Below, one piece after another: positions 1 through 64,000 of a stretch of 64,000 nucleotides of DNA. The position numbers and the translations under genes were made by a program. A model generated the notes under the pieces. It worked only from the letters and a program-made list of their open reading frames with translations. It was not told where the DNA came from and did no database searches. Location: assembly GCF_023371205.1 (NCBI RefSeq), contig NZ_JAMCCO010000002.1, positions 187,501 to 251,500 on the forward strand. The letters are read 5' to 3'. Origin of the DNA: Parvivirga hydrogeniphila (GTDB lineage: Bacteria; Actinomycetota; Coriobacteriia; Anaerosomatales; Anaerosomataceae). Position 1 is the first letter of the stretch, and the number at the start of each line of letters is the position of its first letter.

Positions 1-815
<815 letters not shown>

Positions 816-834
816 TCACGGGTGACTGCCGGGG

Positions 835-864
835 TTGGCCGCCCGGGCGTTCGACCGTCATACT
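835..864 (+). promoter_or_regulatory. Candidate promoter of the PASTA penicillin-binding protein
   Basis: TTGGCC at 835-840 and CATACT at 859-864 are 18 bases apart and 61 bases upstream of the ATG at 925. The match to the housekeeping sigma consensus is partial. Confidence 0.4.
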
Positions 865-924
865 AGCACGACGGAACGCGCCCCACGGGGCGCCCCGCAG
901 CTCACGAAAGAGGCTGACACGGAC

Positions 925-3570
925 ATGGAATCCCCGCACGGCCGCTCCTCACGCGGGAGCAGCGACAGACCTGCCCGGCCTCGGCCACGGCCGAGACGCC
1001 GCACGGCCGAGCCCACCGTCGGCGCAGCGCGCGCTCGCTCGACGACCGCTGCGCCCCGCACGTCTTCGCGTACCGCCGAGGCTCCGCGTCGGGCCCAGGC
1101 GCCGAAGAGCGCTCGGCCGGCGCGGAACAGGGCGCGCCGCGTGACGGCATCTCGGCGGTCGTGGATCAAGCGGCTCGGTGTCGCCCTTCTCGTGCTCCTC
1201 GGGGCGGCACTCGTCGCTGCCGGCGTGACGTACGCTGCCGTGGCGCGAGAGCTTCCCGACATCGGCGCTCCGCTCAAGGGCCGCGATCAGACCACCGTCA
1301 TCTACGACCGCAACGGCGAGGTCATCGCCAAACTGTTCGCGGAACAGAACCGCACCGACGTGCCGCTCGAGAAGATCCCCGCCGAGCTCAGGCAGGCGGT
1401 CATCGCCACCGAGGACCAGCGCTTCTACCAGCACAAAGGCGTGGATCCGCTCGGGATCCTGCGCGCGCTGTGGGTCGACATCACGCGGCCGAACGTCTTG
1501 CACGGCGGGTCGACCATCACGCAGCAGTACGTCAAGGTGGCGATCGTGACGCCAGAGCGGACGCTCAAGCGCAAGGTGATGGAGGCCATGCTCGCCTACC
1601 GGCTCGAACACAAGTACACGAAAGACCAGATCCTCGCGCTGTACCTGAACACGATCTACTTCGGCCACGGTGCGTACGGAGTCGAGGCGGCGGCGCAGAC
1701 CTACTTCGGCAAGCACGTGAGCGACCTCGACCTCGCAGAGTGCGCGATGATCGCCGGCGTGATCAAGTCGCCCGGCCGGTACTCGCCGTTCATCGACATG
1801 GAGGCCGCCAAGCAGCGCCGCGCGACGGTGCTCTCGCAGATGGCCGACCTGGGATTCATCACCGAAGAAGCAGCTAAGAAGGCGTCGGCGTCGGACATCG
1901 GGCTTGCGGCTCACAAGAGCGCCGGCAGCGTGGCGCCGTACTTCGTCGAGTACGTGAAACAGATGCTCACGGAGAAGTACGGCGCAGACATGGTCTACCG
2001 TGGCGGGCTCACCGTGAAGACGACGCTCGATACGGCGATGCAGAAGGCGGCCGAAGGCGCGATCGCTTCGAGGCTCGACCGCGCAGACGATCCGTCCGCG
2101 GCGCTCGTCGCCATCGACCCCGCAACCGGCGAGATACGAGCGATGGTCGGCGGGCGCGACTTCGCCACGCAGCAGTTCAACGTGGCGGTGCAGGGGCTGC
2201 GGCAACCTGGGTCGGCCTTCAAGCCGTTCGTGCTGGTCACAGCGCTCGGCACAGGGATCTCGCCCGAGCAGACCTTCGAGTGCGGCCCGCGCTCCTTCAC
2301 GCTCCCGAACGGCCAGACGTGGAAGGTCACGGGCGCGCCGGGAGGCAGGAAGGGACCGATGAGGCTGCGCGAGGCCACGGAGAAGTCCGTGAACTCGGTG
2401 TACGCGGCCCTGGTGCTCGAAACGGGCGCCGAGGCGGTATCGGAGACCGCCAAGTCCATGGGCATCACGACGCCCATCAAGCCGGTCCCGGCCATCGCGC
2501 TCGGCGGCCTGGACAGAGGCGTGAGCCCGCTCGAGATGGCCGCAGCGTACGGGACGCTCGCCAACGGCGGCATGCGCACGACCCCGCATGCCATCACCGA
2601 GGTGCTGGACGCGAAGGGCACGCCGCTGGAGACTGCGAAGCCTGCTTCGACGCGAGCGATCTCGGCGCAGGTCGCGTACCTCACAACCGACATCTTGAAA
2701 GGCGTCATCGCCAAAGGCACCGGCAAGGCCGCGAAGATAGGCAGACCTGCCGCCGGCAAGACGGGCACTACGCAGCAGTACCGCGACGCGTGGTTCGTGG
2801 GCTACACGCCGGACCTCGTCGCAGCGGTGTGGGTGGGCTACCCGGACGCGCAGCGCGAGATGCTCTCGGTGCACGGCCGGAAGATCACCGGCGGTTCGTT
2901 CCCGGCGGAGATCTGGACAGCGTTCATGAAGCAGGCGCTCGCCAAGACCCCGAAGCGCGACTTCGAGAAGCCTTCTGGCCTCAAGACCGCGAGAATCTGC
3001 CTCCAGTCCGGCCAGCTGGCAAGCGAGTTCTGCACGCAAACGGCCTCCGGTCTTTTCCTTGCCGATCACCTGCCCGAGAAGTGCGAGATCCACACCCAGC
3101 CGACTGAGATTCAAGTGCCGAACCTGATCGGCATTGCCAAAGAAGAGGCCCTTGCGCTGCTCAAGAAGCTCATGCTGCTGTTCAAGGTCGTCGAACGGCC
3201 GAGCTCCACGGTGCCGGTCGGGATCGTCTTCGACCAGAGCCCGAAGGCCGGAAGCGTCGGGACCACGCAGACCGTCGTGACCATCGTCGTCTCGAAGGGC
3301 CCCGAACCCAACCAGCCGCCCCAGCCGTCCTTCACCGTCGCGCCCGCGAACCCCCGCGCAGGCGAAGCCGTGACGTTCGACGCATCGGGATCGACCGACG
3401 ACGGCACAATCGTGACGTACGCGTGGGAGTTCGGCGACGGCAGCCCCATCGTGAACGGCAAGACGGTGCAGCACGCGTACGCCTCGCCCGGGACCTACAC
3501 CGTCACCTTGTGGGTCACGGACGACCGGGGCGCGGCCCAGAGCAAGACTGCGACCGTGCAGGTGCGCTGA
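925..3570 (+). CDS. Class A penicillin-binding protein with PASTA and PKD domains
   Basis: Bifunctional peptidoglycan glycosyltransferase/transpeptidase at the outer face of the membrane, 881 residues from ATG 925. The start follows AAAGAGG. In order: a basic, proline-rich cytoplasmic tail of about 80 residues; one membrane segment (about 83-107); a GT51 domain with catalytic Glu in EDQRFY (about 163) and GGSTITQQ (about 184); a transpeptidase domain with SAFK (Ser about 420), SVN (about 479) and KTG (about 603); one PASTA domain (about 720-785) beginning VPNLIG. A PKD-like domain ends the protein (about 793-881) with WEFGDGS and YTVTLWVTDD. PASTA tails are normal for actinobacterial PBPs; a terminal PKD domain is not. 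A longer TTG start at 835 overlaps the promoter and is less likely. Confidence 0.93.
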   Translation: MESPHGRSSRGSSDRPARPRPRPRRRTAEPTVGAARARSTTAAPRTSSRTAEAPRRAQAPKSARPARNRARRVTASRRSWIKRLGVALLVLLGAALVAAGVTYAAVARELPDIGAPLKGRDQTTVIYDRNGEVIAKLFAEQNRTDVPLEKIPAELRQAVIATEDQRFYQHKGVDPLGILRALWVDITRPNVLHGGSTITQQYVKVAIVTPERTLKRKVMEAMLAYRLEHKYTKDQILALYLNTIYFGHGAYGVEAAAQTYFGKHVSDLDLAECAMIAGVIKSPGRYSPFIDMEAAKQRRATVLSQMADLGFITEEAAKKASASDIGLAAHKSAGSVAPYFVEYVKQMLTEKYGADMVYRGGLTVKTTLDTAMQKAAEGAIASRLDRADDPSAALVAIDPATGEIRAMVGGRDFATQQFNVAVQGLRQPGSAFKPFVLVTALGTGISPEQTFECGPRSFTLPNGQTWKVTGAPGGRKGPMRLREATEKSVNSVYAALVLETGAEAVSETAKSMGITTPIKPVPAIALGGLDRGVSPLEMAAAYGTLANGGMRTTPHAITEVLDAKGTPLETAKPASTRAISAQVAYLTTDILKGVIAKGTGKAAKIGRPAAGKTGTTQQYRDAWFVGYTPDLVAAVWVGYPDAQREMLSVHGRKITGGSFPAEIWTAFMKQALAKTPKRDFEKPSGLKTARICLQSGQLASEFCTQTASGLFLADHLPEKCEIHTQPTEIQVPNLIGIAKEEALALLKKLMLLFKVVERPSSTVPVGIVFDQSPKAGSVGTTQTVVTIVVSKGPEPNQPPQPSFTVAPANPRAGEAVTFDASGSTDDGTIVTYAWEFGDGSPIVNGKTVQHAYASPGTYTVTLWVTDDRGAAQSKTATVQVR

Positions 3571-3579
3571 GCCGACGCA

Positions 3580-5985
3580 TCACGAGACACGCCGGAAGTA
3601 GTGCCCCGTGGTAGACGGTTCGTACAGCGTCGTCTCGCGCGCGTCCGCACCGCCGTCGATCGCTGCGCGCAGCGTGGCGATAAGCCGGCGGACCTCCTCC
3701 GGCGGCTCGACGGACGCGTCCAGGCGGACTGCCGCCACGCCGCTTTCCACCACCTCGGCGAGCACGCGCGCGAGATCGAGCGGCACCGCGTTGTAGATGT
3801 GCGAGCGGCCTGCCGCGTCGACGACGATCGGCATCTCGAATCCCTTGCGGTCGCGAAGCGCGGCTCGCCTGCTGCGCGTCGGACACGCCTCGCACGACGG
3901 AGAGCAACGGCCTGCCGCGGCGAGCACGCAGTGCTCGGCGACCATGAGCTCCAGGCGCCCCGCGAGAAGCACGCCTGCGGGAACGGGCGACCTCGTCACG
4001 ACGCTGCGCACGAGCGCGCCCGGCAGCTCCGGAGACAGCCACACCCGGTGCGCGCCGAGATCGGCGAGCGTCGCGGCCGCCCACGGGTTCATCGCATTGA
4101 GCGGCCAGTCAGCTTCGGTCTGCGCTCCGGCGCGCACGAGGACGTCGAGCACCCCGAGCGTCCCAGCGAGCGCTCGGGCCGGCACGCCAGCGCGAAGCCA
4201 CTCGGCGACATCGCCCTGCGGCGTCACGCGCGGGAACGCGGGCCACACCCCGCGAGGAGCGGCGAGCAGGTCCTGCGGGCGGACGACGCGCATGAACACC
4301 GCGTCCGCTCCGCCGCGAAGCGCCGCCTCGGCCTGCTCCGGCGTCCACACGACCGCGACGAGCTCAGGAGTAGCGGGCGCGGGCGCTCGTGCCGGAAGGT
4401 CAGGCGGCGTGACGCTCGCGGGAACGAGGCGCTCCCGCCACGGACGCAGGCGCGCCTCGTCCAGAGCCTCGAGCGCCTGGCGCCGCACCTGGTGCAGCAC
4501 CGAGAACCCGATCCCGGCGTCGGGGTCGAGGTCGACCGCCCACGACCGCGGCCGGTACCCTGTCCCGCCCATCCGCCCGACGTGCTCGACGACGTCCTCC
4601 ACGCTCACGGGGCGCGTGCGTGCCGGCTCGACGACCGGCCCTTCGGCGCGGCCTTCGTGGCCTTCGGCGCGAACGACGATGCGTACCGGCTGCCCGACTT
4701 TGAGCGCGACGTCCACGTCCACCTCAGCGACCCGCACGTCGAGGGCAGAGGCCGGCTCGAACGTCCTGCGCGCAGCGGCCGCGAGCGACGCGTTCGCGAC
4801 GCGGAAGACGCGATCGCCCGGCGCGACCGGCCGTTCCACGGCCACGGTGGCGCGCTCTCCTGCTGGCGCGGCGTTCACGCGCACGCCGCGGACCTCGAGC
4901 GGACCGACCCGCTGCGCGTGCCTACCGCGCGTCGTCCAGAACTCGATCGTGTCGTCGGCGTCGAGCGAGCGCTCGAGGGCGATCGTGGCGCGCTGCCGGT
5001 CTGCAGCCACCACGCGGCCGACGGCGACGCCCCGGTTGTTCGGACGCGCGTAGGCCATCATCTCGTTGCCGGACCGCCCGTCCAGGTAGGCGTCCGTGAA
5101 CCCTCGGCTGAACGCCTCCTCGAGCATCTCGAGCTCTGATGGCAGCACAGACCAGCCCTCCGGATCCTCGGCGAAGCGGTCGAGGGCGGCCCGGTATGCC
5201 GCCGTCACCACGGCGACGTACTCCGGAGCCTTGGCGCGCCCCTCGATCTTGAGCGCCGAGACGCCAGCGCGCACGAGGTCCGGCAACCGCTCGATCGCCG
5301 CGAGGTCTTTCGGCGACAGGAGGTAGCGCCCAGGCGTCGCGACGACCGTGCCGTCGATGAGCAGGTCGTACGGCAGACGGCACGGCTGCGCGCACATGCC
5401 GCGGTTCGCAGACCGGCCCCCGATGGCCGACGACAGCAAGCACTGTCCCGAGTACGAGAAGCACAGCGCGCCATGGACGAACGTCTCGACCTCGACGCCT
5501 CCGGCACGGACGATCTCGGCGATCCGGTCGAGCGGCGTCTCGCGCGCAAGGGTCACGCGAGCGAAGCCGAGGCGCTCCAGCTGACGCACCGTCGCCGGAT
5601 CGTGCGCGTCGATCTGCGTGGAGGCGTGCAGGCGCACCTCCGGGAGCGATTCGCGGAGCGCACGGGCCGCCCCGAGGTCCTGGACGATCACGGCGTCCAC
5701 GCCCGCCGACCACGCGTCGGCCACGAGCGCGAGGAGCTCGCCCATCTCATCTGGCATCACGAGCACGTTCGCCGTGAGGTACACGCGGACGCCTCGTGCG
5801 TGCGCGAAGTCGCACGCCCGCCGCAAGGACTCCGGATCGAAGTTCTCGGCGCCACGCCGCGCGTTGAAGCGGGGAAGCCCCAGGTACACCGCGTTCGCGC
5901 CGCCATTGACAGCGGCGATGAGCGCGCGCGGACCGCCCGCTGGAGCGAGCAGCTCGGGTATCGCCGTGTCAGGGCGTGGGACCAT
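3580..5985 (-). CDS. U32 family peptidase-like protein (RlhA/YdcP type)
   Basis: About 801 residues. The N-terminal U32 domain starts ELLAPAGG and carries the family cysteine cluster in FVHGALCFSYSGQC and NRGMCAQPCR (roughly residues 175-215). The length and the extra middle domain fit the RlhA/YdcP subfamily, which in E. coli is needed for 23S rRNA cytidine hydroxylation; family knowledge makes tRNA/rRNA modification more likely than proteolysis. A second cysteine group, HCVLAAAGRCSPSCEACP, lies in the C-terminal third and could bind metal. The chosen start is ATG 5983-5985 (MVPRPD), although no clear ribosome binding site precedes it; an in-frame extension to 6078 has no family similarity. 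It is convergent with the PBP at 925-3570, ten bases away, and divergent from the PBP at 6123. Confidence 0.87.
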   Translation of the reverse strand: MVPRPDTAIPELLAPAGGPRALIAAVNGGANAVYLGLPRFNARRGAENFDPESLRRACDFAHARGVRVYLTANVLVMPDEMGELLALVADAWSAGVDAVIVQDLGAARALRESLPEVRLHASTQIDAHDPATVRQLERLGFARVTLARETPLDRIAEIVRAGGVEVETFVHGALCFSYSGQCLLSSAIGGRSANRGMCAQPCRLPYDLLIDGTVVATPGRYLLSPKDLAAIERLPDLVRAGVSALKIEGRAKAPEYVAVVTAAYRAALDRFAEDPEGWSVLPSELEMLEEAFSRGFTDAYLDGRSGNEMMAYARPNNRGVAVGRVVAADRQRATIALERSLDADDTIEFWTTRGRHAQRVGPLEVRGVRVNAAPAGERATVAVERPVAPGDRVFRVANASLAAAARRTFEPASALDVRVAEVDVDVALKVGQPVRIVVRAEGHEGRAEGPVVEPARTRPVSVEDVVEHVGRMGGTGYRPRSWAVDLDPDAGIGFSVLHQVRRQALEALDEARLRPWRERLVPASVTPPDLPARAPAPATPELVAVVWTPEQAEAALRGGADAVFMRVVRPQDLLAAPRGVWPAFPRVTPQGDVAEWLRAGVPARALAGTLGVLDVLVRAGAQTEADWPLNAMNPWAAATLADLGAHRVWLSPELPGALVRSVVTRSPVPAGVLLAGRLELMVAEHCVLAAAGRCSPSCEACPTRSRRAALRDRKGFEMPIVVDAAGRSHIYNAVPLDLARVLAEVVESGVAAVRLDASVEPPEEVRRLIATLRAAIDGGADARETTLYEPSTTGHYFRRVS

Positions 5986-6122
5986 GGGTAGCAGTCCGGT
6001 GTCGGGAGCGCGTCGTACATTCCATCGAGATGCCTCTGCAGGGTATGGTACTCGAATGGCCGAAGCACTGCCTGGCACGGGCTCGGCTTTCCCGTCACAA
6101 TGAAGCGGACGAAAGGAGGCCT

Positions 6123-8321
6123 ATGTCGCGCAGAGCTCGACTCCGCCGGCGCTCGCAGCGCACGGCTGCCCGCACGGCGCTCACCGTGCTCGCCGTGGCG
6201 GCTGCGAGCGTGCTGTTCACGAGCGCTATCGCGGTTGCAGCTGGCGCCACGGTCGTGAGCGGCTGGCTCAAGGGTCTCCCGAGCGTCGACGACAAGAGCG
6301 CCTTCGCTGTCGCGCAGACGACGCGCATCTATTCGGCCGACGGCAAGCTGCTCGCGAACCTGTACCTCGAGAACCGCGTGGTCGTTCCACTCACGAAGAT
6401 ATCGCCACACCTGCAGAAGGCCATCGTGGCCGTCGAGGACGAGCGGTTCTGGACGCACCACGGCGTCGACGTCGTCGGCATCCTTCGCGCCGTCGTCGCG
6501 AACCTGCGCGCGGGAGGGGTGCAGGAGGGCGCTTCGACCATCACCCAGCAGATCGTGCGCAACACCGTGCTCGCCGACGAGCGCTTCGAGATCTCGCTCA
6601 AACGCAAGGTGCGCGAAGCGTACCTCGCCTACCAGCTCGAGAAGCGCATGTCGAAGTCCGACATCTTGAGCATGTACCTCAACACGGTCTACTTCGGTGA
6701 AGGCGCATACGGTGCGGAGTCGGCCGCGCTCGCCTTCTTCGGCAAGCACGCTTCTGACCTCACCATCGCGGAGGCGGCGCTCCTCGCGGGGCTCCCGCAA
6801 GGGCCGAGCCGGCTGAACCCGTACGACAACCCCGACGCGGCCTTGGCGCGGCGGCAGTGGGTGCTGAAGCGCATGTACGAGACTGGCGCCATCACTGCCG
6901 AGGAGTACGAGAAGGCCAAGGCAGAGAAGCTGGCGCTCAAGCGGGCCCCGGCGGTGGCGGAGACCGGGGTGTACGAGGCTCCCTACTTCGTGGCGCACGT
7001 GAAGAAGGTGCTGCAGGAGAAGTACGGGACCGCGCTCGTGTTCAAAGGCGGGCTCACGGTGTACACGACGCTCGACACCCGCATGCAGACGCTCGCCGAG
7101 AACGCGGTGCGCAACGTGCTCGACAGACCGAACGACCCTGACGCGGCGCTCGTGGCCATCGACCCGAGCAACGGGTACATCAAGGCGCTCGTCGGTGGCA
7201 AGGACTGGGCGAAGAACAAGTTCAACTTCGCGACGCAGGCGCATCGCCAGGCGGGGTCCGCGTTCAAGGTCTTCACGCTGGTGACGGCGCTTGAAGAAGG
7301 CATGCCTCCCCATCGGAAGCTGGACTCCTCGTCTCCGGCGATCATCAAGACCGGCGGCGCGCCGTGGGTGGTGAACAACGCCGAGGGGCACGGCAAAGGC
7401 TACATCACGCTGCAGGCAGCCACCGTCGGCTCCGTCAACACGTGCTACGCCCGGCTCATCAAAGAGCTCGGCGCGGAGAAGGTGGCCAAGACCGCGAAGC
7501 GCATGGGCATCGTGACGCCGCTCAAGCCGTACCTGTCCCTGACGCTCGGCGCGCAAGGCGTGACTCCGCTCGAGATGGCGTCGGCGTTCGGCACGCTTGC
7601 AGCGAGCGGCCGCCACTACCCCCCTGTCGCCGTCACGAAGATCAAAGACGCAAGCGGCAAGGTGATCTTCGAGGCGAAGCCGGAAGGCGAGCAGGTGCTC
7701 GACCGGTCGATCGCGTACGCCGCCACGAAGATCCTCAAGGGCGTCATCACCGGCGGCACGGCCACCCGCGCCCGAATCGGCCGCCCGGCCGCCGGCAAGA
7801 CTGGAACCACGCAGGACTACCGCGACGCGTGGTTCGTCGGCTACACGCCTGACTTGGTGTGCTCCGTCTGGATGGGCTACACGCCCGAAAAGCCGATGCG
7901 CAACGTGCACGGCCGACGGGTGTTCGGCGGCACATTCCCCGCCCAGATCTGGCACGACTTCATGATCCAGGCGCTCAAGGACAGGCCCGTGCGCGACTTC
8001 CCGCCCGCGCCCGCCCCGAAGTACACCTGGAAGAAGGAGTGGGACGTCCCCACAACCAAGGTCCCGAACCTCCTCGGGATGACCGAGGCGGCCGCTATCA
8101 AGGCGTTGGAAGACGCCAAGTTCGTGGTGGAGGTGTCGCACGCGTACAGCGCGACCGTCCCGAAGGGCAGCGTCATCTCGCAGACACCGGCGGCCGGAAC
8201 CAAGCTCGCTCCAGGCGAGACGGTGCGCATCGTGGTGAGCAAGGGGCCCGACCCGAACGCGCCGCCACCGCCTCCACCGCCGGAACCGACGAGCACCCCT
8301 GAGCCCACGACGACGCCGTGA
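6123..8321 (+). CDS. Class A penicillin-binding protein with PASTA domain
   Basis: Second bifunctional peptidoglycan glycosyltransferase/transpeptidase, 732 residues from ATG 6123, preceded by a near-perfect AAAGGAGG. Order: basic N-terminus, membrane segment (about 20-45), GT51 domain with VEDERFW (Glu about 105) and GASTITQQ (about 137), then a transpeptidase domain with SAFK (379-382), SVN (437-439) and KTG (549-551). One PASTA domain (about 640-705) begins VPNLLG and is followed by a Pro/Thr-rich tail. It is a paralogue of the protein at 925-3570 but lacks the PKD domain. The two PBPs flank the U32 gene. A bidirectional hairpin terminator follows the stop. Confidence 0.95.
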   Translation: MSRRARLRRRSQRTAARTALTVLAVAAASVLFTSAIAVAAGATVVSGWLKGLPSVDDKSAFAVAQTTRIYSADGKLLANLYLENRVVVPLTKISPHLQKAIVAVEDERFWTHHGVDVVGILRAVVANLRAGGVQEGASTITQQIVRNTVLADERFEISLKRKVREAYLAYQLEKRMSKSDILSMYLNTVYFGEGAYGAESAALAFFGKHASDLTIAEAALLAGLPQGPSRLNPYDNPDAALARRQWVLKRMYETGAITAEEYEKAKAEKLALKRAPAVAETGVYEAPYFVAHVKKVLQEKYGTALVFKGGLTVYTTLDTRMQTLAENAVRNVLDRPNDPDAALVAIDPSNGYIKALVGGKDWAKNKFNFATQAHRQAGSAFKVFTLVTALEEGMPPHRKLDSSSPAIIKTGGAPWVVNNAEGHGKGYITLQAATVGSVNTCYARLIKELGAEKVAKTAKRMGIVTPLKPYLSLTLGAQGVTPLEMASAFGTLAASGRHYPPVAVTKIKDASGKVIFEAKPEGEQVLDRSIAYAATKILKGVITGGTATRARIGRPAAGKTGTTQDYRDAWFVGYTPDLVCSVWMGYTPEKPMRNVHGRRVFGGTFPAQIWHDFMIQALKDRPVRDFPPAPAPKYTWKKEWDVPTTKVPNLLGMTEAAAIKALEDAKFVVEVSHAYSATVPKGSVISQTPAAGTKLAPGETVRIVVSKGPDPNAPPPPPPPEPTSTPEPTTTP

Positions 8322-8326
8322 CGAGA

Positions 8327-8353
8327 ACGGCCCCGGAGCTCCTCCGGGGCCGT
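8327..8353. terminator. Bidirectional intrinsic terminator between convergent genes
   Basis: A 12-bp perfect stem (ACGGCCCCGGAG at 8327-8338 and its complement at 8342-8353) closes a 3-base loop. It lies between the PBP stop (8321) and the end of the Nif3-like gene (8378) and can serve both strands. The downstream T-tract is only two bases. Confidence 0.8.
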
Positions 8354-8377
8354 TGCACGCGCACCGGCGATGCGCGC

Positions 8378-9331
8378 TCAGAACCTGCGCACGCGCACCA
8401 TGCCGGAGATCTCGAAGACCTCGATCCCCTTGGGCTCGATCTCGTCGAGCACGAGGTTCATGCCGAGGGTGTCCGACGACACGTGACCAGCGATGACGAG
8501 CGACAGTTTGAGCTCTTCGGCGCGCTTGCGGTGCTCCTCCGAATAGTGCATGCCGACGAGCGTGCCGACGCCCGCGTGCGAGAGCCGGTCGAGCGCATCG
8601 GTCGGCCCCTCGGTGCCGCCGGTCATGTCCACGACGATCCTGCCGCAGCGCTGCGAGCCGCTGCCCTGGACGATCGCCGGACCGTAGCCTTTCTTGGCCG
8701 CGTCGGCGTACTCCGGTATCGAGCGCAGCGCCTTCACGACGTCGTCGAGCGTCTTCGGAGCGGCCTCGTCGAGGTGGCGCTGCACAAACCGGTTGACCGC
8801 GTTGTCGGCAGGCGTGTGGCACGACATCGAGGCGAACCCGAGCGCTCGCGCAGCATCGATCGCCCGGTAGTGGTTCACGGGCATGATGCGCCGCCGGATC
8901 TCCTCGGCCCGCGGCGCGATGAGCGCATCGGCTGCACCGATCGGCACGCCCTGCGCAGCCCAGAGGTCGGCCTGCATCGCCATCACCCGATGCAGATTCG
9001 CGTAGCCGGGCCCTTCGGGGTGGTGCGAGAAGATGAGGTCGATGGGCGCGCCGCGCTCCCGCAGACGGTCGGCGACGAGCACCTCGCCGACCTCCATGTC
9101 GATGCCGACGATGAGCCCGCGGATCTCGTCGTCTGGCGACCCCACGCAGATGCGGGTGTCGTCGTACGGGTTCGTCAGCCGCTCCTCGTCGAAGAACGCG
9201 CGCTCGGACTCATCGAGCTTCTCGTACTCGGCTCGCGCCGCGTCCAAGACGCGCTTGACGCCGTCCTCTCCCCGCTCGTCGTTGCGCACGCCGACCTCGA
9301 TGCACGTACGGTAGATCTCGCCAAGCTTCAT
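8378..9331 (-). CDS. Nif3-like dinuclear metal-centre protein
   Basis: A 317-residue member of the Nif3/DUF34 family, cytoplasmic, with a metal-binding core of unknown physiological substrate. The family's histidine motifs are visible: FSHHPEGPG about a third of the way in, and GMHYSEEHRKRAEE and AGHVSSDTLG near the C-terminus. ATG 9331 has AGGTGAGG at good distance. The stop of the DNA glycosylase gene is four bases upstream, so the two are probably co-transcribed. Nif3 proteins are sometimes assigned as GTP cyclohydrolase-like, but the sequence does not show this. Confidence 0.83.
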   Translation of the reverse strand: MKLGEIYRTCIEVGVRNDERGEDGVKRVLDAARAEYEKLDESERAFFDEERLTNPYDDTRICVGSPDDEIRGLIVGIDMEVGEVLVADRLRERGAPIDLIFSHHPEGPGYANLHRVMAMQADLWAAQGVPIGAADALIAPRAEEIRRRIMPVNHYRAIDAARALGFASMSCHTPADNAVNRFVQRHLDEAAPKTLDDVVKALRSIPEYADAAKKGYGPAIVQGSGSQRCGRIVVDMTGGTEGPTDALDRLSHAGVGTLVGMHYSEEHRKRAEELKLSLVIAGHVSSDTLGMNLVLDEIEPKGIEVFEISGMVRVRRF

Positions 9332-9335
9332 GGCC

Positions 9336-9983
9336 TCACCTTTCGTCCGAGCCCCGGCGCGCTCGGCGCCGTGGGCCTGGCCTGGCTTTCGAGACGTACT
9401 GGTTGCCGCCCAGGTAGAACCTGAGCTCCGCGTCGTGGCCCGCCGAAAGGCCGATCCGCCCGCTCGTGCGGATCTCCTCGTCGTGCGGCGGCGCGTCGTA
9501 GCAGCACAACGCCTTGTCCGGCGCGAGCGGGGCGCCGTTGTGCTCGAGGGTCACGCCGAGCGCGGCCGCCACCTTGCCCGGCCCGTCCGTGCACGCTCTG
9601 CCGCTCCTGCCCCGGCGCTCGACCATCACGTCGTGCCCGATCAGCGGCTCGATCGCGCGGACGAGCACCGCGCCCGCGGTGCCTTCCGGCTCTGTGACGA
9701 GGTTCAGCATATGATGGTTCCCGTAGGTGAAGTACACGTACGCGTGCCCCGGCGGACCGTACATCGTAGCGTTGCGACGCGTGATGCCCTTCGTCGCAGC
9801 GTGCGAGCCAGGGTCGTCCGCACCGAGGTACGCCTCGACTTCCACGATCCTCCCGCCCGTCACGCGGCCGCCGATGCGGCTCACCAGAACCTTGCCGAGC
9901 AGGTCGCGCGCGACTTCAGCGGTTGGGCGCGCGAAGAAGCTCGCCGGCAGCGGCCGTGCCGTATGCAGATCGAATCCCGCCAT
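9336..9983 (-). CDS. 3-methyladenine DNA glycosylase (AAG/MPG family)
   Basis: Removes alkylated purines from DNA in base excision repair. The 215 residues cover the full AAG fold: ARDLLGKVLV, the catalytic Glu region IVEVEAYLGADDPGSHA (about 45-60), and the intercalating and active-site stretch MYGPPGHAYVYFTYG (about 75-88), all strongly conserved in the family. ATG 9983 gives the expected N-terminus. It is followed after four bases by the Nif3-like gene and preceded by polX 28 bases away on the same strand, so a DNA-repair transcription unit is plausible. Confidence 0.93.
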   Translation of the reverse strand: MAGFDLHTARPLPASFFARPTAEVARDLLGKVLVSRIGGRVTGGRIVEVEAYLGADDPGSHAATKGITRRNATMYGPPGHAYVYFTYGNHHMLNLVTEPEGTAGAVLVRAIEPLIGHDVMVERRGRSGRACTDGPGKVAAALGVTLEHNGAPLAPDKALCCYDAPPHDEEIRTSGRIGLSAGHDAELRFYLGGNQYVSKARPGPRRRARRGSDER

Positions 9984-10011
9984 GGCGCTTGATTATACGG
10001 GACGGCACCGG

Positions 10012-11745
10012 TCAGGCGCGCCGGCGCTTCAGCGCGCCGAGCATCTCGGCGAGGGGCCTCGCGTTCAGCACATGCTCGCGCGTCGCCCATCCACGTCGCG
10101 CCTGCCATACGCCGTAGCGCACGAACGCCATCTGCGCGGCCTCGTGCGCGTCGGTGTCGATGGAGATGAGCGCCCCCGCCTCGACGGCCATCCGCACGAC
10201 GCCATCATCGATGTCGAGACGGTCCGGATACGAATCGAGCTCGAGCACCGTGCCGGTCTCGGCCGCTTTCGCGACGACGGCTTCCAGATCAAGCGCGATC
10301 GGCTCGCGGCGCCTGAGGATGCGGCCGGTCAGGTGCCCGATGACGTCCACGTACGGGTTCTCCATCGCGGCCAGCACCCGGGCGGTCGAAACCTCCCGGG
10401 GCTGCCCCCACCCCGTGTGGAGCGAGGCGATGCACAGGTCGAACCGCACCAGCACGTCCGGCGGATAGTCGACCTGCCCCGCGTCGTCGATGTTGAGCTC
10501 CACGCCTTTCAGGAGCGTCGGGCCCGGCTCGTCGCCGTTGAGGCGATCGATCTCGTCCCACTGACGCTCGAGCGCGTCGATGTCCATCCCGCCCACCATC
10601 CGCAGGCCGAGCGCGTGGTCGGTCACCGCCACGTACTCGTAGCCGAGATCTCGCGCCCGCTCGCGGATCTGCCTGAGCGTCGAGCGTCCGTCTGTCGCCA
10701 CCGAGTGCACGTGCAGGTCGCCGCGGATGTCGCCGACCTCGACGAGGCGAGGGAGCGTGCCTGCCTCCGCGGCCTCGATCTCGCCGGAGTCCTCCCGGAT
10801 CTCCGGCGGGGGCGTTGCGAGCCCGAGCGCGCGGTACACGTCGTCTTCGGACCCGCACGGCAGCGCAGCGCCATCGGATCGACGCGCCAGGCCGTACTCG
10901 CTCACCTTGAGGCCCATCCGCTTCGCGCGCTCTCGCAGCTTCACGTTGTGCGCGGCCGAGCCCGTGAAGTGCTGCAAGGCAGCACCCCACGACTCCGGCG
11001 GCACCACGCGCACGTCCACCTCGGTGCCGCCCGCGGTGAGCAGCCGGTGGAACGCCTCGCCGCTCGCCAGGACGTCTGCGACGATGGGCATCTCCCTGAG
11101 CGCGACCGCGAGGCCGTGCGGGTCCGTGCTCGCCACTAAGATGTCGATGTCGCCCACCGTGTCCTTGCGCCTGCGGATGCTGCCTGCCGGCTCGGCGTGC
11201 ACGACGCCCGGCACGGACGCGATCGCAGAGGCCACCTTCTCCGCGAGCGGTAAAGCGTCCGCGAGCAGCATCCGTTCGCCCAGCCGTCGATACCGTTCCA
11301 CGCCCTCCTTGAGCGAGCGGACCGTCGCCTCGCCGAACCCCGGCAGAGCGCGGACCCTCCCGTCGTCGAGGGCACGCTCCAGCTCGTCGATGGTGCTGAC
11401 GCCGAGTGCGTCGTACAGCGCCCGTGCCGTCTTCGGGCCTACGCCAGGGACCTGCATCAAGGTCACGAGCGACGGCGGCAACACGGCGGAGACCTCGTCG
11501 AGCTCGGGGAACGACCCGCGCACGAGGATCGACGAGATCGCTTTCGCAAGCTTGGCGCCGACGCCAGGGACGTCGGTGAGCCGGCCTTCGGCCGCCGTCC
11601 GCGCGATCTCCTCGGGCCACGACCGCACGTTGCGCGCCGCCGTCCGGTACGCGAGGTACCGGTACTTGTCGGCGCCAGCGATCTCGAGCAGGTCGGCCGC
11701 CTGCTCCAGGACCCGCGCGACGGCTGCGTTGTCGAGCTCGGCCAC
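10012..11745 (-). CDS. polX: DNA polymerase/3'-5' exonuclease PolX
   Basis: Family X DNA polymerase fused to a PHP exonuclease, 577 residues. It fills short gaps and acts in repair. Two helix-hairpin-helix segments are visible (VPGVGAKLAKAI about 60, VPGVGPKTARALY about 98). The nucleotidyltransferase core shows GSIRRRKDTVGDIDILV (about 186-202) with the metal-binding aspartates. The C-terminal PHP domain starts DLHVHSVATDGR (about 340) and includes TDHALGL and DTDAHE. The start is a GTG at 11743-11745 after AGGAGG. It begins ten bases after the argH stop, so it may be co-transcribed with the arginine cluster. Confidence 0.95.
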   Translation of the reverse strand: MAELDNAAVARVLEQAADLLEIAGADKYRYLAYRTAARNVRSWPEEIARTAAEGRLTDVPGVGAKLAKAISSILVRGSFPELDEVSAVLPPSLVTLMQVPGVGPKTARALYDALGVSTIDELERALDDGRVRALPGFGEATVRSLKEGVERYRRLGERMLLADALPLAEKVASAIASVPGVVHAEPAGSIRRRKDTVGDIDILVASTDPHGLAVALREMPIVADVLASGEAFHRLLTAGGTEVDVRVVPPESWGAALQHFTGSAAHNVKLRERAKRMGLKVSEYGLARRSDGAALPCGSEDDVYRALGLATPPPEIREDSGEIEAAEAGTLPRLVEVGDIRGDLHVHSVATDGRSTLRQIRERARDLGYEYVAVTDHALGLRMVGGMDIDALERQWDEIDRLNGDEPGPTLLKGVELNIDDAGQVDYPPDVLVRFDLCIASLHTGWGQPREVSTARVLAAMENPYVDVIGHLTGRILRRREPIALDLEAVVAKAAETGTVLELDSYPDRLDIDDGVVRMAVEAGALISIDTDAHEAAQMAFVRYGVWQARRGWATREHVLNARPLAEMLGALKRRRA

Positions 11746-11754
11746 GCGGGCCTC

Positions 11755-13185
11755 CTAGGCCGGCGGATGCTCCGCGAGCCACCGCTCGTCGGCCGCGAGC
11801 ACGGCGCTCGCGTCGGCCAGCTGCTCGCGGACGCGCTCCGGCGCCGTGCCGCCCTCGCTGGTCCTGCGCGCGACCACCTCGGCGATGTCCAGCGCCGCGA
11901 CCGCGTCCTCGCCGAGGTGCGGAGACGCTGCGGCGAGCTCGGTTGCGCTCAGGTCCTGGAGCCTGCGTCCCGACCGCTCGCACTCGAGCACCAGACGGCC
12001 CACGATCTCGTGCGCCTCGCGGAAGGGGACTCCTTTCGAGGCGAGCAGATCGGCGAGGTCGGTCGCGGCCATGTAGCCGCCGAGCGCGGCCGCCGCCATG
12101 CGCTCCGTGTCCACCCGCATCGTCGCAAGCATGCCCTCGACCGCCACGAGCGCGTCCGCGTAGGTGTCGAGCGCGTCGAACAGCGGTTCTTTGTCTTCCT
12201 GCATGTCTTTGTTGTACGCGAGCGGAAGCCCTTTGAGCGTCACAAGAAGCGCCACGAGGTCGCCGATCGCACGGCCGGTCTTTCCGCGCACGAGCTCGGC
12301 GAAGTCAGGGTTCTTCTTCTGCGGCATGATGCTGGAGCCTGTCGACCAGGCATCGTCGAGGACGATGAACCCGAACTCCTCTGTGGACCACAGCACCAGC
12401 TCCTCGCACAAGCGCGACAGGTGCACCATGCCGAGCGCGCACGCGTAGATCGCGTCTGCCGCGAAGTCACGATCCGACACCGCGTCCATCGAGTTGGGGA
12501 CGACCGCCGAAACGCCGAGCTCGGCAGCGACCGCACCGCGGTCGATCGGGAACGTGGTGCCCGCAAGGGCGGCCGACCCGAGGGGCAAGGCGTCGGCAGC
12601 GTCGTACGCCGCTTTCAGGCGACGGACGTCTCTGGAGAGCATCCAGAAGTACGCGAGCAGGTGGTGCGAGAACAGCACCGGCTGTGCCTTTTGCAGGTGC
12701 GTGTATCCCGGCATGACGGCGCCGAGGTGCGCCTCTGCGAGATCGACGATGGTGGAGCGCAGGCGGTTCGCGAGCGCCACGAGCTCGTGCGCGCGCCGCT
12801 TCACGAACAGCCGCACGTCGGTCGCGACCTGGTCGTTCCGCGAGCGCGCGGTGTGGAGCCGCTTGCCCGCCTCGCCGATCCGGCGCGTGAGCTCCTGCTC
12901 GATGGCCATGTGGATGTCCTCGGACGCGACGTCGAACTCGAGCCGTCCGGCCTCGATGTCCTCGCGGATCCCGATGAGGCCGCGGACGATCGCCTCGACG
13001 TCCTCGTGGGACAGCACGCCTTGCGTGCCCAGCATGCGCGCGTGCGCGATCGAGCCGGCGATGTCCTCGGCGTACAGACGCCGATCGACGGGCAGCGAGG
13101 CCCCGAACCGCTGCTGGAAGCGCTCGGGGGTCCGCTCGAAGCGCCCGCTCCAGGGGGTCGCGCCGCCTTCCGGCGCCGCGGGCAT
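11755..13185 (-). CDS. argH: Argininosuccinate lyase
   Basis: Last step of arginine synthesis: cleaves argininosuccinate to arginine and fumarate. It has 476 residues, normal for the family. The fumarase-superfamily signature GSSIMPQKKNPD lies near residue 280, with TARSRNDQVATD near 113 and GYTHLQKAQP near 158. It is the last arg gene of the cluster, starting four bases after the argG stop and ending ten bases before polX. Confidence 0.98.
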   Translation of the reverse strand: MPAAPEGGATPWSGRFERTPERFQQRFGASLPVDRRLYAEDIAGSIAHARMLGTQGVLSHEDVEAIVRGLIGIREDIEAGRLEFDVASEDIHMAIEQELTRRIGEAGKRLHTARSRNDQVATDVRLFVKRRAHELVALANRLRSTIVDLAEAHLGAVMPGYTHLQKAQPVLFSHHLLAYFWMLSRDVRRLKAAYDAADALPLGSAALAGTTFPIDRGAVAAELGVSAVVPNSMDAVSDRDFAADAIYACALGMVHLSRLCEELVLWSTEEFGFIVLDDAWSTGSSIMPQKKNPDFAELVRGKTGRAIGDLVALLVTLKGLPLAYNKDMQEDKEPLFDALDTYADALVAVEGMLATMRVDTERMAAAALGGYMAATDLADLLASKGVPFREAHEIVGRLVLECERSGRRLQDLSATELAAASPHLGEDAVAALDIAEVVARRTSEGGTAPERVREQLADASAVLAADERWLAEHPPA

Positions 13186-13188
13186 CGC

Positions 13189-14415
13189 CTACACCTCGCC
13201 TTCCTTGCCGACCTTGCGGCGCTGGCGCGCCCACACCTTCGTGGGAAGCCCCCACAGCTGCACGAAGCCCGCGGCGGCCTTGTGGTCGAAGGTGTCGGCC
13301 GCATCGTAGGTCGCAAGATTGTAGTCGTACAGCGAGTACGGCGAGCGCCTGCCGACCGTCACGCACGACCCCTTGTAGAACCGCAGACGCACGTCGCCCG
13401 TGACCAGCTGCTGCGTGGTGTCGATGAAGCCGTCGAGCGCCTCTTTGAGCGGCGAGTACCACATGCCGTTGTAGACGAGCTCGGCCCACTTCTGCTCGAC
13501 GCCGAGCTTGTAGTGCAGAAGCTCCCGCTCGAGGCAGAGGTCCTCAAGCGCCTTGTGGGCCGTGATGAGCGTGAGCGCGCCGGGCACCTCGTATATCTCG
13601 CGGCTTTTCACGCCGACGAGCCTGTTCTCGATCATGTCGATCCGCCCGAAGCCGTGCTTGCCGGCGATCTCGTTCATGCGCACGATGATGTCGTGGAAGC
13701 TCATGGGCGTCCCGTCGAGCGCCACCGGAAGACCTTGCTCGAAGGAGATCTCCACGTACTCCGGCTCGTCGCACGCGCCGCCGCGCGAGTCGGCCGTGAG
13801 CGTGTAGATGTCCGCCGGCGGCTCGACCCACGGGTCTTCGAGCACGCCGCACTCGATGGCGCGGCCCCAGAGGTTGTCGTCGATCGAGTACGGGCTCGAC
13901 TTCGTGGTGGGCACCGGGATCCCGTACCGCGCCGCGTACTCCATCTCCTGCTCCCGCGTCTTGAGCTCCCACTCGCGCACCGGCGCGATGACCTCGATGT
14001 CGGGGTCGAGCGCGGCGATGCCGACCTCGAACCGCACCTGGTCGTTGCCCTTGCCGGTGCAGCCGTGCGCTATGTAGCGCGCGCCGCAGCGGTGCGCCTC
14101 CTCGACGAGGTGCTTCACGATGATCGGGCGCGAGAGCGCGGAGAGCAGCGGGTACTTGTTCTCGTACAGCGCGTTCGCTCGCAGCGCCTTCGCCAGGAAG
14201 TCGTTGACGAACTCCTCGCGCACGTCTTTCACGATGGATTCGACCGCGCCGATGGCGAGCGCCTTGGCGCGGACCATCTCCAGGTCCTGCCGCTCCTGCC
14301 CGACGTCCACGGCAAGCGCGACGACGTCGACGCCCTTGTTCTCCATGAGCCACCGGATCGCCACCGAGGTGTCGAGCCCGCCGGAGTACGCGAGGACGCA
14401 CGTGGGTCGTGTCAC
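13189..14415 (-). CDS. argG: Argininosuccinate synthase
   Basis: Condenses citrulline and aspartate with ATP use. It has 408 residues from the GTG at 14413-14415, preceded by GAAGGAAGGCGG. The N-terminal ATP pyrophosphatase loop is LAYSGGLDTSVAI (about 8-20), followed by HGCTGKGNDQVRFE near residue 115. An open frame continues upstream to 14928, but it only overlaps argR and carries no family sequence. Gaps are 65 bases to argR and three bases to argH. Confidence 0.98.
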   Translation of the reverse strand: MTRPTCVLAYSGGLDTSVAIRWLMENKGVDVVALAVDVGQERQDLEMVRAKALAIGAVESIVKDVREEFVNDFLAKALRANALYENKYPLLSALSRPIIVKHLVEEAHRCGARYIAHGCTGKGNDQVRFEVGIAALDPDIEVIAPVREWELKTREQEMEYAARYGIPVPTTKSSPYSIDDNLWGRAIECGVLEDPWVEPPADIYTLTADSRGGACDEPEYVEISFEQGLPVALDGTPMSFHDIIVRMNEIAGKHGFGRIDMIENRLVGVKSREIYEVPGALTLITAHKALEDLCLERELLHYKLGVEQKWAELVYNGMWYSPLKEALDGFIDTTQQLVTGDVRLRFYKGSCVTVGRRSPYSLYDYNLATYDAADTFDHKAAAGFVQLWGLPTKVWARQRRKVGKEGEV

Positions 14416-14480
14416 TGACTGACCGCCTTCCTTCTGCCAGGCCGCGCGAGACGTCGAGGTCCGCGCGACGCCGTCCGTTC

Positions 14481-14915
14481 CTACTGACGCTTGCCGCGGT
14501 AGCGCTCGATGCTCTCGACCACGGCCTGCGCTTCTGCGTCGCTGCGCGCGATGATGAGGATCGTGTCGTCGCCCGCGATCGAGCCGAGCACCTCGTCGAG
14601 CTCGGCCCCATCGATGGCCGCCGCCACGCCTTGCCCGGCACCCGCGGTCGTCTTGACGAGCACGAGCTGGCCGGAACGCACCACCGACACGACAAGCTCG
14701 GAGATCATCCGCTGCAGGTGCAGGTCCTCCGCCAGCACGTAGAAGCCCTCGGAAAGCTTCCGGAGCCCCATGTCCGCGATGTCGCGCGACACCGTCGCTT
14801 GCGTGCAGTCGAAGCCGTGCTGGCTCAGCCGATCGACGAGCTCGCGCTGCGTCTTGATGTGTTCCCGCCGGACGATCTTGCGGATCGCCTCTTGCCGCTG
14901 CTTGCGTTTCCGCAC
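14481..14915 (-). CDS. argR: Arginine repressor ArgR
   Basis: Arginine-sensing DNA-binding regulator of the arg genes. It has 144 residues from GTG 14913-14915, preceded by GGAGGGG; an upstream ATG at 14960 lies inside argF and adds unrelated residues. The winged-helix N-terminus reads QRELVDRLSQHGFDCTQATVSRDI (split here as QRELVDRLSQHG and FDCTQATVSRDI). The C-terminal hexamerisation and arginine-binding part has GAGQGVAAAID and GTI-like GDDTILIIAR. It sits within its own regulon, between argF and argG, so it is probably autoregulated through the argC promoter. Confidence 0.95.
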   Translation of the reverse strand: MRKRKQRQEAIRKIVRREHIKTQRELVDRLSQHGFDCTQATVSRDIADMGLRKLSEGFYVLAEDLHLQRMISELVVSVVRSGQLVLVKTTAGAGQGVAAAIDGAELDEVLGSIAGDDTILIIARSDAEAQAVVESIERYRGKRQ

Positions 14916-14935
14916 GTGAATCGACCACCCCTCCG

Positions 14936-15871
14936 TCACGAGAGCACCAGCGAGAGCCATGCCCGCTGTGCGTGCAACCTGTTCTCCGCTTCGTCGAACA
15001 CCACGGACTGCGGTCCGTCGATGACCTCGTCGAGCACCTCTTCGCCCCGGTGTGCAGGCAGGCAGTGCATGAAGATCGCGTCCGGCTTGGCCAGCGCCAT
15101 GAGCTCCGGCGTCACGGTGTAGCCACGGAATGCCGCCACCCGTGCGTCGTGCTCGGCCTCTTGGCCCATCGACGCCCAGGTGTCGGTGACGACGACGTCG
15201 GCGCCACGCACCGCCTCCTCAGGCGAGCGGATCACGCGGATCGAAGCTCCGGTACCGTACCGCTCAGCGAGCGCCACGGCGTCGTGCACGAAGCGCTCCT
15301 TCGGCTCGAACCCCGCAGGAGACGCCACCACCACGTCCATCCCGGCGAGCGCTCCGCCGAGCATGAGGGTGTTCGCCATGTTGTTGCCGTCGCCGACGTA
15401 CGCGAGACGCAGGCCGGCAAGAGCGCCCCTGCGCTCGCGGATGGTGAGCAGATCGGCAAGCACCTGGCACGGGTGGTAGTCGTCGGTGAGCGCGTTGACG
15501 ACCGGCACTGACGCGTGCAGCGCGATCTCCTCGACGTCTGCCTGCGCGAAGGTGCGGATGACGATGACGTCCACGTACCGCTCGAGGACCTTGACGGTGT
15601 CGTGGATGGTCTCGTTGCGCGAGAAGGCATCGCCGGGACCGAGCACCACCGGGTGCAGGCCCAGATCGACGCACGCGAGCTCGAACGAGACGCGCGTGCG
15701 CATCGACGGCTTCATGAAGATCAGCGCCGCCGAACGGCCCGTCATCTGCGGCGAGCGCCGCGCGTTCGCCCGTGCCCGCTTCTGCGCGTCTGCCCGGTCG
15801 AGCACCGCCGTGAGCTCCTCGGGCGTGAGCTCGCCGAGCGTCAGGAGGTCCCTGCCCATAAGACTTTGCAT
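14936..15871 (-). CDS. argF: Ornithine carbamoyltransferase
   Basis: Makes citrulline from ornithine and carbamoyl phosphate. About 311 residues. The carbamoyl-phosphate loop is KPSMRTRVSFE (about 54-64), followed by DYHPCQVLAD (about 130) and the ornithine-binding HCLPAHRGEE near residue 270. The ATG at 15869-15871 follows AAGGGG and sits in a TGATG junction with the argD stop; a GTG three bases earlier is an alternative but too close to the ribosome binding site. The argR start lies 21 bases beyond the stop. Confidence 0.97.
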   Translation of the reverse strand: MQSLMGRDLLTLGELTPEELTAVLDRADAQKRARANARRSPQMTGRSAALIFMKPSMRTRVSFELACVDLGLHPVVLGPGDAFSRNETIHDTVKVLERYVDVIVIRTFAQADVEEIALHASVPVVNALTDDYHPCQVLADLLTIRERRGALAGLRLAYVGDGNNMANTLMLGGALAGMDVVVASPAGFEPKERFVHDAVALAERYGTGASIRVIRSPEEAVRGADVVVTDTWASMGQEAEHDARVAAFRGYTVTPELMALAKPDAIFMHCLPAHRGEEVLDEVIDGPQSVVFDEAENRLHAQRAWLSLVLS

Positions 15872-17073
15872 CACAGCCCCTTCGAAATGTCGTCCATCAC
15901 GGCTGATAGTGTATCAATTTCGGATTCTGTGCATACCAGCGGAGGCAGGAAGCGGACGATATCGTCGCCGATCGGGTTCAGCAGCACCCGGCGTTCGAGC
16001 GCTGCGTCGGCGAGGGTCTTGGCGACGGGACGGGTGAGCGTCACGCCCACCATGAGCCCCGCGCCGCGGATCTCTGCGATCAGCCCGGTGCGTTCGCCGA
16101 AGCGTTCGAGCGCATCGCGCAGGTACGCGCCTGCCCTCGTGGCGTTCTCGCCCAGGCGCTCTGACGTCAGCGCATCCAGCGTGGCGAGCGCGGCCGCGCA
16201 CACCACCGGACCGCCCGCGAACGTGGAGCCGTGGTCGCCGGGCGACAGCACCTCCGCGACCTGCGCGCGAGCGAGCACGGCGCCCGCCGGCAGTCCGTTG
16301 GCGAGCGCTTTCGCAAGCGTCATGACGTCCGGACGCACGCCGTACGCGCGGTGCGCGAACACAGGGCCCGTCCGATACAGGCCCGCCTGCACCTCGTCGA
16401 GGACGAGCAGCACACCGCGCTCGTCGCACAGCGACCGCACCGCTTTGAGGTACTCGACGTCGCACGGGAACACGCCGCCTTCGCCTTGGACCGGTTCGAG
16501 CAGGACCGCGCACACGTCGGGACCAAGCGCGCGCTCGAGCGCGTCGATGTCGTTGAGCGGCACGTGGGTGAAGCCGGGCACGAGCGGCTCGAACTTCGCT
16601 TGTTTGCTCGCCTGGCCCGTCGCCGAGAGCGCTCCGAACGTCCGCCCGTGGAACGACCGTTCGGCTGCGACGATGCGGAAGCACTTCTCCCCGCGCACGC
16701 TCCTACCCCACGCGCGCGCGAGCTTGATGGCCGCCTCGACGGCCTCCGTGCCGGAGTTGCACAAGAAGACGCGCGACGGCTCGCCGAACAGCGTGCACAA
16801 GCGCTCCTCCAGTTCGGCGCGGTGCTCGACGTGGTACAGGTTGCTCACGTGGACGAGCCGTTCGGCCTGCTCTCGGACCGCACGCGACACCGCCGGGTGC
16901 GCATGCCCGAGGTTCACGACGCCGATGCCGGCCACGAAGTCCAGGTACTCGGCGCCGTCCTCGTCGTACAGGCGCATCCCCGAACCGCGCACGAACAGCA
17001 CCGGCTTGCGCGCGTAGGTCGGCCAGGCGTACCGAGCGTCGAGATCGACTGCGCGCGTCAGCGCTTCGCCCAC
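15871..17073 (-). CDS. argD: Acetylornithine aminotransferase
   Basis: PLP-dependent class III aminotransferase that forms N-acetylornithine; in many bacteria it also serves lysine synthesis. It has 400 residues starting with the GTG directly after the argB TGA. Visible motifs are FLCNSGTEAVEAAIKLAR (about 103-120), LVLDEVQAGLYRTG (about 217-230) and the PLP lysine in TLAKALANGLPAG (about 248). The usual DEVQTG is DEVQAG here, a tolerated variation. It is tightly coupled to argF downstream. Confidence 0.96.
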   Translation of the reverse strand: MGEALTRAVDLDARYAWPTYARKPVLFVRGSGMRLYDEDGAEYLDFVAGIGVVNLGHAHPAVSRAVREQAERLVHVSNLYHVEHRAELEERLCTLFGEPSRVFLCNSGTEAVEAAIKLARAWGRSVRGEKCFRIVAAERSFHGRTFGALSATGQASKQAKFEPLVPGFTHVPLNDIDALERALGPDVCAVLLEPVQGEGGVFPCDVEYLKAVRSLCDERGVLLVLDEVQAGLYRTGPVFAHRAYGVRPDVMTLAKALANGLPAGAVLARAQVAEVLSPGDHGSTFAGGPVVCAAALATLDALTSERLGENATRAGAYLRDALERFGERTGLIAEIRGAGLMVGVTLTRPVAKTLADAALERRVLLNPIGDDIVRFLPPLVCTESEIDTLSAVMDDISKGL

Positions 17074-17967
17074 TCAGCTCACCTCGCCTTCAGTCGGCGC
17101 GCCGTTGCGGGTGATCATCGTGCCCACGCCCGCATCGGTGTAGACCTCGAGGAGCAGCGCATGCGGCGTGGTCCCGTTCAGGATGTGTGCGCGCGACACG
17201 CCGCCTTCGAGGGCCCGGACGCACGCTTGCACCTTGGGCAGCATGCCCTTCTCGACCTCGCCAGCGGTGACCATCGAACGGGCCTGCTCGAGCGACAGCG
17301 CGCTGATGAGCGAGCCCTTGTCGGTGAAGTCCGCATACAGGCCGTCGACGTCGGTGAGGAAGATGATCTTCTCTGCGCCGAGCGCCGCGGCGATCTCGCC
17401 TGCAGCGGTGTCGGCGTTGATGTTGTACGACGACCCGTCCTCTCCCGCACCGACGGTCGCGACGACCGGGATGAAGCCGTCGCCGATGAGGTTGTCGACC
17501 ACCGTGGTGTCGATGCCCGTGACCTCGCCGACCATGCCGAGCTCAGGGTCGAGCTGCCGGGCCCGGATGAGGTTCCCGTCGTCGCCTGAGATGCCGACGG
17601 CGTACCTGCCGTGGCTGTTGATGTCGCTCACGATGTCCTTGTTGTTCTTGCCGACCAGAACCATCTTCACGACTTCCATCGCCTCTGGCGGCGTCACCCG
17701 CAGACCGTTGCGGAACTCCACCGGCAGACCCAGGCGCTGCATGTATGCTGTGATGTCAGGGCCGCCGCCGTGCACGATCACCGGGTTGACGCCGACGAGC
17801 TTCATCAGCACGACGTCCTCGGCGATCGATGCGCGCATCGCCGGATCGGTCATCGCCGACCCGCCGTACTTCACGACGACCGTCCGGCCCCACGTGCGCT
17901 TGATCCACGGGAGCGCCTCGGTCAGGGTGAGCGCTTTGTCGAGAAGCGTCTGCATGTGTTCGTTCAT
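17074..17967 (-). CDS. argB: N-acetylglutamate kinase
   Basis: Phosphorylates N-acetylglutamate, usually the arginine-inhibited step. It has 297 residues from the ATG at 17965-17967, which overlaps the argJ stop by four bases (ATGA). The amino-acid kinase fold is shown by VVKYGGSAM (about 29-37), VIVHGGGPDI (about 63-72), SSYNINADTAAGEIA (about 190-204) and FLTDVDGLY (about 213). An N-terminal helix precedes the first strand, as in hexameric arginine-sensitive enzymes; regulation by arginine is inferred. Confidence 0.97.
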   Translation of the reverse strand: MNEHMQTLLDKALTLTEALPWIKRTWGRTVVVKYGGSAMTDPAMRASIAEDVVLMKLVGVNPVIVHGGGPDITAYMQRLGLPVEFRNGLRVTPPEAMEVVKMVLVGKNNKDIVSDINSHGRYAVGISGDDGNLIRARQLDPELGMVGEVTGIDTTVVDNLIGDGFIPVVATVGAGEDGSSYNINADTAAGEIAAALGAEKIIFLTDVDGLYADFTDKGSLISALSLEQARSMVTAGEVEKGMLPKVQACVRALEGGVSRAHILNGTTPHALLLEVYTDAGVGTMITRNGAPTEGEVS

Positions 17968-19178
17968 GAGCGGTACTCCCCGTTGATCCGCACGTACTCG
18001 TAGGTGAGGTCGCACGTCCACACCGTCGCCGACGCCTCGCCTGCACCCAGGTCTGCGACGATCTCGACCTCCGGGCCGCTGAGCGCTCGTGCGGCCTCCT
18101 CTTCCGAGAACGGGACCGCGGTGCCGTTCTCGCAGGTGAGGACGCCAGCGAACACGATGCGGACACGCGACGGGTCGAGTGCGGCGCCCGACTTGCCGAT
18201 GGCCATCGCGACCCTGCCCCAGTTGGCGTCACCGCCGAAGACCGCCGTCTTGACGAGCGGCGACTCAGCGATCGCGAAGGCGGCCCGCTTCGCGTCGCTC
18301 TCGTCGCGCGCGCCCGTGACGGTGACGGTGATGAGCTTCGTCGCGCCCTCGCCGTCGCGCGCGATCATCCGTGCGAGCTCGCCGCACACGTACTCGATCG
18401 CGACTGCGACAGGCGCGAAGCGCGCGTCGTCTGGCGTGATGGCAGCACCGCCTGCCGCCCCGCTCGCCATGAGCACGCACGTGTCGTTGGTTGAGGTGTC
18501 GGAGTCCACGGTCACCCGGTTGAACGTCACCTCGACCGCCTGGCGCAGCGCCGCATCGCAGGCGCGCGGGTCGAGCGGGGCGTCGGTGGTGATGAACGCG
18601 AGCATCGTGGCCATGTCCGGCCTGATCATGCCGCTGCCTTTCGCGACGCCGCCGACCGCGTAGGCTCTGCCGTCCACCTCGATGCGGACCGCGACCTGCT
18701 TCGGGAAGGTGTCCGTGGTCATGATCGCCTCGGCGACCGCATCGCCGCCGATCACGTCGAGGCGTTCGACGGCCTCCTTGATGCCGGCGATCACCAGATC
18801 GACCGGGAGCGGGACGCCGATCACCCCTGTGGAGGCGACGAGCACGTCTTGCGGGCCGCACCCAAGCGCGGCTGCGGCCGCCTCGGCCATCGCCTGTGCG
18901 TCAGCCCGCCCGCGCTCGCCCGTGCACGCGTTGGCGTTGCCGGCGTTCACGACGACCGCCCGGGCGTGACCGTCCGCGACGTGCTCGCGAGAGACGAGCA
19001 CCGGCGCTGCCGCCATCGCGTTGCGCGTGAACACGGCGGCCGTCGGGCAACGGTCCTGCGCAGCGATCACGGCGACGTCGCGCTTGCCCGACCGCTTCAG
19101 CCCGGCGCTCACGCCGGCCGCCAAGAAGCCCTGCGGCGCGAGCACGCCCCCGTCCACGTATGCGATTCCTTCCAGCAC
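17964..19178 (-). CDS. argJ: Glutamate N-acetyltransferase / amino-acid acetyltransferase
   Basis: Recycles the acetyl group from acetylornithine to glutamate, and may also make acetylglutamate from acetyl-CoA. It has 404 residues from GTG 19176-19178, eight bases after AGGAGG. The self-cleavage site is in MATMLAFITTDAPL near residue 182; the precursor is cut before the threonine of TML to give the two subunits. KGSGMIRPDMA precedes it. Whether the enzyme is mono- or bifunctional cannot be read from the sequence; no separate argA is visible in the window. Confidence 0.97.
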   Translation of the reverse strand: MLEGIAYVDGGVLAPQGFLAAGVSAGLKRSGKRDVAVIAAQDRCPTAAVFTRNAMAAAPVLVSREHVADGHARAVVVNAGNANACTGERGRADAQAMAEAAAAALGCGPQDVLVASTGVIGVPLPVDLVIAGIKEAVERLDVIGGDAVAEAIMTTDTFPKQVAVRIEVDGRAYAVGGVAKGSGMIRPDMATMLAFITTDAPLDPRACDAALRQAVEVTFNRVTVDSDTSTNDTCVLMASGAAGGAAITPDDARFAPVAVAIEYVCGELARMIARDGEGATKLITVTVTGARDESDAKRAAFAIAESPLVKTAVFGGDANWGRVAMAIGKSGAALDPSRVRIVFAGVLTCENGTAVPFSEEEAARALSGPEVEIVADLGAGEASATVWTCDLTYEYVRINGEYRS

Positions 19179-19189
19179 GCCAGACCTCC

Positions 19190-20227
19190 TCACACCACCG
19201 GAGCCGGGACGTCGAGCCCGCGCGTCTCCGGCACGCCGAGCACGAGGTTCGCGCATTGGACGGCCTGGCTCGCGGCACCTTTGCCGAGGTTGTCGATCGC
19301 GCAGGTGGCGACGAGCATGCCGACGCGGCCGTCGAACGCCAGGCCGATGTGCGCGCGATTGCTGCCCGTCACCTCGCGCGTCTGCGGCATGCGGCCGGCA
19401 GGATGCACCGTCACGAAGGGCTCGCCCGCGTACGCCGCCTCGTAGACCTGCTGCACGCGCTCGAGCGTGACGCCGTGCTCGCAGCGCAGGTACACCGTCG
19501 AGAGCAGGCCCCGCGACATCGGGACGAGGTGCGGCACGAACGTGACGGTCGCACGGGAAAGCCCGCAGCGCGCGAGTCCCTGCTCGATCTCCGGTGTGTG
19601 CCGGTGCGCGACCGCCTTGTACGCCGCCACGCTCTCGTTCGCTGCGACGAAGTGCGCGGTCGCGCTCGGGGCGCGCCCGGCTCCGGAAACGCCGGACTTC
19701 GCGTCGACGACGACGTGAGCGCTGGACACGAGCCCCGCCCGCACGGCCGGCGCGGCCGCGAGGAGCGTCGCCGTGGGGTAGCATCCCGCGCACGCGACCA
19801 GCCGCGACCCCGGCAGCCGGTCGCGCCAGAGTTCCGGGAGCCCGTAGACCGCTTGCGCGAGCAGATGCGTCGCCCGGTGCGGAACGCCGTACCACTGCTC
19901 GTAGGTCGCTGCGTCTTCGAGCCGGAAGTCCGCCGAGAGGTCGACCACACTCACACCCGCTTCGAGCAGGCCCGGGGCAAGGGCCATGGCAGCGGTGTGC
20001 GGCACCGCCAGGAACGCGAGATCGGCGGCCTGGGCGATCGCGTCGACCGAGGGCTCGGCGAACGTCAGGTCGCACGACGCCAGCGCCGGATAGAGGTCCG
20101 AGACCTTGCGACCGGCATCTGCGGTCGACGTGACGAGCGCAAGCTGCATGTCCGGATGGGCAAGGACGAGCCGGACGAGCTCGGCGCCCGTGTATCCGGC
20201 AGCTCCGACGATTGCGACGCGCACCAT
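19190..20227 (-). CDS. argC: N-acetyl-gamma-glutamyl-phosphate reductase
   Basis: Reduces N-acetylglutamyl phosphate to the semialdehyde with NADPH. It has 345 residues from ATG 20225-20227, preceded by GGAGGG. The nucleotide-binding start is VAIVGAAGYTGAELVRL. The catalytic cysteine is in ACAGCYPTAT (about 146-155), with HRHTPEIEQ near 210. It is the first gene of the leftward arginine operon, with a clear promoter at 20264-20293. Confidence 0.97.
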   Translation of the reverse strand: MVRVAIVGAAGYTGAELVRLVLAHPDMQLALVTSTADAGRKVSDLYPALASCDLTFAEPSVDAIAQAADLAFLAVPHTAAMALAPGLLEAGVSVVDLSADFRLEDAATYEQWYGVPHRATHLLAQAVYGLPELWRDRLPGSRLVACAGCYPTATLLAAAPAVRAGLVSSAHVVVDAKSGVSGAGRAPSATAHFVAANESVAAYKAVAHRHTPEIEQGLARCGLSRATVTFVPHLVPMSRGLLSTVYLRCEHGVTLERVQQVYEAAYAGEPFVTVHPAGRMPQTREVTGSNRAHIGLAFDGRVGMLVATCAIDNLGKGAASQAVQCANLVLGVPETRGLDVPAPVV

Positions 20228-20263
20228 GCGGCTTCCCTCCGGACGTACGACCAGTCCGCGGGC

Positions 20264-20293
20264 AGTGTACCACGCGCAGCGAATGAGCGTCAA
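20264..20293 (-). promoter_or_regulatory. Promoter of the arginine operon
   Basis: On the minus strand TTGACG (20288-20293) and TACACT (20264-20269) are 18 bases apart, 37 bases before the argC start. The 45 bases upstream are notably AT-rich and contain half-palindromes such as GGAATAGTGTTC, GCATATATTACAT and TTGCATAA. ArgR sites are AT-rich palindromes, so this is the likely operator region, but no single box matches the consensus well. Confidence 0.72.
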
Positions 20294-20368
20294 CCTTTAT
20301 GCAATTTCGATGTAATATATGCCGAACACTATTCCACAGTAGCGCAGATTCATGCCGCCTGTGCGCAC

Positions 20369-22801
20369 TCAGGCCCGCAACGTCGCACCGACCTTCGCGC
20401 AGACGCGCTCCACCAGCCGGTCGTGCACCGCCCTGACCTCGTCCTCCGAAAGCGTACGGTCGGCGGCGCGATACTCCAGCGAGAACGTCAGGCTCTTCGT
20501 GCCCTCAGGAAGCCGACGCTGCTGCGCTCCGTGCGGGTCCTCGTAGACGTCGAAGAGGCGCACGTCCGCCAGAAGCGGCTTGCCGAACGAGCGGATGGCC
20601 GACGCCACCGTCTCAGCGGCGACCTCGCGCGGCACGACGAGCGCGACGTCGAGCTTCACCGCCGGGAACCGCGGGATCTCCTCGTAGCGCGCCACGGACC
20701 CGCCGGCGCGCACGAGCGCACGGACGTCGACCTCGAAGGCCGCGACGGCGCCATCGACCTCGAAGGTCTTGAGGACGTGCGGCGCCACCTCGCCCAGCCA
20801 CCCGATGACCTCGCCGCGCACCACGACGTCGGCGGAACGGCCCGGCTGCAGCCAGGCGTGCTCGGCAGCGTCCAGACGCCAGCGCTCGATCCGCAGGCTC
20901 TCGAACAGCGCCTCGAGGACGCCCTTCGCGTCGAAGAAGTCGAGCGGCCGGGGACGCTCGTACCACTGCTGGCGGTCCCACGAGCCGGAAAGGACGGCGC
21001 CGAGGACCGTGCGCTCCTTCGGCAGCTTGCGGCCTGAAGACGTGCGGAAGACCCTGCCGACCTCGTATAGGTGGACGTCGCTCACGCCGCGACGCTGATT
21101 CCGTGAGACCGCCTCGAGCAGCCCCGTGAGCGTGCTGACGCGAAGGTGCGACTGCTCGTTCGACATCGGGTTGAGAAGCTCCACGAGCGCTTCGTCGGGA
21201 CCGAGCTCGAAACCGCACGCCTCGACCCGCCGCGGGTCTTCGAACGCTAGCCCGATGTGCTCGTTGAGCCCGGCGGCGCGCATGGTGGCGCCGATCCGAC
21301 GCTCGATGCGCTGGGACGCGTCAAGACCGCCCACGCGCTGCCGCCCGCCCGGCAGCGTGGACGGCACGCGCTCCATGCCCCAGATGCGGACGACCTCCTC
21401 GTACAGGTCGACCTCGCGCTCGAGGTCGGGGCGGAACGTCGGCACCGTGCACGCGAGGTCCTCGCCGGTGGCCTCGGACGCGATGCCGAGCCGTCGCAGG
21501 ATCGCCGCGGCCTCGTCACGCGCGATGGCGGTGCCGAGGAAGGCGTTCATGCGCCCGCACCGCAGCGTGATGCTGCGGTGCGTCACCGGGCTCGGGTACA
21601 CGTCGATAAGGCCGGGGGCAACCTCGCCGCCGCCGAGCTCGGCGATGAGCGCCGCCGCCCGTTCCGAGGCACGCGCCGCCAACTCCGGATCGACACCTCG
21701 CTCGAAGCGTAGGGACGACTCCGAGAGCAGCCCGAGCGTCCGGCTGGTCTTCGAGACGCTCGCGCGGTCGAACGACGCGGCCTCGAGCAGCACGTCCACA
21801 GTGCGCTCCGAGACCTCGGTCGCCTCCCCGCCCATCACCCCGGCGAGCGCGACAGGGCCGTTCGCGTCGGCGATGACGAGCATGTCGGGAGAGAGCACCC
21901 GGTCCTGGCCGTCGAGCGTCCGCAGCCGCTCTCCGTCGTTCGCGCGACGGACGATCACCTTCGCGACGCCACCGGGCGCGGCGATCGTCGCAAGGTCGAA
22001 TGCGTGGAGCGGCTGGCCGAGCTCGAACAGGACGTAGTTCGTGACGTCCACGACGTTGTTGATGGGCCTCGCACCTGCCGCGACGATGCGTTCGGCCAGC
22101 CAGTCCGGCGACGGCCCGATGCGCACACCGCGGATCAGGCGAGCGGTGTAGCGCGGGCAGAGGTCGGGGTCTTCGACCACCACGGAGACGCGCTTCTCGA
22201 CGGGCTCGCCGCTCGTCCGCAAATCCCACTGGGGGAAGCGAACGTCGCGGTTGAGAACGGCGCCGACCTCGCGCGCGACACCGGCCATCGACAGGCAGTC
22301 GGGCCGGTTCGGAGTGACCTCGAGCTCGAGCACCGTGTCGGCGAGGCCAGCGTACTCCGCGTAGCTCGCGCCGACTGGCGCGTCCTTCGGGAGGATGAGC
22401 AGGCCCGACGCGTCGCTTCCGGCGCCGAGCTCGCGAGCGGAACACATCATGCCTTCCGACTCCAGGCCGCGGAGCTTCGCGCGCTTGATGGTGACGCCGC
22501 CCGGCAGCGTCGCGCCGACGAGGGCCACTGGCACTTTGTCGCCTTCGGAGAAGTTGGTCGCGCCGCACACGATGCGCAGCGGCTCTTGTGCCCCCACGTC
22601 GACCTGGCAGTACGAGAGCTTGTCAGCGTTCGGGTGCTGCTCCTTCACGAGCACCTGGCCGACGACGACACCGTCGAGCGCCTGCCCGGTCTTGATCACG
22701 CGCTCGACCTTCGTGCCGGTCATGTCGAGCCGGTCGACGAGCTGCTCCACTGGCATATCGACGTCCACGAGCTCTTTCAGCCACTTCAACGACACGCGCA
22801 T
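20369..22801 (-). CDS. pheT: Phenylalanyl-tRNA synthetase beta subunit
   Basis: Large subunit of the heterotetrameric class II enzyme. It has 810 residues, full length: a tRNA-binding EMAP-like domain (about 40-150, with HPNADKLSYCQVDVG), B3/B4 editing domains (VTPNRPDCLS near 165; RPINNVVDVTNYV near 248), B5, the catalytic-like core and a C-terminal anticodon-recognition domain. It starts 29 bases after the pheS stop and shares its T-box-controlled transcript. The arginine promoter lies directly downstream. Confidence 0.98.
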   Translation of the reverse strand: MRVSLKWLKELVDVDMPVEQLVDRLDMTGTKVERVIKTGQALDGVVVGQVLVKEQHPNADKLSYCQVDVGAQEPLRIVCGATNFSEGDKVPVALVGATLPGGVTIKRAKLRGLESEGMMCSARELGAGSDASGLLILPKDAPVGASYAEYAGLADTVLELEVTPNRPDCLSMAGVAREVGAVLNRDVRFPQWDLRTSGEPVEKRVSVVVEDPDLCPRYTARLIRGVRIGPSPDWLAERIVAAGARPINNVVDVTNYVLFELGQPLHAFDLATIAAPGGVAKVIVRRANDGERLRTLDGQDRVLSPDMLVIADANGPVALAGVMGGEATEVSERTVDVLLEAASFDRASVSKTSRTLGLLSESSLRFERGVDPELAARASERAAALIAELGGGEVAPGLIDVYPSPVTHRSITLRCGRMNAFLGTAIARDEAAAILRRLGIASEATGEDLACTVPTFRPDLEREVDLYEEVVRIWGMERVPSTLPGGRQRVGGLDASQRIERRIGATMRAAGLNEHIGLAFEDPRRVEACGFELGPDEALVELLNPMSNEQSHLRVSTLTGLLEAVSRNQRRGVSDVHLYEVGRVFRTSSGRKLPKERTVLGAVLSGSWDRQQWYERPRPLDFFDAKGVLEALFESLRIERWRLDAAEHAWLQPGRSADVVVRGEVIGWLGEVAPHVLKTFEVDGAVAAFEVDVRALVRAGGSVARYEEIPRFPAVKLDVALVVPREVAAETVASAIRSFGKPLLADVRLFDVYEDPHGAQQRRLPEGTKSLTFSLEYRAADRTLSEDEVRAVHDRLVERVCAKVGATLRA

Positions 22802-22830
22802 GCTTCGATCTCCTCGATCCGGGTTGTCCG

Positions 22831-23892
22831 TCAGAACTGCCGCAAGAACCGCATGTCGCCTTCGATGAGCAGGCGCAGGTCCGGGATGCCGTGCTTGAGC
22901 GCAGCGATGCGCTCGGCTCCCATGCCGAACGCGAAGCCCGAGTACCGCTCAGGATCGATCCCGACGTAGCGGAAGACGTTCGGGTCGACCATCCCGCACC
23001 CCAAGACCTCGAGCCATCCCTCGCCACCGCACGAGCGGCACCCCTCGCCGCCGCACATCGCGCACGACACGTCTACTTCCGCGGACGGTTCTGTGAAGGG
23101 GAAGAAGTGCGGACGCAAGCGCACGCGGCGCTCCGGGCCGAATATCTCGCGGACGAAGTGCTCCAGCGTGCCCTTGAGGTCGCCGAAGGTGATGCCCTCG
23201 TCGACGACGAGGCCCTCGATCTGCGTGAACTGCGGCAGGTGGCTCGGGTCGGCGACGTCGCGGCGGAAGACCTTGCCAGGCGCCAGAACGTAGATCGGCG
23301 GTCGCTGCTTCTCCATCACGCGGACCTGCACGGGCGAGGTGTGCGTCCGCAGCAAGACCTCCGACTCGATCGGCCCGCTCGGCGCGTCGGCTGAGAGGTC
23401 CCTCACGTAGAAGGTGTCCGTCGCTGCGCGCGCAGGATGCTCGGGCGGGTGGTTGAGCGCCGTGAAGTTGTAGTAGTCGAGCTCGACTTCGGGCCCCTCG
23501 GCGATCCGGTAGCCCAGACCGACGAACACGTCCACGATCTCGTCCACGATCTGGTGGATGATGTGCTGATGACCGAGCGGCCTGCGCCTGCCCGGAAGCG
23601 TCACGTCGATCGCCTCGGCGGCGATCCGGCGTTCGAGCGCCTCGCGCTCGAGAACGGCGCGGCGCTCAAGAAGCGCCTGCTCGATGGCATCGCGAGCCTC
23701 GTTCGAGACCTTGCCCACGGCCGGCCGCTGCTCAGCAGGAAGCTCGCCAAGACCGCGCAAGACGGCGGTGAGCTCGCCTTTCTTGCCGAGATACGCGACG
23801 CGGACAGCCTCGAGCGTCTCGAGGTCGTTCGCCGTGGCGATCCGTTCGAGAGCCTCGTCTTTGAGCTCGACGATCCTCTCGGCGATACCCAT
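22831..23892 (-). CDS. pheS: Phenylalanyl-tRNA synthetase alpha subunit
   Basis: Catalytic subunit, 353 residues from the ATG at 23890-23892, which follows AAGGAG. It has an N-terminal coiled coil (about 1-90) and class II motifs: GHQHIIHQ (about 107), the phenylalanine-binding HTSPVQVRVM (about 185) and FAFGMGAERIAALKHGI near the C-terminus. A four-cysteine insertion CAMCGGEGCRSCGGEGW (about 285-300) may bind zinc. Expression is probably governed by the T-box at 23930-24232. Confidence 0.98.
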   Translation of the reverse strand: MGIAERIVELKDEALERIATANDLETLEAVRVAYLGKKGELTAVLRGLGELPAEQRPAVGKVSNEARDAIEQALLERRAVLEREALERRIAAEAIDVTLPGRRRPLGHQHIIHQIVDEIVDVFVGLGYRIAEGPEVELDYYNFTALNHPPEHPARAATDTFYVRDLSADAPSGPIESEVLLRTHTSPVQVRVMEKQRPPIYVLAPGKVFRRDVADPSHLPQFTQIEGLVVDEGITFGDLKGTLEHFVREIFGPERRVRLRPHFFPFTEPSAEVDVSCAMCGGEGCRSCGGEGWLEVLGCGMVDPNVFRYVGIDPERYSGFAFGMGAERIAALKHGIPDLRLLIEGDMRFLRQF

Positions 23893-23929
23893 GTGCGCTC
23901 CTTCTCTTCGGTCGGACGTCCGATCCTGC

Positions 23930-24232
23930 AATAGAAGAGCCGCTCCGCCTCAGGAAACCCCAAGGACGGGAGCGGCTCCCGCGGTACCACCCTGGTTGGC
24001 GCTCGATGCGCCCGCTCTGTGCGCGACGTCGCGCTGCTGGCCTCGCGCCAGCCGCCCCGTATCGGGGGGACCCGGCTCGCCTACTGGGGCCCTTCTCGCC
24101 CGTTCAGCTCGCTGCTGGTGGAGTGAACCGCGCTCGCGTGCTCGCAGGACCCTCTCAGTCGGCGAGGTCCCTCCCTGGTCGAGCTCCCGTGCGAACGCGC
24201 CTCTCCGTCATCGCGTTGCAGTCTTCGATTGG
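23930..24232 (-). ncRNA. T-box leader (tRNA-Phe sensing) of pheST
   Basis: The conserved T-box element GGTGGTACCGCGG lies at 23979-23991 on the minus strand. A long terminator hairpin follows: GAGCCGCTCC at 23969-23978 pairs with GGAGCGGCTC at 23937-23946, then TTCTATT. The T-box bases sit just before the 5' arm, so antiterminator and terminator are mutually exclusive in the classical way. A UUC triplet at 24125-24127 (minus strand), followed by A, is the candidate phenylalanine specifier; full stem I pairing was not worked out. Uncharged tRNA-Phe should permit readthrough into pheS and pheT. The 5' end of the leader overlaps the last codons of the signal peptidase gene. Confidence 0.9.
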
Positions 24233-24648
24233 CGGTTGAGTATAGCACACCGGTCGATGCGCTCATGTGCGTACTGGCTGACGCGACCTATCGGCACGAC
24301 CGCGCACACCACGCCTCGCACCTGCGACCGCGGAACGGGATCGCGGTCAGGCGCGGGATTCGCGTCGCCTTGCGTCCTCAGCAGCCCGCCAGGCAGCACT
24401 GCACGCACGCGGTGGATGACGCCTCCGGGCCATCCGTCGTGTTCGAAGAGCACGGCATCACCGACGCGAATCGAGACTGGGCCTCGCCGGTACACCGCCA
24501 CGTCGTACGGCACGAGCGCCGGCTCCATCGACGATCCGCGAACGACGGTCGCGCCGTACCGCGTCAGCACGAGCGCCCACACAACAAGCGCGACGGCTCC
24601 GAGCGCTCGCCGCACGAACACCGCACTTGCACGCTCGCCCGATCCCAT
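24208..24648 (-). CDS. SipW-like signal peptidase I
   Basis: Membrane serine protease that removes signal peptides, 146 residues. It has one N-terminal membrane segment (about 13-30), the catalytic serine in VRGSSMEPALVPYD (about 36-49) and GGVIHRVRAVLPGG (about 75-88). There a histidine replaces the lysine of typical bacterial enzymes, as in the SipW/ER-type group. The ATG overlaps the stop of the upstream exported-protein gene (TGATG), so they are translationally coupled. In Bacillus, SipW processes TasA-family proteins; the same pairing is inferred here. The pheS promoter and T-box begin inside its last codons. Confidence 0.88.
   Translation of the reverse strand: MGSGERASAVFVRRALGAVALVVWALVLTRYGATVVRGSSMEPALVPYDVAVYRRGPVSIRVGDAVLFEHDGWPGGVIHRVRAVLPGGLLRTQGDANPAPDRDPVPRSQVRGVVCAVVPIGRVSQYAHERIDRCAILNRQSKTATR
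24239..24247 (-). promoter_or_regulatory. Extended -10 promoter for the pheST T-box transcript
   Basis: TGCTATACT on the minus strand is an extended -10 (TG-N-TATACT). It lies within the coding region of the signal peptidase, 30 bases before its stop. No good -35 is visible. The predicted start near 24232 fits the T-box length. Confidence 0.6.
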
Positions 24649-25136
24649 CAGTGGACCTGCTCCGCGTCGAAGTACAGCGTGAGCTTCACGTAGTCACCGG
24701 CCAGGTCGTTGCCAGCAGAAGCCGGAAGCCCCACCGCGAACGTCATCCGCGCACGCGCCCCGGGAGCGATCTCGAACGGCACCGTCCTCAGCTCGGCGAG
24801 CGGCCCGCTGTAGACCGGGACGCCATCGGCCGTCACCTCGCACGTGAGCGCGTTGTAGAAGTCCGTGATGCCGGCCTTCTTCGCTCCGGTGACGACGACG
24901 GTGCTCGGAAGCGACCCCGTGTTCGCCACCGTCACGACGCGTTCACACGACCCGCCCGGCGCAAGCGCGTCGATGGAAAGCGCGGCAGACGTCGGTTCGG
25001 CGGACACCGCTACCGCACCTGCCCGGATCACATTCTCCGGCACCTCTGCCCGGCCCGTGAAGAAGGCGCCCGCGCCTCCCAGGCACGCGAACCCTAACGC
25101 GACCGCACACGCTGCAACCACGATCCTCCGCTTCAT
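24648..25136 (-). CDS. CalY/TasA-like exported protein with SipW-type signal
   Basis: A 162-residue secreted protein. The N-terminus is MKRR followed by a hydrophobic run ending GGAGAFFTG, then VIRAGAVAV. This matches the SipW-dependent signal pattern (hydrophobic core, aromatic pair, Thr/Asn-type region, then AG-V). The mature part looks like a beta-rich domain with WxAG-like conserved spacing and CERVVTVANTGS, similar to the camelysin/TasA group of biofilm fibre proteins. ATG 25136 follows GGAAGGGGAGG. It is coupled to the signal peptidase downstream. Role as a cell-surface fibre or spore-coat component is inferred only from family and context. Confidence 0.72.
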   Translation of the reverse strand: MKRRIVVAACAVALGFACLGGAGAFFTGRAEVPENVIRAGAVAVSAEPTSAALSIDALAPGGSCERVVTVANTGSLPSTVVVTGAKKAGITDFYNALTCEVTADGVPVYSGPLAELRTVPFEIAPGARARMTFAVGLPASAGNDLAGDYVKLTLYFDAEQVH

Positions 25137-25239
25137 CGTCCTCCCCTTCCTGTCGTGCCGCCCGAGGGGAAGACGGCGCCTGTCCTGTGGCCGCGCCTGC
25201 GGCCGGGCTCAGTGTCGCACCCGGCGCTTACCGAAGCCT

Positions 25240-25296
25240 TTCCGGGCCCTGAACCGCGTGCGCGTCCCGCACCTCACCTTCCGGGCCCTGAACCGC
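25240..25296. repeat. Two copies of an 18-base direct repeat
   Basis: TTCCGGGCCCTGAACCGC occurs at 25240-25257 and 25279-25296, 39 bases apart, with similarity extending a few bases into both flanks (CCTT before, GTGCG/CTGCG after). It lies in the 266-base gap between the exported-protein gene and rplT. No function is recognised. Confidence 0.8.
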
Positions 25297-25337
25297 CTGC
25301 GAGGCCCCGCAGGCCACGCGAGCGAACGGCAACGCAA

Positions 25338-25362
25338 AGGGCCCTGCGCGATGCAGGGCCCT
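25338..25362 (-). terminator. Terminator of the infC-rpmI-rplT operon
   Basis: A perfect 10-bp stem AGGGCCCTGC (25338-25347) with its complement (25353-25362) and a 5-base loop, followed on the minus strand by TTTGCGTT. It stands about 40 bases beyond the rplT stop. Confidence 0.85.
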
Positions 25363-25402
25363 CTCTCAGCGCTCCGTACGTGCGCGGCCACAGGATCGGC
25401 CG

Positions 25403-25762
25403 CTACGCGCTCAGCTTCTCCTTCGCGAGCTCCACCAGCTTCGCAAAGGCAGCCGGATCGTTGATCGCCAGGTCGGAGAGCACCTTGCGGTCGAGGTCGA
25501 TCTCGGCGCGCTTCAGCCCGTTGATGAACGCCGAGTACGAAAGCCCGTTCTGGCGCGCCCCGGCGTTGATGCGGGCGATCCACAGCCTGCGGATCTCGCG
25601 CTTCTTGTTCCTGCGGTCTCGGTACTGGTACTGCAGCGAGTGCTGGACCTGCTCCTTGGCCGCCCGATACGACCGGCTCTTGGCACCGTAGTAGCCCTTC
25701 GCACGCTCGAGCACCGTGCGGCGCTTCTTCTTGGCCGTGACTCCACGCTTCACTCTAGGCAT
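25403..25762 (-). CDS. rplT: 50S ribosomal protein L20
   Basis: Early-assembly 23S rRNA-binding protein, 119 residues, with the family start [15 protein letters not shown] and the conserved [11 protein letters not shown] (about 24-34). L20 is also a known repressor of its own operon in several bacteria. Last gene of infC-rpmI-rplT; a strong terminator follows. Confidence 0.99.
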
Positions 25763-25793
25763 TGCTCATCACTCCTCAGGTGCGTGGCTCGGG

Positions 25794-25991
25794 TCACCCG
25801 ATGCCGAGCTTCTTCTTGATGACGTTGGTGTCGGCCGCGCTCACAAGCGACGGCTGGCGGAACGCGCGCTTGCGCTTCGGGCTCTTCTTCTCGAGGATGT
25901 GGCTCGAGTACGCGTTGCCGCGGCGGATCTTCCCACGGCCGGTCAGGCGAAAGCGCTTCGCGGCGCCCCTGTGCGTCTTCATCTTCGGCAT
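25794..25991 (-). CDS. rpmI: 50S ribosomal protein L35
   Basis: A 65-residue basic ribosomal protein with the family start [14 protein letters not shown] and the hydrophobic-basic middle [11 protein letters not shown]. It lies between infC and rplT in the standard order, with gaps of 24 and 31 bases. Confidence 0.99.
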
Positions 25992-26015
25992 GGCGTTGCT
26001 CCTTCTCTTCTTCCG

Positions 26016-26594
26016 TCAGTCCGCGTCGACGGGGGCTCCGTCGTCTTGCGCGGCCTCGTGCTTCGTGCTCTTGGCGGGCTCCCGTTTCACCGGAGCGAGC
26101 ACCATCAGCATGTTGCGCCCCTCCAGTTTGGGCTCGCTTTCCACCGTACCGAGATCCCTGACGTCCTCAGCCAGGCGCTCGAGGATCGCCAGCCCGCGCT
26201 CCGCGTGCGCCATCTCGCGACCGCGGAACATGATCGTCACCTTCACGCGGGCCCCGCCCTCCAAGAACCGCACGACGTGCCGCTTCTTCGTCTCGTAGTC
26301 GTGCGTGTCGATCTTGGGACGGAACTTGATCTCCTTGACCTGCACCGTCGCCTGATGCTTGCGCGCCTTCTTCGCCTTGATCGCCTGCTCGTACTTGTAC
26401 TTGCCGTAGTCCATGATCTTGCACACGGGCGGATCGGCGTTGGGCGCGATCTCGACGAGGTCCAGGCCCTGCTCGTCTGCGATGCGCAGCGCATCGAGGG
26501 TGTTGAAGATGCCGAGCTGCTCTCCTTCGGCAGAGATGAGCCGGCACCGCGGCGTCCGGATCCTGTCGTTGATCCTCGGCTCGGTCGTGCTGAT
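26016..26594 (-). CDS. infC: Translation initiation factor IF-3, ATC start
   Basis: Binds the 30S subunit and checks start-codon/initiator-tRNA pairing. It has 192 residues when started at ATC 26592-26594, seven bases after GGAGGTGG. The sequence then reads [14 protein letters not shown], the family N-terminus. The ATG further upstream (26678) would place this strong ribosome binding site inside the gene and lies within the leader hairpin, so it is rejected. A non-AUG start is the classical device by which IF-3 represses its own synthesis. Typical motifs follow: [37 protein letters not shown] and EIKFRPKID. The acidic C-terminal tail is longer than usual. Confidence 0.95.
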
Positions 26595-26649
26595 AGGCGT
26601 TCCACCTCCATCGTCAGCGGTCTTCCTCGGACCGCCCCTGCAACAAGAA

Positions 26650-26676
26650 GTCCCTGTGCGACGCATGCACAGGGAC
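26650..26676 (-). terminator. Leader hairpin/attenuator upstream of infC
   Basis: A perfect 10-bp stem, GTCCCTGTGC (26667-26676 read on the minus strand) with GCACAGGGAC, 7-base loop, followed on the minus strand by TTCTTGTTGC. It lies between the promoter at 26784-26813 and the infC start. Its shape is that of an intrinsic terminator, so transcription attenuation of the operon is likely. Confidence 0.7.
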
Positions 26677-26783
26677 AAGGCGCCCGTCTCGGCGGACGTT
26701 CACCTCGACCGTACAGCTGCACGATGCGCCGTAGGGTGGGAGCGCGCTGCGCTCCGCTTCACCTCTATTCGATTGGCTGCGCG

Positions 26784-26813
26784 AGTATACGCGGTGATGG
26801 TGCCGCCTGTCCA
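26784..26813 (-). promoter_or_regulatory. Promoter of infC-rpmI-rplT
   Basis: On the minus strand TGGACA (26808-26813) and TATACT (26784-26789) are 18 bases apart. A leader of about 185 bases with a hairpin precedes infC. Confidence 0.72.
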
Positions 26814-26837
26814 GAGCAGCGGCAACGCTCGTCGCCA

Positions 26838-28964
26838 TCAGGTCGCGCACGGGAGCTCGAGCGTGAAGGTCGAGCCCTCGCCGGGCGTGCTCTCGACCGT
26901 GATCCGCCCGCCGAGCAGCTCCGCGAGACGCTTGGAGATCGCCAGGCCGAGCCCCGTGCCAGGCGAATCGCCTGGCGGCCTGAACCGCGTGAATGCCTCG
27001 AACGCCCGCTCGACCTGCTCCGGCGTCATGCCCGGCCCGGTGTCGGCCACCGAAAGGCGCGCCTTCGCTCCGTCGCAATCGACCGCCACGCGCACCGACC
27101 CGTGCTCGGTGTACTTGATCGCGTTGCTGAGCAGGTTCCAGACGATCTGCCGAACCAGCTGCGGATCCGCTCTGCACACCGCTCCGGTGCGAGCGCGCAC
27201 TTCGAGGGTGAGCCCTTTCTCGTCTGCAAGCGGCCGCACCGCGGCAGCCGCATCACGAGCCAGCGCGCCGAGGTCCACCTCGGCAAGGTCCACAGACACG
27301 CGGCCGTCTTCGATCCTCGAGAGGTCCAGCACGTCGTCGACGAGCGACAGCAGGTGCATCCCCGCATCGCGGATCATGCGCACCTGCACCTTCTGCTCGT
27401 CATTCAGCGGCCCCGGCAGCTCCTGCTCGAGCAGGCGTGAGAAGCCGATCACGGAGTTGAGCGGCGTGCGGAGCTCGTGGCTCATGCTTCGCAAGAAGTC
27501 GTCCTTGGCCTCGTTCGCGCGCGCGAGCTGCTCGTACGCTTCCTCGAGCTGAGCGGTGCGCTCTTCGACCTCGCTTTCGAGGCCCGCGCGGTAGCGTTCG
27601 AGCTCGCGCTCGGCACGCACGCGGTCGGTGACGTCCACGACGATGGTGAACAACAGCGTCTCGCCCTCGAAGACGAGCGGCGTCGCGTAGACCTCGACGT
27701 CGCGGGCATCGCCTGACGCCGTCTTGTGGCGGTATCGGCCGACCTGCTGCCGCTCCTCGACCGTCTTGCGGACTTCTTCGAGCACGGCGTCCAGCGGATC
27801 GTCGGCGCTGAGGTCAGCGATGGTCATCGCGCGCAGCCGCTCGCGCGGCGAGCCGTAGAACCGCTCGGCGGCGGCGTTCGCATCGACGACCCGCGCACCG
27901 TCAGCGGACACGAGCAGCATCGGCTGCGCGCTCGCCTCGAAGATGGTCCGGTAGCGGCGCTCGCTTTCTTCGAGCGCGCGTTGGGTCTCGACCGCGCCGG
28001 TGACGTCGTGGACGATCGAGTACAGCCACTGCTCCCCGCCTGGACCGGGCACCGGGCCGGAGTACACCTCGACGTCGCGGACCTCGCCGGAAGCGAGCCG
28101 GTGCCTGAAGTCGAAGTGGTTCTTCTTGAGCGTCCGCGCCCGCTCCATCTCCTCCTTCACCTCGTCGGGCGAAAGCGTGTTGATGTCGGTGATGCGCATC
28201 GAGGTGAGCCGCTCGCGCGGCGAGCCGTAGAACCGCTCGGCGGCAGTGTTCGCGTCTTTGATGCTGCCGTCGGACGGGTCGATGAGCAGCATGACAGAGG
28301 CGCTGTCTTGGAAGAGCGACCGGTACCGCGCTTCGCTCGCCGCCAGACGCGCACGAAGCTCGGCCGTGTAGCCGATGACGAGGCCGAACGCGACCACCAC
28401 CGCCAGGACCGAGCTCAGCAGGTAGCCCGCGTAGCCGAACCACGCGGGCAGCACCCATCGGAGCGGGTAGTCGAACGCGTGGACGCCCCAGATGATGAGC
28501 CCCACCCCAGGAAGCAACCGATACGATCTGGTGCTCTGGCTCGTCTGCAACCACACCGCGCCTGCCACGATGCGGCAGACGCCCTGCAGCCCGAACGAGG
28601 GCACGAGCACGACGAACTGCGAGAACCGGGCCCGATCGAACAGAACGAACAGCACGGTGGCCGCGACACCCGCCGCCAAGAACGTCTGCCATCGCGCCCT
28701 GCGGCCCGCGAGCGCAAGCGCTCCGGCAAGCATCAGGAGCGCAGAGGCCACGGACGCCGCTTGCACCGCGTAGCGAAGCCACGCAATGCCCGGCCACGCG
28801 ACGAGAAGCCCTTCTGCTGCGAGCCGCGCAGCGTACGCCGCCCACGACCAGCCGATGAGGCGCACGGCCCGCTGCTGCTCAGACCGCGCGAGCGCGAAGA
28901 AGATGGCGGCCGCAACGACAGCTGCAGTGAGCGGCGCAGCGATCGCTGCGATCATCCACGCCAC
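26838..28964 (-). CDS. Membrane histidine kinase with two PAS domains
   Basis: A 708-residue sensor kinase. The N-terminal ~210 residues form about seven hydrophobic segments. Two PAS domains follow (about 220-340 and 345-455) that share a near-identical stretch, AERFYGSPRERL, pointing to an internal duplication. Then comes a coiled linker, a HisKA domain with phospho-acceptor His in SMSHELRTPLNSVIGF, and a HATPase domain with NLLSNAIKYT, DTGPGM and GTGLGLAISKRL. No receiver domain and no adjacent response regulator are present, so it is an orphan kinase. GTG 28962-28964 has a GGGGG ribosome binding site after the thrS stop. The sensed signal is unknown. Confidence 0.92.
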   Translation of the reverse strand: MAWMIAAIAAPLTAAVVAAAIFFALARSEQQRAVRLIGWSWAAYAARLAAEGLLVAWPGIAWLRYAVQAASVASALLMLAGALALAGRRARWQTFLAAGVAATVLFVLFDRARFSQFVVLVPSFGLQGVCRIVAGAVWLQTSQSTRSYRLLPGVGLIIWGVHAFDYPLRWVLPAWFGYAGYLLSSVLAVVVAFGLVIGYTAELRARLAASEARYRSLFQDSASVMLLIDPSDGSIKDANTAAERFYGSPRERLTSMRITDINTLSPDEVKEEMERARTLKKNHFDFRHRLASGEVRDVEVYSGPVPGPGGEQWLYSIVHDVTGAVETQRALEESERRYRTIFEASAQPMLLVSADGARVVDANAAAERFYGSPRERLRAMTIADLSADDPLDAVLEEVRKTVEERQQVGRYRHKTASGDARDVEVYATPLVFEGETLLFTIVVDVTDRVRAERELERYRAGLESEVEERTAQLEEAYEQLARANEAKDDFLRSMSHELRTPLNSVIGFSRLLEQELPGPLNDEQKVQVRMIRDAGMHLLSLVDDVLDLSRIEDGRVSVDLAEVDLGALARDAAAAVRPLADEKGLTLEVRARTGAVCRADPQLVRQIVWNLLSNAIKYTEHGSVRVAVDCDGAKARLSVADTGPGMTPEQVERAFEAFTRFRPPGDSPGTGLGLAISKRLAELLGGRITVESTPGEGSTFTLELPCAT

Positions 28965-28978
28965 ACGTTGCCCCCTTT

Positions 28979-30895
28979 TTACGGATGCTCGGCGGCGACC
29001 CTCTCGACGAACGAATCGATGCCCATCGCGCCCAGATCGCCTGCGCTGCGCTCCCGCACGCCGACGGTCCCCGCCTCGACCTCCCGGTCGCCCACGACGA
29101 GCATGTACGGCACCTTCTGCTGCTGCGCCTTGGCGATCTTGATGCGCATCGGTTCGTTCTCAGCGTACACCTCGGCTCTGACACCTGCACGCCGAAGCGT
29201 GGCTGCGACCGTCTCGCAGTACGGCAGGTGCCGGTCGGCGATGGGAACGAGCACGGCCTGCACCGGCGCAAGCCAGGTCGGGAACGCGCCCGCGTAGTGC
29301 TCGATGAGGATGCCCAAGAAGCGCTCCATGCTCCCCAGGATCGTCCGGTGCAGCATGAACGGGACCGCCTCCGCGTTGTCGGCGGTGCGGTAGGCGAGCC
29401 CGAACCGGGACGGGAAGTTGAAGTCCACCTGTATCGTGGAACACTGCCAGGTGCGGCCGATGGCGTCTTTGAGCTTGATGTCGATCTTCGGGCCGTAGAA
29501 GGCGCCGTCTCCTTCGTTGATCTGGTACGGCAGACCGTGAGCGTCGCAGGCCGACATGAGCGCGCGCGTCGCGTGCTCCCACATCGCATCGTCGCCGATC
29601 GACTTCTCGGGCCGCGTGGAGATCTCCGCGCTGTACTCGAAGCCGAACACGTCCTTGAGCACGTAGTCCACCAAGTCGAGCATCGCTACGACCTCGTCGT
29701 GCACCTGCTCCGGCATGCAGAAGATGTGCGCGTCGTCCTGCGTGAAGCCGCGTGCGCGCATCAGTCCGTGCACGACGCCCGACATCTCGTGACGATAGAC
29801 CGTGCCGAACTCGAAGATGCGCATCGGCAAGTCGCGGTACGACCGCACGTCGTTCGCGTAGATGAGCACGTGGCCCGGGCAGTTCATCGGCTTGACGCCG
29901 TACTCGTTGATGCGGCCATCGCCCTCGTCGACCTCGAAGAAGTACATGTTCTCGCGGTAGAAATCGTAGTGCCCCGAGATCTTCCAGACGTCGGCCTTGT
30001 AGATGTGCGGGGTTATCGCCTCGACGTACCCGCGCTCGTACAGCACGCCGCGCAGCCACTCCTGCAAGATGCGCAGGATGCGCGCGCCTTTCGGGTGATA
30101 CACCGGCAGCCCGGCCCCCGCCACCTCGTGGAAGCTGAACAGGTCGAGCTCGCGCCCGAGTTTGCGGTGGTCGCGGCGCTCGGCCTCTTCCAGGCGCTCG
30201 AGGTATGCCGCAAGGTCCTTCTCCGAGAACCACGCCGTCCCGTAGATGCGCTGCAGCATCGGCCGCGACGAGTCGCCGCGCCAGTAGGCGCCCGCGACTT
30301 TCATGAGCTTGAACGCCTTGATCCATCCGGTGTGCGGAACGTGCGGCCCGCGGCACAGGTCGGTGAACGAGCCTTGCGTGTACACCGAGATGGGCTCGCC
30401 TTCGGGCAGCTCCGCGATGAGCTCTTGCTTGTACGGCTGGCCTTCGAACGCGTCGCGCGCCTCAAGGCGGTCGAGCACGGCGCGCTCGAACGGCTTTTCT
30501 TCGGCGACGATCTCGCGCATGCGCTCCTCGATGGCCGCAAGGTCCTCCGGCGTGAACGGCCTCTCGACGTCGAAGTCGTAGTAGAAGCCGTCCTCGATCG
30601 ACGGGCCGATGCCGAACCGCACCGTCGGGAACAGGTCTTTCACCGCTTCGGCCATCACGTGCGCGGCCGAGTGCCGCAGGACGCTCAGCGCCTCGGGGTC
30701 GCGCTCCGTGACGATGGCCACCTCGTCGCCGTCGTGCACGGGAGCGTCCACGTCCACGAGCCTGCCGTTCACCCGCCCCGCGAGCGCCGCCTGCGCGAGC
30801 CTCGGCCCGATGGCGCGCGCGACGTCTGCGACCGTCGCCCCCTCGTCGACGTCGATGCTGCTGCCGTCCGGGAGCCGGACGCTCATCCGAGCCAT
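28979..30895 (-). CDS. thrS: Threonyl-tRNA synthetase
   Basis: Class II synthetase, 638 residues from the ATG at 30893-30895, which follows GGAGGTT. Order: TGS domain (about 1-62), an editing domain with RHSAAHVMAEAV (about 75), a catalytic core with MNCPGHVLIY (about 330) and VYRHEMSGVVHGLMRARGF (about 360, split as VYRHEMSG and VVHGLMRARGF), and an anticodon-binding domain from about 540. No T-box was seen in the short gap upstream. It is followed 15 bases later by the histidine kinase. Confidence 0.98.
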   Translation of the reverse strand: MARMSVRLPDGSSIDVDEGATVADVARAIGPRLAQAALAGRVNGRLVDVDAPVHDGDEVAIVTERDPEALSVLRHSAAHVMAEAVKDLFPTVRFGIGPSIEDGFYYDFDVERPFTPEDLAAIEERMREIVAEEKPFERAVLDRLEARDAFEGQPYKQELIAELPEGEPISVYTQGSFTDLCRGPHVPHTGWIKAFKLMKVAGAYWRGDSSRPMLQRIYGTAWFSEKDLAAYLERLEEAERRDHRKLGRELDLFSFHEVAGAGLPVYHPKGARILRILQEWLRGVLYERGYVEAITPHIYKADVWKISGHYDFYRENMYFFEVDEGDGRINEYGVKPMNCPGHVLIYANDVRSYRDLPMRIFEFGTVYRHEMSGVVHGLMRARGFTQDDAHIFCMPEQVHDEVVAMLDLVDYVLKDVFGFEYSAEISTRPEKSIGDDAMWEHATRALMSACDAHGLPYQINEGDGAFYGPKIDIKLKDAIGRTWQCSTIQVDFNFPSRFGLAYRTADNAEAVPFMLHRTILGSMERFLGILIEHYAGAFPTWLAPVQAVLVPIADRHLPYCETVAATLRRAGVRAEVYAENEPMRIKIAKAQQQKVPYMLVVGDREVEAGTVGVRERSAGDLGAMGIDSFVERVAAEHP

Positions 30896-30936
30896 GCGAC
30901 AACCTCCAGTGCGATCGAGCCAGCGCCCGGCGGCGC

Positions 30937-31374
30937 TCACTGCTTGGTCTTGCAGTACGGACAGACGGTCCAGTCGAGCTTCAAGGGCCGTCCGCAGCCT
31001 ATGCACTCCTTCTTGAGCTTCTTCATGCATGAGGGACAGATGAGGTAGTCGTCCTCGACCGGCTTGAAGCATGCAGGGCACACAGGGAACTTCCGCTGCA
31101 GCTCTGCCTCGCGCGCACGGATCTCGAGCTCGCGCTCGCGCGCATCGGCAAGCGATTCGGGCGGGCGCACGACCATGTACACGATCCAACCGGGGACGTT
31201 GAACAGGAGCACCACCAGGGCCCAGAACCACGACATCGCACCTCTGCGCTCCGCGTCGCGCCACGTCCAGAAGACGAGCGCGAGCGTGAAGATGAAGAAG
31301 AACAGCCAGCACAGCCGCTGCGACAGCTGGACCAGCGGATTGTCGAGCACCGGTTGAAGCAGCTCGCTCACCAT
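30937..31374 (-). CDS. Membrane-anchored double zinc-ribbon protein
   Basis: A 145-residue protein of unknown role. Two hydrophobic stretches lie near the N-terminus (LCWLFFFIFTLALVFW about 22-37; WFWALVVLLFNVPGWIVYMVV about 49-69, split as WFWALVVLLF and NVPGWIVYMVV). A charged helix (RERELEIRAREAELQ) follows, then two cysteine-pair zinc ribbons: CPAC with CPSC, and CIGC with CPYC, at the C-terminus. This resembles zinc-ribbon domains of the DZANK/zinc_ribbon_2 type on the cytoplasmic side. ATG 31372-31374 follows GGGAG. It lies 41 bases upstream of thrS and probably shares its transcript. Confidence 0.8.
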   Translation of the reverse strand: MVSELLQPVLDNPLVQLSQRLCWLFFFIFTLALVFWTWRDAERRGAMSWFWALVVLLFNVPGWIVYMVVRPPESLADARERELEIRAREAELQRKFPVCPACFKPVEDDYLICPSCMKKLKKECIGCGRPLKLDWTVCPYCKTKQ

Positions 31375-31534
31375 CGGCTCCCTGCGCTCCCCTCCCGCGG
31401 CGCTGCGCGGATCTTCGGCACGGTCATGCGCGATTCTAGCGCATCCGGGTGACGCGCACACCCGAAGCATCGCACGCGGGCAACGGCTATCATGGTCGCT
31501 GCGCGCATTGCACCGCCTTAGAGAGGCCAGAGAC

Positions 31535-32668
31535 GTGGAACAAGCAGGCCCGCAGCGCATCAGCGTGAATCTCGTGTCGGAGACCGTCGGCGGCACGACC
31601 GGCCACGGCGTGCACACCGCCTTCACGCAGACGCTCGAAGCGCTCACGCGTGCGGGCATCGACGTACGCGTGAACTCGACCGAGCCGTGCGATATCACGC
31701 ACGTCGAGACCATGGGCCCCGCCGGGCTGAAAGCGCTGCTCGCGGCGAAGGGTCGGGCGGTCGTGACGGCCCACATCGTGCCTGAGTCGCTCGTGGGCAG
31801 TTTCGCGTTCGCGCGGGCGTGGCTTCCAATCGCACGGACGTACATCCGTTTCTTCTACTCGCGCGCGGACCTCGTGCTCGCTGTCTCGCCAGCAGTCGCA
31901 GACGGCCTCGCGCGCATGGGCATCGACGTCCCGATCCGGGTGGTGCCGAACGCGATCGACCTCGAGCGGTTCCGGCCGCGGACGGAGTGGCGCGCCGAGG
32001 TCCGCGACTCGCTCGGGATACCGAACGACGCGTTCGTCGCGATCTCGACGGGGCAGGTGCAACCACGGAAGGGCGTCGACACCTTCGTGCGCGCCGCGAA
32101 GCAGTGCCCGGAGGTGACGTTCCTGTGGCTCGGGGGCATGCCCTTCAAGGCGCTCACCGCGGGCTTCCGGCAGATGATGCGCGCCACGAAGCACGTCCCT
32201 GGCAACTGCCGCTTCCTCGGCCAGGTGGAGCACGAAAAGGTCCCCCGGTACCTCGCGGCCGCTGACTGCCTGCTCTTCCCCTCGCGCCAGGAGACCTTCG
32301 GCTTCTCGATCATCGAGGCGGCCGCGGCCGGGCTGCCACTCGTGCTGCGGGACCTCGACGTGTACCGCCCGCTGTTCGGCGACGCGTACATCGCCTGCGA
32401 CGAGGACGGCTTCGCGTCGGCCGTCAGGCGGCTGGCCACGGATCCCGCCCTGCGTGCCGACTACGCTGCTCGGGCCCGTTCGATGTCCGAGCGGTACGGC
32501 CTTGGGCCGCATGCGGAAGGGCTGGTGGCGGCCTACCGCTGGCTGCTCGCGGGATACGAGGCGACGACCTCGCCTGCGACGTACAGGCTCCCGGTGCACA
32601 GCACGCCCGAGGAAGAGAGCAGGCGCGCCGCCTCGACCGCGGTCGCGACGGAGGACTCGACCGCGTAG
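31535..32668 (+). CDS. Family 4 glycosyltransferase (GT-B)
   Basis: A 377-residue retaining glycosyltransferase. The donor-binding half shows STGQVQPRKGVDTFV (about 173-187) and the E-x7-E motif in SRQETFGFSIIEAAAAG (about 253-269). The N-terminal half contains VSETVGGTTGHGVHT. The start is GTG 31535 after GAGAGG; the frame is open nine codons further to a TTG. The family includes lipid and polysaccharide glucosyl/mannosyltransferases; the acceptor is not known. After AYRWLLAGYEA, where homologues usually end, about 35 Ser/Thr/Ala-rich residues follow, encoded by DNA shared antisense with the 3' end of folC. Confidence 0.85.
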   Translation: MEQAGPQRISVNLVSETVGGTTGHGVHTAFTQTLEALTRAGIDVRVNSTEPCDITHVETMGPAGLKALLAAKGRAVVTAHIVPESLVGSFAFARAWLPIARTYIRFFYSRADLVLAVSPAVADGLARMGIDVPIRVVPNAIDLERFRPRTEWRAEVRDSLGIPNDAFVAISTGQVQPRKGVDTFVRAAKQCPEVTFLWLGGMPFKALTAGFRQMMRATKHVPGNCRFLGQVEHEKVPRYLAAADCLLFPSRQETFGFSIIEAAAAGLPLVLRDLDVYRPLFGDAYIACDEDGFASAVRRLATDPALRADYAARARSMSERYGLGPHAEGLVAAYRWLLAGYEATTSPATYRLPVHSTPEEESRRAASTAVATEDSTA

Positions 32669-33873
32669 ACCGCCCCGCCCGCCTCGCTCACGAGCCGCGA
32701 GAGCTCAGCGGGATCCAGGGCGCGCGGCGAGACGCTGCGCGTGCAGACGAACCCGCGCGCGACGGGCACGAGCGCGTCGACGATACCGCGCGCATCCTTG
32801 TCCGCCATCACGCCGAGCACCACCACCGGCGCACCCGGCATGAGCTCGCGGACAGCATCAGCGAGCACGCCGGCCGCCTCAGGATTGTGCGCGCCGTCGA
32901 CGACGAGCGGCACGCTGGGGTCGAGCACCTGGAATCGTCCAGGAAGCCGCAGCCCGGCGAACGCCGCGCGCACCGCGCGCTCGTCGAGCGGACCGAGCGC
33001 CGCTTCTGCGGCCGCCACGGCCGTCGCGACGTTCGGCGCTTGGTACGTGGGCGCTACGAGCTCGATCGCGCGGTAGGTGCCCTCCGCACCGAAGACATCG
33101 AGCACGAGCGGCTCGCCGAGCGCTCGCGGACGGGAGCGCACGCTCCACGCGACGTCGTCCTCGCCTTGCCCGACGCGGACTGTCGGCGCTCCACAGGAAA
33201 GCGCCCGCTCGAACAAGACGTGCTCGACGCCCGCGCAGCCTGGCCCGAGCACGGCGATGCTTCCCGGCTTGATGACGTGCGCTTTGTCGGCGGCGATCTC
33301 CTCCCGCGTCGCGCCCAGCCTGTCGGTGTGATCGAGCGCGACGCCCGTGATCACGGCCACCTGCGGGGACACGACGCTGGTGGCGTCCCACCGGCCGCCC
33401 ATGCCGACTTCGAGCACCGCCCAATCGACCCCGGTCCGCGCGAAGATCCGAAGCGCGCCTGCCGTCAGGATCTCGAACTCCGTGAACTGCGCGAGCGCAC
33501 CGCCGGCGTCGAGCCCGAGCGCTTCTGCGGCCCCCGCAGCCACGCGGTCGGCGGCGTCCAACGCGACCGACACGCCCTCGGCGAACACCGACGGCGCGAC
33601 GGGCTCGCCGTCGACTTCGACGCGCTCCTCGTAGCGCACGAGGTGCGGGCTCGTGTACGCGCCCGAGCGCGCGCCGTGCGCGGCGAGCAGCGCGGCCGTC
33701 ATGCGCGTGACCGAGGTCTTGCCGTTCGTGCCGGTGACCTGCACCGCCCGGTAGGCCCGCTCGGGCCGTCCGAGCGCGTCTGCGAGCGCCTGGATGCCGT
33801 CGAGCGACGGGTTGATGCCGAACTTCAGCGCCCGCTCAAGCTCCCCGACGACCTCTTCGTAGCTGCGCGACAC
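32533..33873 (-). CDS. folC: Folylpolyglutamate synthase / dihydrofolate synthase
   Basis: Adds glutamate to (dihydro)folate, a Mur-ligase-type enzyme of 446 residues. It has the P-loop VQVTGTNGKTSVTRMTA (about 44-60), SPHLVRYEERVEVDG (about 75-89), EVGMGGRWDATSVV (about 150-163), DGAHNPEAA (about 310-318) and the characteristic C-terminal VLCTGSLYVAGEV. Start GTG 33871-33873, 11 bases after the valS stop, with only a weak ribosome binding site, so coupling is likely. Its last 136 bases overlap the 3' end of the glycosyltransferase gene on the other strand. The overlapped part is family-conserved in folC. Confidence 0.96.
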   Translation of the reverse strand: MSRSYEEVVGELERALKFGINPSLDGIQALADALGRPERAYRAVQVTGTNGKTSVTRMTAALLAAHGARSGAYTSPHLVRYEERVEVDGEPVAPSVFAEGVSVALDAADRVAAGAAEALGLDAGGALAQFTEFEILTAGALRIFARTGVDWAVLEVGMGGRWDATSVVSPQVAVITGVALDHTDRLGATREEIAADKAHVIKPGSIAVLGPGCAGVEHVLFERALSCGAPTVRVGQGEDDVAWSVRSRPRALGEPLVLDVFGAEGTYRAIELVAPTYQAPNVATAVAAAEAALGPLDERAVRAAFAGLRLPGRFQVLDPSVPLVVDGAHNPEAAGVLADAVRELMPGAPVVVLGVMADKDARGIVDALVPVARGFVCTRSVSPRALDPAELSRLVSEAGGAVYAVESSVATAVEAARLLSSSGVLCTGSLYVAGEVVASYPASSQR

Positions 33874-33884
33874 CGCAGGCAGCC

Positions 33885-36560
33885 TCAGTCCGCGAGCGCA
33901 GCCAGCTGCTCTGCAAGCCGCCCGACCGTCTGCGCGAGCTCGGCGGCTCGCGCGCGGTCCTTCTCGACGACCTGCGGATCGGCTTTCGCGAGGAAGTTCT
34001 CGTTCGTGAGCTTCTTCGTGAGCCGGTCGAGCTCGGCTTCCGCTTTCGCCAGCTCGCGCGCGACGCGGTCGCGCTCGGCGGCGAGGTCCACCACGCCTTC
34101 GAGCGGGACGAAGACCTCCATGCCCGCAGCCACCGCGACGGCCGCGTGCGGTGGGCGCTCGGCAGCAGCGTCGATCACGAGGTCCTCCACGCCTGCGAGG
34201 TCATGCAGGTAGTGGCGCTGCGACTCCACGAGCATCGCGTCGGCGCCGGACGCGCGCACGATCGCGGCGATGCGCGCCTTCGGCGGGATCGCGTACCGCG
34301 CGCGGATCGCCCGCACTTCGGTGACGAGCTCCTGCAGCACGCGCATCGAGGACTCGGCCTCCTCGTCGCGGAAGCGCTGAAGCCCGCTCGGCCAGGCCGC
34401 CACCATGAGCGCAGGCGCAGCGTCGTGCTCGGGAAGCGGCAACCTGCCCCAGATCTCCTCGGTGATGAACGGCATCATCGGATGGAGGAGGCGAAGCGCC
34501 TTGTCGAGCACGAACACGAGGTTCCGTTGCGCGACCAGCGCGGTCTCGCCGCCCGCTGCGAGACGCGGCTTGCTGAGCTCGATGTACCAGTCGCAGAACT
34601 CGCTCCAGAAGAAGTCGTACAACGCGCGCGCGACCTCGCCGAACTGGAACGGCTCCTCGCCTGCGGCGCGCGCGACTTCCGCGTCAAGCCCGCGATCGAC
34701 CGCGTCGGCGAGCGCAGCCAGCCGCGACAGGATCCACCGGTCCGCGACCGTGTCCGCGAGAGGCGGCCCTGGCTCGTATGCTTCGCCGAGGTTCATCAGC
34801 ACGAAGCGGCTCGCGTTCCAGATCTTGTTCGCGAAGTTGCGGCTGCTCTGGAGCTTCTCCTCTGAGAACCGGATGTCTTGGTTGCCCGTGGTCTGCAGCA
34901 TGAGTCCGAACCGCATCCCGTCGGCGCCGTACGACTCCATGAGGTCGAGCGGGTCCACGCCCGTGCCGAGCGACTTGCTCATGCGCTTGCCTTCGGCGTT
35001 GAACACCGTCGGATGGATGATGACCTCGGAAAACGGGACGTCGCCGACGAACTTCAGCCCTTGCATGATCATGCGGGCCACCCACAGGAACAGGATGTCG
35101 CGCGCGGTCGAGAGCACCGTCGTCGGGTAGAAGTACGCGAGCTCGGGCGTGTCGTCCGGCCATCCGAGCGTCGCGAACGGCCACAGCGCAGAAGAGAACC
35201 ACGTGTCGAGCACGTCCGGGTCCTGCCGCACCGGCCCGCCGCACTTCGGGCAGGAGTCGAGGTCCTCCACGCTCGCCGTCATCTCGCCGCAGGCGTCGCA
35301 GTAGAAGACAGGGATCTGGTGGCCCCACCACAGCTGCCGCGAGATGCACCAGTCGCGGATGTTCTCCATCCAGTGGTAGTACACGTTCGCCCAGCGCTCC
35401 GGGCTGAAACGCACGAGCCCCTCACGGACCACGGCGATGGCAGGCTCCGCGAGCGGCTTCATGTCCACGAACCACTGGTCCGACAGCCACGGCTCCACCA
35501 CGGTGTGGCACCGGTAGCAGTGGCCGACCGAGTGCACGTGGTCGTCCACCCGCACGAGCAGCCCCTGCGCTTCGAGGTCCGCAACCACCCGCGTGCGCGC
35601 TTCGAACCGGTCGAGCCCCGCGTACGGCCCTCCCGCCTCGGTGATGCGGGCGTCCGCCGTGAGCACGTTGATCTTCTCGCAGCCGTGCCGCTCGGCGATC
35701 TCGAAGTCGTTAGGGTCGTGCGCGGGGGTGACCTTCACGGCCCCGGTGCCGAACGCGGGGTCGACGTACGCGTCAGCGACGATCGGTATCTCTCGGCCGA
35801 GCAACGGCAGCACGACGGTAGCGCCAACGAGCTCGCGGTAGCGGTCATCGTCCGGGTGCACCGCGACGCAGGTGTCGCCGAGCATCGTCTCGGGCCGCGT
35901 GGTCGCCACCACCACGTGGTCGCGACCCGCCACGGGCTCCTTCAGCGGGTACTTGATGTGCCAGAGGTGGCTGTCCAGCTCCTCGTGCTCGACTTCGATG
36001 TCGGAGAGCGCCGTTGCGCACCGCGGGCACCAGTTGATGATGCGCTTGCCGCGGTAGATCAGCCCCTCGTTGAACAGGTCGACGAAGACCTTTTTCACCG
36101 CCCGCTGGTAGTCCGGGTCCATCGTGAAGTGCTCGTCCGAATAGTCGCAGGAGCAGCCCATCGCTTTAAGCTGGCTCACGATGGTCGACCCGTGCTCCGC
36201 ACGCCACTCCCAGCACAGCTCCACGAACCGCTCGCGCCCCACGTCGTAGCGCGAGAGGCCCTCTTTGGCGAGCTTCTGCTCGACCTTGTTCTGCGTGGCG
36301 ATGCCGGCATGGTCGGTGCCTAAGATCCAGCGCGTCGGTCGGCCCGTCATGCGCGATCGGCGGATGAGCACGTCTTGGATCGTGTTGTTGAGCGCGTGTC
36401 CCATGTGGAGCGAGCCGGTGACGTTGGGGGGCGGTATCGCGATCGTGAACGGCCGCTTCCCTTCGACGACCGGCTGCGTGAAGAACGCTCCCTCGAACCA
36501 GCGCTCGAGCACCCGCGGCTCGACCGCCTTCGGATCGTATGCCTTCGGCATCTCGCTCAT
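33885..36560 (-). CDS. valS: Valyl-tRNA synthetase
   Basis: Class I synthetase with editing, 891 residues from the ATG at 36558-36560 after GGAAGGGAA. HIGH motif in PPNVTGSLHMGHAL (about 43-56), KMSKS in GKRMSKSLGTGVD (about 525), an editing domain between them with TTRPETMLGDT, a CxxC pair in DSCPKCGG, and a C-terminal coiled coil (AERDRVARELAKAEAELDRL). Upstream lies a divergent small gene; no T-box element was found in the 169-base gap. It is followed by folC, the common valS-folC order. Confidence 0.98.
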   Translation of the reverse strand: MSEMPKAYDPKAVEPRVLERWFEGAFFTQPVVEGKRPFTIAIPPPNVTGSLHMGHALNNTIQDVLIRRSRMTGRPTRWILGTDHAGIATQNKVEQKLAKEGLSRYDVGRERFVELCWEWRAEHGSTIVSQLKAMGCSCDYSDEHFTMDPDYQRAVKKVFVDLFNEGLIYRGKRIINWCPRCATALSDIEVEHEELDSHLWHIKYPLKEPVAGRDHVVVATTRPETMLGDTCVAVHPDDDRYRELVGATVVLPLLGREIPIVADAYVDPAFGTGAVKVTPAHDPNDFEIAERHGCEKINVLTADARITEAGGPYAGLDRFEARTRVVADLEAQGLLVRVDDHVHSVGHCYRCHTVVEPWLSDQWFVDMKPLAEPAIAVVREGLVRFSPERWANVYYHWMENIRDWCISRQLWWGHQIPVFYCDACGEMTASVEDLDSCPKCGGPVRQDPDVLDTWFSSALWPFATLGWPDDTPELAYFYPTTVLSTARDILFLWVARMIMQGLKFVGDVPFSEVIIHPTVFNAEGKRMSKSLGTGVDPLDLMESYGADGMRFGLMLQTTGNQDIRFSEEKLQSSRNFANKIWNASRFVLMNLGEAYEPGPPLADTVADRWILSRLAALADAVDRGLDAEVARAAGEEPFQFGEVARALYDFFWSEFCDWYIELSKPRLAAGGETALVAQRNLVFVLDKALRLLHPMMPFITEEIWGRLPLPEHDAAPALMVAAWPSGLQRFRDEEAESSMRVLQELVTEVRAIRARYAIPPKARIAAIVRASGADAMLVESQRHYLHDLAGVEDLVIDAAAERPPHAAVAVAAGMEVFVPLEGVVDLAAERDRVARELAKAEAELDRLTKKLTNENFLAKADPQVVEKDRARAAELAQTVGRLAEQLAALAD

Positions 36561-36663
36561 CTGCGTTCCCTTCCGTCCTGGTGGTGCAGATTCTACGCGA
36601 AGGCGAGCAGCGCCGCAGCAGGACGCGCGCGCCACCTCCACGGCACTTCGTGCATGTGAATAC

Positions 36664-36693
36664 TTGCGCAAGACGTCGACGTAGGGCTATCCT
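36664..36693 (+). promoter_or_regulatory. Candidate promoter of the small cysteine-rich gene
   Basis: TTGCGC (36664-36669) and TATCCT (36688-36693) are separated by 18 bases, 36 bases upstream of the GTG start at 36730. Confidence 0.5.
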
Positions 36694-36729
36694 TCACATG
36701 ACACAAGACCCCGACATCGGAGGTGCCTC

Positions 36730-36951
36730 GTGGCCGACTGCAAGCGTCTCGCGACGTGCCCCTTCTTCAACGACCAGATGGCAGACATGCCGTCGATGGC
36801 GAACATCATCAAGCAGCGGTACTGCCGCGGCGACAGCTCGCAGTGCGCACGCTACATGGTCGCCGAGGTCCTCGGGCGCGAAGGCGTGCCCGCCGACCTC
36901 TACCCGAGCCAGGTCGACCGCGCAAAGGCCATCCTGGAAGGCCGTGCCTGA
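36730..36951 (+). CDS. Small conserved cysteine-rich protein, unknown function
   Basis: A 73-residue protein starting at GTG 36730 after GGAGGTG. Cysteines occur in ADCKRLATCPFFNDQM (residues 4 and 10), QRYCRGDSSQCARYMV (about 32 and 39). Four cysteines in this spacing suggest a small metal site, perhaps iron-sulfur or zinc. I recall similar short proteins with CPFFN and YC-x-G patterns in several anaerobic lineages, with no assigned function; this recollection was not checked. It is divergent from valS and convergent with clpX. Confidence 0.75.
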   Translation: MADCKRLATCPFFNDQMADMPSMANIIKQRYCRGDSSQCARYMVAEVLGREGVPADLYPSQVDRAKAILEGRA

Positions 36952-37002
36952 GAGAACCGGCGAACCTGCGGGGCTCTGACGAGCGCCCGCTTGCGCGTGC
37001 GC

Positions 37003-38262
<1,260 letters not shown>

Positions 38263-38268
38263 CGAGCC

Positions 38269-38883
38269 TTATCCCTCGACCTTCTTCTCGCGCGTCTCCA
38301 TGACGGCGTCCACGAGGCCGTACTCCTTGGCCTCGCTCGCGATCATGATGTTGTCGCGCTCGGTGTCCACGTGGATCTTCTCCACCGGCTGCCCGGTGTG
38401 CTTCGCCAGGATCTCGTCGAGCTGCGCGCGCATGCGCAGGAGCTCTTTGGCCTGGATCTCGATGTCCGTCACCTGGCCCTGCGCGCCGCCCCACGGCTGG
38501 TGGATGAGGATGCGGCTGTGCGGAAGCGCGTAGCGCTTTCCCGCAGCGCCCGCGGCGAGCAGGACGGCCGCCATCGACGCGCACTGGCCGATGCAGATGG
38601 TGGACACGTCGCAGCGGATGTACTGCATCGTGTCATAGATGGCCAACCCGGCCGTCACCGACCCGCCCGGCGAGTTGATGTACAGGCTGATGTCCTTCTC
38701 GGGGTCTTCGCTTTCCAGGTGCAGCAGCTGCGCGATGACGAGGTTCGCGACGACGTCGTCGATCTCGTGCCCGAGGAAGACCACGCGGTCGTTCAGCAGG
38801 CGCGAGAAGATGTCGAACGAGCGCTCGCCGCGCGCGGTCTGCTCGACGACGATAGGGACGAGCCCCTTGGCATCCGGCATCAT
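38269..38883 (-). CDS. clpP: ATP-dependent Clp protease proteolytic subunit
   Basis: Serine protease ring subunit, 204 residues. Catalytic Ser in [14 protein letters not shown] (about 99), His in [13 protein letters not shown] (about 124) and Asp in the [16 protein letters not shown] region. It begins [10 protein letters not shown] at the ATG 38881-38883, which overlaps the tig stop (ATGA) nine bases after AGGAGGG; the second ATG is equally possible. Longer frames upstream run into tig and lack similarity. Confidence 0.98.
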
Positions 38884-40265
38884 TCCGCGGATCCCTCCTT
38901 GTCGGCGGCCTTCTCCTTCTTGGCGCGCCGCTTCTTCGGCTTCTCTTCCGCCGGCTGTTCGGCAGGCGGCTCCTCGTCTTTCACCTCGAGGTTCGCCATG
39001 AGCCACTCGAACGCCTTGGTCTGACGGATGCTCTCTTTGAGGATCGGGAGCGTGCCGGCGCTTTCGAGCTGCTCGCGCAGACGGCGCGCCTGCTCCGAGT
39101 CGCCATCGGCCATGCCGAGGATCGCCTGCTCGATGTCCTCGTCGGTGAGCGCGAGCCCCGCGGCCCGGAACAGCGCCTCGAGCGCCAGCTCCTCGCGCAC
39201 CCGCAGCTCCGCCTGGCGGCGGATGTCGGCCTGGATCTGCTCGACCGTCACGCCGGTGGCCTCGACGTAGTCCGACAGCGTGATGCCGCGCTCCTCGAGG
39301 GTCTCGAAGAACTCGCGCGTCATCGAGTTCATGCGGTTCTGGATGAGCTGCTCGGGCACCTCGCCGTCGAGGCGCGACGAGATCAGATCCAGCGCGAGCA
39401 CCTCGATGCGCTTCTGACGGCCGGTGGCCTTCGCGCCGTCGAGCTTCTGGCGGATGTCCTCGCGAAGCTCCTCGAGCGTGTCGAATCCGCCGACGGAGGT
39501 GGCGAACTCGTCGTCGAGCTCGGGCAGCACTTTCGCCTTGACCTCGTGCACGTCGATCTCGAACCGCGCCTGCTTGCCCACGAACTCGGGCACCGACGAC
39601 GTCTCGGGGATCTCGAACTCTGCGACGACCTTCTCGCCCGCCTTCGCGCCCACGAGAGCGCGCTCGAACTCCTCGGGCATCAGGCCGCGGCCCGTCTCGT
39701 ACAGGTAGCGGTCGACGGTGTTGCCCTCGTACGGCTCGCCATCCACGGTGCCGACGAACGACAGGTCGACGAAGTCGCCGGTCTGCACGCCGCGGTCGAC
39801 CGGTTCGAGCGTGGCGAACCGCTCGCGGTAGTGCTCGATCTGCGCATCGATCTCCCGCTCGCTCGTCTTGGCGGGGCCGGCGTACACGACGAGCCCGTCG
39901 ATGGACTTGAGCGAGAGCTCCGGCCGCACGGCCACCTCCGCCGTGTAGGTGTACGGCTGGCCAGGCTGGAGCGCGTCCAGCTCGCCGGTGTCCGGCGGCT
40001 CCATCGTATGCAGGTCCTCAAGCGAGAGCGCCCGCATGTAGGTGTCGTCGATCAACCGCTCGAGCGCGTCCGCGAGCACGGCCTCGCGGCCGACGTGCGT
40101 GTCGATGATCGGCCGAGGGATGCGGCCCTTGCGGAAGCCGGGGATCCTGAGCTTGTTCGAGAACTCCTTGTACGCGGCGTCGATGGCCGCGTCGACAGTC
40201 TCGGCCGGCACGGTGACGGTGAGCCGGACGCGGTTGCCTTCCAGGCGCTCTACGGATGTCTGCAA
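38880..40265 (-). CDS. tig: Trigger factor
   Basis: Ribosome-bound chaperone and peptidyl-prolyl isomerase, 461 residues. The N-terminal ribosome-binding domain carries the signature [11 protein letters not shown] near residue 40 (GFRKGxxP type). The FKBP domain spans about 150-235 ([19 protein letters not shown]). A helical C-terminal domain ends in an acidic/basic low-complexity tail rich in Glu, Lys and Pro. The start is TTG 40263-40265, closely preceded by AGGAGG; the frame is open to 40343, but that part overlaps the tRNA-Leu gene. First gene of tig-clpP-clpX. Confidence 0.95.
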
Positions 40266-40301
40266 TGCTCCTCCTGTCGTGCAGGGATGCCTGTCGGGGC
40301 G

Positions 40302-40386
40302 TGGTGCGGGCGAGAGGGGTCGAACCTCCACGAGTCGCCTCACCGGGACCTAAACCCGGCGCGTCTGCCAGTTCCGCCACGCCCGC
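40302..40386 (-). tRNA. tRNA-Leu (anticodon UAG)
   Basis: 85 bases with encoded CCA (40302-40304). The acceptor stem GCGGGCG pairs with CGCCCGC; the anticodon stem-loop GCCGGGTTTAGGTCCCGG has UAG; a long variable arm follows and the T-loop is GGTTCGACCCC. The class II shape and anticodon fit leucine (CUA codon). Confidence 0.97.
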
Positions 40387-40412
40387 ACGCACCGGCGCAA
40401 AGCCGAGGAACC

Positions 40413-40418
40413 ACTATA
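40413..40418 (-). promoter_or_regulatory. -10 box of tRNA-Leu
   Basis: TATAGT on the minus strand, 27 bases before the tRNA 5' end, within TTGCTATAGTGG. No clear -35. The same 12 bases recur at 40716-40727. Confidence 0.5.
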
Positions 40419-40420
40419 GC

Positions 40421-40449
40421 AAAAAGGCCGGGCGGTTTCCGCGCCGACC
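40421..40449 (-). terminator. Intrinsic terminator after tRNA-Lys
   Basis: On the minus strand GGTCGGCGCGG-AAA-CCGCCCGGCC forms a 10-bp stem with one bulged C and one G-U pair, directly followed by TTTTT. It lies 11 bases beyond the tRNA-Lys CCA end. Confidence 0.85.
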
Positions 40450-40459
40450 TTGTGTGCGC

Positions 40460-40535
<76 letters not shown>

Positions 40536-40547
40536 GAGTGCGTGGTT

Positions 40548-40575
40548 ATTCTAGCGCCTGCGCCACGGAATGCAA
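40548..40575 (-). promoter_or_regulatory. Promoter of tRNA-Lys
   Basis: TTGCAT (40570-40575) and TAGAAT (40548-40553) on the minus strand with 16-base spacing, 13 bases before the tRNA 5' end. Confidence 0.72.
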
Positions 40576-40853
40576 GCAGGGGCGGGAGAGCTAGGCTGGC
40601 GAGGGGCTCGCGGACTGTACGCCGCCTCTTGGCATTCGGGGCATTATCTGACGATGGCACGCGGACACCCTTCACCGGTGCGCACGCAAGGCCTTCTGCC
40701 ACCACCTCCGCTGCGCCACTATAGCAAGCGCCAACAGTGTGGCTTCGACACATCGACGTTGTTGCGCTTCAGCGGAGCGCGCCTCGCTTCGGCTTCCTTG
40801 CCTGATACTGCGCGGAAGACGCGCTTCTGCTGGAAGTGCTTGTCAGACCCACC
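40576..40853. other. Non-coding stretch at the edge of the accessory region
   Basis: No convincing gene in about 280 bases. A 75-codon open frame on the minus strand has no ribosome binding site and a composition typical of chance. The one notable element is TTGCTATAGTGG (minus strand, 40716-40727), identical to the -10 region of tRNA-Leu but without a tRNA after it. Confidence 0.6.
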
Positions 40854-41150
40854 TTAGTCATCCGCGTCACCGAGCTCGAACAGACGTCGAGCGTGGAGCA
40901 CGGCCAGAATCGTGACCTGCCGCTCATCCCGGTGATACAGCACGCGATACGGATCCACCAGGACTTCACGGATCTCCGGTCGCTGCAGTTCAGGGACGAT
41001 ACGTCCGAGGTCCGGGAAACGCTCAAGGGAGCGCACCAGCTCCATCGTCTCATCAAGCCAGCGCAGCGCGGAGGCCGGCCGCTCTGCAGCGATGCAGTCG
41101 ACCGCCTCATCAAGCATCGACTGCGCCTGGCGTGTCCAGACGACTCTCAC
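40854..41150 (-). CDS. RelE/ParE-family toxin
   Basis: A 98-residue protein with the ParE/RelE plasmid-stabilisation layout: N-terminal WTRQAQSMLDEAVDCIA helix pair, FPDLGRIVPEL, the REVLVDPYRVLYH strand region and C-terminal VTILAVLHARRLF. ParE members poison gyrase and RelE members cleave mRNA; the sequence does not settle which. The GTG start overlaps the antitoxin stop by four bases (GTGA). Confidence 0.88.
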   Translation of the reverse strand: MRVVWTRQAQSMLDEAVDCIAAERPASALRWLDETMELVRSLERFPDLGRIVPELQRPEIREVLVDPYRVLYHRDERQVTILAVLHARRLFELGDADD

Positions 41151-41428
41151 CGAGCGAGCCTCGCACGCACGCGCGCCTCGACCTCGCCGTGCGGTGCAAC
41201 GTCACCTTGGAGCATCTCCTGCTCCCCGGAGCGAACGGCCCGCAGGAGTGCGATCTCGTCGAGCAGCCCCTCGTACAATTCGACATCCATCAGCACAGCA
41301 GCGCTCCGACCATGCTGTGTCAGGATCACCGGCCGCTTGGTCGCGCGCAGCTGATCAAGCACGGCAGACGTGTTCGCGCGGAACTCAGTGACCGGTCGAA
41401 CATCGGTGGACGGACGGAGTTGAGCCAT
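41147..41428 (-). CDS. Phd/YefM-family antitoxin
   Basis: A 93-residue partner of the downstream toxin. The N-terminus RPVTEFRANTSAVLDQL, then RPVILTQHGRSAAVLMDVELYEGL, is the Phd/YefM DNA-binding fold; the charged C-terminal tail would wrap the toxin. ATG 41428 follows CGGAGGTG. Like other members it probably represses its own promoter together with the toxin; an inverted repeat lies just upstream. Confidence 0.9.
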   Translation of the reverse strand: MAQLRPSTDVRPVTEFRANTSAVLDQLRATKRPVILTQHGRSAAVLMDVELYEGLLDEIALLRAVRSGEQEMLQGDVAPHGEVEARVRARLAR

Positions 41429-41439
41429 AGGACACCTCC

Positions 41440-41474
41440 GATACGATACGTTACTACGTACAGTCTACCGTATC
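41440..41474 (-). promoter_or_regulatory. Probable operator/promoter of the toxin-antitoxin pair
   Basis: GATACG repeats at 41440-41450 are mirrored by CGTATC at 41469-41474, giving an inverted repeat around ACGTAGTAACGT. The stretch is clearly AT-richer than its surroundings and lies immediately upstream of the antitoxin ribosome binding site. Assignment is by position and symmetry. Confidence 0.5.
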
Positions 41475-41559
41475 CTTAACGGGACTCAAACCGCCCGGCA
41501 TGGTTGGGTCTTAGGGTTATGGCCGTTCCGCCGACAACGATCATTCAGCTCGGATTACC

Positions 41560-42015
41560 AGGTACGGGTTCATGCTCACGGGGTCGGAAAGCTCGCCGGG
41601 CCAGATGTCGCGCGTCAGGAACCGCGCGAGCGCAGGCGCGTAATAGCGGTTCCAGCACCAAGAGAGGCCGGCCGGGGCGTCGCAGCGGCAGCTCGCGTGG
41701 CGGCAGGGGCCGGGCAGGGGCTCGTGCGCAGGAAGCGGGGCGCCCCACGGGTCGGAGGTATGCGCGTTGACGACAGCGCCGGAGGAGCCGGCAAGCGCCA
41801 CCACGTCGCCCCGGGCGTCCAGGCGGTAGAAGTGCGTGTCGCCTCCCCTCCTCATCGAAAAGAGCCTGCCAGACGCATCGCAGGCGTACGAGGCGAGGAT
41901 CGCGCCTGATGAGGCGGTCTCGGCGATCACGCGCGCTGAGCCCGTCGTAGCGGCAGCAGGCGGTCGCGGTGCCTTCTGTGGCCGAGACCCTGCGGTTGAA
42001 GGCGTCGTAGGCGTG
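41560..42015 (-). pseudogene. Decayed RHS tip (orphan core fragment)
   Basis: Collinear with 43238-43697, the end of the RHS core of the intact gene. Readable pieces include AYDAFNRRVSATEGTAT in one frame, then RVIAETASSGAILASYA and WCWNRYYAPALARFLTRDI in another. A two-base deletion near 41931-41940 (GCGCGCGC shortened) causes the frameshift between LSAR and VIAE. There is no start, no upstream RHS core and no recognisable C-terminal domain after LNPYL (here MNPYLVIRAE then stop). Conserved tyrosines are replaced by Cys or His (YRYASYRYD reads CRHASCRCD). Most differences from the intact copy are A/T to G/C. Confidence 0.9.
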
Positions 42016-42260
42016 GAGCCCCGATTGTTGGTCGCACCAACCGTATTGCTCGCGGTTACGAAAGCGCCGCTTCCGAGGAGGTCGTCGGCGCTCGAAAGCC
42101 ACCCGCTTCGGGTTGTAGCAGGAAGATTGAGCACCGGCCCCTCCACGGGTCGCCGACCCCGGGCCGATGCCCCTACGTTCAAGCGAAGACGCAGGCCTGG
42201 CCTGCGGGTCTGTCACTCGCAGGGAGCGATCCGGCACGGACCAGGTCTTCAGTGGATGGG

Positions 42261-42872
42261 CTATTCAATTCCTTCGATACGCGCCAAGGACATCTCCAGT
42301 TCCCTGATGACGGCGTCGTCATAGGCTTCGTTCTTAGCAACCGCCATGGCGAGCGAGTACCAACCGCGAGCCAAGGCCAGATCACCGGTGGAATAGGCAA
42401 TCCAGCCGAGATCCGAGTACATCTCGACACGTCGATCCTGCACGATGCCCTTTGAAGTCATTCGCAAACGAAGCGGGGCGTTCACCAAGACCAGACCTTC
42501 TAGGTCGGCGGATTCGAGAGCACGCTCATAGCAGTCGACTGCTGCAGCATAGTCGCCCTTGTCCATATGCGCCCTGCCCGCCAGGTAATCCCAGTTCCCG
42601 CTCAGGTACAGGCCAGCCAGAATCACGCTGAGGATGCCGATTGCGCAACCAATAAGTCCGGCAACCCGAAGCGACCGCTGACTTGACACCAAGGCCAGAT
42701 GCAACGCAGCGGCCACGTTCGCCGCGCTGGCAAGGAGAATCGCTCCGAGGAGTACCCGATGATCAACGCATGCCCATGCAGCCCCCAATAATGCAACATT
42801 GATTCCAATCAGCGTCGCCAGTACTCCTCTTGCTGTGGGCGGTTTGCTGATTTTGTTGCTCCCATCCGTCAA
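42261..42872 (-). CDS. Membrane protein with TPR-like C-terminus; possible RHS partner
   Basis: About 203 residues from TTG 42870-42872, seven bases after the RHS stop; the start is uncertain because no strong ribosome binding site is visible. Three or four hydrophobic segments (GVLATLIGINVALLGAAWAC; VLLGAILLASAANVAAAL; VAGLIGCAIGILSVILAGLY) are followed by a soluble part with TPR-like helices, GDYAAAVDCYERALES and STGDLALARGWYSLAMAVA. The family is not recognised. Base composition is lower in GC than the flanking housekeeping genes. Its place directly after an RHS gene is where an immunity gene usually stands; that role is a guess. Confidence 0.65.
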   Translation of the reverse strand: MTDGSNKISKPPTARGVLATLIGINVALLGAAWACVDHRVLLGAILLASAANVAAALHLALVSSQRSLRVAGLIGCAIGILSVILAGLYLSGNWDYLAGRAHMDKGDYAAAVDCYERALESADLEGLVLVNAPLRLRMTSKGIVQDRRVEMYSDLGWIAYSTGDLALARGWYSLAMAVAKNEAYDDAVIRELEMSLARIEGIE

Positions 42873-42879
42873 GCTCGGC

Positions 42880-45800
42880 TCACTTTCGCAGTCCTGGAAT
42901 CTCTTTGCCCGACAAGGTCTCGCCCAGAATCTGGTACGTGGATTCCTCGATTGTCGTTGCCCTGTACGTCGCATCGTCGACGTCTTGAACCTCCTGGATG
43001 AACAGCTGTCTGCATTTCTCGTTCGCGGCGTCTTCTGCCTCCGGGGTGCCCGCAGTTCGTGCCGCGTCTCGAGCTTCGTTGGCCGCAGGCACTCTTACAG
43101 AGGCACCTCCTGTAACATACGCGATCAGTAAGACCACCGGTATGCATGCAGCACCCACCGCGACAATGCCGAGGACGGCGACTGCTGGATTCATCCCGCT
43201 CGGATCGACGTTGTTCACCGGGTCAGCGCCGCAGTACAGGTACGGGTTGAGGGTCACGGGGTCGGGAAGCTCGCCGGGGTAGATGTCGCGCGTCAGGAAC
43301 CGCGCGAGCTCAGGCGCGTAATAGCGGTTCCAGCACCAATAGAGGCCGGTCGCGGCATCGTAGCGGTAGCTCGCGTAGCGGTAGGGGTTGGGTACGGACT
43401 CGTGCGCAGGAAGCGGATTCCCCCACGGGTCGTAGGAGTACGTGTTGACGATAGCGCCGGAGGAGTCGGTAAGCGCCACCACGTCGCCCCGGGCGTTCAG
43501 GCGGTAGAAGTACGTGTCGCCTCCCCTCGTCATCGCAAAGAGCCTACCAGACGCATCGTAGGCGTACGAGGCGAGGATCGCGCCTTCAGCGTCGGTCTCG
43601 GCGATCACGCGCGCGCTTAGCCCGTCGTAGTGGTAGTAGACGGTCGCGGTGCCTTCTGTGGCGGAGACCCTGCGGTTGAAGGCGTCGTAGGCGTAGGAGA
43701 CGATGGTGGTTCCGGTGGATGCATCGACGACGGCGGTCAGGCGCCCTGCGGCGTCGTAGGAGAAGCGGCGCTTGCCGTCGCAGGTGAGGTTGCCTGCGGC
43801 GTCATAGGTGAAGCCGGGGTTCGTGATGCGGCATGCGGCGTCCACGTCGAAGCTCGCCGTCGTGCTGCCGTCGACCGAGACGGAGACGAGGTTGGAGGCG
43901 GCATCGTAGGAGTACGTCGTCACCGCACCTCCGGGCGCGGTCCAGGAGACGAGCCGGCCTGCGGCGTCGAAGGCGTAGGCGCCTGCCGCATCGGACGTGA
44001 CCTTGCCTGCCGCGTCCCGCGCGTAGGCCTCGGCGATCGCGCCAGAGGCCGTGGTCGTCACGATGCTCGCGAGGCGGCCTGCGGCGTCGTAGGCGTAGGC
44101 GGTCTCGACGCCGTTCGGGAGGCTCGAGCCGACAAGCGCGCCTGCGGCGTCATAGGCGAAGGTCGCGGCGCCAAAGCCGGAAAGCGCAAGGGAGGTGAGG
44201 CGGCCTGCTGCGTCGTAGGCGTAGGTGATCGCGGGGGCGCCGTCCGAGCCGAGCGCAGTGACGCGCCCGGCCGCATCGTAGGCGTACGTGGTCTCGAAGC
44301 TCCGCTCGCCGGAGGTGTCGGCTGCCCTCGTGAGCCACCCCACCGGGTTGTAGGAGAAGGACAGCGTGCGGCCGGCTGCGTCGGTCACGGAGGAGAGCCG
44401 GTGCGCGGGCGTGTAGGAGAAGCTGTACGACTCGCCTGTGGAGTGCTCGGCGCGCGCGAGCAGGCCGTCTGGAGTGTAGGTGCGGGCGACAGAGGTCCCG
44501 TTCGGCTGCTCGGAGCGGAGCAGGTTGCCTGCGGCGTCGTAGGTGAAGCGCCACGTGTTGCCGAGCGAGTCGCGGGTCTCGGCAAGCAGGTCGTTCGCCG
44601 AGTACGTGTAGCGGGTGGTGGCGCCTTTGGGGTCGGTGACCGAGGCGAGGTTGTAGTTGGGGTCGTAGGTGTAAGTCCAGGTGTTCGACAGCGGGTCAGT
44701 CACGCCCGAGAGCTTGTCCATCACGTCGTAGCTGAACCTCGTGGTGTTCCCGCGCGAGTCGGTGATAGAGGTGCGGTTGCCGTTCGCATCGTACGCGAAA
44801 CGCGTTACCCCGCCCGCCGGGTCGGTGGCTGTGAGCACCCGGCCCGCGGCGTCGTAGGTGAAGCGTGCTACGCGCCCCATGGGGTCGGTGGTGGAGAGAA
44901 GGTTGCCGGCGGCGTCGTAGGTGAACGCAGAGACCCCTCCCAGCGGATCGGTGACGCTCGTCAGCCGTCCCGCGGCGTCGTACGAGTATCGCGTGGTGGC
45001 ACCAGCAAGCGTCATCTCCGAGACGAGGCCATTCGCGAAGTGGCCGTAGACGATTTCGAAGACCGGATTCGAGACCCGCTCAAGGTAGGTCCCGGTAGAG
45101 TCGTATGTGTAGGTCGTCCGAACGCCCTCGGCGTTTTCTTCCCACCGGATGTTGTTGTTGGACAGGTCGTACGCCGCGCGCGTCGTGTGACCCGCAGCGT
45201 CGGTTGCGCTCGTGCGGTTCCCGTTGGCGTCGTAGGTGAAGGCCTTCCTGTGGCCGTTGGCGTCCGTCACGCTCTCCACGAGACCTGCGGAGTTATACGT
45301 CCGGCGCGTCGTATTGCCCGCTCCATCAGTCTCGGCAGTGAGGCGGAACTCGCTGTCGAAGGCGTGGACCTGCATGTAGCCCCGGTTGTTGGTGATCGTC
45401 GTCGCGCCTTCGGCGTACGACAGCGTGCCAGTATTGCCGTAGCCGTCGTGCTGTACCGCCACGCGGTTCTCGGCATCGTACGTGTGCGAGACGAAAGGAG
45501 TGGACGGGTGCTTGGGCGACGCGACTGCGACGATGCGGTGCTGATCGTCGTACGTGTAGCGCGTCGTGCTGCCAGCAGTGTCTGTGACGGCGAGCAGGTC
45601 GCCGGATGTCGAGTACGCGTACGTCACCTGGCGGCCGGCGTTGTCGACGACTTTGGTGAGCAGGTCGCCTGTGTAGGTGAAGTTCACGAACCGCCCGCCT
45701 GCACCTTCGATGCGCGTGACCGCGCCAAGAGAGTTGCGCGTGTAGGTGACCGTATTTCCATAGCGGTCCGTCACGCTTAGCAGAGAGCCGTTCGGCGCGT

Positions 45801-48033
45801 ACGTGTTGACGGTGCCATCGAGGTACGTCAGCGTCCAGCCGCCGCCTGAGCGCGCTGCGAGCTTCTCGAGCGTCCCCTGTGGGGGGACGTAGCCGTCTGC
45901 GCCGTCCGGGGAGAAAGTCTTGCGCGCGCCTCCGGGATACACCACGAGCGCTGACCCATCATCTTGCTGCTGCACGTACGACTCGCTGTCGAGCATCCAC
46001 CCATATCCGAGCACGGTCCGCAACTGGGCATCTTGGTGGTTGTACGTCCGGCCGACAATGATGGCGGGACCCACACCGGGCAACGTGAGGTCCACGGCCT
46101 GGTAGTAGAAGTTGCCCGTGGAGGTGTTCACCGGCTCGCCCCAGCGGCCGCACGGAGTCCTCCCACCCAGTACTTGAGCGCTCTTCGGTGTCGCGAAAGG
46201 GCTCCAAAGCCATGGTTCGCATTGGGCATACGTGAATTCTACGTCCCGGGGGCCAGAAACCCGACCCCAATAGTTGCGCAGAGCGTCGATGGGGCTGCCG
46301 GCAGGGGCGACGAGGTTGACGACGCCGGAAGCCCCATTGCCATAAATGTCGTTGTAGTTGATGCGAGCGGTAACGCCGGGACCGCTAACGTAGATGCCTG
46401 CGTAGCCGTTGCGGAGTATGAAGTTGCGCTTCAGAGACGGTCCGCCGCTGGTGATGTGCACACCATAGTACCTGTTGTTCGACAGCGCCGAGTCCGTGAC
46501 CGATGGCGATCCGGACTGCACCTCGATGCCGGTGTCGCAGCCGCGGATCGCAAGGCGCGACATCGCCGGGGAGGCGGCGGCGATCCGCATCCCGCTGTTG
46601 CCGCAGTCGCGGATCGTCAGGTCGTGGATGTCTGGAGCGGCCCCGTCTTCGATGGGCATGACGGTGTAGCGGTTGTACGCGTCGAAGACCCACTGCCAGC
46701 CGGCGTAGCGGATCTCGGCGTTCGCAAGGACGCTTCCGCTCGACGCGGCCCCGGTGAAGCCGACGCCGCCCCAGTCCTTCGGCGCAGGCGTGGCGACCGC
46801 GTTGTCGGTGTCGCCGCCCACCGAGTCGTCTTTGATGGACGTGAAGACGATGGGGGCGTCGGCCGTGCCGCGGGCATCGAGCGTCCCGAGGACTTTGATG
46901 CCTGATGTTGATGACGTATAGCCGTTGGTGGAGGGCGCAAACTTGACTACAGTCCCAGCCACGATCGCCAACCGGCGACCCTCTGGAACAATTACCGTCT
47001 GATCTACGACCCATACGGCATTGGGAGTCCAGGTCGCGTCGGCAGACAGAATCCCGCTGACACGGACGACCCTGGGCGGCAGACTGCCAGTCACATCGAA
47101 TGCGTCCACGTTGATCGCCGTGGACGACGCTTTCCTGTTCTTCGTCCCGGTCCACGAGATTGTCAGCGTGTGTCTGCCAAGCGGAAGGTCCGGTGTGCTG
47201 TAGACGGCTTGCTGATACGCCGGGGAGCTAGCATAGAGGTCGACGGGCACCGGAGAGGTTCCGTCGAGAGAGACATTCATGATGCCGTTGGCAGGACCTC
47301 GGGCGGCCAGCACCTGCGCCTTCGTGCCATCGAACGTCAGCGTGCACGAACCGGTCGCGTTCGTCATCCGGTATGATCCACCAGACGCCGCTGCATCGAC
47401 CACGTCCGTCCATGCTCCAGAGAAAGCGATGCGCGCGTCATTCGATTCGTAGCGAGCGGGGGTTGGCGCCTGTGCCAGCGTGCCGGTGACGTCGAGCGCG
47501 TCTATGTTGATCGTCGTTCCGGTGGCCTTCTTGTTCTTGAGACCGGTCCACGCAATCACCACCGTGTGAGTGCCCTCGGCGAGCACGGGCGACGTGTAGA
47601 CCGCCTGCTGATAGCTCGCGGATGCCGAGTACAGGTCCACGTTGACCGGACTGCCTCCGTCGATCGCGACGGTCATGATGCCGTAGGCCGGCCCCTTCGA
47701 CGCAACAACCACCACGGCGGTGCCCTGGAACACAGCCAGAGCAGAACCGGCCGCGTTCGTGGTGCGGACCGACCCCCCGGATGCAGAAGCGTCGGCAACA
47801 TCGGTCCAGGTGCCGGCATAGGCGATGAGCGGGTCGGATGATTCATATCTGGTAGTTGACTCTGCAGCAACCGCCTCGCTCGCCCAGGCTCCGCGCGGAC
47901 CCTTCGTGCTGAAAACTCCGCGCGTCGCTGCAACAAGCCGAAGCGGCGGCGTGACTGCCATGACTGCTGCGAGCGTCGTGCACAAGACGAGTCGCGAGAT
48001 GGCCCGAGACGAAGCCCTGCCGGATACGCTCAT
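42880..48033 (-). CDS. Secreted RHS/YD-repeat protein with beta-helix N-terminus
   Basis: 1717 residues from ATG 48031-48033 after GGGGGAGGGA. Order: Sec signal (about 1-36); two tandem homologous beta-sandwich-like modules (about 60-190 and 190-325) sharing YES-D--I---G-WTDV and YQQAVY, with IN-DA-DVTG; a right-handed beta-helix region (about 330-640, with DWGGVGFTG and repeated N-GI-V turns); a DUF6531-like RHS start (GEPVNTSTGNFYYQ, about 650); many YD repeats (YDAAGRL/YDAAGNL); and the RHS core end ARGDVVALTDSSG through YDAATGLYWCWNRYYAP to NPYLYCGADP (about 1500-1605). After NVDPSG a unique tail of about 105 residues has a hydrophobic segment (VLGIVAVGAACIPVVLLIAYV) and a soluble end without a known motif. 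Likely a cell-surface or secreted polymorphic protein. Confidence 0.92.
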   Translation of the reverse strand: MSVSGRASSRAISRLVLCTTLAAVMAVTPPLRLVAATRGVFSTKGPRGAWASEAVAAESTTRYESSDPLIAYAGTWTDVADASASGGSVRTTNAAGSALAVFQGTAVVVVASKGPAYGIMTVAIDGGSPVNVDLYSASASYQQAVYTSPVLAEGTHTVVIAWTGLKNKKATGTTINIDALDVTGTLAQAPTPARYESNDARIAFSGAWTDVVDAAASGGSYRMTNATGSCTLTFDGTKAQVLAARGPANGIMNVSLDGTSPVPVDLYASSPAYQQAVYSTPDLPLGRHTLTISWTGTKNRKASSTAINVDAFDVTGSLPPRVVRVSGILSADATWTPNAVWVVDQTVIVPEGRRLAIVAGTVVKFAPSTNGYTSSTSGIKVLGTLDARGTADAPIVFTSIKDDSVGGDTDNAVATPAPKDWGGVGFTGAASSGSVLANAEIRYAGWQWVFDAYNRYTVMPIEDGAAPDIHDLTIRDCGNSGMRIAAASPAMSRLAIRGCDTGIEVQSGSPSVTDSALSNNRYYGVHITSGGPSLKRNFILRNGYAGIYVSGPGVTARINYNDIYGNGASGVVNLVAPAGSPIDALRNYWGRVSGPRDVEFTYAQCEPWLWSPFATPKSAQVLGGRTPCGRWGEPVNTSTGNFYYQAVDLTLPGVGPAIIVGRTYNHQDAQLRTVLGYGWMLDSESYVQQQDDGSALVVYPGGARKTFSPDGADGYVPPQGTLEKLAARSGGGWTLTYLDGTVNTYAPNGSLLSVTDRYGNTVTYTRNSLGAVTRIEGAGGRFVNFTYTGDLLTKVVDNAGRQVTYAYSTSGDLLAVTDTAGSTTRYTYDDQHRIVAVASPKHPSTPFVSHTYDAENRVAVQHDGYGNTGTLSYAEGATTITNNRGYMQVHAFDSEFRLTAETDGAGNTTRRTYNSAGLVESVTDANGHRKAFTYDANGNRTSATDAAGHTTRAAYDLSNNNIRWEENAEGVRTTYTYDSTGTYLERVSNPVFEIVYGHFANGLVSEMTLAGATTRYSYDAAGRLTSVTDPLGGVSAFTYDAAGNLLSTTDPMGRVARFTYDAAGRVLTATDPAGGVTRFAYDANGNRTSITDSRGNTTRFSYDVMDKLSGVTDPLSNTWTYTYDPNYNLASVTDPKGATTRYTYSANDLLAETRDSLGNTWRFTYDAAGNLLRSEQPNGTSVARTYTPDGLLARAEHSTGESYSFSYTPAHRLSSVTDAAGRTLSFSYNPVGWLTRAADTSGERSFETTYAYDAAGRVTALGSDGAPAITYAYDAAGRLTSLALSGFGAATFAYDAAGALVGSSLPNGVETAYAYDAAGRLASIVTTTASGAIAEAYARDAAGKVTSDAAGAYAFDAAGRLVSWTAPGGAVTTYSYDAASNLVSVSVDGSTTASFDVDAACRITNPGFTYDAAGNLTCDGKRRFSYDAAGRLTAVVDASTGTTIVSYAYDAFNRRVSATEGTATVYYHYDGLSARVIAETDAEGAILASYAYDASGRLFAMTRGGDTYFYRLNARGDVVALTDSSGAIVNTYSYDPWGNPLPAHESVPNPYRYASYRYDAATGLYWCWNRYYAPELARFLTRDIYPGELPDPVTLNPYLYCGADPVNNVDPSGMNPAVAVLGIVAVGAACIPVVLLIAYVTGGASVRVPAANEARDAARTAGTPEAEDAANEKCRQLFIQEVQDVDDATYRATTIEESTYQILGETLSGKEIPGLRK

Positions 48034-48091
48034 CGATTCCCTCCCCCTGTTTAGGACGGCCCCCCCGCACCGACGCCAGACCGTCTAGCGC

Positions 48092-48124
48092 ACTTGTAGC
48101 ACAGCGGCTCGCCCTTCTACAAGT
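48092..48124. repeat. Perfect inverted repeat upstream of the RHS gene
   Basis: ACTTGTAG (48092-48099) and CTACAAGT (48117-48124) are exact inverted copies separated by 17 bases, 59 bases upstream of the RHS start. No T-run follows on the minus strand. The spacing would suit a two-site operator. Confidence 0.75.
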
Positions 48125-48433
48125 TTCGGCGGGAAAGTCTGGGACGCGAATTCATCCCCGCGCATACCTGGGGCTATAGCAACAGCGCTGGCTGCTTCTT
48201 GCAGACTCGAAATGTAAGCCGGGCTTGACAATACACTGCGCCATACGCCAGTTCGCGCTCACGAGAGACGCCCTCAGCGCCTCGCCACACGCAGAGGCGT
48301 GCGCATCGAGCAGCAAGCCGCTAGGGTCTCGCACCAGCGCGCCGGGGCAAGGACCATGTTCGACGTGAGAGGAGGAATCGCGACGCCCGACTCGTCACAG
48401 AAGCCCATCGCGTTGAGAAAGACGGCCCCGCCC
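48125..48433. other. Non-coding stretch between the RHS gene and the rho operon
   Basis: About 310 bases with no supported gene. Two short minus-strand frames (60 and 71 codons) lack ribosome binding sites and recognisable domains. TTGACA at 48225-48230 (plus strand) has no -10 partner at 16-18 bases. Composition is more mixed than in the neighbouring genes. Confidence 0.6.
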
Positions 48434-48631
48434 TCACCCCTCGTCGAGGCTCCGGGCGCCACTTTCGTCGCCTGCCGCCGCGCCGTCAAGCCGCCTGAGC
48501 TCGCGCAGGATTTCCAGCCCCGGCCTCCGATCGAGCAGCGGGTACTTGCCGCCCATAGCCTTCATCCGCTCCAGCGCGCCAAGGACGCGGCGCCGGCGCG
48601 CCTCGGTCTTTCGTCTCTCGCGCGCGGTCAC
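48434..48631 (-). CDS. Small protein of unknown function following rho
   Basis: 65 residues from GTG 48629-48631, preceded by GGGGAG and starting 19 bases after the rho stop. The sequence is very basic at the N-terminus (TARERRKTEARRRRVLGALE), then MKAMGGKYPLLDRRPGLEILRELRRLDG, then an acidic end. No family is recognised; short antitoxin-like proteins can look similar. Support is the ribosome binding site, the operon position and protein-like composition only. Confidence 0.5.
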   Translation of the reverse strand: MTARERRKTEARRRRVLGALERMKAMGGKYPLLDRRPGLEILRELRRLDGAAAGDESGARSLDEG

Positions 48632-48650
48632 GGCCGCTCCCCGCACGCCC

Positions 48651-49997
48651 CTACAGGTCGATGCCGTTCGTGACCCGCTTGTCCTCGGCGCGCTTGGCCA
48701 TCTTCGTGAGAAACTCCATGTTCGACGAGGTCTGCTTGAGCCCCTTGATGAGCATCTCGAGCGCGCGCTCGGGCGAGTCGACGCCGTGCAGGATCCGGCG
48801 AAGGCCCCACACGAACGGCGCCTCCATCGGATCGAGCAGCAGCTCCTCCTTGCGCGTGCCGGAGGCCACCACGTCGATGGCCGGGAAGATGCGCCGGTCG
48901 GCCATGTTCCGGTCGAGGCGAAGCTCCATGTTGCCGGTGCCCTTGAACTCCTCGAAGATGACCTCGTCCATCTTCGAGCCCGTGTCGACGAGCGCGGTGG
49001 CGAGGATGGTAAGCGATCCGCCGTTCTCGATGTTGCGCGCGGCGCCGAAGAACCGCTTGGGCGGATACAGCGCGGTCGAGTCCACGCCGCCGGAGAGGAT
49101 GCGGCCGGACGCCGGCGTCGCCAGGTTGTACGCACGGGCGAGACGCGTGATCGAGTCGAGCAGGATCACCACGTCGTAGCCGCTCTCGACGAGCCGTTTG
49201 GCGCGCTCGAGGACGAGCTCCGCGACGGCGATGTGGTTCTCGCTCGGCATGTCGAAGGTCGACGACACGACCTCGCCGTTAATGGAGCGCTCCATGTCGG
49301 TGACTTCCTCGGGACGCTCGTCCACGAGCAGGCACATCAGGTAGACCTCGGGGTTGTTGGCGGTGATCGCCGCAGCGATGTCCTTGAGCACAGTCGTCTT
49401 GCCCGCCTTCGGCGGCGAGACGATGAGCCCGCGCTGGCCTTTGCCGATCGGCGCCACGAGGTCGATGACGCGCGCTGTGATGAACTGGGGCCCGTGCTCC
49501 AGCCGCAGCCGCTGGTCAGGATAGACCGGCGTGAGGTCGCGGAAGTCCTTGCGGCTGCGCGCCTCCTCCGGATCGCGGCCGTTCACGCGATCGACCTTGA
49601 TGAGCGCCGGGTACTTCTCGGACTCGCGCGGCGGACGCACCTGGCCATGCACCATGTCGCCGCGCCTGAGGTCGTGCTTGCGGATGAGCGACATCGAGCA
49701 GTAGACGTCCTTGTCGCCCGGCAAGTACCCGCTCGTGCGCAGGAAGCCGTAGCCCTCTGGCAGGACGTCGAGGATCCCGTGGACCTCGACGAAGCCCTCG
49801 GCGCGGACCTTGGCTTCGTAGACCGCCTCGACGATCTCGTCTTTCTTCTTCAGCGCCTTCGTGTCGACGTCGAGCTCCGCTGCCATCTGCCGGAGCTCGG
49901 CCACGGTCTTGGACGCGAGCTCTTCGCGGGTGACAGACGGTGCGACTTCCTGCGGTGCGCCGCTTCGGCGTCCGCGCTTGCGGGGGCGTGCGCTCAT
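48651..49997 (-). CDS. rho: Transcription termination factor Rho
   Basis: Hexameric RNA-dependent ATPase/translocase, 448 residues. Basic N-terminal tail, Rho_N domain (TREELASKTVAELRQMAAEL, about 23-42), cold-shock-like RNA-binding domain (GILDVLPEGYGFLRTSGYLPG split around LPEGYGFLR, about 75), Walker A SPPKAGKTTVLKDI (about 193), Walker B DVVILLDSITRLARAYN (about 275) and the Q/R-loops after GGVDSTALYPPKRFF. The ATG overlaps the stop of the transaldolase-like gene (ATGA), which is an unusual operon setting for rho. Confidence 0.98.
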   Translation of the reverse strand: MSARPRKRGRRSGAPQEVAPSVTREELASKTVAELRQMAAELDVDTKALKKKDEIVEAVYEAKVRAEGFVEVHGILDVLPEGYGFLRTSGYLPGDKDVYCSMSLIRKHDLRRGDMVHGQVRPPRESEKYPALIKVDRVNGRDPEEARSRKDFRDLTPVYPDQRLRLEHGPQFITARVIDLVAPIGKGQRGLIVSPPKAGKTTVLKDIAAAITANNPEVYLMCLLVDERPEEVTDMERSINGEVVSSTFDMPSENHIAVAELVLERAKRLVESGYDVVILLDSITRLARAYNLATPASGRILSGGVDSTALYPPKRFFGAARNIENGGSLTILATALVDTGSKMDEVIFEEFKGTGNMELRLDRNMADRRIFPAIDVVASGTRKEELLLDPMEAPFVWGLRRILHGVDSPERALEMLIKGLKQTSSNMEFLTKMAKRAEDKRVTNGIDL

Positions 49998-50656
49998 GCG
50001 TTCTTCACTCTCTCCCAGTCGGCAAGGAAGGCCTCGAGGCCTCTATCGGTCAGCGGGTGCTTCACGAGCTTCTGCAGCACGGCGAACGGCACGGTCGCGA
50101 TGTCGGCCCCCATGAGGGCCGCCGCGACGACGTGCTGGTTGTGGCGGATCGACGCAGCGATGACCTCGACCTCGTGCTCGAAGACGTAGTTGCGCAGCGC
50201 GGCCACGATGTTGCCCAGGTGCTCGAGGCCGTCTTCGGAGATGTCATCGAAGCGTCCGACGAACGGCGAGACGTACCGGGCGCCTGCGCGTGCCGCCATG
50301 AGCGCCTGCGGGACCGTGAAGCACAGCGTCATGTTCACGGCGATCCCGCGCTCGGCAAGCGTCTTGGTGGCGGCGAGCCCCTCGGGCATCACCGGCACCT
50401 TCACGACGACGTTCGGCGCGATGGCAGCGAGCTCCTCGCCCTCGCGCACGATCCCTTCGCGATCGAGCGAGACCGTCTCAGCCGAGACGGGACCGTCGCA
50501 GATCTCGCAGATGCGCTTGATGTGCGCGTGGAAGTCCGAGAGCCGTCCCCCGATCTTCGCGTACAGCGTCGGGTTGGTCGTCACCCCCGCCAGCACGCCC
50601 CACGAGGCCGCTTCTTCGATCTCGCCGATATCTGCTGTGTCCAGGAAGAACTTCAT
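49994..50656 (-). CDS. Fructose-6-phosphate aldolase / short transaldolase
   Basis: A 220-residue TIM-barrel Schiff-base enzyme of the short transaldolase/FSA family. MKFFLDTADIGEI starts it, followed by VTTNPTLYAK (about 27-36), the Schiff-base lysine in NVVVKVPVMPEG (about 86) and YVSPFVGRFDDIS (about 130). Whether it is transaldolase or fructose-6-phosphate aldolase depends on active-site details that cannot be judged safely here. ATG 50654-50656 follows GGAG and overlaps the kinase stop (ATGA). Confidence 0.94.
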   Translation of the reverse strand: MKFFLDTADIGEIEEAASWGVLAGVTTNPTLYAKIGGRLSDFHAHIKRICEICDGPVSAETVSLDREGIVREGEELAAIAPNVVVKVPVMPEGLAATKTLAERGIAVNMTLCFTVPQALMAARAGARYVSPFVGRFDDISEDGLEHLGNIVAALRNYVFEHEVEVIAASIRHNQHVVAAALMGADIATVPFAVLQKLVKHPLTDRGLEAFLADWERVKNA

Positions 50657-51618
50657 GCCGTGTGCGCTCCTTCGTGCGTCTCGCCCGCTTCGCGGGGCCT
50701 TCTCTCCTCGTCGCTTCTGATCGCGGCGTTCACGATCAGCTCCAGCACTTCGGCCACCGTCTTGTCGAGCTGGTGGCTGTGCACGATGGGGATCCCGTGC
50801 TCCACCGCCAGGTCCTCGATGTACCTTCCGAGCAGCCGGATGTTCCCGAAGTTCGCCCGGTACTTCTCGAACGGCCTGGTGCCGTCCGTCTGTATCTCGC
50901 GGATGTAGAAGCGGCTCCTGTGCGCCTCTTCGTCGTCGACCGTGATCAGGATCTGGACGACGACCGCGTTGGAGAACTGCGAAGGTTCGATGTACCCGGG
51001 GACGATGTGCACGCCCTCCACCACGACGCTCTCGCCTTCGATGGTGGCGCGCTCCACGAGCGAACGCACGCCGGTCGCGACGACTGCGGTCTGCTCCCGG
51101 AAGCCGACGATGACCGGATTCGCCCCGTGAGGCACTGGAACCCGGAGCCCGCGCCACGCGTTGAACGAGGATTCGTAAATCGCCGGCATGAGCTCCCGTG
51201 CAAAGATACCACGCATGACCTCTCTGATGGAATCCGTCGACACGATCCTCGTGATGCCGAGCCGGTGAGCGATCTCCGTGGCGATGGTGGACTTGCCCAC
51301 GCCGGTGGTGCCGCCGATCATGATCACGAGCGGCCGCTCCAGCTTCGAGAGCTCGATGAGCTTCACGTAGCGGTCCGCGTACTCGGCTCCTGCGTGCTCG
51401 CGCAAGACGCGCTCCGCCATCTCTTGGAGCTCATGCAGCGTGATCTGCCGGACGCCTCGCTCGACGAGCTCGTCTTGCAGGCGCTGGGCGGCCACGTACG
51501 CGCGCGCCGGCGACAGGCCGGTCGCGGTGAACGACTGCGTCATGAGCCCGCGGCTGTAGGGAAGCCCGTGCTTCTCGTCTTTGATGAGGATCGGCGGGAC
51601 GGAAGGCGGCATCGTCAC
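50653..51618 (-). CDS. 2-phosphoglycerate kinase
   Basis: First committed step to cyclic 2,3-diphosphoglycerate: phosphorylates 2-phosphoglycerate to 2,3-bisphosphoglycerate. It has 321 residues. An N-terminal ATP-cone-like segment (PILIKDEKHGLPYSRGLM, then LSPARAYVAAQRLQDEL) precedes a P-loop kinase domain with MIGGTTGVGKSTIATEIAHR (about 99-118), STDSIREVMR (about 127) and VVEGVHIVPGY (about 198). ATP-cone plus P-loop is the known layout of archaeal 2PGK. The GTG at 51616-51618 overlaps the upstream stop (GTGA); an ATG six bases on is an alternative. It is directly coupled to the cDPG synthetase gene. Confidence 0.87.
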   Translation of the reverse strand: MTMPPSVPPILIKDEKHGLPYSRGLMTQSFTATGLSPARAYVAAQRLQDELVERGVRQITLHELQEMAERVLREHAGAEYADRYVKLIELSKLERPLVIMIGGTTGVGKSTIATEIAHRLGITRIVSTDSIREVMRGIFARELMPAIYESSFNAWRGLRVPVPHGANPVIVGFREQTAVVATGVRSLVERATIEGESVVVEGVHIVPGYIEPSQFSNAVVVQILITVDDEEAHRSRFYIREIQTDGTRPFEKYRANFGNIRLLGRYIEDLAVEHGIPIVHSHQLDKTVAEVLELIVNAAIRSDEERRPREAGETHEGAHTA

Positions 51619-52955
51619 GCACCGCCCTTTCCACCGCGCTGACGGGCCTGCTCGGCAAGCGCGACGATGAGGCCATCGAGATCGTCGTCGCCGACGGGCT
51701 CTGGAACGTTGTCGGCGAGCACCGTCTTGATGCCCATCTCCTCTCCGAGAGCAGCGACGACGTCGACGGCCGCGGCCTTGAGCTCGGTGACGAACACGTC
51801 TGCCCTGCCCGCCACCGCTGCGACGTCTTCCCGCAGTCGAGCCCGGTTCGAGAGGTTGGGGCTTGCGGCGATCACGGTGCAGCCGTACGTTGCCTCCAGG
51901 TGCCGCGCAAGGTGCTCCAGCAGTGCAGCGGGCGCAGTGGACGCGAAGAAGACCCTCGCGCCCTCGATGGGCTCCAGGGGGCGCGGCCGGAAGACCACAC
52001 GCACCACCGGGACGCCCGGGCGCAGCCGCTCGATCGATGCGACGAGCGCGTCTGTCTCTTCCGCGGACGCGACCGGCTCTTCTGCTCCGGCCACGACGAC
52101 GCCGTGGGCCCGCGCGAGGCGGAACGGCCCGAAGTACCCCTCCACGTACCGCGGCCCCTGGCCAGCGCCGACCACGAGCAGCGTCGCGTCAGCCGCGACC
52201 GGCGGGATGGCGGCGCCGGAGCCTTCGAGGACCACGACGTCCTTGCCGAGGGTGTCCGCGAGCCGTGCGCCTTCCGCGACGTTGCTGAAGAACGTCTCGC
52301 CAGCGAGCCCTCCGCCGCACCGGCGGCATCCCACGGTGGTGACCCGGCTCATCATCGCGTCCTCGTAGTTGTCCGAAGCCGCGTGCTTGCCCTGCCTCGC
52401 GAGCTTGAGCAGATCGGCGGTGGTGAGCTCGATCTCGTCTCCCCGGATGAGCTCGGGGGCCACGGGGCCTCCCCTGCCCATCGCCACCACCACGACGTCG
52501 ACGCCGCGCTCTTTCAGCCGCCGCGCGACGTGGGCCGAGACCGCCGTCTTGCCGACGCGCTTCCCCGTGCCGATGATCGCCAAAGCCGGCGTCCGCAAGT
52601 CGAGCTTGGCGCGCGGCGGCGAGAAGGTGAAGTCCGCGCCGCGGTACTCCACGCCGTGCGCGAGCGCGATCGACGCCAGCCGGAACCGATCGTCGGCAGA
52701 GAGGACCGGCTCGTCCGAGAGGTCCACCACGGCGTGCGGCCGGTACCGCTCGATGGCAGCTTCCAGCGCTTCGGCGGCCGATGCCGCGCGGATCACCGGG
52801 ACGCCGTAGACCTCGTCGTGACCGGCGTCGACCTTCTCCGTTCCGCCGACGAACGCCGCCGTGACCACATCGAACTCGGAAGACAGCGCGGCGAGCGCCG
52901 AGCGGACGACCGGCGGATAGTGCTCACCGTCGATGAGAGCCACGACCGTGCTCAC
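51615..52955 (-). CDS. Cyclic 2,3-diphosphoglycerate synthetase
   Basis: Closes 2,3-bisphosphoglycerate to the cyclic form with ATP. It has 446 residues from GTG 52953-52955, with GAGGAGGG upstream. The N-terminus VVALIDGEHYPPVVRSAL is a hallmark of the family. A P-loop follows, LAIIGTGKRVGKTAVSAHVA (about 125-144), then VVVAMGRGGPVAPELI (about 155-170), CRRCGGGLAGETFFSNV with a CxxC pair (about 207-223), and VVLEGSGAAIPPV (about 238-250). Length and motifs fit the archaeal enzyme. One base separates it from the phosphoesterase stop, and it overlaps the 2PGK start. Confidence 0.9.
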   Translation of the reverse strand: MSTVVALIDGEHYPPVVRSALAALSSEFDVVTAAFVGGTEKVDAGHDEVYGVPVIRAASAAEALEAAIERYRPHAVVDLSDEPVLSADDRFRLASIALAHGVEYRGADFTFSPPRAKLDLRTPALAIIGTGKRVGKTAVSAHVARRLKERGVDVVVVAMGRGGPVAPELIRGDEIELTTADLLKLARQGKHAASDNYEDAMMSRVTTVGCRRCGGGLAGETFFSNVAEGARLADTLGKDVVVLEGSGAAIPPVAADATLLVVGAGQGPRYVEGYFGPFRLARAHGVVVAGAEEPVASAEETDALVASIERLRPGVPVVRVVFRPRPLEPIEGARVFFASTAPAALLEHLARHLEATYGCTVIAASPNLSNRARLREDVAAVAGRADVFVTELKAAAVDVVAALGEEMGIKTVLADNVPEPVGDDDLDGLIVALAEQARQRGGKGGA

Positions 52956-52956
52956 G

Positions 52957-53754
52957 TCAGCCCTCCTCGGTTCGGGAGACCGCCGCACGGCGCGGGACTT
53001 CGACGGTGCGCGTCGCGCGCGGGAAGTCGGCGACGACCTCAGGCGCGTCGAAGGGGCGCTTCAGGACGACCTTCACGCGGCTCTCGTGGATCTCCACGAT
53101 GTTGTAGCACGCCTTCGCTTTGCCGCGCAGGCGGTAGGTGCACGCGGTGCCGGCGTTGACGACGACCATCTCTTCGAGCCTCCACACGTTCGGGACGTGC
53201 TTGTGCCCGCACAGCACCATGTCGCATCCGCAGTTGGTGAGGACGCGAAGCAGGTCGCCCGCGTCGTGCACGATGTTGCGCTCGCGTCCCGTTCCTGGCA
53301 CCGGGAGCAGGTGGTGGTGGAGCGCGGCGATCTTGAACTCCTCCGGCTCCGAGAAGCGCTCCTCGATCCACCGGTAGCGCTCACGACCGACGCGGCCCGT
53401 GTCCAGGTCGGGTTCCGACGAGTCGAGACCGACGATCCGCACGCCGTCGAACGCGATCTCGTTCGAGCGCGCGCCGAAGAGCTCCTCGAAGTGCATGTCG
53501 CCCACGTTGCGCGCGTCGTGGTTGCCTGGCAGCACCATCATCCGCGACACGCGGATGCGCGAAAGGAGCCGCTTGGCGGCCTTGAACTCCTGCCGGAACC
53601 CCATGTCCGTGAGGTCCCCCGTGACCACGACCGCGTCCGGTGCAAGTTCGTTGATCTCGTCGACCACGCGCGTCGCCAAGCTCGGTATGTGGTACTGCGA
53701 GCCGAGATGCAGATCGGATACCTGCACGATGATGATCGGGAAGCGGTCGGTCAC
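52957..53754 (-). CDS. Calcineurin-type metallophosphoesterase
   Basis: A 265-residue dinuclear metal phosphoesterase: VSDLHLGSQ (about 12-20), VVTGDLTDMGFRQEF (about 43-57), VLPGNHDARN (about 74-83), LHHHLLPVPG (about 146) and CGHKHVPN (about 181) give all five family motifs. It is similar to 3',5'-cyclic-nucleotide phosphodiesterases of the CpdA type, but the natural substrate is unknown. First gene of the operon with the two cDPG enzymes, so hydrolysis of a cyclic phosphate such as cDPG is a reasonable guess. Start GTG 53752-53754 after GGGAGGA. Confidence 0.9.
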   Translation of the reverse strand: MTDRFPIIIVQVSDLHLGSQYHIPSLATRVVDEINELAPDAVVVTGDLTDMGFRQEFKAAKRLLSRIRVSRMMVLPGNHDARNVGDMHFEELFGARSNEIAFDGVRIVGLDSSEPDLDTGRVGRERYRWIEERFSEPEEFKIAALHHHLLPVPGTGRERNIVHDAGDLLRVLTNCGCDMVLCGHKHVPNVWRLEEMVVVNAGTACTYRLRGKAKACYNIVEIHESRVKVVLKRPFDAPEVVADFPRATRTVEVPRRAAVSRTEEG

Positions 53755-53811
53755 GGAATCCTCCCGGTCGCACGCGGTGTGAGGGGGACATGGGAGCGGG
53801 GACGTGCGTCT

Positions 53812-53842
53812 ATTGTTCCCAGAACGGGGCCGCTTGCGTCAA
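53812..53842 (-). promoter_or_regulatory. Candidate promoter of the cDPG-rho operon
   Basis: TTGACG (53837-53842) and AACAAT (53812-53817) on the minus strand, 19 bases apart, 58 bases before the phosphoesterase start. The spacing is slightly long and the -10 is weak. Confidence 0.4.
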
Positions 53843-53850
53843 GTGGGATC

Positions 53851-54633
53851 TCACGCGCGGGCAGCCGAGCCGTTCGTCGCCTTGAGCCACATGGCTTCCC
53901 GGACAGCGGCCGCAACCAGCCCGAGCACGAGCCCCAGAAGCGACGCGGTCGCGACGGACGAGCCCCGGCGGCGGGCCGGTGCGACGTCTTTCGCAGAAAC
54001 GTTGCCGTTGTAGTAGTAGGTGGACCGCATCTGCCTGAGAGCGAGCTTGTCCTCGTACAGCTTCATGCGCATCTGCCACTGGGTGGCGACGATGTCGAGC
54101 GACAGCTCCGCGGTCCGCCGGCCAGAGGTACGGTTGTCGATGGCGCGCACCGCTGTCAGGCTCTTGTCCGTGTCCTCGATGCGCTGCTCGAGAGCGCGTA
54201 TCTCCGCACCGCCCATCTCGATGGCCCGCTCGGCAAGAACGGTGGCTGCGGCCGTCGCTGCCTGCACCGCCTCGCTCTCGTTGCGCGAACGGAACCGCAC
54301 GACCAGACGGCTCTGGGGATCGTCGAGCGTGTAGACCGCGAGCCCCGCCTTGAGCGCCTCGGTAGCCACGCCGGACGCCTCGGCCACGCGCGCCACGACG
54401 CTGTCCTTCTGCGCTTCTCGCATCACGTGGTCCGGCCTCGGCAGGTCGGGGTACTTCTGCAAGAAGCTCGAATCGATCGCGATGACCGCTTCGGCTTCGT
54501 ACATCGGCGTGCCAGGCCGGCTGGCGAACGCGAGCGCAAGCGAAGCTCCGATCAGCACCACCACGAGAGGGACCCACCACTCGCGTCGGACCACCGCGTC
54601 CCACGAACGCTCGTCGGGTTGTCGCTCGGTCAT
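53851..54633 (-). CDS. Wzz-like polysaccharide chain-length/co-polymerase protein
   Basis: 260 residues with the Wzz/PCP layout: a cytoplasmic start, first membrane segment WWVPLVVVLIGASLALAFA (about 19-37), a long periplasmic or extracellular coiled region (about 45-220, including a helix with MGGAEIRALEQRIEDTDKSL), and a second membrane segment VATASLLGLVLGLVAAAV near the C-terminus. There is no tyrosine kinase domain. ATG 54631-54633 overlaps the stop of the O-antigen-ligase-like gene (ATGA). Together they suggest control of exopolysaccharide assembly. Confidence 0.8.
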   Translation of the reverse strand: MTERQPDERSWDAVVRREWWVPLVVVLIGASLALAFASRPGTPMYEAEAVIAIDSSFLQKYPDLPRPDHVMREAQKDSVVARVAEASGVATEALKAGLAVYTLDDPQSRLVVRFRSRNESEAVQAATAAATVLAERAIEMGGAEIRALEQRIEDTDKSLTAVRAIDNRTSGRRTAELSLDIVATQWQMRMKLYEDKLALRQMRSTYYYNGNVSAKDVAPARRRGSSVATASLLGLVLGLVAAAVREAMWLKATNGSAARA

Positions 54634-56006
54634 CGGACGCTCGCTTCCTTGAAGCTCGCTGCGGCCGCGAACAGGCCGAACCAGATCCACAGGTACTCGA
54701 AGAACAGATAGTACTGGAAGAGGGACTCTACGACCAGGACGAGCGTCGCCGTTGACGCGGCAGCGGCGTACGGCTGCCATCCGGCGCGAGCCATCCGGCG
54801 ACCGGCGGCGACGGCGGCCGCGAAGCACGCCGCGAGCGCGAGCAGTCCCACGAGCCCGGTCTCCGCGACGAACGACACCGGGACCTGGTGCGGATGCGTG
54901 ATGCGCGGCAGCGCTCCGGGAAGGCGGTAGGCCGGGTACACGGTATCGTGCGCACCTAGCCCGATCCCAGCAGGCGCGTGCTCCACGAACATGCGCGCGT
55001 CGGACAGCGCCATGAGGTAGCGCGTGGAAAGCGAAGTCGCGCTCGCTGGCTGCAGGAGCTGTGCCATCCGCCCGTACACGCTTCTCGGAACGAACGGGGC
55101 GGCCGCGAGGACGACGACGAGCAGCGCAGCGGCCAGGACGTTCCGGCGCTTCGGAGGCGCAGTCGCCACGACGAACAGCGCCCCGATCGCAAGGCCGACG
55201 AGCGCAGATCGCGACGCCGTCACGAGCACGCCGGCTGCGCACACGCCTGCACCGGCCAGCCACGGCAGCGCCTCGCGCGCGCGCCTGGCATGCGCAGCCA
55301 ACGCAGCTGCAGCGACCGCGCACGCCGAGAGGTAACCGCCCAGGAAGTTCGGGTCGCGGAAGAACGCTGCGGGACGGACGATCTCGTTGGAGAGGCTCAG
55401 CCCTTGCACGGCAGCGCGGCCGATCCCGAGGCCCGGGAAGAGCAGCTGCACGAACGCGACCCCGGCCATCGCGCACCCGACCACGACCAGAACGGCGTGC
55501 ACCGCGCCGGCCCTGCGCGGCTTTGAAGCGGCGCTCGCGACCATCGCCGCGATTCCCCACATCAGCACGAGACGTGCACTCGTCGCAACGGTGAGCGCCG
55601 GGTCGGGCGAACCTGCAGCCGAGAGGAGGCCCGCGACGGGCAGTGCGGCCAACGCGGCGAGCAGCGGCGCTGCCGCCTTCGGCAGCTCAGGACCGCGCCC
55701 GAGCGAGCGGACGACCCATCCCGTGAGCGCGCCCGCAAGCGCCGCATGTCCCGGGGTGAGGGGCAGCCCGGCAGGGCCGAGGACCACCGCGTCGAACAGC
55801 GGAAGCAGGCACAGCCACACGAGCAGTCCTGCGTACGGCCAGACGACACCGATGGCGAACAGCACGACGGCCGGGAATCCGGCGGTCTGCGCCGCGCCGA
55901 GCGACCACTGCGGGCCCGCTGTCGCAGCCGCGGCCGCAGCGTACCCGCTCGCGAGCACGACAAGCGTGATACCGATGCGGCTCGCAAGCGGGCGTTCGGC
56001 AGGCAC
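54630..56006 (-). CDS. O-antigen ligase/polymerase-like membrane protein
   Basis: 458 residues, about eleven to twelve hydrophobic helices. The family's Wzy_C-type region is seen as NLGGYLSA-like FFRDPNFLGGYLSACAV (about 215) and the large loop LSTRYLMALSDARMFVEHAPAGIGLGAHDTVYPAY (key parts STRYLMALSDA, GIGLGAHDT, THPHQVPVSFVAETG, about 325-385). It may join or polymerise glycans on lipid carriers. GTG 56004-56006 follows GGAGG; the thrB stop is ten bases upstream. Placement inside the threonine operon is odd and may be only a shared transcript. Confidence 0.8.
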   Translation of the reverse strand: MPAERPLASRIGITLVVLASGYAAAAAATAGPQWSLGAAQTAGFPAVVLFAIGVVWPYAGLLVWLCLLPLFDAVVLGPAGLPLTPGHAALAGALTGWVVRSLGRGPELPKAAAPLLAALAALPVAGLLSAAGSPDPALTVATSARLVLMWGIAAMVASAASKPRRAGAVHAVLVVVGCAMAGVAFVQLLFPGLGIGRAAVQGLSLSNEIVRPAAFFRDPNFLGGYLSACAVAAAALAAHARRAREALPWLAGAGVCAAGVLVTASRSALVGLAIGALFVVATAPPKRRNVLAAALLVVVLAAAPFVPRSVYGRMAQLLQPASATSLSTRYLMALSDARMFVEHAPAGIGLGAHDTVYPAYRLPGALPRITHPHQVPVSFVAETGLVGLLALAACFAAAVAAGRRMARAGWQPYAAAASTATLVLVVESLFQYYLFFEYLWIWFGLFAAAASFKEASVR

Positions 56007-56016
56007 ACGTCCTCCT

Positions 56017-56937
56017 TCAGCGCGCAGCGTGGACAGACGCCCCGTGCCGGTCTCCGCTCATCACGAGCGCGCGGCGTCCAGGGGGGAGCTTCAGGCTCCC
56101 CGCTGCGCTCCGTGCTCGCTCAAGGGCGTCCGCGTCGTCCGAACCGGTGAAGATGCCGAGCACCGTCGGCCCCGCACCTGACAGGACCGCCGCGTCGGCA
56201 CCGGCCGCCAGCAACGCGGCGCGCGTCGCCCCTGCGTCGGGGACGAGCGCAGCGCGGTACCGTTCGTGCAAGAAGTCTTCCGCCCCCGCACGCACGAGCT
56301 CCCGCCGCCCCGTGGCCACGCCGAGGGCGAACAGCGCCGCCCGGGCCGCATTCGCGGCCGCGTCAGCGTGCGGCACCGTGGCGGGCAGCGCTCGCCGCGC
56401 CTCGGCCGTGGGCAGCTCGCGCTCGCTCAGCGCCGCGATGACGGCCAGGCCGATCGCCGGCTCGAAGTGCTCAGCCACGAACCCATCGGCCTCGCGATGC
56501 GCTATCACGAAGCCGCCGTGAAGCGCCGCGGCCGCGTTGTCGGCGTGTCCCTCGATCCCGCTCGCGAGCTGCAGTATCTCGCGAGCCGAGAGACCTGCGC
56601 CGACAAGCCCGTCCGCGAGCAGCAGCCCGCCGACGATCGCGGCAGCCGACGAGCCGAGGCCCTTGCCGACGGGGATCCGGTTCTGGCAGCGGACGTGCGC
56701 AGCGCCGCGGAACCCCACCGCATCGAAGACGCGTTTCGCCGCCACCACGACGAGGTTGCGCTCGTCGCGCGCGAGCTCGCTTTCGCCCTCTCCCGCGACT
56801 TCCACCGTCCACTCGTCGGCGAGCTCGGCTTCGAAGACGTCGCTGAGATCGAGCGCGAGCGCGAACGCATCGAACCCAGGCCCGAGGTTCGCCGAGGTGG
56901 CCGGAACGCTCGCGGTGGCTCTCGCCGGTCCGTTCAC
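56017..56937 (-). CDS. thrB: Homoserine kinase
   Basis: GHMP-family kinase that phosphorylates homoserine on the way to threonine, 306 residues from GTG 56935-56937, overlapping the hom stop (GTGA). Motifs: VPATSANLGPGFDAF (about 11-25), the ATP loop RIPVGKGLGSSAAAIVGG (about 87-104) and the C-terminal VLSGAGPTVLGI. No thrC is adjacent in this window. Confidence 0.97.
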   Translation of the reverse strand: MNGPARATASVPATSANLGPGFDAFALALDLSDVFEAELADEWTVEVAGEGESELARDERNLVVVAAKRVFDAVGFRGAAHVRCQNRIPVGKGLGSSAAAIVGGLLLADGLVGAGLSAREILQLASGIEGHADNAAAALHGGFVIAHREADGFVAEHFEPAIGLAVIAALSERELPTAEARRALPATVPHADAAANAARAALFALGVATGRRELVRAGAEDFLHERYRAALVPDAGATRAALLAAGADAAVLSGAGPTVLGIFTGSDDADALERARSAAGSLKLPPGRRALVMSGDRHGASVHAAR

Positions 56938-58223
56938 AGGCGCTCCACCCTGATCACGCTGGCGACGGCCTCGACCTTCTCGAGGCCCGCGATCTCGTCG
57001 AGGGCCGCTCGCACCGCGCGTTCCGAGGCCTCGTGGGTGAGCCACACGATCTCAGCAGACGCATCGCCGACCGCGCGCTTCTGGATCACTGACGCGAGCG
57101 AGACGCCGTGCTTGCCGAAGACCGCGGCGACAGACGCCAGCACGCCCGGCTCGTCCAAGACGTGCAGCCTGACGTAGTACCCCGTGACGAGCTCGCCGAG
57201 CTCGCGCACTGGCAAGTCCTCGGAGCAGGTGCAGCCCACGAGCGCGACGCAGCCCGTCTGCATGTGCCGCGCGACCTCGATCACGTCGCCGACCACCGCA
57301 GAGGCGGCCGGCAGCGAGCCTGCGCCCTCGCCGAAGAACATCGTCTCGCCCACCGAGTCGCCGACCACGTAGATGGCGTTGTACACGCCAGAGACCTTCG
57401 CCAGCGGATGGTCGGCGCGTATCATCGCCGGATGCACGCGTACGTCGATGCCCCCAGGCGTCCGACGTGCGACGGCCAAGAGCTTGATCGCGTACCCCAT
57501 CTCCGCTGCGTACCCGATGTCGACCGGCTCGATCGAGCGGATGCCCTCCGCTGGGACCTGGCTGAACGTCACCCGCGAGTTGAACGCGATCGATGCGAGG
57601 ATGGCGATCTTGGCGGCGGCGTCCAGGCCATCCACGTCCGCGGTCGGATCGGCCTCGGCGTACCCGCGCGCTTGCGCTTCTGCGAGCGCCTGCGCGTAGT
57701 CGAGCCCGTCTTCGGCCATGCGCGTGAGGATGTAGTTGGTGGTGCCGTTGACGATGCCGTACACCGCCTCGATCTCGTTGCTCACGAGCGAGCGCTTGAG
57801 CGGCAAGATGATGGGGATGCCGCCGCCCACCGCCGCCTCGAACATGATGTCGACGCCTGCCTGCTCGGCGGCCGCCATGACCTCCTGCCCGTGCGCGGCC
57901 ATGAGCGCCTTGTTGGCGGTGACGACGCTCTTGCCGGCCTTGAGCGCGCCGAGCACCACCTCGCGCGCCGCACCGGTCCCCCCGATGAGCTCGATGACGA
58001 TGTCGAGACCGGGGTCTGCGAGAAGATCGGCTGCATCAGTGGTGCACGCCTCGGCCGGCAGACCGAGCTCGGCGAACCGCTCAGGATTGCGATCGGCGAA
58101 CCGCGCAAGCACGACGTCGACGCCGGCCCGCGTGACGAAGTCGTCGCGATGCCGTCGGAAGATCTCGACCACGCCGCTGCCGACGGTGCCGAGACCCACG
58201 AGCCCGACTCGGATGGTGCGCAT
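56934..58223 (-). CDS. hom: Homoserine dehydrogenase
   Basis: Reduces aspartate semialdehyde to homoserine, 429 residues. Rossmann start VGLVGLGTVGSGVVEIF (about 6-22), substrate region GIVNGTTNYILTRM (about 155) and ADVDGLDAAAKIAILA with the catalytic Asp/Lys (about 196-211), and a C-terminal ACT domain (from about 345, RLHVLDEPGVLASVA) for feedback by threonine. Starts 72 bases after the lysA stop; coupled to thrB. Confidence 0.97.
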   Translation of the reverse strand: MRTIRVGLVGLGTVGSGVVEIFRRHRDDFVTRAGVDVVLARFADRNPERFAELGLPAEACTTDAADLLADPGLDIVIELIGGTGAAREVVLGALKAGKSVVTANKALMAAHGQEVMAAAEQAGVDIMFEAAVGGGIPIILPLKRSLVSNEIEAVYGIVNGTTNYILTRMAEDGLDYAQALAEAQARGYAEADPTADVDGLDAAAKIAILASIAFNSRVTFSQVPAEGIRSIEPVDIGYAAEMGYAIKLLAVARRTPGGIDVRVHPAMIRADHPLAKVSGVYNAIYVVGDSVGETMFFGEGAGSLPAASAVVGDVIEVARHMQTGCVALVGCTCSEDLPVRELGELVTGYYVRLHVLDEPGVLASVAAVFGKHGVSLASVIQKRAVGDASAEIVWLTHEASERAVRAALDEIAGLEKVEAVASVIRVERL

Positions 58224-58295
58224 ACGTTCCTCCAGACGACGGATGTCCTCGCGGGTATTGTACCGGAGCCGCAGCGCTCGGCCGCCGCCAGCCGC

Positions 58296-59660
58296 TCAGC
58301 CGAGGTCGGTCGCCATGAGGTCGTCGTACGTCTCGCGGCGCACCGACCACCGCCACGACCCGTCGCGCACGAACACGATGCCCGGTCGGACCTGCTTGTT
58401 GTAGTTGCTCGACATCGAGTAGCAGTACGCGCCCGTGGCGCACACGCACACGACGTCGCCCACCTCCGGCTCTTGCAGCGGCGCGTCACGGACCACCACG
58501 TCGCCGCTCTCGCAGTGCTTCCCAGCGATGGTGACCACCACGGAGCGCGGCCGGTCGGCCTTGTTCGCGACGAGGGCCTCGTAGTGCGCGTCGTACAGCG
58601 ACGTCCGGATGTTGTCGCTCATGCCGCCGTCGACCGCCACGTACGTGCGGATGCCCGGGATCTCCTTGATGGCCCCGACCGTGTACAGCGTCACACCGGC
58701 GTTCGCCACGATGCTTCTGCCCGGCTCGACCGCCATGCGCGGCACCGCCAGGCCGTGCTTCTCGCACTCCTCCTTGATGCCGTCGACGACGACCTTGCCG
58801 AAGTCCTTGATCGACGAGGGCTCGTCCGGCACGCCGTACTTCACGCCGAGCCCGCCGCCCACGTCCAGCATCTGCACGACCGCACCGGTGCGGTCGCGGA
58901 TCTCGCGCATGAACGCCACCATCACCTCGATGGCCTTCGCGAAGCTCTTGAGCGCAAAGATCTGGCTGCCGATGTGCATGTGCAGCCCATCGAAGTCCAC
59001 GCCAGGAAGCGCGAGCGCCCGCTCGACCGCCTCCATCGCGAGCCCTTGGTTCAGCCCGAAGCCGAACTTCGAGTCCTCGGCGCCCGTCATGATGAAGTCG
59101 TGGGTGTCCGCCGCGATGCCGGGCGTGACGCGGATGAGCACCTTCTGCGTGAGGCCGCGTTCGACGGCCATCGCAGAGATGCGTTCCAGCTCCACGAAGT
59201 TGTCGACCACGATGCGGCCGACCCGCGCATCCAGGCACTCGGCGAGCTCCTGCGGCGTCTTGTTGTTGCCGTGCACCTGCACGCGCTCAACCGGGAAGCC
59301 CGCACGAAGCGCGTACGCGAGCTCGCCGCCGGACGCGCACAGCAAGCAGCAGTCCTCTTCCTCGATGATGCGCACCATGGCGAGCGTGAGGAAGGCCTTG
59401 CCCGCGTACACCACGTCCACGTCAGGCCAGTGGTAGCGTGTCCAGCGCACGTACTCGCGGAGCTGGTGCCGGATGGTGGCCTCGTCCATCACGTACAGCG
59501 CCGTGCCGGCCTCGCGCGCGAGCGCGACAGTGTCCACCCCGCCGATCCACAGGTGCCCGTCGCGCACCTCTGCGGTCATCGGCAGCACCGCTGCGAGGTC
59601 GGCGGCGGTGCGCTGGTCGGGCTCTGCCGGCGGACGTGGCGCGGACGGTCGTGCGGACAT
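58296..59660 (-). CDS. lysA: Diaminopimelate decarboxylase
   Basis: PLP enzyme, last step of lysine synthesis, 454 residues. PLP lysine in DVVYAGKAFLTL (about 87), HGNNKTPQEL (about 129), HMHIGSQIF (about 228), DVGGGLGVKYG (about 270), EPGRSIVANAG (about 320) and the catalytic CESGDVV (about 390). An N-terminal extension of about 25 residues is Pro/Ala-rich. ATG 59660 follows GAAGGAGG; ten bases after the argS stop. Confidence 0.97.
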   Translation of the reverse strand: MSARPSAPRPPAEPDQRTAADLAAVLPMTAEVRDGHLWIGGVDTVALAREAGTALYVMDEATIRHQLREYVRWTRYHWPDVDVVYAGKAFLTLAMVRIIEEEDCCLLCASGGELAYALRAGFPVERVQVHGNNKTPQELAECLDARVGRIVVDNFVELERISAMAVERGLTQKVLIRVTPGIAADTHDFIMTGAEDSKFGFGLNQGLAMEAVERALALPGVDFDGLHMHIGSQIFALKSFAKAIEVMVAFMREIRDRTGAVVQMLDVGGGLGVKYGVPDEPSSIKDFGKVVVDGIKEECEKHGLAVPRMAVEPGRSIVANAGVTLYTVGAIKEIPGIRTYVAVDGGMSDNIRTSLYDAHYEALVANKADRPRSVVVTIAGKHCESGDVVVRDAPLQEPEVGDVVCVCATGAYCYSMSSNYNKQVRPGIVFVRDGSWRWSVRRETYDDLMATDLG

Positions 59661-59670
59661 CGGGCCTCCT

Positions 59671-61374
59671 TCACATCCTCACGGGCGCACTCACGCCGAG
59701 AAGGCCGAGCGCGGCCGCGATCGCGAGCCGCGTCGCGTCGCACAGCGCCAGCCGCGCAGCGCTGAGCGCAGGCGCCTCGGGGTCGACGACGCGGCAGACC
59801 GTGTAGAACTGATGGAACGCGGTGGCGAGGTCCTCTGCGTAGCGCGTGATGCGATGCGGAGCCCGCTGCTCGGCCGCACCCGCCGCGACTTCCGGGAACT
59901 CCGCGATCTTGCGCAGCAGCGCGAGCTCGGCGTCCTCTGAGAGCAGCGCCAGGTCGACGTCTGCGGGCACGAGACGCGCCGCGAGCGCGTCGACGTCGGA
60001 CGCCCCTTCCTCGCCGGCCGCCTTCCGCAAGATCGAGCAGATGCGAGCGTGGGCGTATTGCACGTAGAACACCGGGTTCTCGTTGGTCTGCTGCTTCGCA
60101 AGCCCGATGTCGAAGTCGAGCGATTGGTCGGTCGAACGACGGAGGAAGAAGTAGCGGGCCGCGTCAGCGCCGACTTCGTCGAGCAGCTCCTCGAAGGTGA
60201 CCATCTCGCCCGTCCGCTTGCTCATGCGCACGACTTCGCCGTTGCGGAACAGGTTGACCATCTGCCCGATGATGACCTCGAGCTGTCCAGGGAAGCCGAG
60301 GGCAGAGCACGCCGCTTCCATGCGCTTGACGTACCCGTGGTGGTCGGCGCCCCACAGGTCGATGACGCGGTCGAAGCCGCGCACGCCGAACTTGTCCCAG
60401 TGGTACGCGACGTCTGCCGCGAAGTACGTGTACGAGCCGTCGGCCTTCACCAGCACGCGGTCCTTGTCGTCTCCGAACGACGTCGAGCGGAACCACACCG
60501 CGCCTTCGTGCTCGTAGACGTGGCCGGCCTCGCGAAGCCGCCCGATCGCGCGCTCGATCTCGCTCGGGCCTCCGTCTGGCGCTGGAGCGTGCAGCGCGCG
60601 CTCCGAGAACCACACGTCGAAGTCGACGCCGAACGCGTGCAGCACGCGCTTGAGGTGCTCGAGCACCTGGGTGTACGCGCGCTCCTTGAAGTGCGCCTCG
60701 CGCTCCGCGGCCGGCCGATCGGCCCACGCCTCGCCTTCGTCCTCGAAGATCTCTCGGGCGATGTCGGTGATGTAGGCGCCGCGATAGCCGTCCTCTGGGA
60801 ACTGCACCTCGCGGCCGCAGAGCTCCATGTAGCGGGCAGAGACGCTCGCAGCGAAGATGTCCATCTGCACGCCGGCGTCGTTCACGTAGAACTCGCGCTC
60901 GACGTCGTAGCCGGCGTGCTCGAGCAAGCGGGCGATGCTGTCCCCGAGCGCGGCCCAGCGGCCGTGCCCGACGTGCATCGGACCGACCGGGTTCGCCGAC
61001 ACGAACTCCACCTGCACACGCTCGCCCCGGGGCGGCTGCGCGCCGTACCGCTCGCGCTCGCGGCGGACCCGCTCGACCTCGCGCTGGAACACTGCAGGAG
61101 CGAGACGGACATTGATGAAACCAGGGCCCGCGACCTCGACGGACGCGATGTCCGGATGCTCAGCGATGCGAGCGGCGATGAGCGTCGCAAGGTCGCGCGG
61201 GGGCCGGCCGGCCGCTTTCGCGGACTTGAGCGCCACGTTCGTCGCCCAGTCGCCGTGCGACGGGTCGCGCGGCCGTTCGACCTCGATGGTGGGCGGCTCG
61301 GCGAACGAGACATCCCCGGCTTCGATTGCGCGCGCTACGGCCTGCGCGAGCATGCGTTCGACGACGTCACGCAC
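59671..61374 (-). CDS. argS: Arginyl-tRNA synthetase
   Basis: Class I synthetase, 567 residues. N-terminal Add-1 domain, HIGH motif in ANPVGPMHVGHGRW (about 127-140), the KMSKS-equivalent VRMSKRTGEMVTF (about 365), and C-terminal DALR anticodon-binding domain (from about 450, VQYAHARICSILR). Start GTG 61372-61374 after AGGAGAG. Head of an argS-lysA-hom-thrB run, an order seen in several Gram-positive lineages. Confidence 0.97.
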   Translation of the reverse strand: MRDVVERMLAQAVARAIEAGDVSFAEPPTIEVERPRDPSHGDWATNVALKSAKAAGRPPRDLATLIAARIAEHPDIASVEVAGPGFINVRLAPAVFQREVERVRRERERYGAQPPRGERVQVEFVSANPVGPMHVGHGRWAALGDSIARLLEHAGYDVEREFYVNDAGVQMDIFAASVSARYMELCGREVQFPEDGYRGAYITDIAREIFEDEGEAWADRPAAEREAHFKERAYTQVLEHLKRVLHAFGVDFDVWFSERALHAPAPDGGPSEIERAIGRLREAGHVYEHEGAVWFRSTSFGDDKDRVLVKADGSYTYFAADVAYHWDKFGVRGFDRVIDLWGADHHGYVKRMEAACSALGFPGQLEVIIGQMVNLFRNGEVVRMSKRTGEMVTFEELLDEVGADAARYFFLRRSTDQSLDFDIGLAKQQTNENPVFYVQYAHARICSILRKAAGEEGASDVDALAARLVPADVDLALLSEDAELALLRKIAEFPEVAAGAAEQRAPHRITRYAEDLATAFHQFYTVCRVVDPEAPALSAARLALCDATRLAIAAALGLLGVSAPVRM

Positions 61375-61479
61375 CTGCGGCTCTCCTTCGTCCTGGCTTC
61401 CGTGTGGCTGTCCAGGATACCGCAGGGACCACCTGACACCAAATGGCGAGAGCCGCGCCTTCGCGTCGGGCGGGCGTGC

Positions 61480-61940
61480 CTACCGGTGGTACGGCTCGCC
61501 GCGCACGATGCGGAAGGCGCGGTAGACCTGCTCCAGCAACACGACGCGCGCGAGCTGGTGCGGCAGCGTCATCTTCCCGAGCGACAGCACCTCGTCGGCC
61601 CGCTCGAGCACGGACGCGTCGAGGCCCGCGCTCCCGCCCACGACGAACGCCAGGGTCGAGCGGCCGCCGAGCCCGAGCGCCGACAGCCAGGACGCGAACT
61701 CCTCGGAGGTGCGTTGCGCTCCGCCGGCATCCAGCGCGACCACGTGCGCGCCATCGGGAAGCGCGCGCAGCACGCCTTCTGCCTCCGCACGCCGCGCACG
61801 CTCCTCCCCGCTCGCGAGGTCGCGATCGGGGACCTCGATCTCGCGCAGGTCCGCGTACGGCCGCAGCCGCTTGAGGTACTCGTCGGCCGCCGCGCGGAAG
61901 TACGGCTCTTTGAGCTTCCCGACCGCGACGATGGCGATCC

Positions 61941-61944
<4 letters not shown>
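61480..61944 (-). CDS. rlmH: 23S rRNA pseudouridine-1915 N3-methyltransferase
   Basis: SPOUT-class methyltransferase acting on assembled ribosomes, 154 residues. Family features: N-terminal VAVGKLKEPYFR, the SAM knot region LAFVVGGSAGLDASV (about 97-111) and the C-terminal LPHQLARVVLLEQVYRAFRI followed by GEPYHR (HQL and YHR signatures). ATG overlaps the htrA stop (ATGA). Confidence 0.97.
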
Positions 61945-63161
<1,217 letters not shown>

Positions 63162-63313
63162 CTGCCACCTCCGAGAAGCGAACGGTGCATCTCTCGCGCT
63201 GTTGTGTCCGCGCGAACGATGATACCCCCCCGCACGAGCGTAGCGCAGGCGGCTTCCCAAGCTCTTCACTGAATCTTCGCGGCCTGGACAGAGCTGGCGT
63301 GGATCGGGAGGCC

Positions 63314-64000
63314 CTACCCGCCTACGCCCGGCAGCGAGAGCGCGCCGGCGGACGCGAGGACGACGGCGAGGAGCAGCGTGGCAGCGGTCGCGATGCCGAT
63401 CGTCAGACCGGACGTCCAGCCTGGCCGCACCCGCTCTTCGGACGCGATCAGCACCGCCTGTCCGAAGAACGCCTGCCGTATGAGCTTGAAGTAGTAGCCC
63501 GCGGACACCACGCTCATCACCACAGCGACGACGACGAGCGCCGTCCGCCCGGCATCGAGCGCCGCGCCGAAGACGGCCACCTTGCCGAAGAAGCCCGCCA
63601 TGGGCGGCACGCCCACGAGCGAGAGCAGGAGCACGACGAGCGCCCACGCCACCGCCGGCCGCCGCTGGACGAGGCCGCCCCAGTCGTCGATAGCCGTCCC
63701 CTCTTCGCTCGCGACCACCATCACCGCGAACGATGGGACGGCGTAGATGATCGCGTACGCAAGCGCGCTCGCGCTCCCCGCGCCGAGGGCGAGCAGCACG
63801 TAGCCGCTGTGCGCGATGCCCGAGTACGCCATCAGCCGCCTGACGTCGCGCTGCGGGTAGGCGCCGAAGTTGCCGAGCAGCATCGAGGCGAGCGCCGCCG
63901 CCCCGAAGTACAGCGGCAGAAGGTCGCCTGCAGAAAGCGCCGCCGACAGCCTCAGGAGCGCCGCGACCCCCGCGATCTTCGGGACGGTCGACACGAAGGC
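63314..64000 (-). CDS. nuoN: NADH-quinone oxidoreductase subunit N, 5' end outside window
   Basis: C-terminal ~228 residues of a proton-pumping complex I membrane subunit; the gene enters from beyond position 64000. Readable parts: TVPKIAGVAALLRL, the conserved NFGAYPQRDVRRLMAYSGIAHSGY (as QRDVRRLMAYSGIAHSGY), LSLVGVPPMAGFFGKVAVF and YYFKLIRQAFF, with several membrane helices. This is the end of NuoN rather than NuoL/M by its length and by being the last gene; NuoM cannot be excluded entirely. It suggests a full nuo operon to the right. Confidence 0.9.
   Translation of the reverse strand, partial: AFVSTVPKIAGVAALLRLSAALSAGDLLPLYFGAAALASMLLGNFGAYPQRDVRRLMAYSGIAHSGYVLLALGAGSASALAYAIIYAVPSFAVMVVASEEGTAIDDWGGLVQRRPAVAWALVVLLLSLVGVPPMAGFFGKVAVFGAALDAGRTALVVVAVVMSVVSAGYYFKLIRQAFFGQAVLIASEERVRPGWTSGLTIGIATAATLLLAVVLASAGALSLPGVGG

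Follow-up and report, generated by a model that had tools for sequence, protein, structure and literature searches.

A candidate minimal filament system: an order-wide pair of a TasA-like exported protein and a SipW-like signal peptidase behind a putative leader RNA

The closest described counterpart of the gene pair reported here is the tapA-sipW-tasA system of Bacillus subtilis, for which a TasA fibre structure is available (8aur). According to the available part of PMC9674648, the N-terminal strand of TasA (residues 28-38) completes the following subunit, and C-terminal residues of the protein become ordered in the fibre. A proline box made up of F29, P62, Q232 and F200 is the most conserved part of TasA/camelysin alignments (PMC10151520, available part). 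SipW cleaves TasA, which carries Phe at P2', and LepB is inefficient on substrates with an aromatic residue at that position, its chief obstacle being a Trp at P2 (PMC10269814, available part).

Parvivirga hydrogeniphila is an iron-reducing, deep-branching actinobacterium with a genome assembly of 1,840,996 bases in 9 contigs. In a 64,000-nucleotide stretch of this genome (hereafter the window) we find an exported protein that shares with TasA a beta-sandwich, a Phe at P2', the Phe, Pro and Gln of the proline box and a genetic link to a SipW-type peptidase. The system differs from that of B. subtilis in several respects. The exported protein has 162 residues against the 264 positions of the TasA model, and its chain stops past the last strand, whereas TasA continues into the C-terminal residues that order in the fibre. 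No TapA/CapP-like nucleator was found here, and the pair has a fixed, order-wide locus beside translation genes and an RNA leader of its own. The features of the locus, in window coordinates, are as follows.

25338 to 25362, minus strand: G+C-rich hairpin past rplT, a possible rplT terminator that would set the pair apart from the ribosomal operon (from sequence and the folds of four genus members)
25157 to 25177, minus strand: leader hairpin GCCGUCU-UCCCCUC-GGGCGGC with an anti-Shine-Dalgarno-like heptaloop (from stem covariation)
25140 to 25146, minus strand: GGGGAGG, the Shine-Dalgarno sequence of the exported gene and a complement of the hairpin loop (from sequence)
24648 to 25136, minus strand: exported TasA/camelysin-like protein, 162 aa (stop codon included)
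25065 to 25136, minus strand: signal peptide, residues 1-24, with A-x-A at its end (A22 and A24 invariant)
25017 to 25064, minus strand: mature N-terminus, residues 25-40, a candidate donor strand with F26, V32 and I37 (from model and alignment)
24208 to 24648, minus strand: ER/archaeal-type (SipW-like) signal peptidase, 146 aa (TIGR02228, SEC11C, invariant Ser-His-Asp-Asp)
24239 to 24244, minus strand: TATACT, probable pheST -10 element within the 3'-terminal part of the peptidase gene (from motif comparison)
23962 to 24020, minus strand: 3' part of the pheST T-box leader, the downstream boundary of the pair (RF00230)

The first-pass annotation had described two coupled reading frames joined by a TGATG overlap, and both are present as described, with one nucleotide common to the stop and start codons; a chance pair of open reading frames is excluded. 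Across 40 loci with start codons chosen by script, the spacing between the two genes was -1 in 20, -4 in 6, -20 in 9, -26 in 2 and 0, +1 or +11 in 3. The 1-nt overlap is thus not universal, being found in just half of these loci.

The exported protein matches PF12389 with 31.3 bits (cut-off 22.5, E 2.3e-7), and all 44 aligned members of its family match the same model at E≤0.01. It scores 25.1 bits against the TasA equivalog NF046066, below the cut-off of 450, and is therefore not a TasA orthologue. When the family profile was compared with the PDB, the best matches were TasA structures, 5of1 (E 5.6e-4) followed by 8aur (5.9e-4). AlphaFold, supplied with the 44-row alignment, produced five models with mean pLDDT from 90.6 to 71.1; the best one (pLDDT 90.6, pTM 0.73) was taken and shows a beta-sandwich whose chain terminates directly past the last strand. 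Of the 64 genomes, 58 encode a protein of 160-162 aa.

The first-pass annotation had likened the protein to TasA/camelysin and proposed a structure prediction as a check. The sequence profile and the predicted fold both uphold this relationship, with the TasA fibre 8aur ranked first in both structure searches. In Foldseek it was found with E 1.9e-5, and 7ueg, a Pyrobaculum bundling pilus, was the one other structure below E 0.001. In VIA-align it reached Z 9.3 (rmsd 2.7, 123 residues aligned, 20% identity); unrelated beta-sandwiches came close (Z 9.1 for 7som_D over 92 residues, in effect a tie, and Z 8.5 for 6fvi), and the VIA-align score by itself therefore does not single out TasA. We base the TasA fold assignment on Foldseek, on the sequence match and on the alignment to 8aur being the longest among the eight VIA-align rows with Z >8.

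Subunits of other filaments and tubes also appear among the fold matches, namely the archaeal bundling pilus 7ueg and, likewise ranking high, the Sulfolobus filament 7pnb (Foldseek) and the cannula protein CanA 7uii (VIA-align). In contrast to TasA, none of 7ueg, AbpX, 7pnb and CanA has a significant sequence match in the family profile. AbpX was considered as a relative and set aside, its profile match being weak (E 0.54). BsaA-type and other SipW-dependent proteins were also compared: 20 of the 44 family members match TIGR04090 (BsaA-type) and 19 match TIGR04088 (SipW-type signal peptide) at E≤0.01, whereas the window protein itself has no match to either model at E≤1.

The cleavage position is an inferred one. 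In all 63 readable rows, A22 and A24 are retained, P1' is Tyr or Phe and P2' is Phe; P2 is G, R, S or T across the exported family, which lacks Trp there. Fourteen columns are invariant overall, and these include F26 (63 of 63 rows), P60 (64 of 64) and Q160 (64 of 64). P60 corresponds to TasA P62 through an ungapped profile alignment in which profile positions 29-81 pair with residues 31-83 of the exported protein, Q160 to Q232 through the aligned end points 162 and 234 in VIA-align, and F26 to F29 through its distance to the cleavage site. Three of the four proline-box positions thus match; the fourth, F200, appears from the alignment to have an aliphatic counterpart, L137 (L in 56, I in 6, M in 1 and V in 1 of 64). 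Residues 25-40 lack secondary structure in the monomer AlphaFold model.

We regard the pair as probably a minimal two-gene filament system of the donor-strand-exchange type, a reading held with moderate confidence. The exported protein would leave through Sec with an A-x-A motif followed by a Tyr/Phe-Phe site, which would suit an ER-type peptidase and is probably ill-suited to LepB. Cleavage by the adjoining SipW-like peptidase would free the N-terminal strand (about residues 25-40), which could then enter the open beta-sandwich of the following subunit, the arrangement known from TasA fibres, with Phe26, Pro60 and Gln160 locking the subunit junction. A homopolymer would result, a surface or matrix filament that may make up part of the pili-like appendages described for these bacteria. 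As far as an alignment can indicate, the invariant interface residues support polymerisation; conservation for folding alone could explain them too.

The exported gene is an order-wide core gene at a single locus, and the pair is not an accessory island. In a search of 246 genomes across the class, the protein turned up in 66 of the order's 69 genomes and in 9 of 177 others, with best E values of 3.1e-60 or better in the order and 5.9e-14 outside it. The three genomes of the order in which it was missed are 77, 74 and 85% complete; two of them yielded no rplT, and in the third the contig stops just past rplT. Among the nearest 61 genomes, 60 carry the exported protein and 60 have TIGR02228 matches, a count that includes two genomes (G028 and G043) whose matches lie elsewhere and are not of the ER type. 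Genome G011 contains both the exported gene and the peptidase gene. A search of the phylum gave a match of any kind in 35 of 396 genomes, 3 of them from the host's own genus. Neither TasA nor SipW is tied to this order in the titles or opening lines of the abstracts of papers listed in searches of the open literature, outside which most subscription papers and preprints lie.

The locus comparison covers 64 of the order's 66 genomes with the exported gene. The peptidase gene adjoins the exported gene in 62 of the 64, and the stretch read also includes pheS in 62 and rplT in 55. Wherever they are present, rplT, the exported gene, the peptidase gene and pheS lie on the same strand and in that order (64 of 64 loci). 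The gap between rplT and the exported gene has a median of 211 nt; it reaches 3009 nt, and rplT lies off the stretch read in 9 loci, so other genes can intervene after rplT. A genome of another order (locus L146) has rplT directly before pheS, from which we conclude that rplT and pheS were probably neighbours before the pair came between them. Correlations between distance matrices (exported protein and pheS, r 0.54; peptidase and pheS, r 0.54; rplT and pheS, r 0.52) fit vertical descent and decide nothing.

The host genome contains one PF12389 match (E≤0.001), and the family profile detects no second member there at E≤10. This bears out the earlier description of a compact two-gene system, and the search for further SipW-type substrates in the host, which had been proposed alongside it, came back empty with the same two models at the same thresholds.

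Two distributional observations stand apart from the core pair. In another lineage of the phylum, loci L091, L095 and L099 (family f41) encode a 173-174-aa relative with a C-terminal FDAEQW or FNAEQW, which adjoins a HAD-type phosphatase gene and, at two of the loci (L091 and L095), a SipW-like peptidase gene as well; this family accounts for 10 genomes among the phylum-search matches and may be a second lineage with a fixed pair. Among relatives of the host, genomes G029, G013, G023 and G031 have an extra, separate SipW-like locus besides the core pair (L034-L037), which in L035-L037 stands beside other exported proteins with SipW-type-looking signals.

Surface structures have been reported for this family of bacteria. 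The available part of PMC9686372 describes pili-like appendages across the whole surface in both isolates, P. hydrogeniphila Es71-Z0120T and Anaerosoma tenue M08DHBT, and makes such appendages part of the description of the Anaerosomataceae. Es71-Z0120T formed them on ferrihydrite alone, Fe(III)-citrate cultures lacking them; in late stationary phase a dense extracellular matrix was seen (PMC9686372). The strain is described as non-spore-forming (PMC9686372), on which ground we rejected a spore coat; of the fibre or coat function suggested at first, the coat thus falls away, and the fibre part is kept as a conditional reading of the fold and interface residues.

Our tentative proposal, a real possibility on which we would not insist, is that the ferrihydrite-induced appendages are the TasA-like filament. 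A filament of folded protein cannot be as thin as 0.8-0.9 nm. That is the published filament width (PMC9686372, available part), so width cannot separate the candidates.

The appendages may instead be type IV pili, with the TasA-like protein acting as a surface or matrix protein, for example a monomeric wall-associated stabiliser or a binding protein. PF00437 ATPases occur in all 61 genomes searched, with 8 matches in the host, and because the host has a PilB-PilT-PilC cluster (L160, contig C2:80000-95000; names assigned from Pfam domains), we regard type IV pili as a strong rival source of these structures. The literature leaves room for this explanation: the available part of PMC9686372 names neither the filament protein nor a gene for the Anaerosomataceae appendages, and the terms 'pilin' and 'type IV' have 0 occurrences in its main text. 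Type IV pili, however, are silent on the invariant TasA interface residues and on an ER-type peptidase kept in 62 of 64 loci, and pili and a TasA-like filament can coexist. We judge this explanation possible, though on balance unlikely. The PilB, PilT and PilC homologues of the host cluster with a gene for a small Ras/Arf-like GTPase.

The second gene of the pair encodes the peptidase. The first-pass annotation had called it a Ser/His peptidase of the ER type (SipW-like), and this identification holds. Against TIGR02228 the protein reaches 55.7 bits (cut-off 51.85, E 5e-15), the best solved relatives of its profile are SEC11C (4e-15) and SEC11A (4.4e-15), and S40, H79, D95 and D101, which we take to be the catalytic residues of an ER-type peptidase, are invariant in 40 of 40 aligned peptidases. 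It thereby resembles SipW, archaeal and ER signal peptidases in general, and differs from Bacillus SipW itself: its score against the SipW equivalog NF046067 is 18.1 bits, below the cut-off of 190, and it has a short C-terminal tail whose gene segment runs over probable pheST promoter DNA. Conservation of that tail is not to be taken as protein function, because the tail is encoded by promoter- or leader-like DNA.

It is conceivable that the SipW-like peptidase is not the processing enzyme, and that LepB cleaves the exported protein or an uncleaved signal anchors it in the membrane. The two genomes G028 and G043, from one family (f3), have the exported gene with no SipW-like gene in the locus, and their exported protein has an unchanged cleavage site (Y-F). 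Nine peptidase-profile matches lie elsewhere in these genomes; the eight that were read are, by eye, six LepB-like and two LexA-like proteins, all eight with Lys where the ER type carries His, and none appears to be of the ER type. The host has one LepB-model match next to its one TIGR02228 match, and the exported family lacks the P2 Trp blamed for the LepB block (PMC10269814, available part). Against this stand the peptidase gene kept beside its candidate substrate in 62 of 64 loci, the invariance of the Ser-His-Asp-Asp set and the link between Phe at P2' and inefficient LepB cleavage (PMC10269814). Moreover, with completeness at 90% for G028 and 79% for G043, an ER-type copy far from the locus may have escaped detection. 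We consider it improbable that LepB or membrane anchoring takes the place of SipW-like processing. G028 and G043 offer candidate natural peptidase-loss genomes in which to ask what SipW is needed for.

That the exported protein is a secreted camelysin-type metallopeptidase, as the name of PF12389 ('camelysin metallo-endopeptidase', Peptidase_M73) would have it, we rejected as very improbable, since the alignment of 64 genomes has no conserved metal-binding His, the single His (H162) lies in a variable column (H in 32 of 64) and leaves no zinc-binding His cluster, and the closest fold is a filament subunit.

Expression of the candidate filament gene appears to involve its leader. The leader set comprises 63 of the 64 genomes (G036 is out, its contig beginning inside the gene), and a conserved core precedes the start codon of the exported gene in 61 of the 63, G045 and G058 not being anchorable. 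Starts were set by hand in G034, G037 and G043, and the G037 window is one base short at its end. In windows anchored at the loop, the core takes the form of a 6-bp stem and a heptaloop that reads UCCCCUC in 33, ACCCCUC in 9 and CCCCCUC in 8 of 61 genomes. The stem was tested on ungapped windows with this anchoring, which was chosen after the motif was seen, and 78.4% of cells pair in 58 distinct windows (61 genomes, duplicates removed). Redealing the 3' letters 2000 times gave 58.8% (sd 1.8, max 65.8), and slid partners gave 65.5% at most; the redealt-letter control breaks the relatedness of the genomes and the slid-partner control keeps it. At least 5 of the 6 stem pairs form in 43 of 61 genomes. 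In an arm-swap test on 54 distinct genomes (duplicates removed), stem length averaged 4.11 against 3.52 after swapping, and 0 of 2000 swaps reached as high.

RNAalifold found no base pair in a MAFFT alignment of 46 leaders. The automatic consensus fold is empty because the aligner shifts the stem register, and the leader model R1 is sequence-only as a consequence of the RNAalifold result; a MAFFT alignment of short leader windows was likewise out of register and was set aside. With R1, no other match in the host genome comes near the leader itself (E 5.5e-8), the next among those listed having E 0.05. At least 4 matches with E <0.01 lie off the known leader in other genomes (G029:C259, G039:C2, G038:C29 and G018:C99), and in G039 the C2 match slightly outscores the leader. 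Neither G029:C259 nor G039:C2 is followed by a same-strand open reading frame of at least 60 aa resembling the exported gene, and we have taken these two as chance.

Between positions 22800 and 27000 of the window, a search of Rfam at E≤0.5 gave the T-box only and no match to the leader hairpin, the leaders of relatives lying outside its scope. The hairpin thus appears to be a conserved RNA element that is new here and has no Rfam family at the window locus. Its loop can pair with the Shine-Dalgarno sequence, by which translation of the exported gene is probably gated; we infer the direction of this control. A helix between loop and Shine-Dalgarno sequence averaged 5.45 with its own partner against 5.21 with swapped partners, and 10 of 1000 swaps were as high (60 genomes), a weak signal. 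The minimum-energy fold of the window leader pairs the loop region with the Shine-Dalgarno sequence, with a z of -1.09 that is not significant.

Two sets of repeats were noted in the same region. A 29-nt direct repeat (25240-25268 and 25279-25307, 90% identical, 39 nt from start to start) lies in the leader of the exported gene, and a search allowing 3 mismatches places its 18-nt core at no other position of the window. A 19-nt inverted repeat (25178-25196 and 25382-25400, 89% complementary) covers most of the intergenic region between rplT and the exported gene.

Taken at its fullest, the filament reading would have the order turn a TasA-type filament into a core structure with one subunit, one peptidase and one locus under RNA gating, and the Parvivirga appendage would be a ferrihydrite contact filament linking cell and mineral. 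This extended version as a whole is rather unlikely to be right in every part. If the pair does build such filaments, donor-strand-exchange fibres, otherwise an accessory biofilm trait, would become a core feature of an order of iron- and sulfur-reducing actinobacteria, and a conserved RNA regulator would be added to fibre production. The pair is a single-locus, order-wide candidate for the appendages, and the strain is cultured and sequenced; switching its iron source allows imaging of cells that bear filaments and of cells that lack them.

The pair looks like a transcription unit of its own, since the strong hairpin past rplT lies on one side of it and the TATACT element and the T-box on the other. 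The T-box call rests on RF00230 (E 9.7e-4, 29 bits, under the gathering score of 93), and 57 of the order's 62 examined loci carry the T-box antiterminator motif GGTGGTACCGCG. A scan for consensus promoters and terminators across 23900-25450 returned nothing, so the promoter and terminator calls are by motif and comparison only. Of the 62 loci examined, 40 bear a GACGGAGAG-type leader motif, and a loose -10-like pattern lies upstream of it in 39 of these 40, a count that has no chance control. The 24208 end of the pair falls within the pheST promoter/leader region. On the minus strand at 24200-24249, the 3' coding end of the peptidase gene holds TGTGCTATACT, which resembles a promoter, as well as GATGACGGAGAGG, the start of the pheST leader.

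Follow-up and report, generated by a model that had tools for sequence, protein, structure and literature searches.

Organization of the RHS locus

On the reverse strand of the window, by which we mean the whole 64,000-nucleotide stretch of Parvivirga hydrogeniphila DNA analysed here, lie a large RHS gene, a small membrane-protein gene directly behind it and a broken copy of part of the RHS core (Table 1). The RHS gene is a large open frame, unbroken over 1717 codons, and about 18 RHS repeats were found in its product. Profile searches (RHS_repeat, 9.3e-123; TEN_YD-shell, 66.5 bits; TIGR03696 (Rhs_assc_core), 67.7 bits at a cut-off of 32.5) revealed a YD/RHS repeat shell and an Rhs-associated core. 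The core is complete, with two conserved aspartates (in RD... and DPSG), and terminates in NVDPSG (boundary sequence NPYLYCGADPVNNVDPSG), after which 104 residues follow. Both self-cleavage aspartates were matched in an alignment with RhsP (8h8a), in which the first motif reads RDIYPG, not DPxG, and a few residues are inserted. Among solved structures, RHS proteins and teneurins come closest to the RHS protein in sequence, and these comparisons indicate that the window core has self-cleaving RHS proteins among its structurally solved relatives. Copies of the paired N-terminal modules, about 30–49% identical, are present in other large proteins with frames of up to about 4000 aa in many genomes of the order.

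Table 1 Features of the RHS locus in window coordinates
Feature	Coordinates	Strand	Residues of RHS protein	Evidence
Frameshifted core remnant, without tip	41559..42018	-		88.8% identity over 463 bp to core
Candidate immunity gene, 203 aa, TTG start, three membrane segments and TPR domain	42261..42872	-		TTG, hydropathy, PF07719
RHS protein, complete frame, 1717 aa	42880..48033	-		ORF translation
Variable C-terminal tail, candidate toxin	42883..43194	-	1614–1717	No Pfam/NCBIfam/PADLOC family; low GC
Hydrophobic helix of tail	43120..43176	-		Most hydrophobic among 103 surveyed tails
RHS-associated core	43192..43434	-	1534–1614	TIGR03696, 67.7 bits; RhsP 8h8a alignment
DUF6531, opens RHS shell	45913..46140	-	632–707	PF20148, 2.1e-15
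Right-handed beta-helix region	46318..46638	-	466–572	PF13229, 1e-8
Two related carbohydrate-binding-like modules	47080..47856	-	about 60–318	First copy PF17996 (CE2_N), 1.8e-6
Sec-type signal-peptide-like N-terminus	47920..48033	-	about 1–38	By eye from translation

The tail carries a single strong hydrophobic segment (mean Kyte-Doolittle 2.8 over 19 residues), downstream of which it is net acidic (9 K/R, 14 D/E). Its C-terminal part is predicted to be helical and charged, and no enzyme-like motif or family was detected there with Pfam or NCBIfam. The tail has this one hydrophobic helix only, with neither a multi-helix hydrophobic domain nor a glycine zipper. Searches of Pfam, NCBIfam and PADLOC gave no match to a described family; resemblances to an Rz-like spanin (PHROG, 0.029), Ten1_2 (Pfam, 0.064) and SepX/GlpR (NCBIfam, 0.0034) were rejected as lying far below the cut-offs or as single-helix likenesses. 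A single-sequence structure model gave a two-helix hairpin at low confidence (pLDDT 73; other models, 52–57), which cannot decide the mechanism, and a fold search with the tail returned no match at E below 5. In 400 genomes of the class, weak matches to the tail occurred in ten other genomes; seven of these loci, when read back, showed weak alignments only, and the two best-covering matches (L217 and L221) resembled LytR-C-type wall proteins with one membrane helix, which we judged to be due to chance.

The membrane gene begins with TTG at 42872, seven bases past the RHS stop, a start with which the coordinates of an earlier note agree; an ATG in the same frame lies within the RHS gene at 42974. 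Its product contains three hydrophobic segments and a C-terminal TPR region (PF07719, 4e-8). Only generic TPR models of Pfam matched; nothing in NCBIfam or PADLOC scored above cut-off, nor did any described immunity model in the three collections, and a holin-like match (0.75) was rejected. The structure model is confident only in the TPR-like C-terminal part, and the fold search found TPR proteins only. This note, made from the sequence alone, had described a secreted RHS protein whose core boundary is followed by a unique hydrophobic tail of about 105 residues, with a small membrane protein bearing TPR-like helices seven bases behind it; our analysis confirmed this description. The note's view that both products fall outside described families also holds, beyond the generic TPR motif.

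A related membrane gene behind another RHS gene

The sole homologue of the membrane protein that was found, P0004, is encoded in G053, a genome from another family of the order (24% identity; pairwise E 4e-7; shuffle z-score 13.5), and its gene directly follows an RHS gene, whose end it overlaps. Each of the two proteins contains three membrane segments; positive charges precede the first segment and also lie between segments two and three, a pattern that probably places the C-terminal TPR domain outside in both. Across the 400 genomes of the class, the membrane gene was present in two, those of the window and G053, each time behind an RHS gene, and it was not found away from an RHS gene. A sample of 397 genomes of the phylum added two further matches covering the TPR stretch only, and no relatives were detected in viral contigs, plasmids or named genomes. 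An occurrence of the membrane gene independent of RHS genes, which the note had held would speak against its reading, was not encountered in the class or in the phylum sample. Matches in G012 and G014 proved to be ordinary TPR proteins beside cytochrome-like genes, without an RHS locus.

The related membrane genes of the window and G053 follow tails that share no recognisable homology; the alignment of the two tails is at chance level (438 of 1000 shuffles), and homology was rejected. The G053 tail, at 110 aa, is near the window tail in size and hydropathy. No other tail among the 103 is as hydrophobic as these two, and in both the helix begins no more than 5 residues past the boundary. The chance of picking exactly these two is about 1 in 5,000 by a test picked post hoc.

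Cassette boundary and island

The GC contents of the tail (58.7%) and the membrane gene (57.4%) are lower than those of the core (66.6%) and the window (68.3%), and the drop common to the two sets in at the core boundary. The tail was likewise lower in GC than its own core in 95 of 101 loci surveyed in the order. Behind the membrane gene, the core remnant of about 460 bp matches nucleotides 4335–4797 of the RHS gene (core residues about 1445–1599), and its frame is disrupted by indels. The note had taken it for a displaced, decayed second tip with core homology. The core homology was borne out; there is no tip, as the similarity ends at NPYL, upstream of the DPSG boundary.

The truncated end of the remnant, NPYLVIRAE, recurs as NPYLVIRAG at the same chromosomal place in a same-genus MAG deposited as Slackia sp. 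(G002; DYEA01000009.1), where the core remnant alone remains beside rho, in a 204-aa open frame. Two other same-genus genomes (G001 and G003) lack the stretch from about 40580 to 48645. At its left edge this stretch comes within about 45 bases of a tRNA-Lys gene (40460–40535), and the RHS island is thus an accessory element located next to a tRNA. Adjoining this edge are tRNA-Leu(tag) and tRNA-Lys(ctt), at 40302–40535 on the reverse strand. A second toxin-antitoxin type also adjoins the island: read by eye, two short, overlapping reverse-strand genes at 40854–41428 resemble a RelE/ParE-type toxin (40854–41150) and a Phd/YefM-type antitoxin (41147–41428). Between the RHS remnant and the Phd/YefM-type gene, G002 (G002:C8:34000-46000) has about 785 extra bp that resemble, again by eye, an AbrB/VapB-type antitoxin and a PIN-domain toxin.

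RHS tails and next genes in the order

We searched 69 genomes (the window genome and 68 relatives from its order) for the Rhs core and found it in 41. For each core, the best-scoring ORF starting −70 to +200 bases from the tail stop was taken as the next gene, and 104 tails and 98 next ORFs were compared all against all. The roughly 100 tails are diverse behind the conserved core and differ between genomes of the order, the tail variability that the note had proposed to check among relatives. Homology was found for 91 of about 5,350 tail pairs, many over the first residues only, and for 15 pairs of next genes, in 12 of which the tails were also homologous. Two of the three exceptions are joined via G004:C15, whose tail matches both partners, and the third is the window/G053 pair. 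As far as sequence comparison can tell, this covariation is the behaviour of cognate toxin/immunity pairs. The layout by which RHS loci swap toxin and immunity genes, as the note had proposed for the window, is supported by the varying tails and co-varying next genes; the displaced tip drops out of it. One tail identity of 100% in an alignment was set aside as an effect of few overlapping columns. In G001 we observed an array of RHS core ends with differing tails and a small gene behind each (G001:C1:766014-784881), and a comparable array, its cassettes nearly identical, is partly present on another contig of the window's own genome (G000:C4:1-9291).

We counted a hydrophobic (membrane or export) segment where the mean hydropathy over 19 residues was 1.6 or more. 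Of the 92 distinct next genes in the order, 83 encode such a segment: 55 have two or more, and 26 have a single N-terminal one, with a lipobox-like motif in 8 of the 26. Among the small predicted genes of the window the count was 2 of 24. For RHS cores sampled elsewhere in the phylum it was 23 of 36, a weaker bias (p 0.001) in a comparison where next-gene calling is less reliable in lower-GC genomes. Both the calling of next genes and the hydropathy-based membrane prediction are simple methods. Membrane-located immunity appears to be the rule in this order.

Where a tail could be recognised through Pfam, it was mostly a hydrolase of wall or lipid (Phage_lysozyme2, SLT, CHAP, NlpC/P60, ELLD, YkuD and Zn_dep_PLPC) or a known toxin domain (Ntox44, DUF6973 and Tox-REase-7); peptidases also occurred. 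This suggests that the RHS proteins of the order mostly attack the envelope from outside, and the hydrolase tips together with the membrane or exported next genes fit secreted proteins that can act without entering a target cell. The link of hydrophobic tails with polytopic next genes did not go beyond a trend (p 0.08). The tails of G031, G032 and G067 start with a hydrophobic helix, continue into a charged or cationic C-terminal region and have soluble next genes; here the helix is perhaps an entry helix on a cytosolic toxin. Another RHS core, in G051:C84 (L126), has the same NNVDPSG end. Its 78-aa tail, with two hydrophobic stretches and a terminus that is strongly cationic, resembles a membrane anchor, and no next gene was found behind it.

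A candidate membrane-acting tip and its immunity protein

We lean, with slightly better than even confidence, towards reading the locus as a secreted RHS polymorphic toxin and its cognate immunity gene, with a probably membrane-acting tip and membrane-embedded immunity. The RHS shell would be exported via its Sec-type signal, would be expected to self-cleave behind DPSG like other RHS proteins, and would carry the 104-aa tip. Opening with a very hydrophobic helix, the tip would probably insert into the cytoplasmic membrane of a neighbouring cell and harm it through membrane disruption. The 203-aa protein would serve as the immunity protein, guarding the producer and its kin; its three membrane helices would hold out the TPR domain, probably at the outer face and in a position to meet and neutralise the incoming tip. 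The tail and the membrane gene would form one exchangeable cassette, and the core remnant behind them would be the leftover of an earlier recombination. In favour of this reading we count the complete core, the GC drop at its boundary, the covariation of tails and next genes, the membrane bias of the next genes, the nature of the recognisable tails, and the G053 homologue with its equally placed gene and hydrophobic tail. Weighing against it are the absence of recognisable homology between the tails of the window and G053, the low-confidence tail model, the missing glycine zipper, the helix-first tails with soluble next genes, the mere trend between hydrophobic tails and polytopic next genes, and the simplicity of the methods.

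The main rival also sees a toxin/immunity pair, in which the helix is used only for entry: activity would reside in the charged 75 residues at the C-terminus, working at or inside the cytoplasmic face of the target membrane, and the TPR domain would sit on the inner face. The helix may serve entry instead because the three other helix-first tails, which also run into charged C-termini, have soluble next genes, and the C-terminal part of the window tail is predicted to be helical and charged as well. That part, however, matches no enzyme-like motif or family, and the next gene here encodes a three-segment membrane protein in which the charge pattern, as in its homologue, puts the TPR domain outside; we consider this arrangement rather unlikely. 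A non-toxin role strikes us as less probable again. The tail would then keep the RHS protein anchored to the surface of the cell that makes it, and the membrane protein would help its assembly, as a Sec-exported chain with such a hydrophobic helix could halt in the producer's membrane and the RHS gene in G051:C84 ends in an anchor-like helix and a strongly cationic tail. Past its helix, though, the window tail is net acidic, unlike a stop-transfer anchor, and across the order the tails show variation, a GC content unlike that of the core and covariation with their next genes, as toxins do and as is not required of anchors.

Of low probability too, and the lowest that we assign, is that the locus is decaying or orphaned and that the tail and the membrane gene are remnants without present function. 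The adjoining frameshifted core copy, the same-genus genome that retains a core remnant only, the two without the island and a window tail shorter than most in the survey would all agree with decay. Yet no break interrupts the RHS frame, the frames of the tail and the membrane gene are open, and a second member of the membrane-protein family is present elsewhere in the order, in another bacterial family, next to a tail alike in size and hydropathy.

Significance

Our searches indicate that the window adds new parts to a known kind of system, the RHS toxin/immunity-type locus: its tail and its candidate immunity family are both new. More tentatively, and short of even confidence, we propose that a very small membrane-active RHS tip, with its hydrophobic helix right after the cleavage site, and immunity through three membrane helices bearing an outer-face TPR domain may both be new, and that the RHS proteins of the order may chiefly attack the envelope and be countered by membrane-located immunity. 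The order is little studied, nearly every RHS tip in it has a membrane or exported gene directly behind, and none of the papers in the collection searched brings up RHS, Coriobacteriia and toxin jointly. The window pair offers a small, testable case outside known families, from a subsurface actinobacterium, and it poses the question of how a Sec-exported protein with so hydrophobic a tip spares its own membrane.

Comparison with known systems

The YD shell of the window protein is related by sequence to those of the RHS polymorphic toxins RhsP (8h8a), RhsA (7q97) and Tse5 (8cp6), with which it shares counterparts of both cleavage aspartates, a variable C-terminal tip and a small gene directly behind. 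Tse5 is an RHS pore-former, and a self-cleavage site with two aspartates has been described for it (PMC10684867). In contrast to these proteins, the window protein would leave the cell by its signal peptide and not through a type VI system, carries a beta-helix and two carbohydrate-binding-like modules ahead of the shell, and has the variant first aspartate motif; its tip is unrelated by sequence to any solved tip. Bacterial teneurin-like proteins (PMC13018210; 9ifo, 9pt5) similarly combine a YD shell related by sequence, a variable tip and an immunity gene behind, but their N-terminal architecture differs from the CE2_N-like modules and beta-helix seen here. Family searches of the window protein matched the YD-shell model alone, with no teneurin features outside that shell.

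Two further systems offer mechanistic parallels. EsxX of Staphylococcus is antibacterial and exported, its toxic end is hydrophobic, and the polytopic membrane proteins ExiCD fend it off from outside (PMC12744356). This parallel is independent of any claim of homology: EsxX is an LXG/type VII protein with a glycine zipper, a feature that the window tail lacks. The CDI ionophore toxins have polymorphic tips that dissipate the membrane potential and highly variable, membrane-located immunity proteins (PMC11630599). Their tips are five-helix bundles, with separate entry domains on CdiA, whereas the window tail consists of a single hydrophobic helix followed by a charged one.
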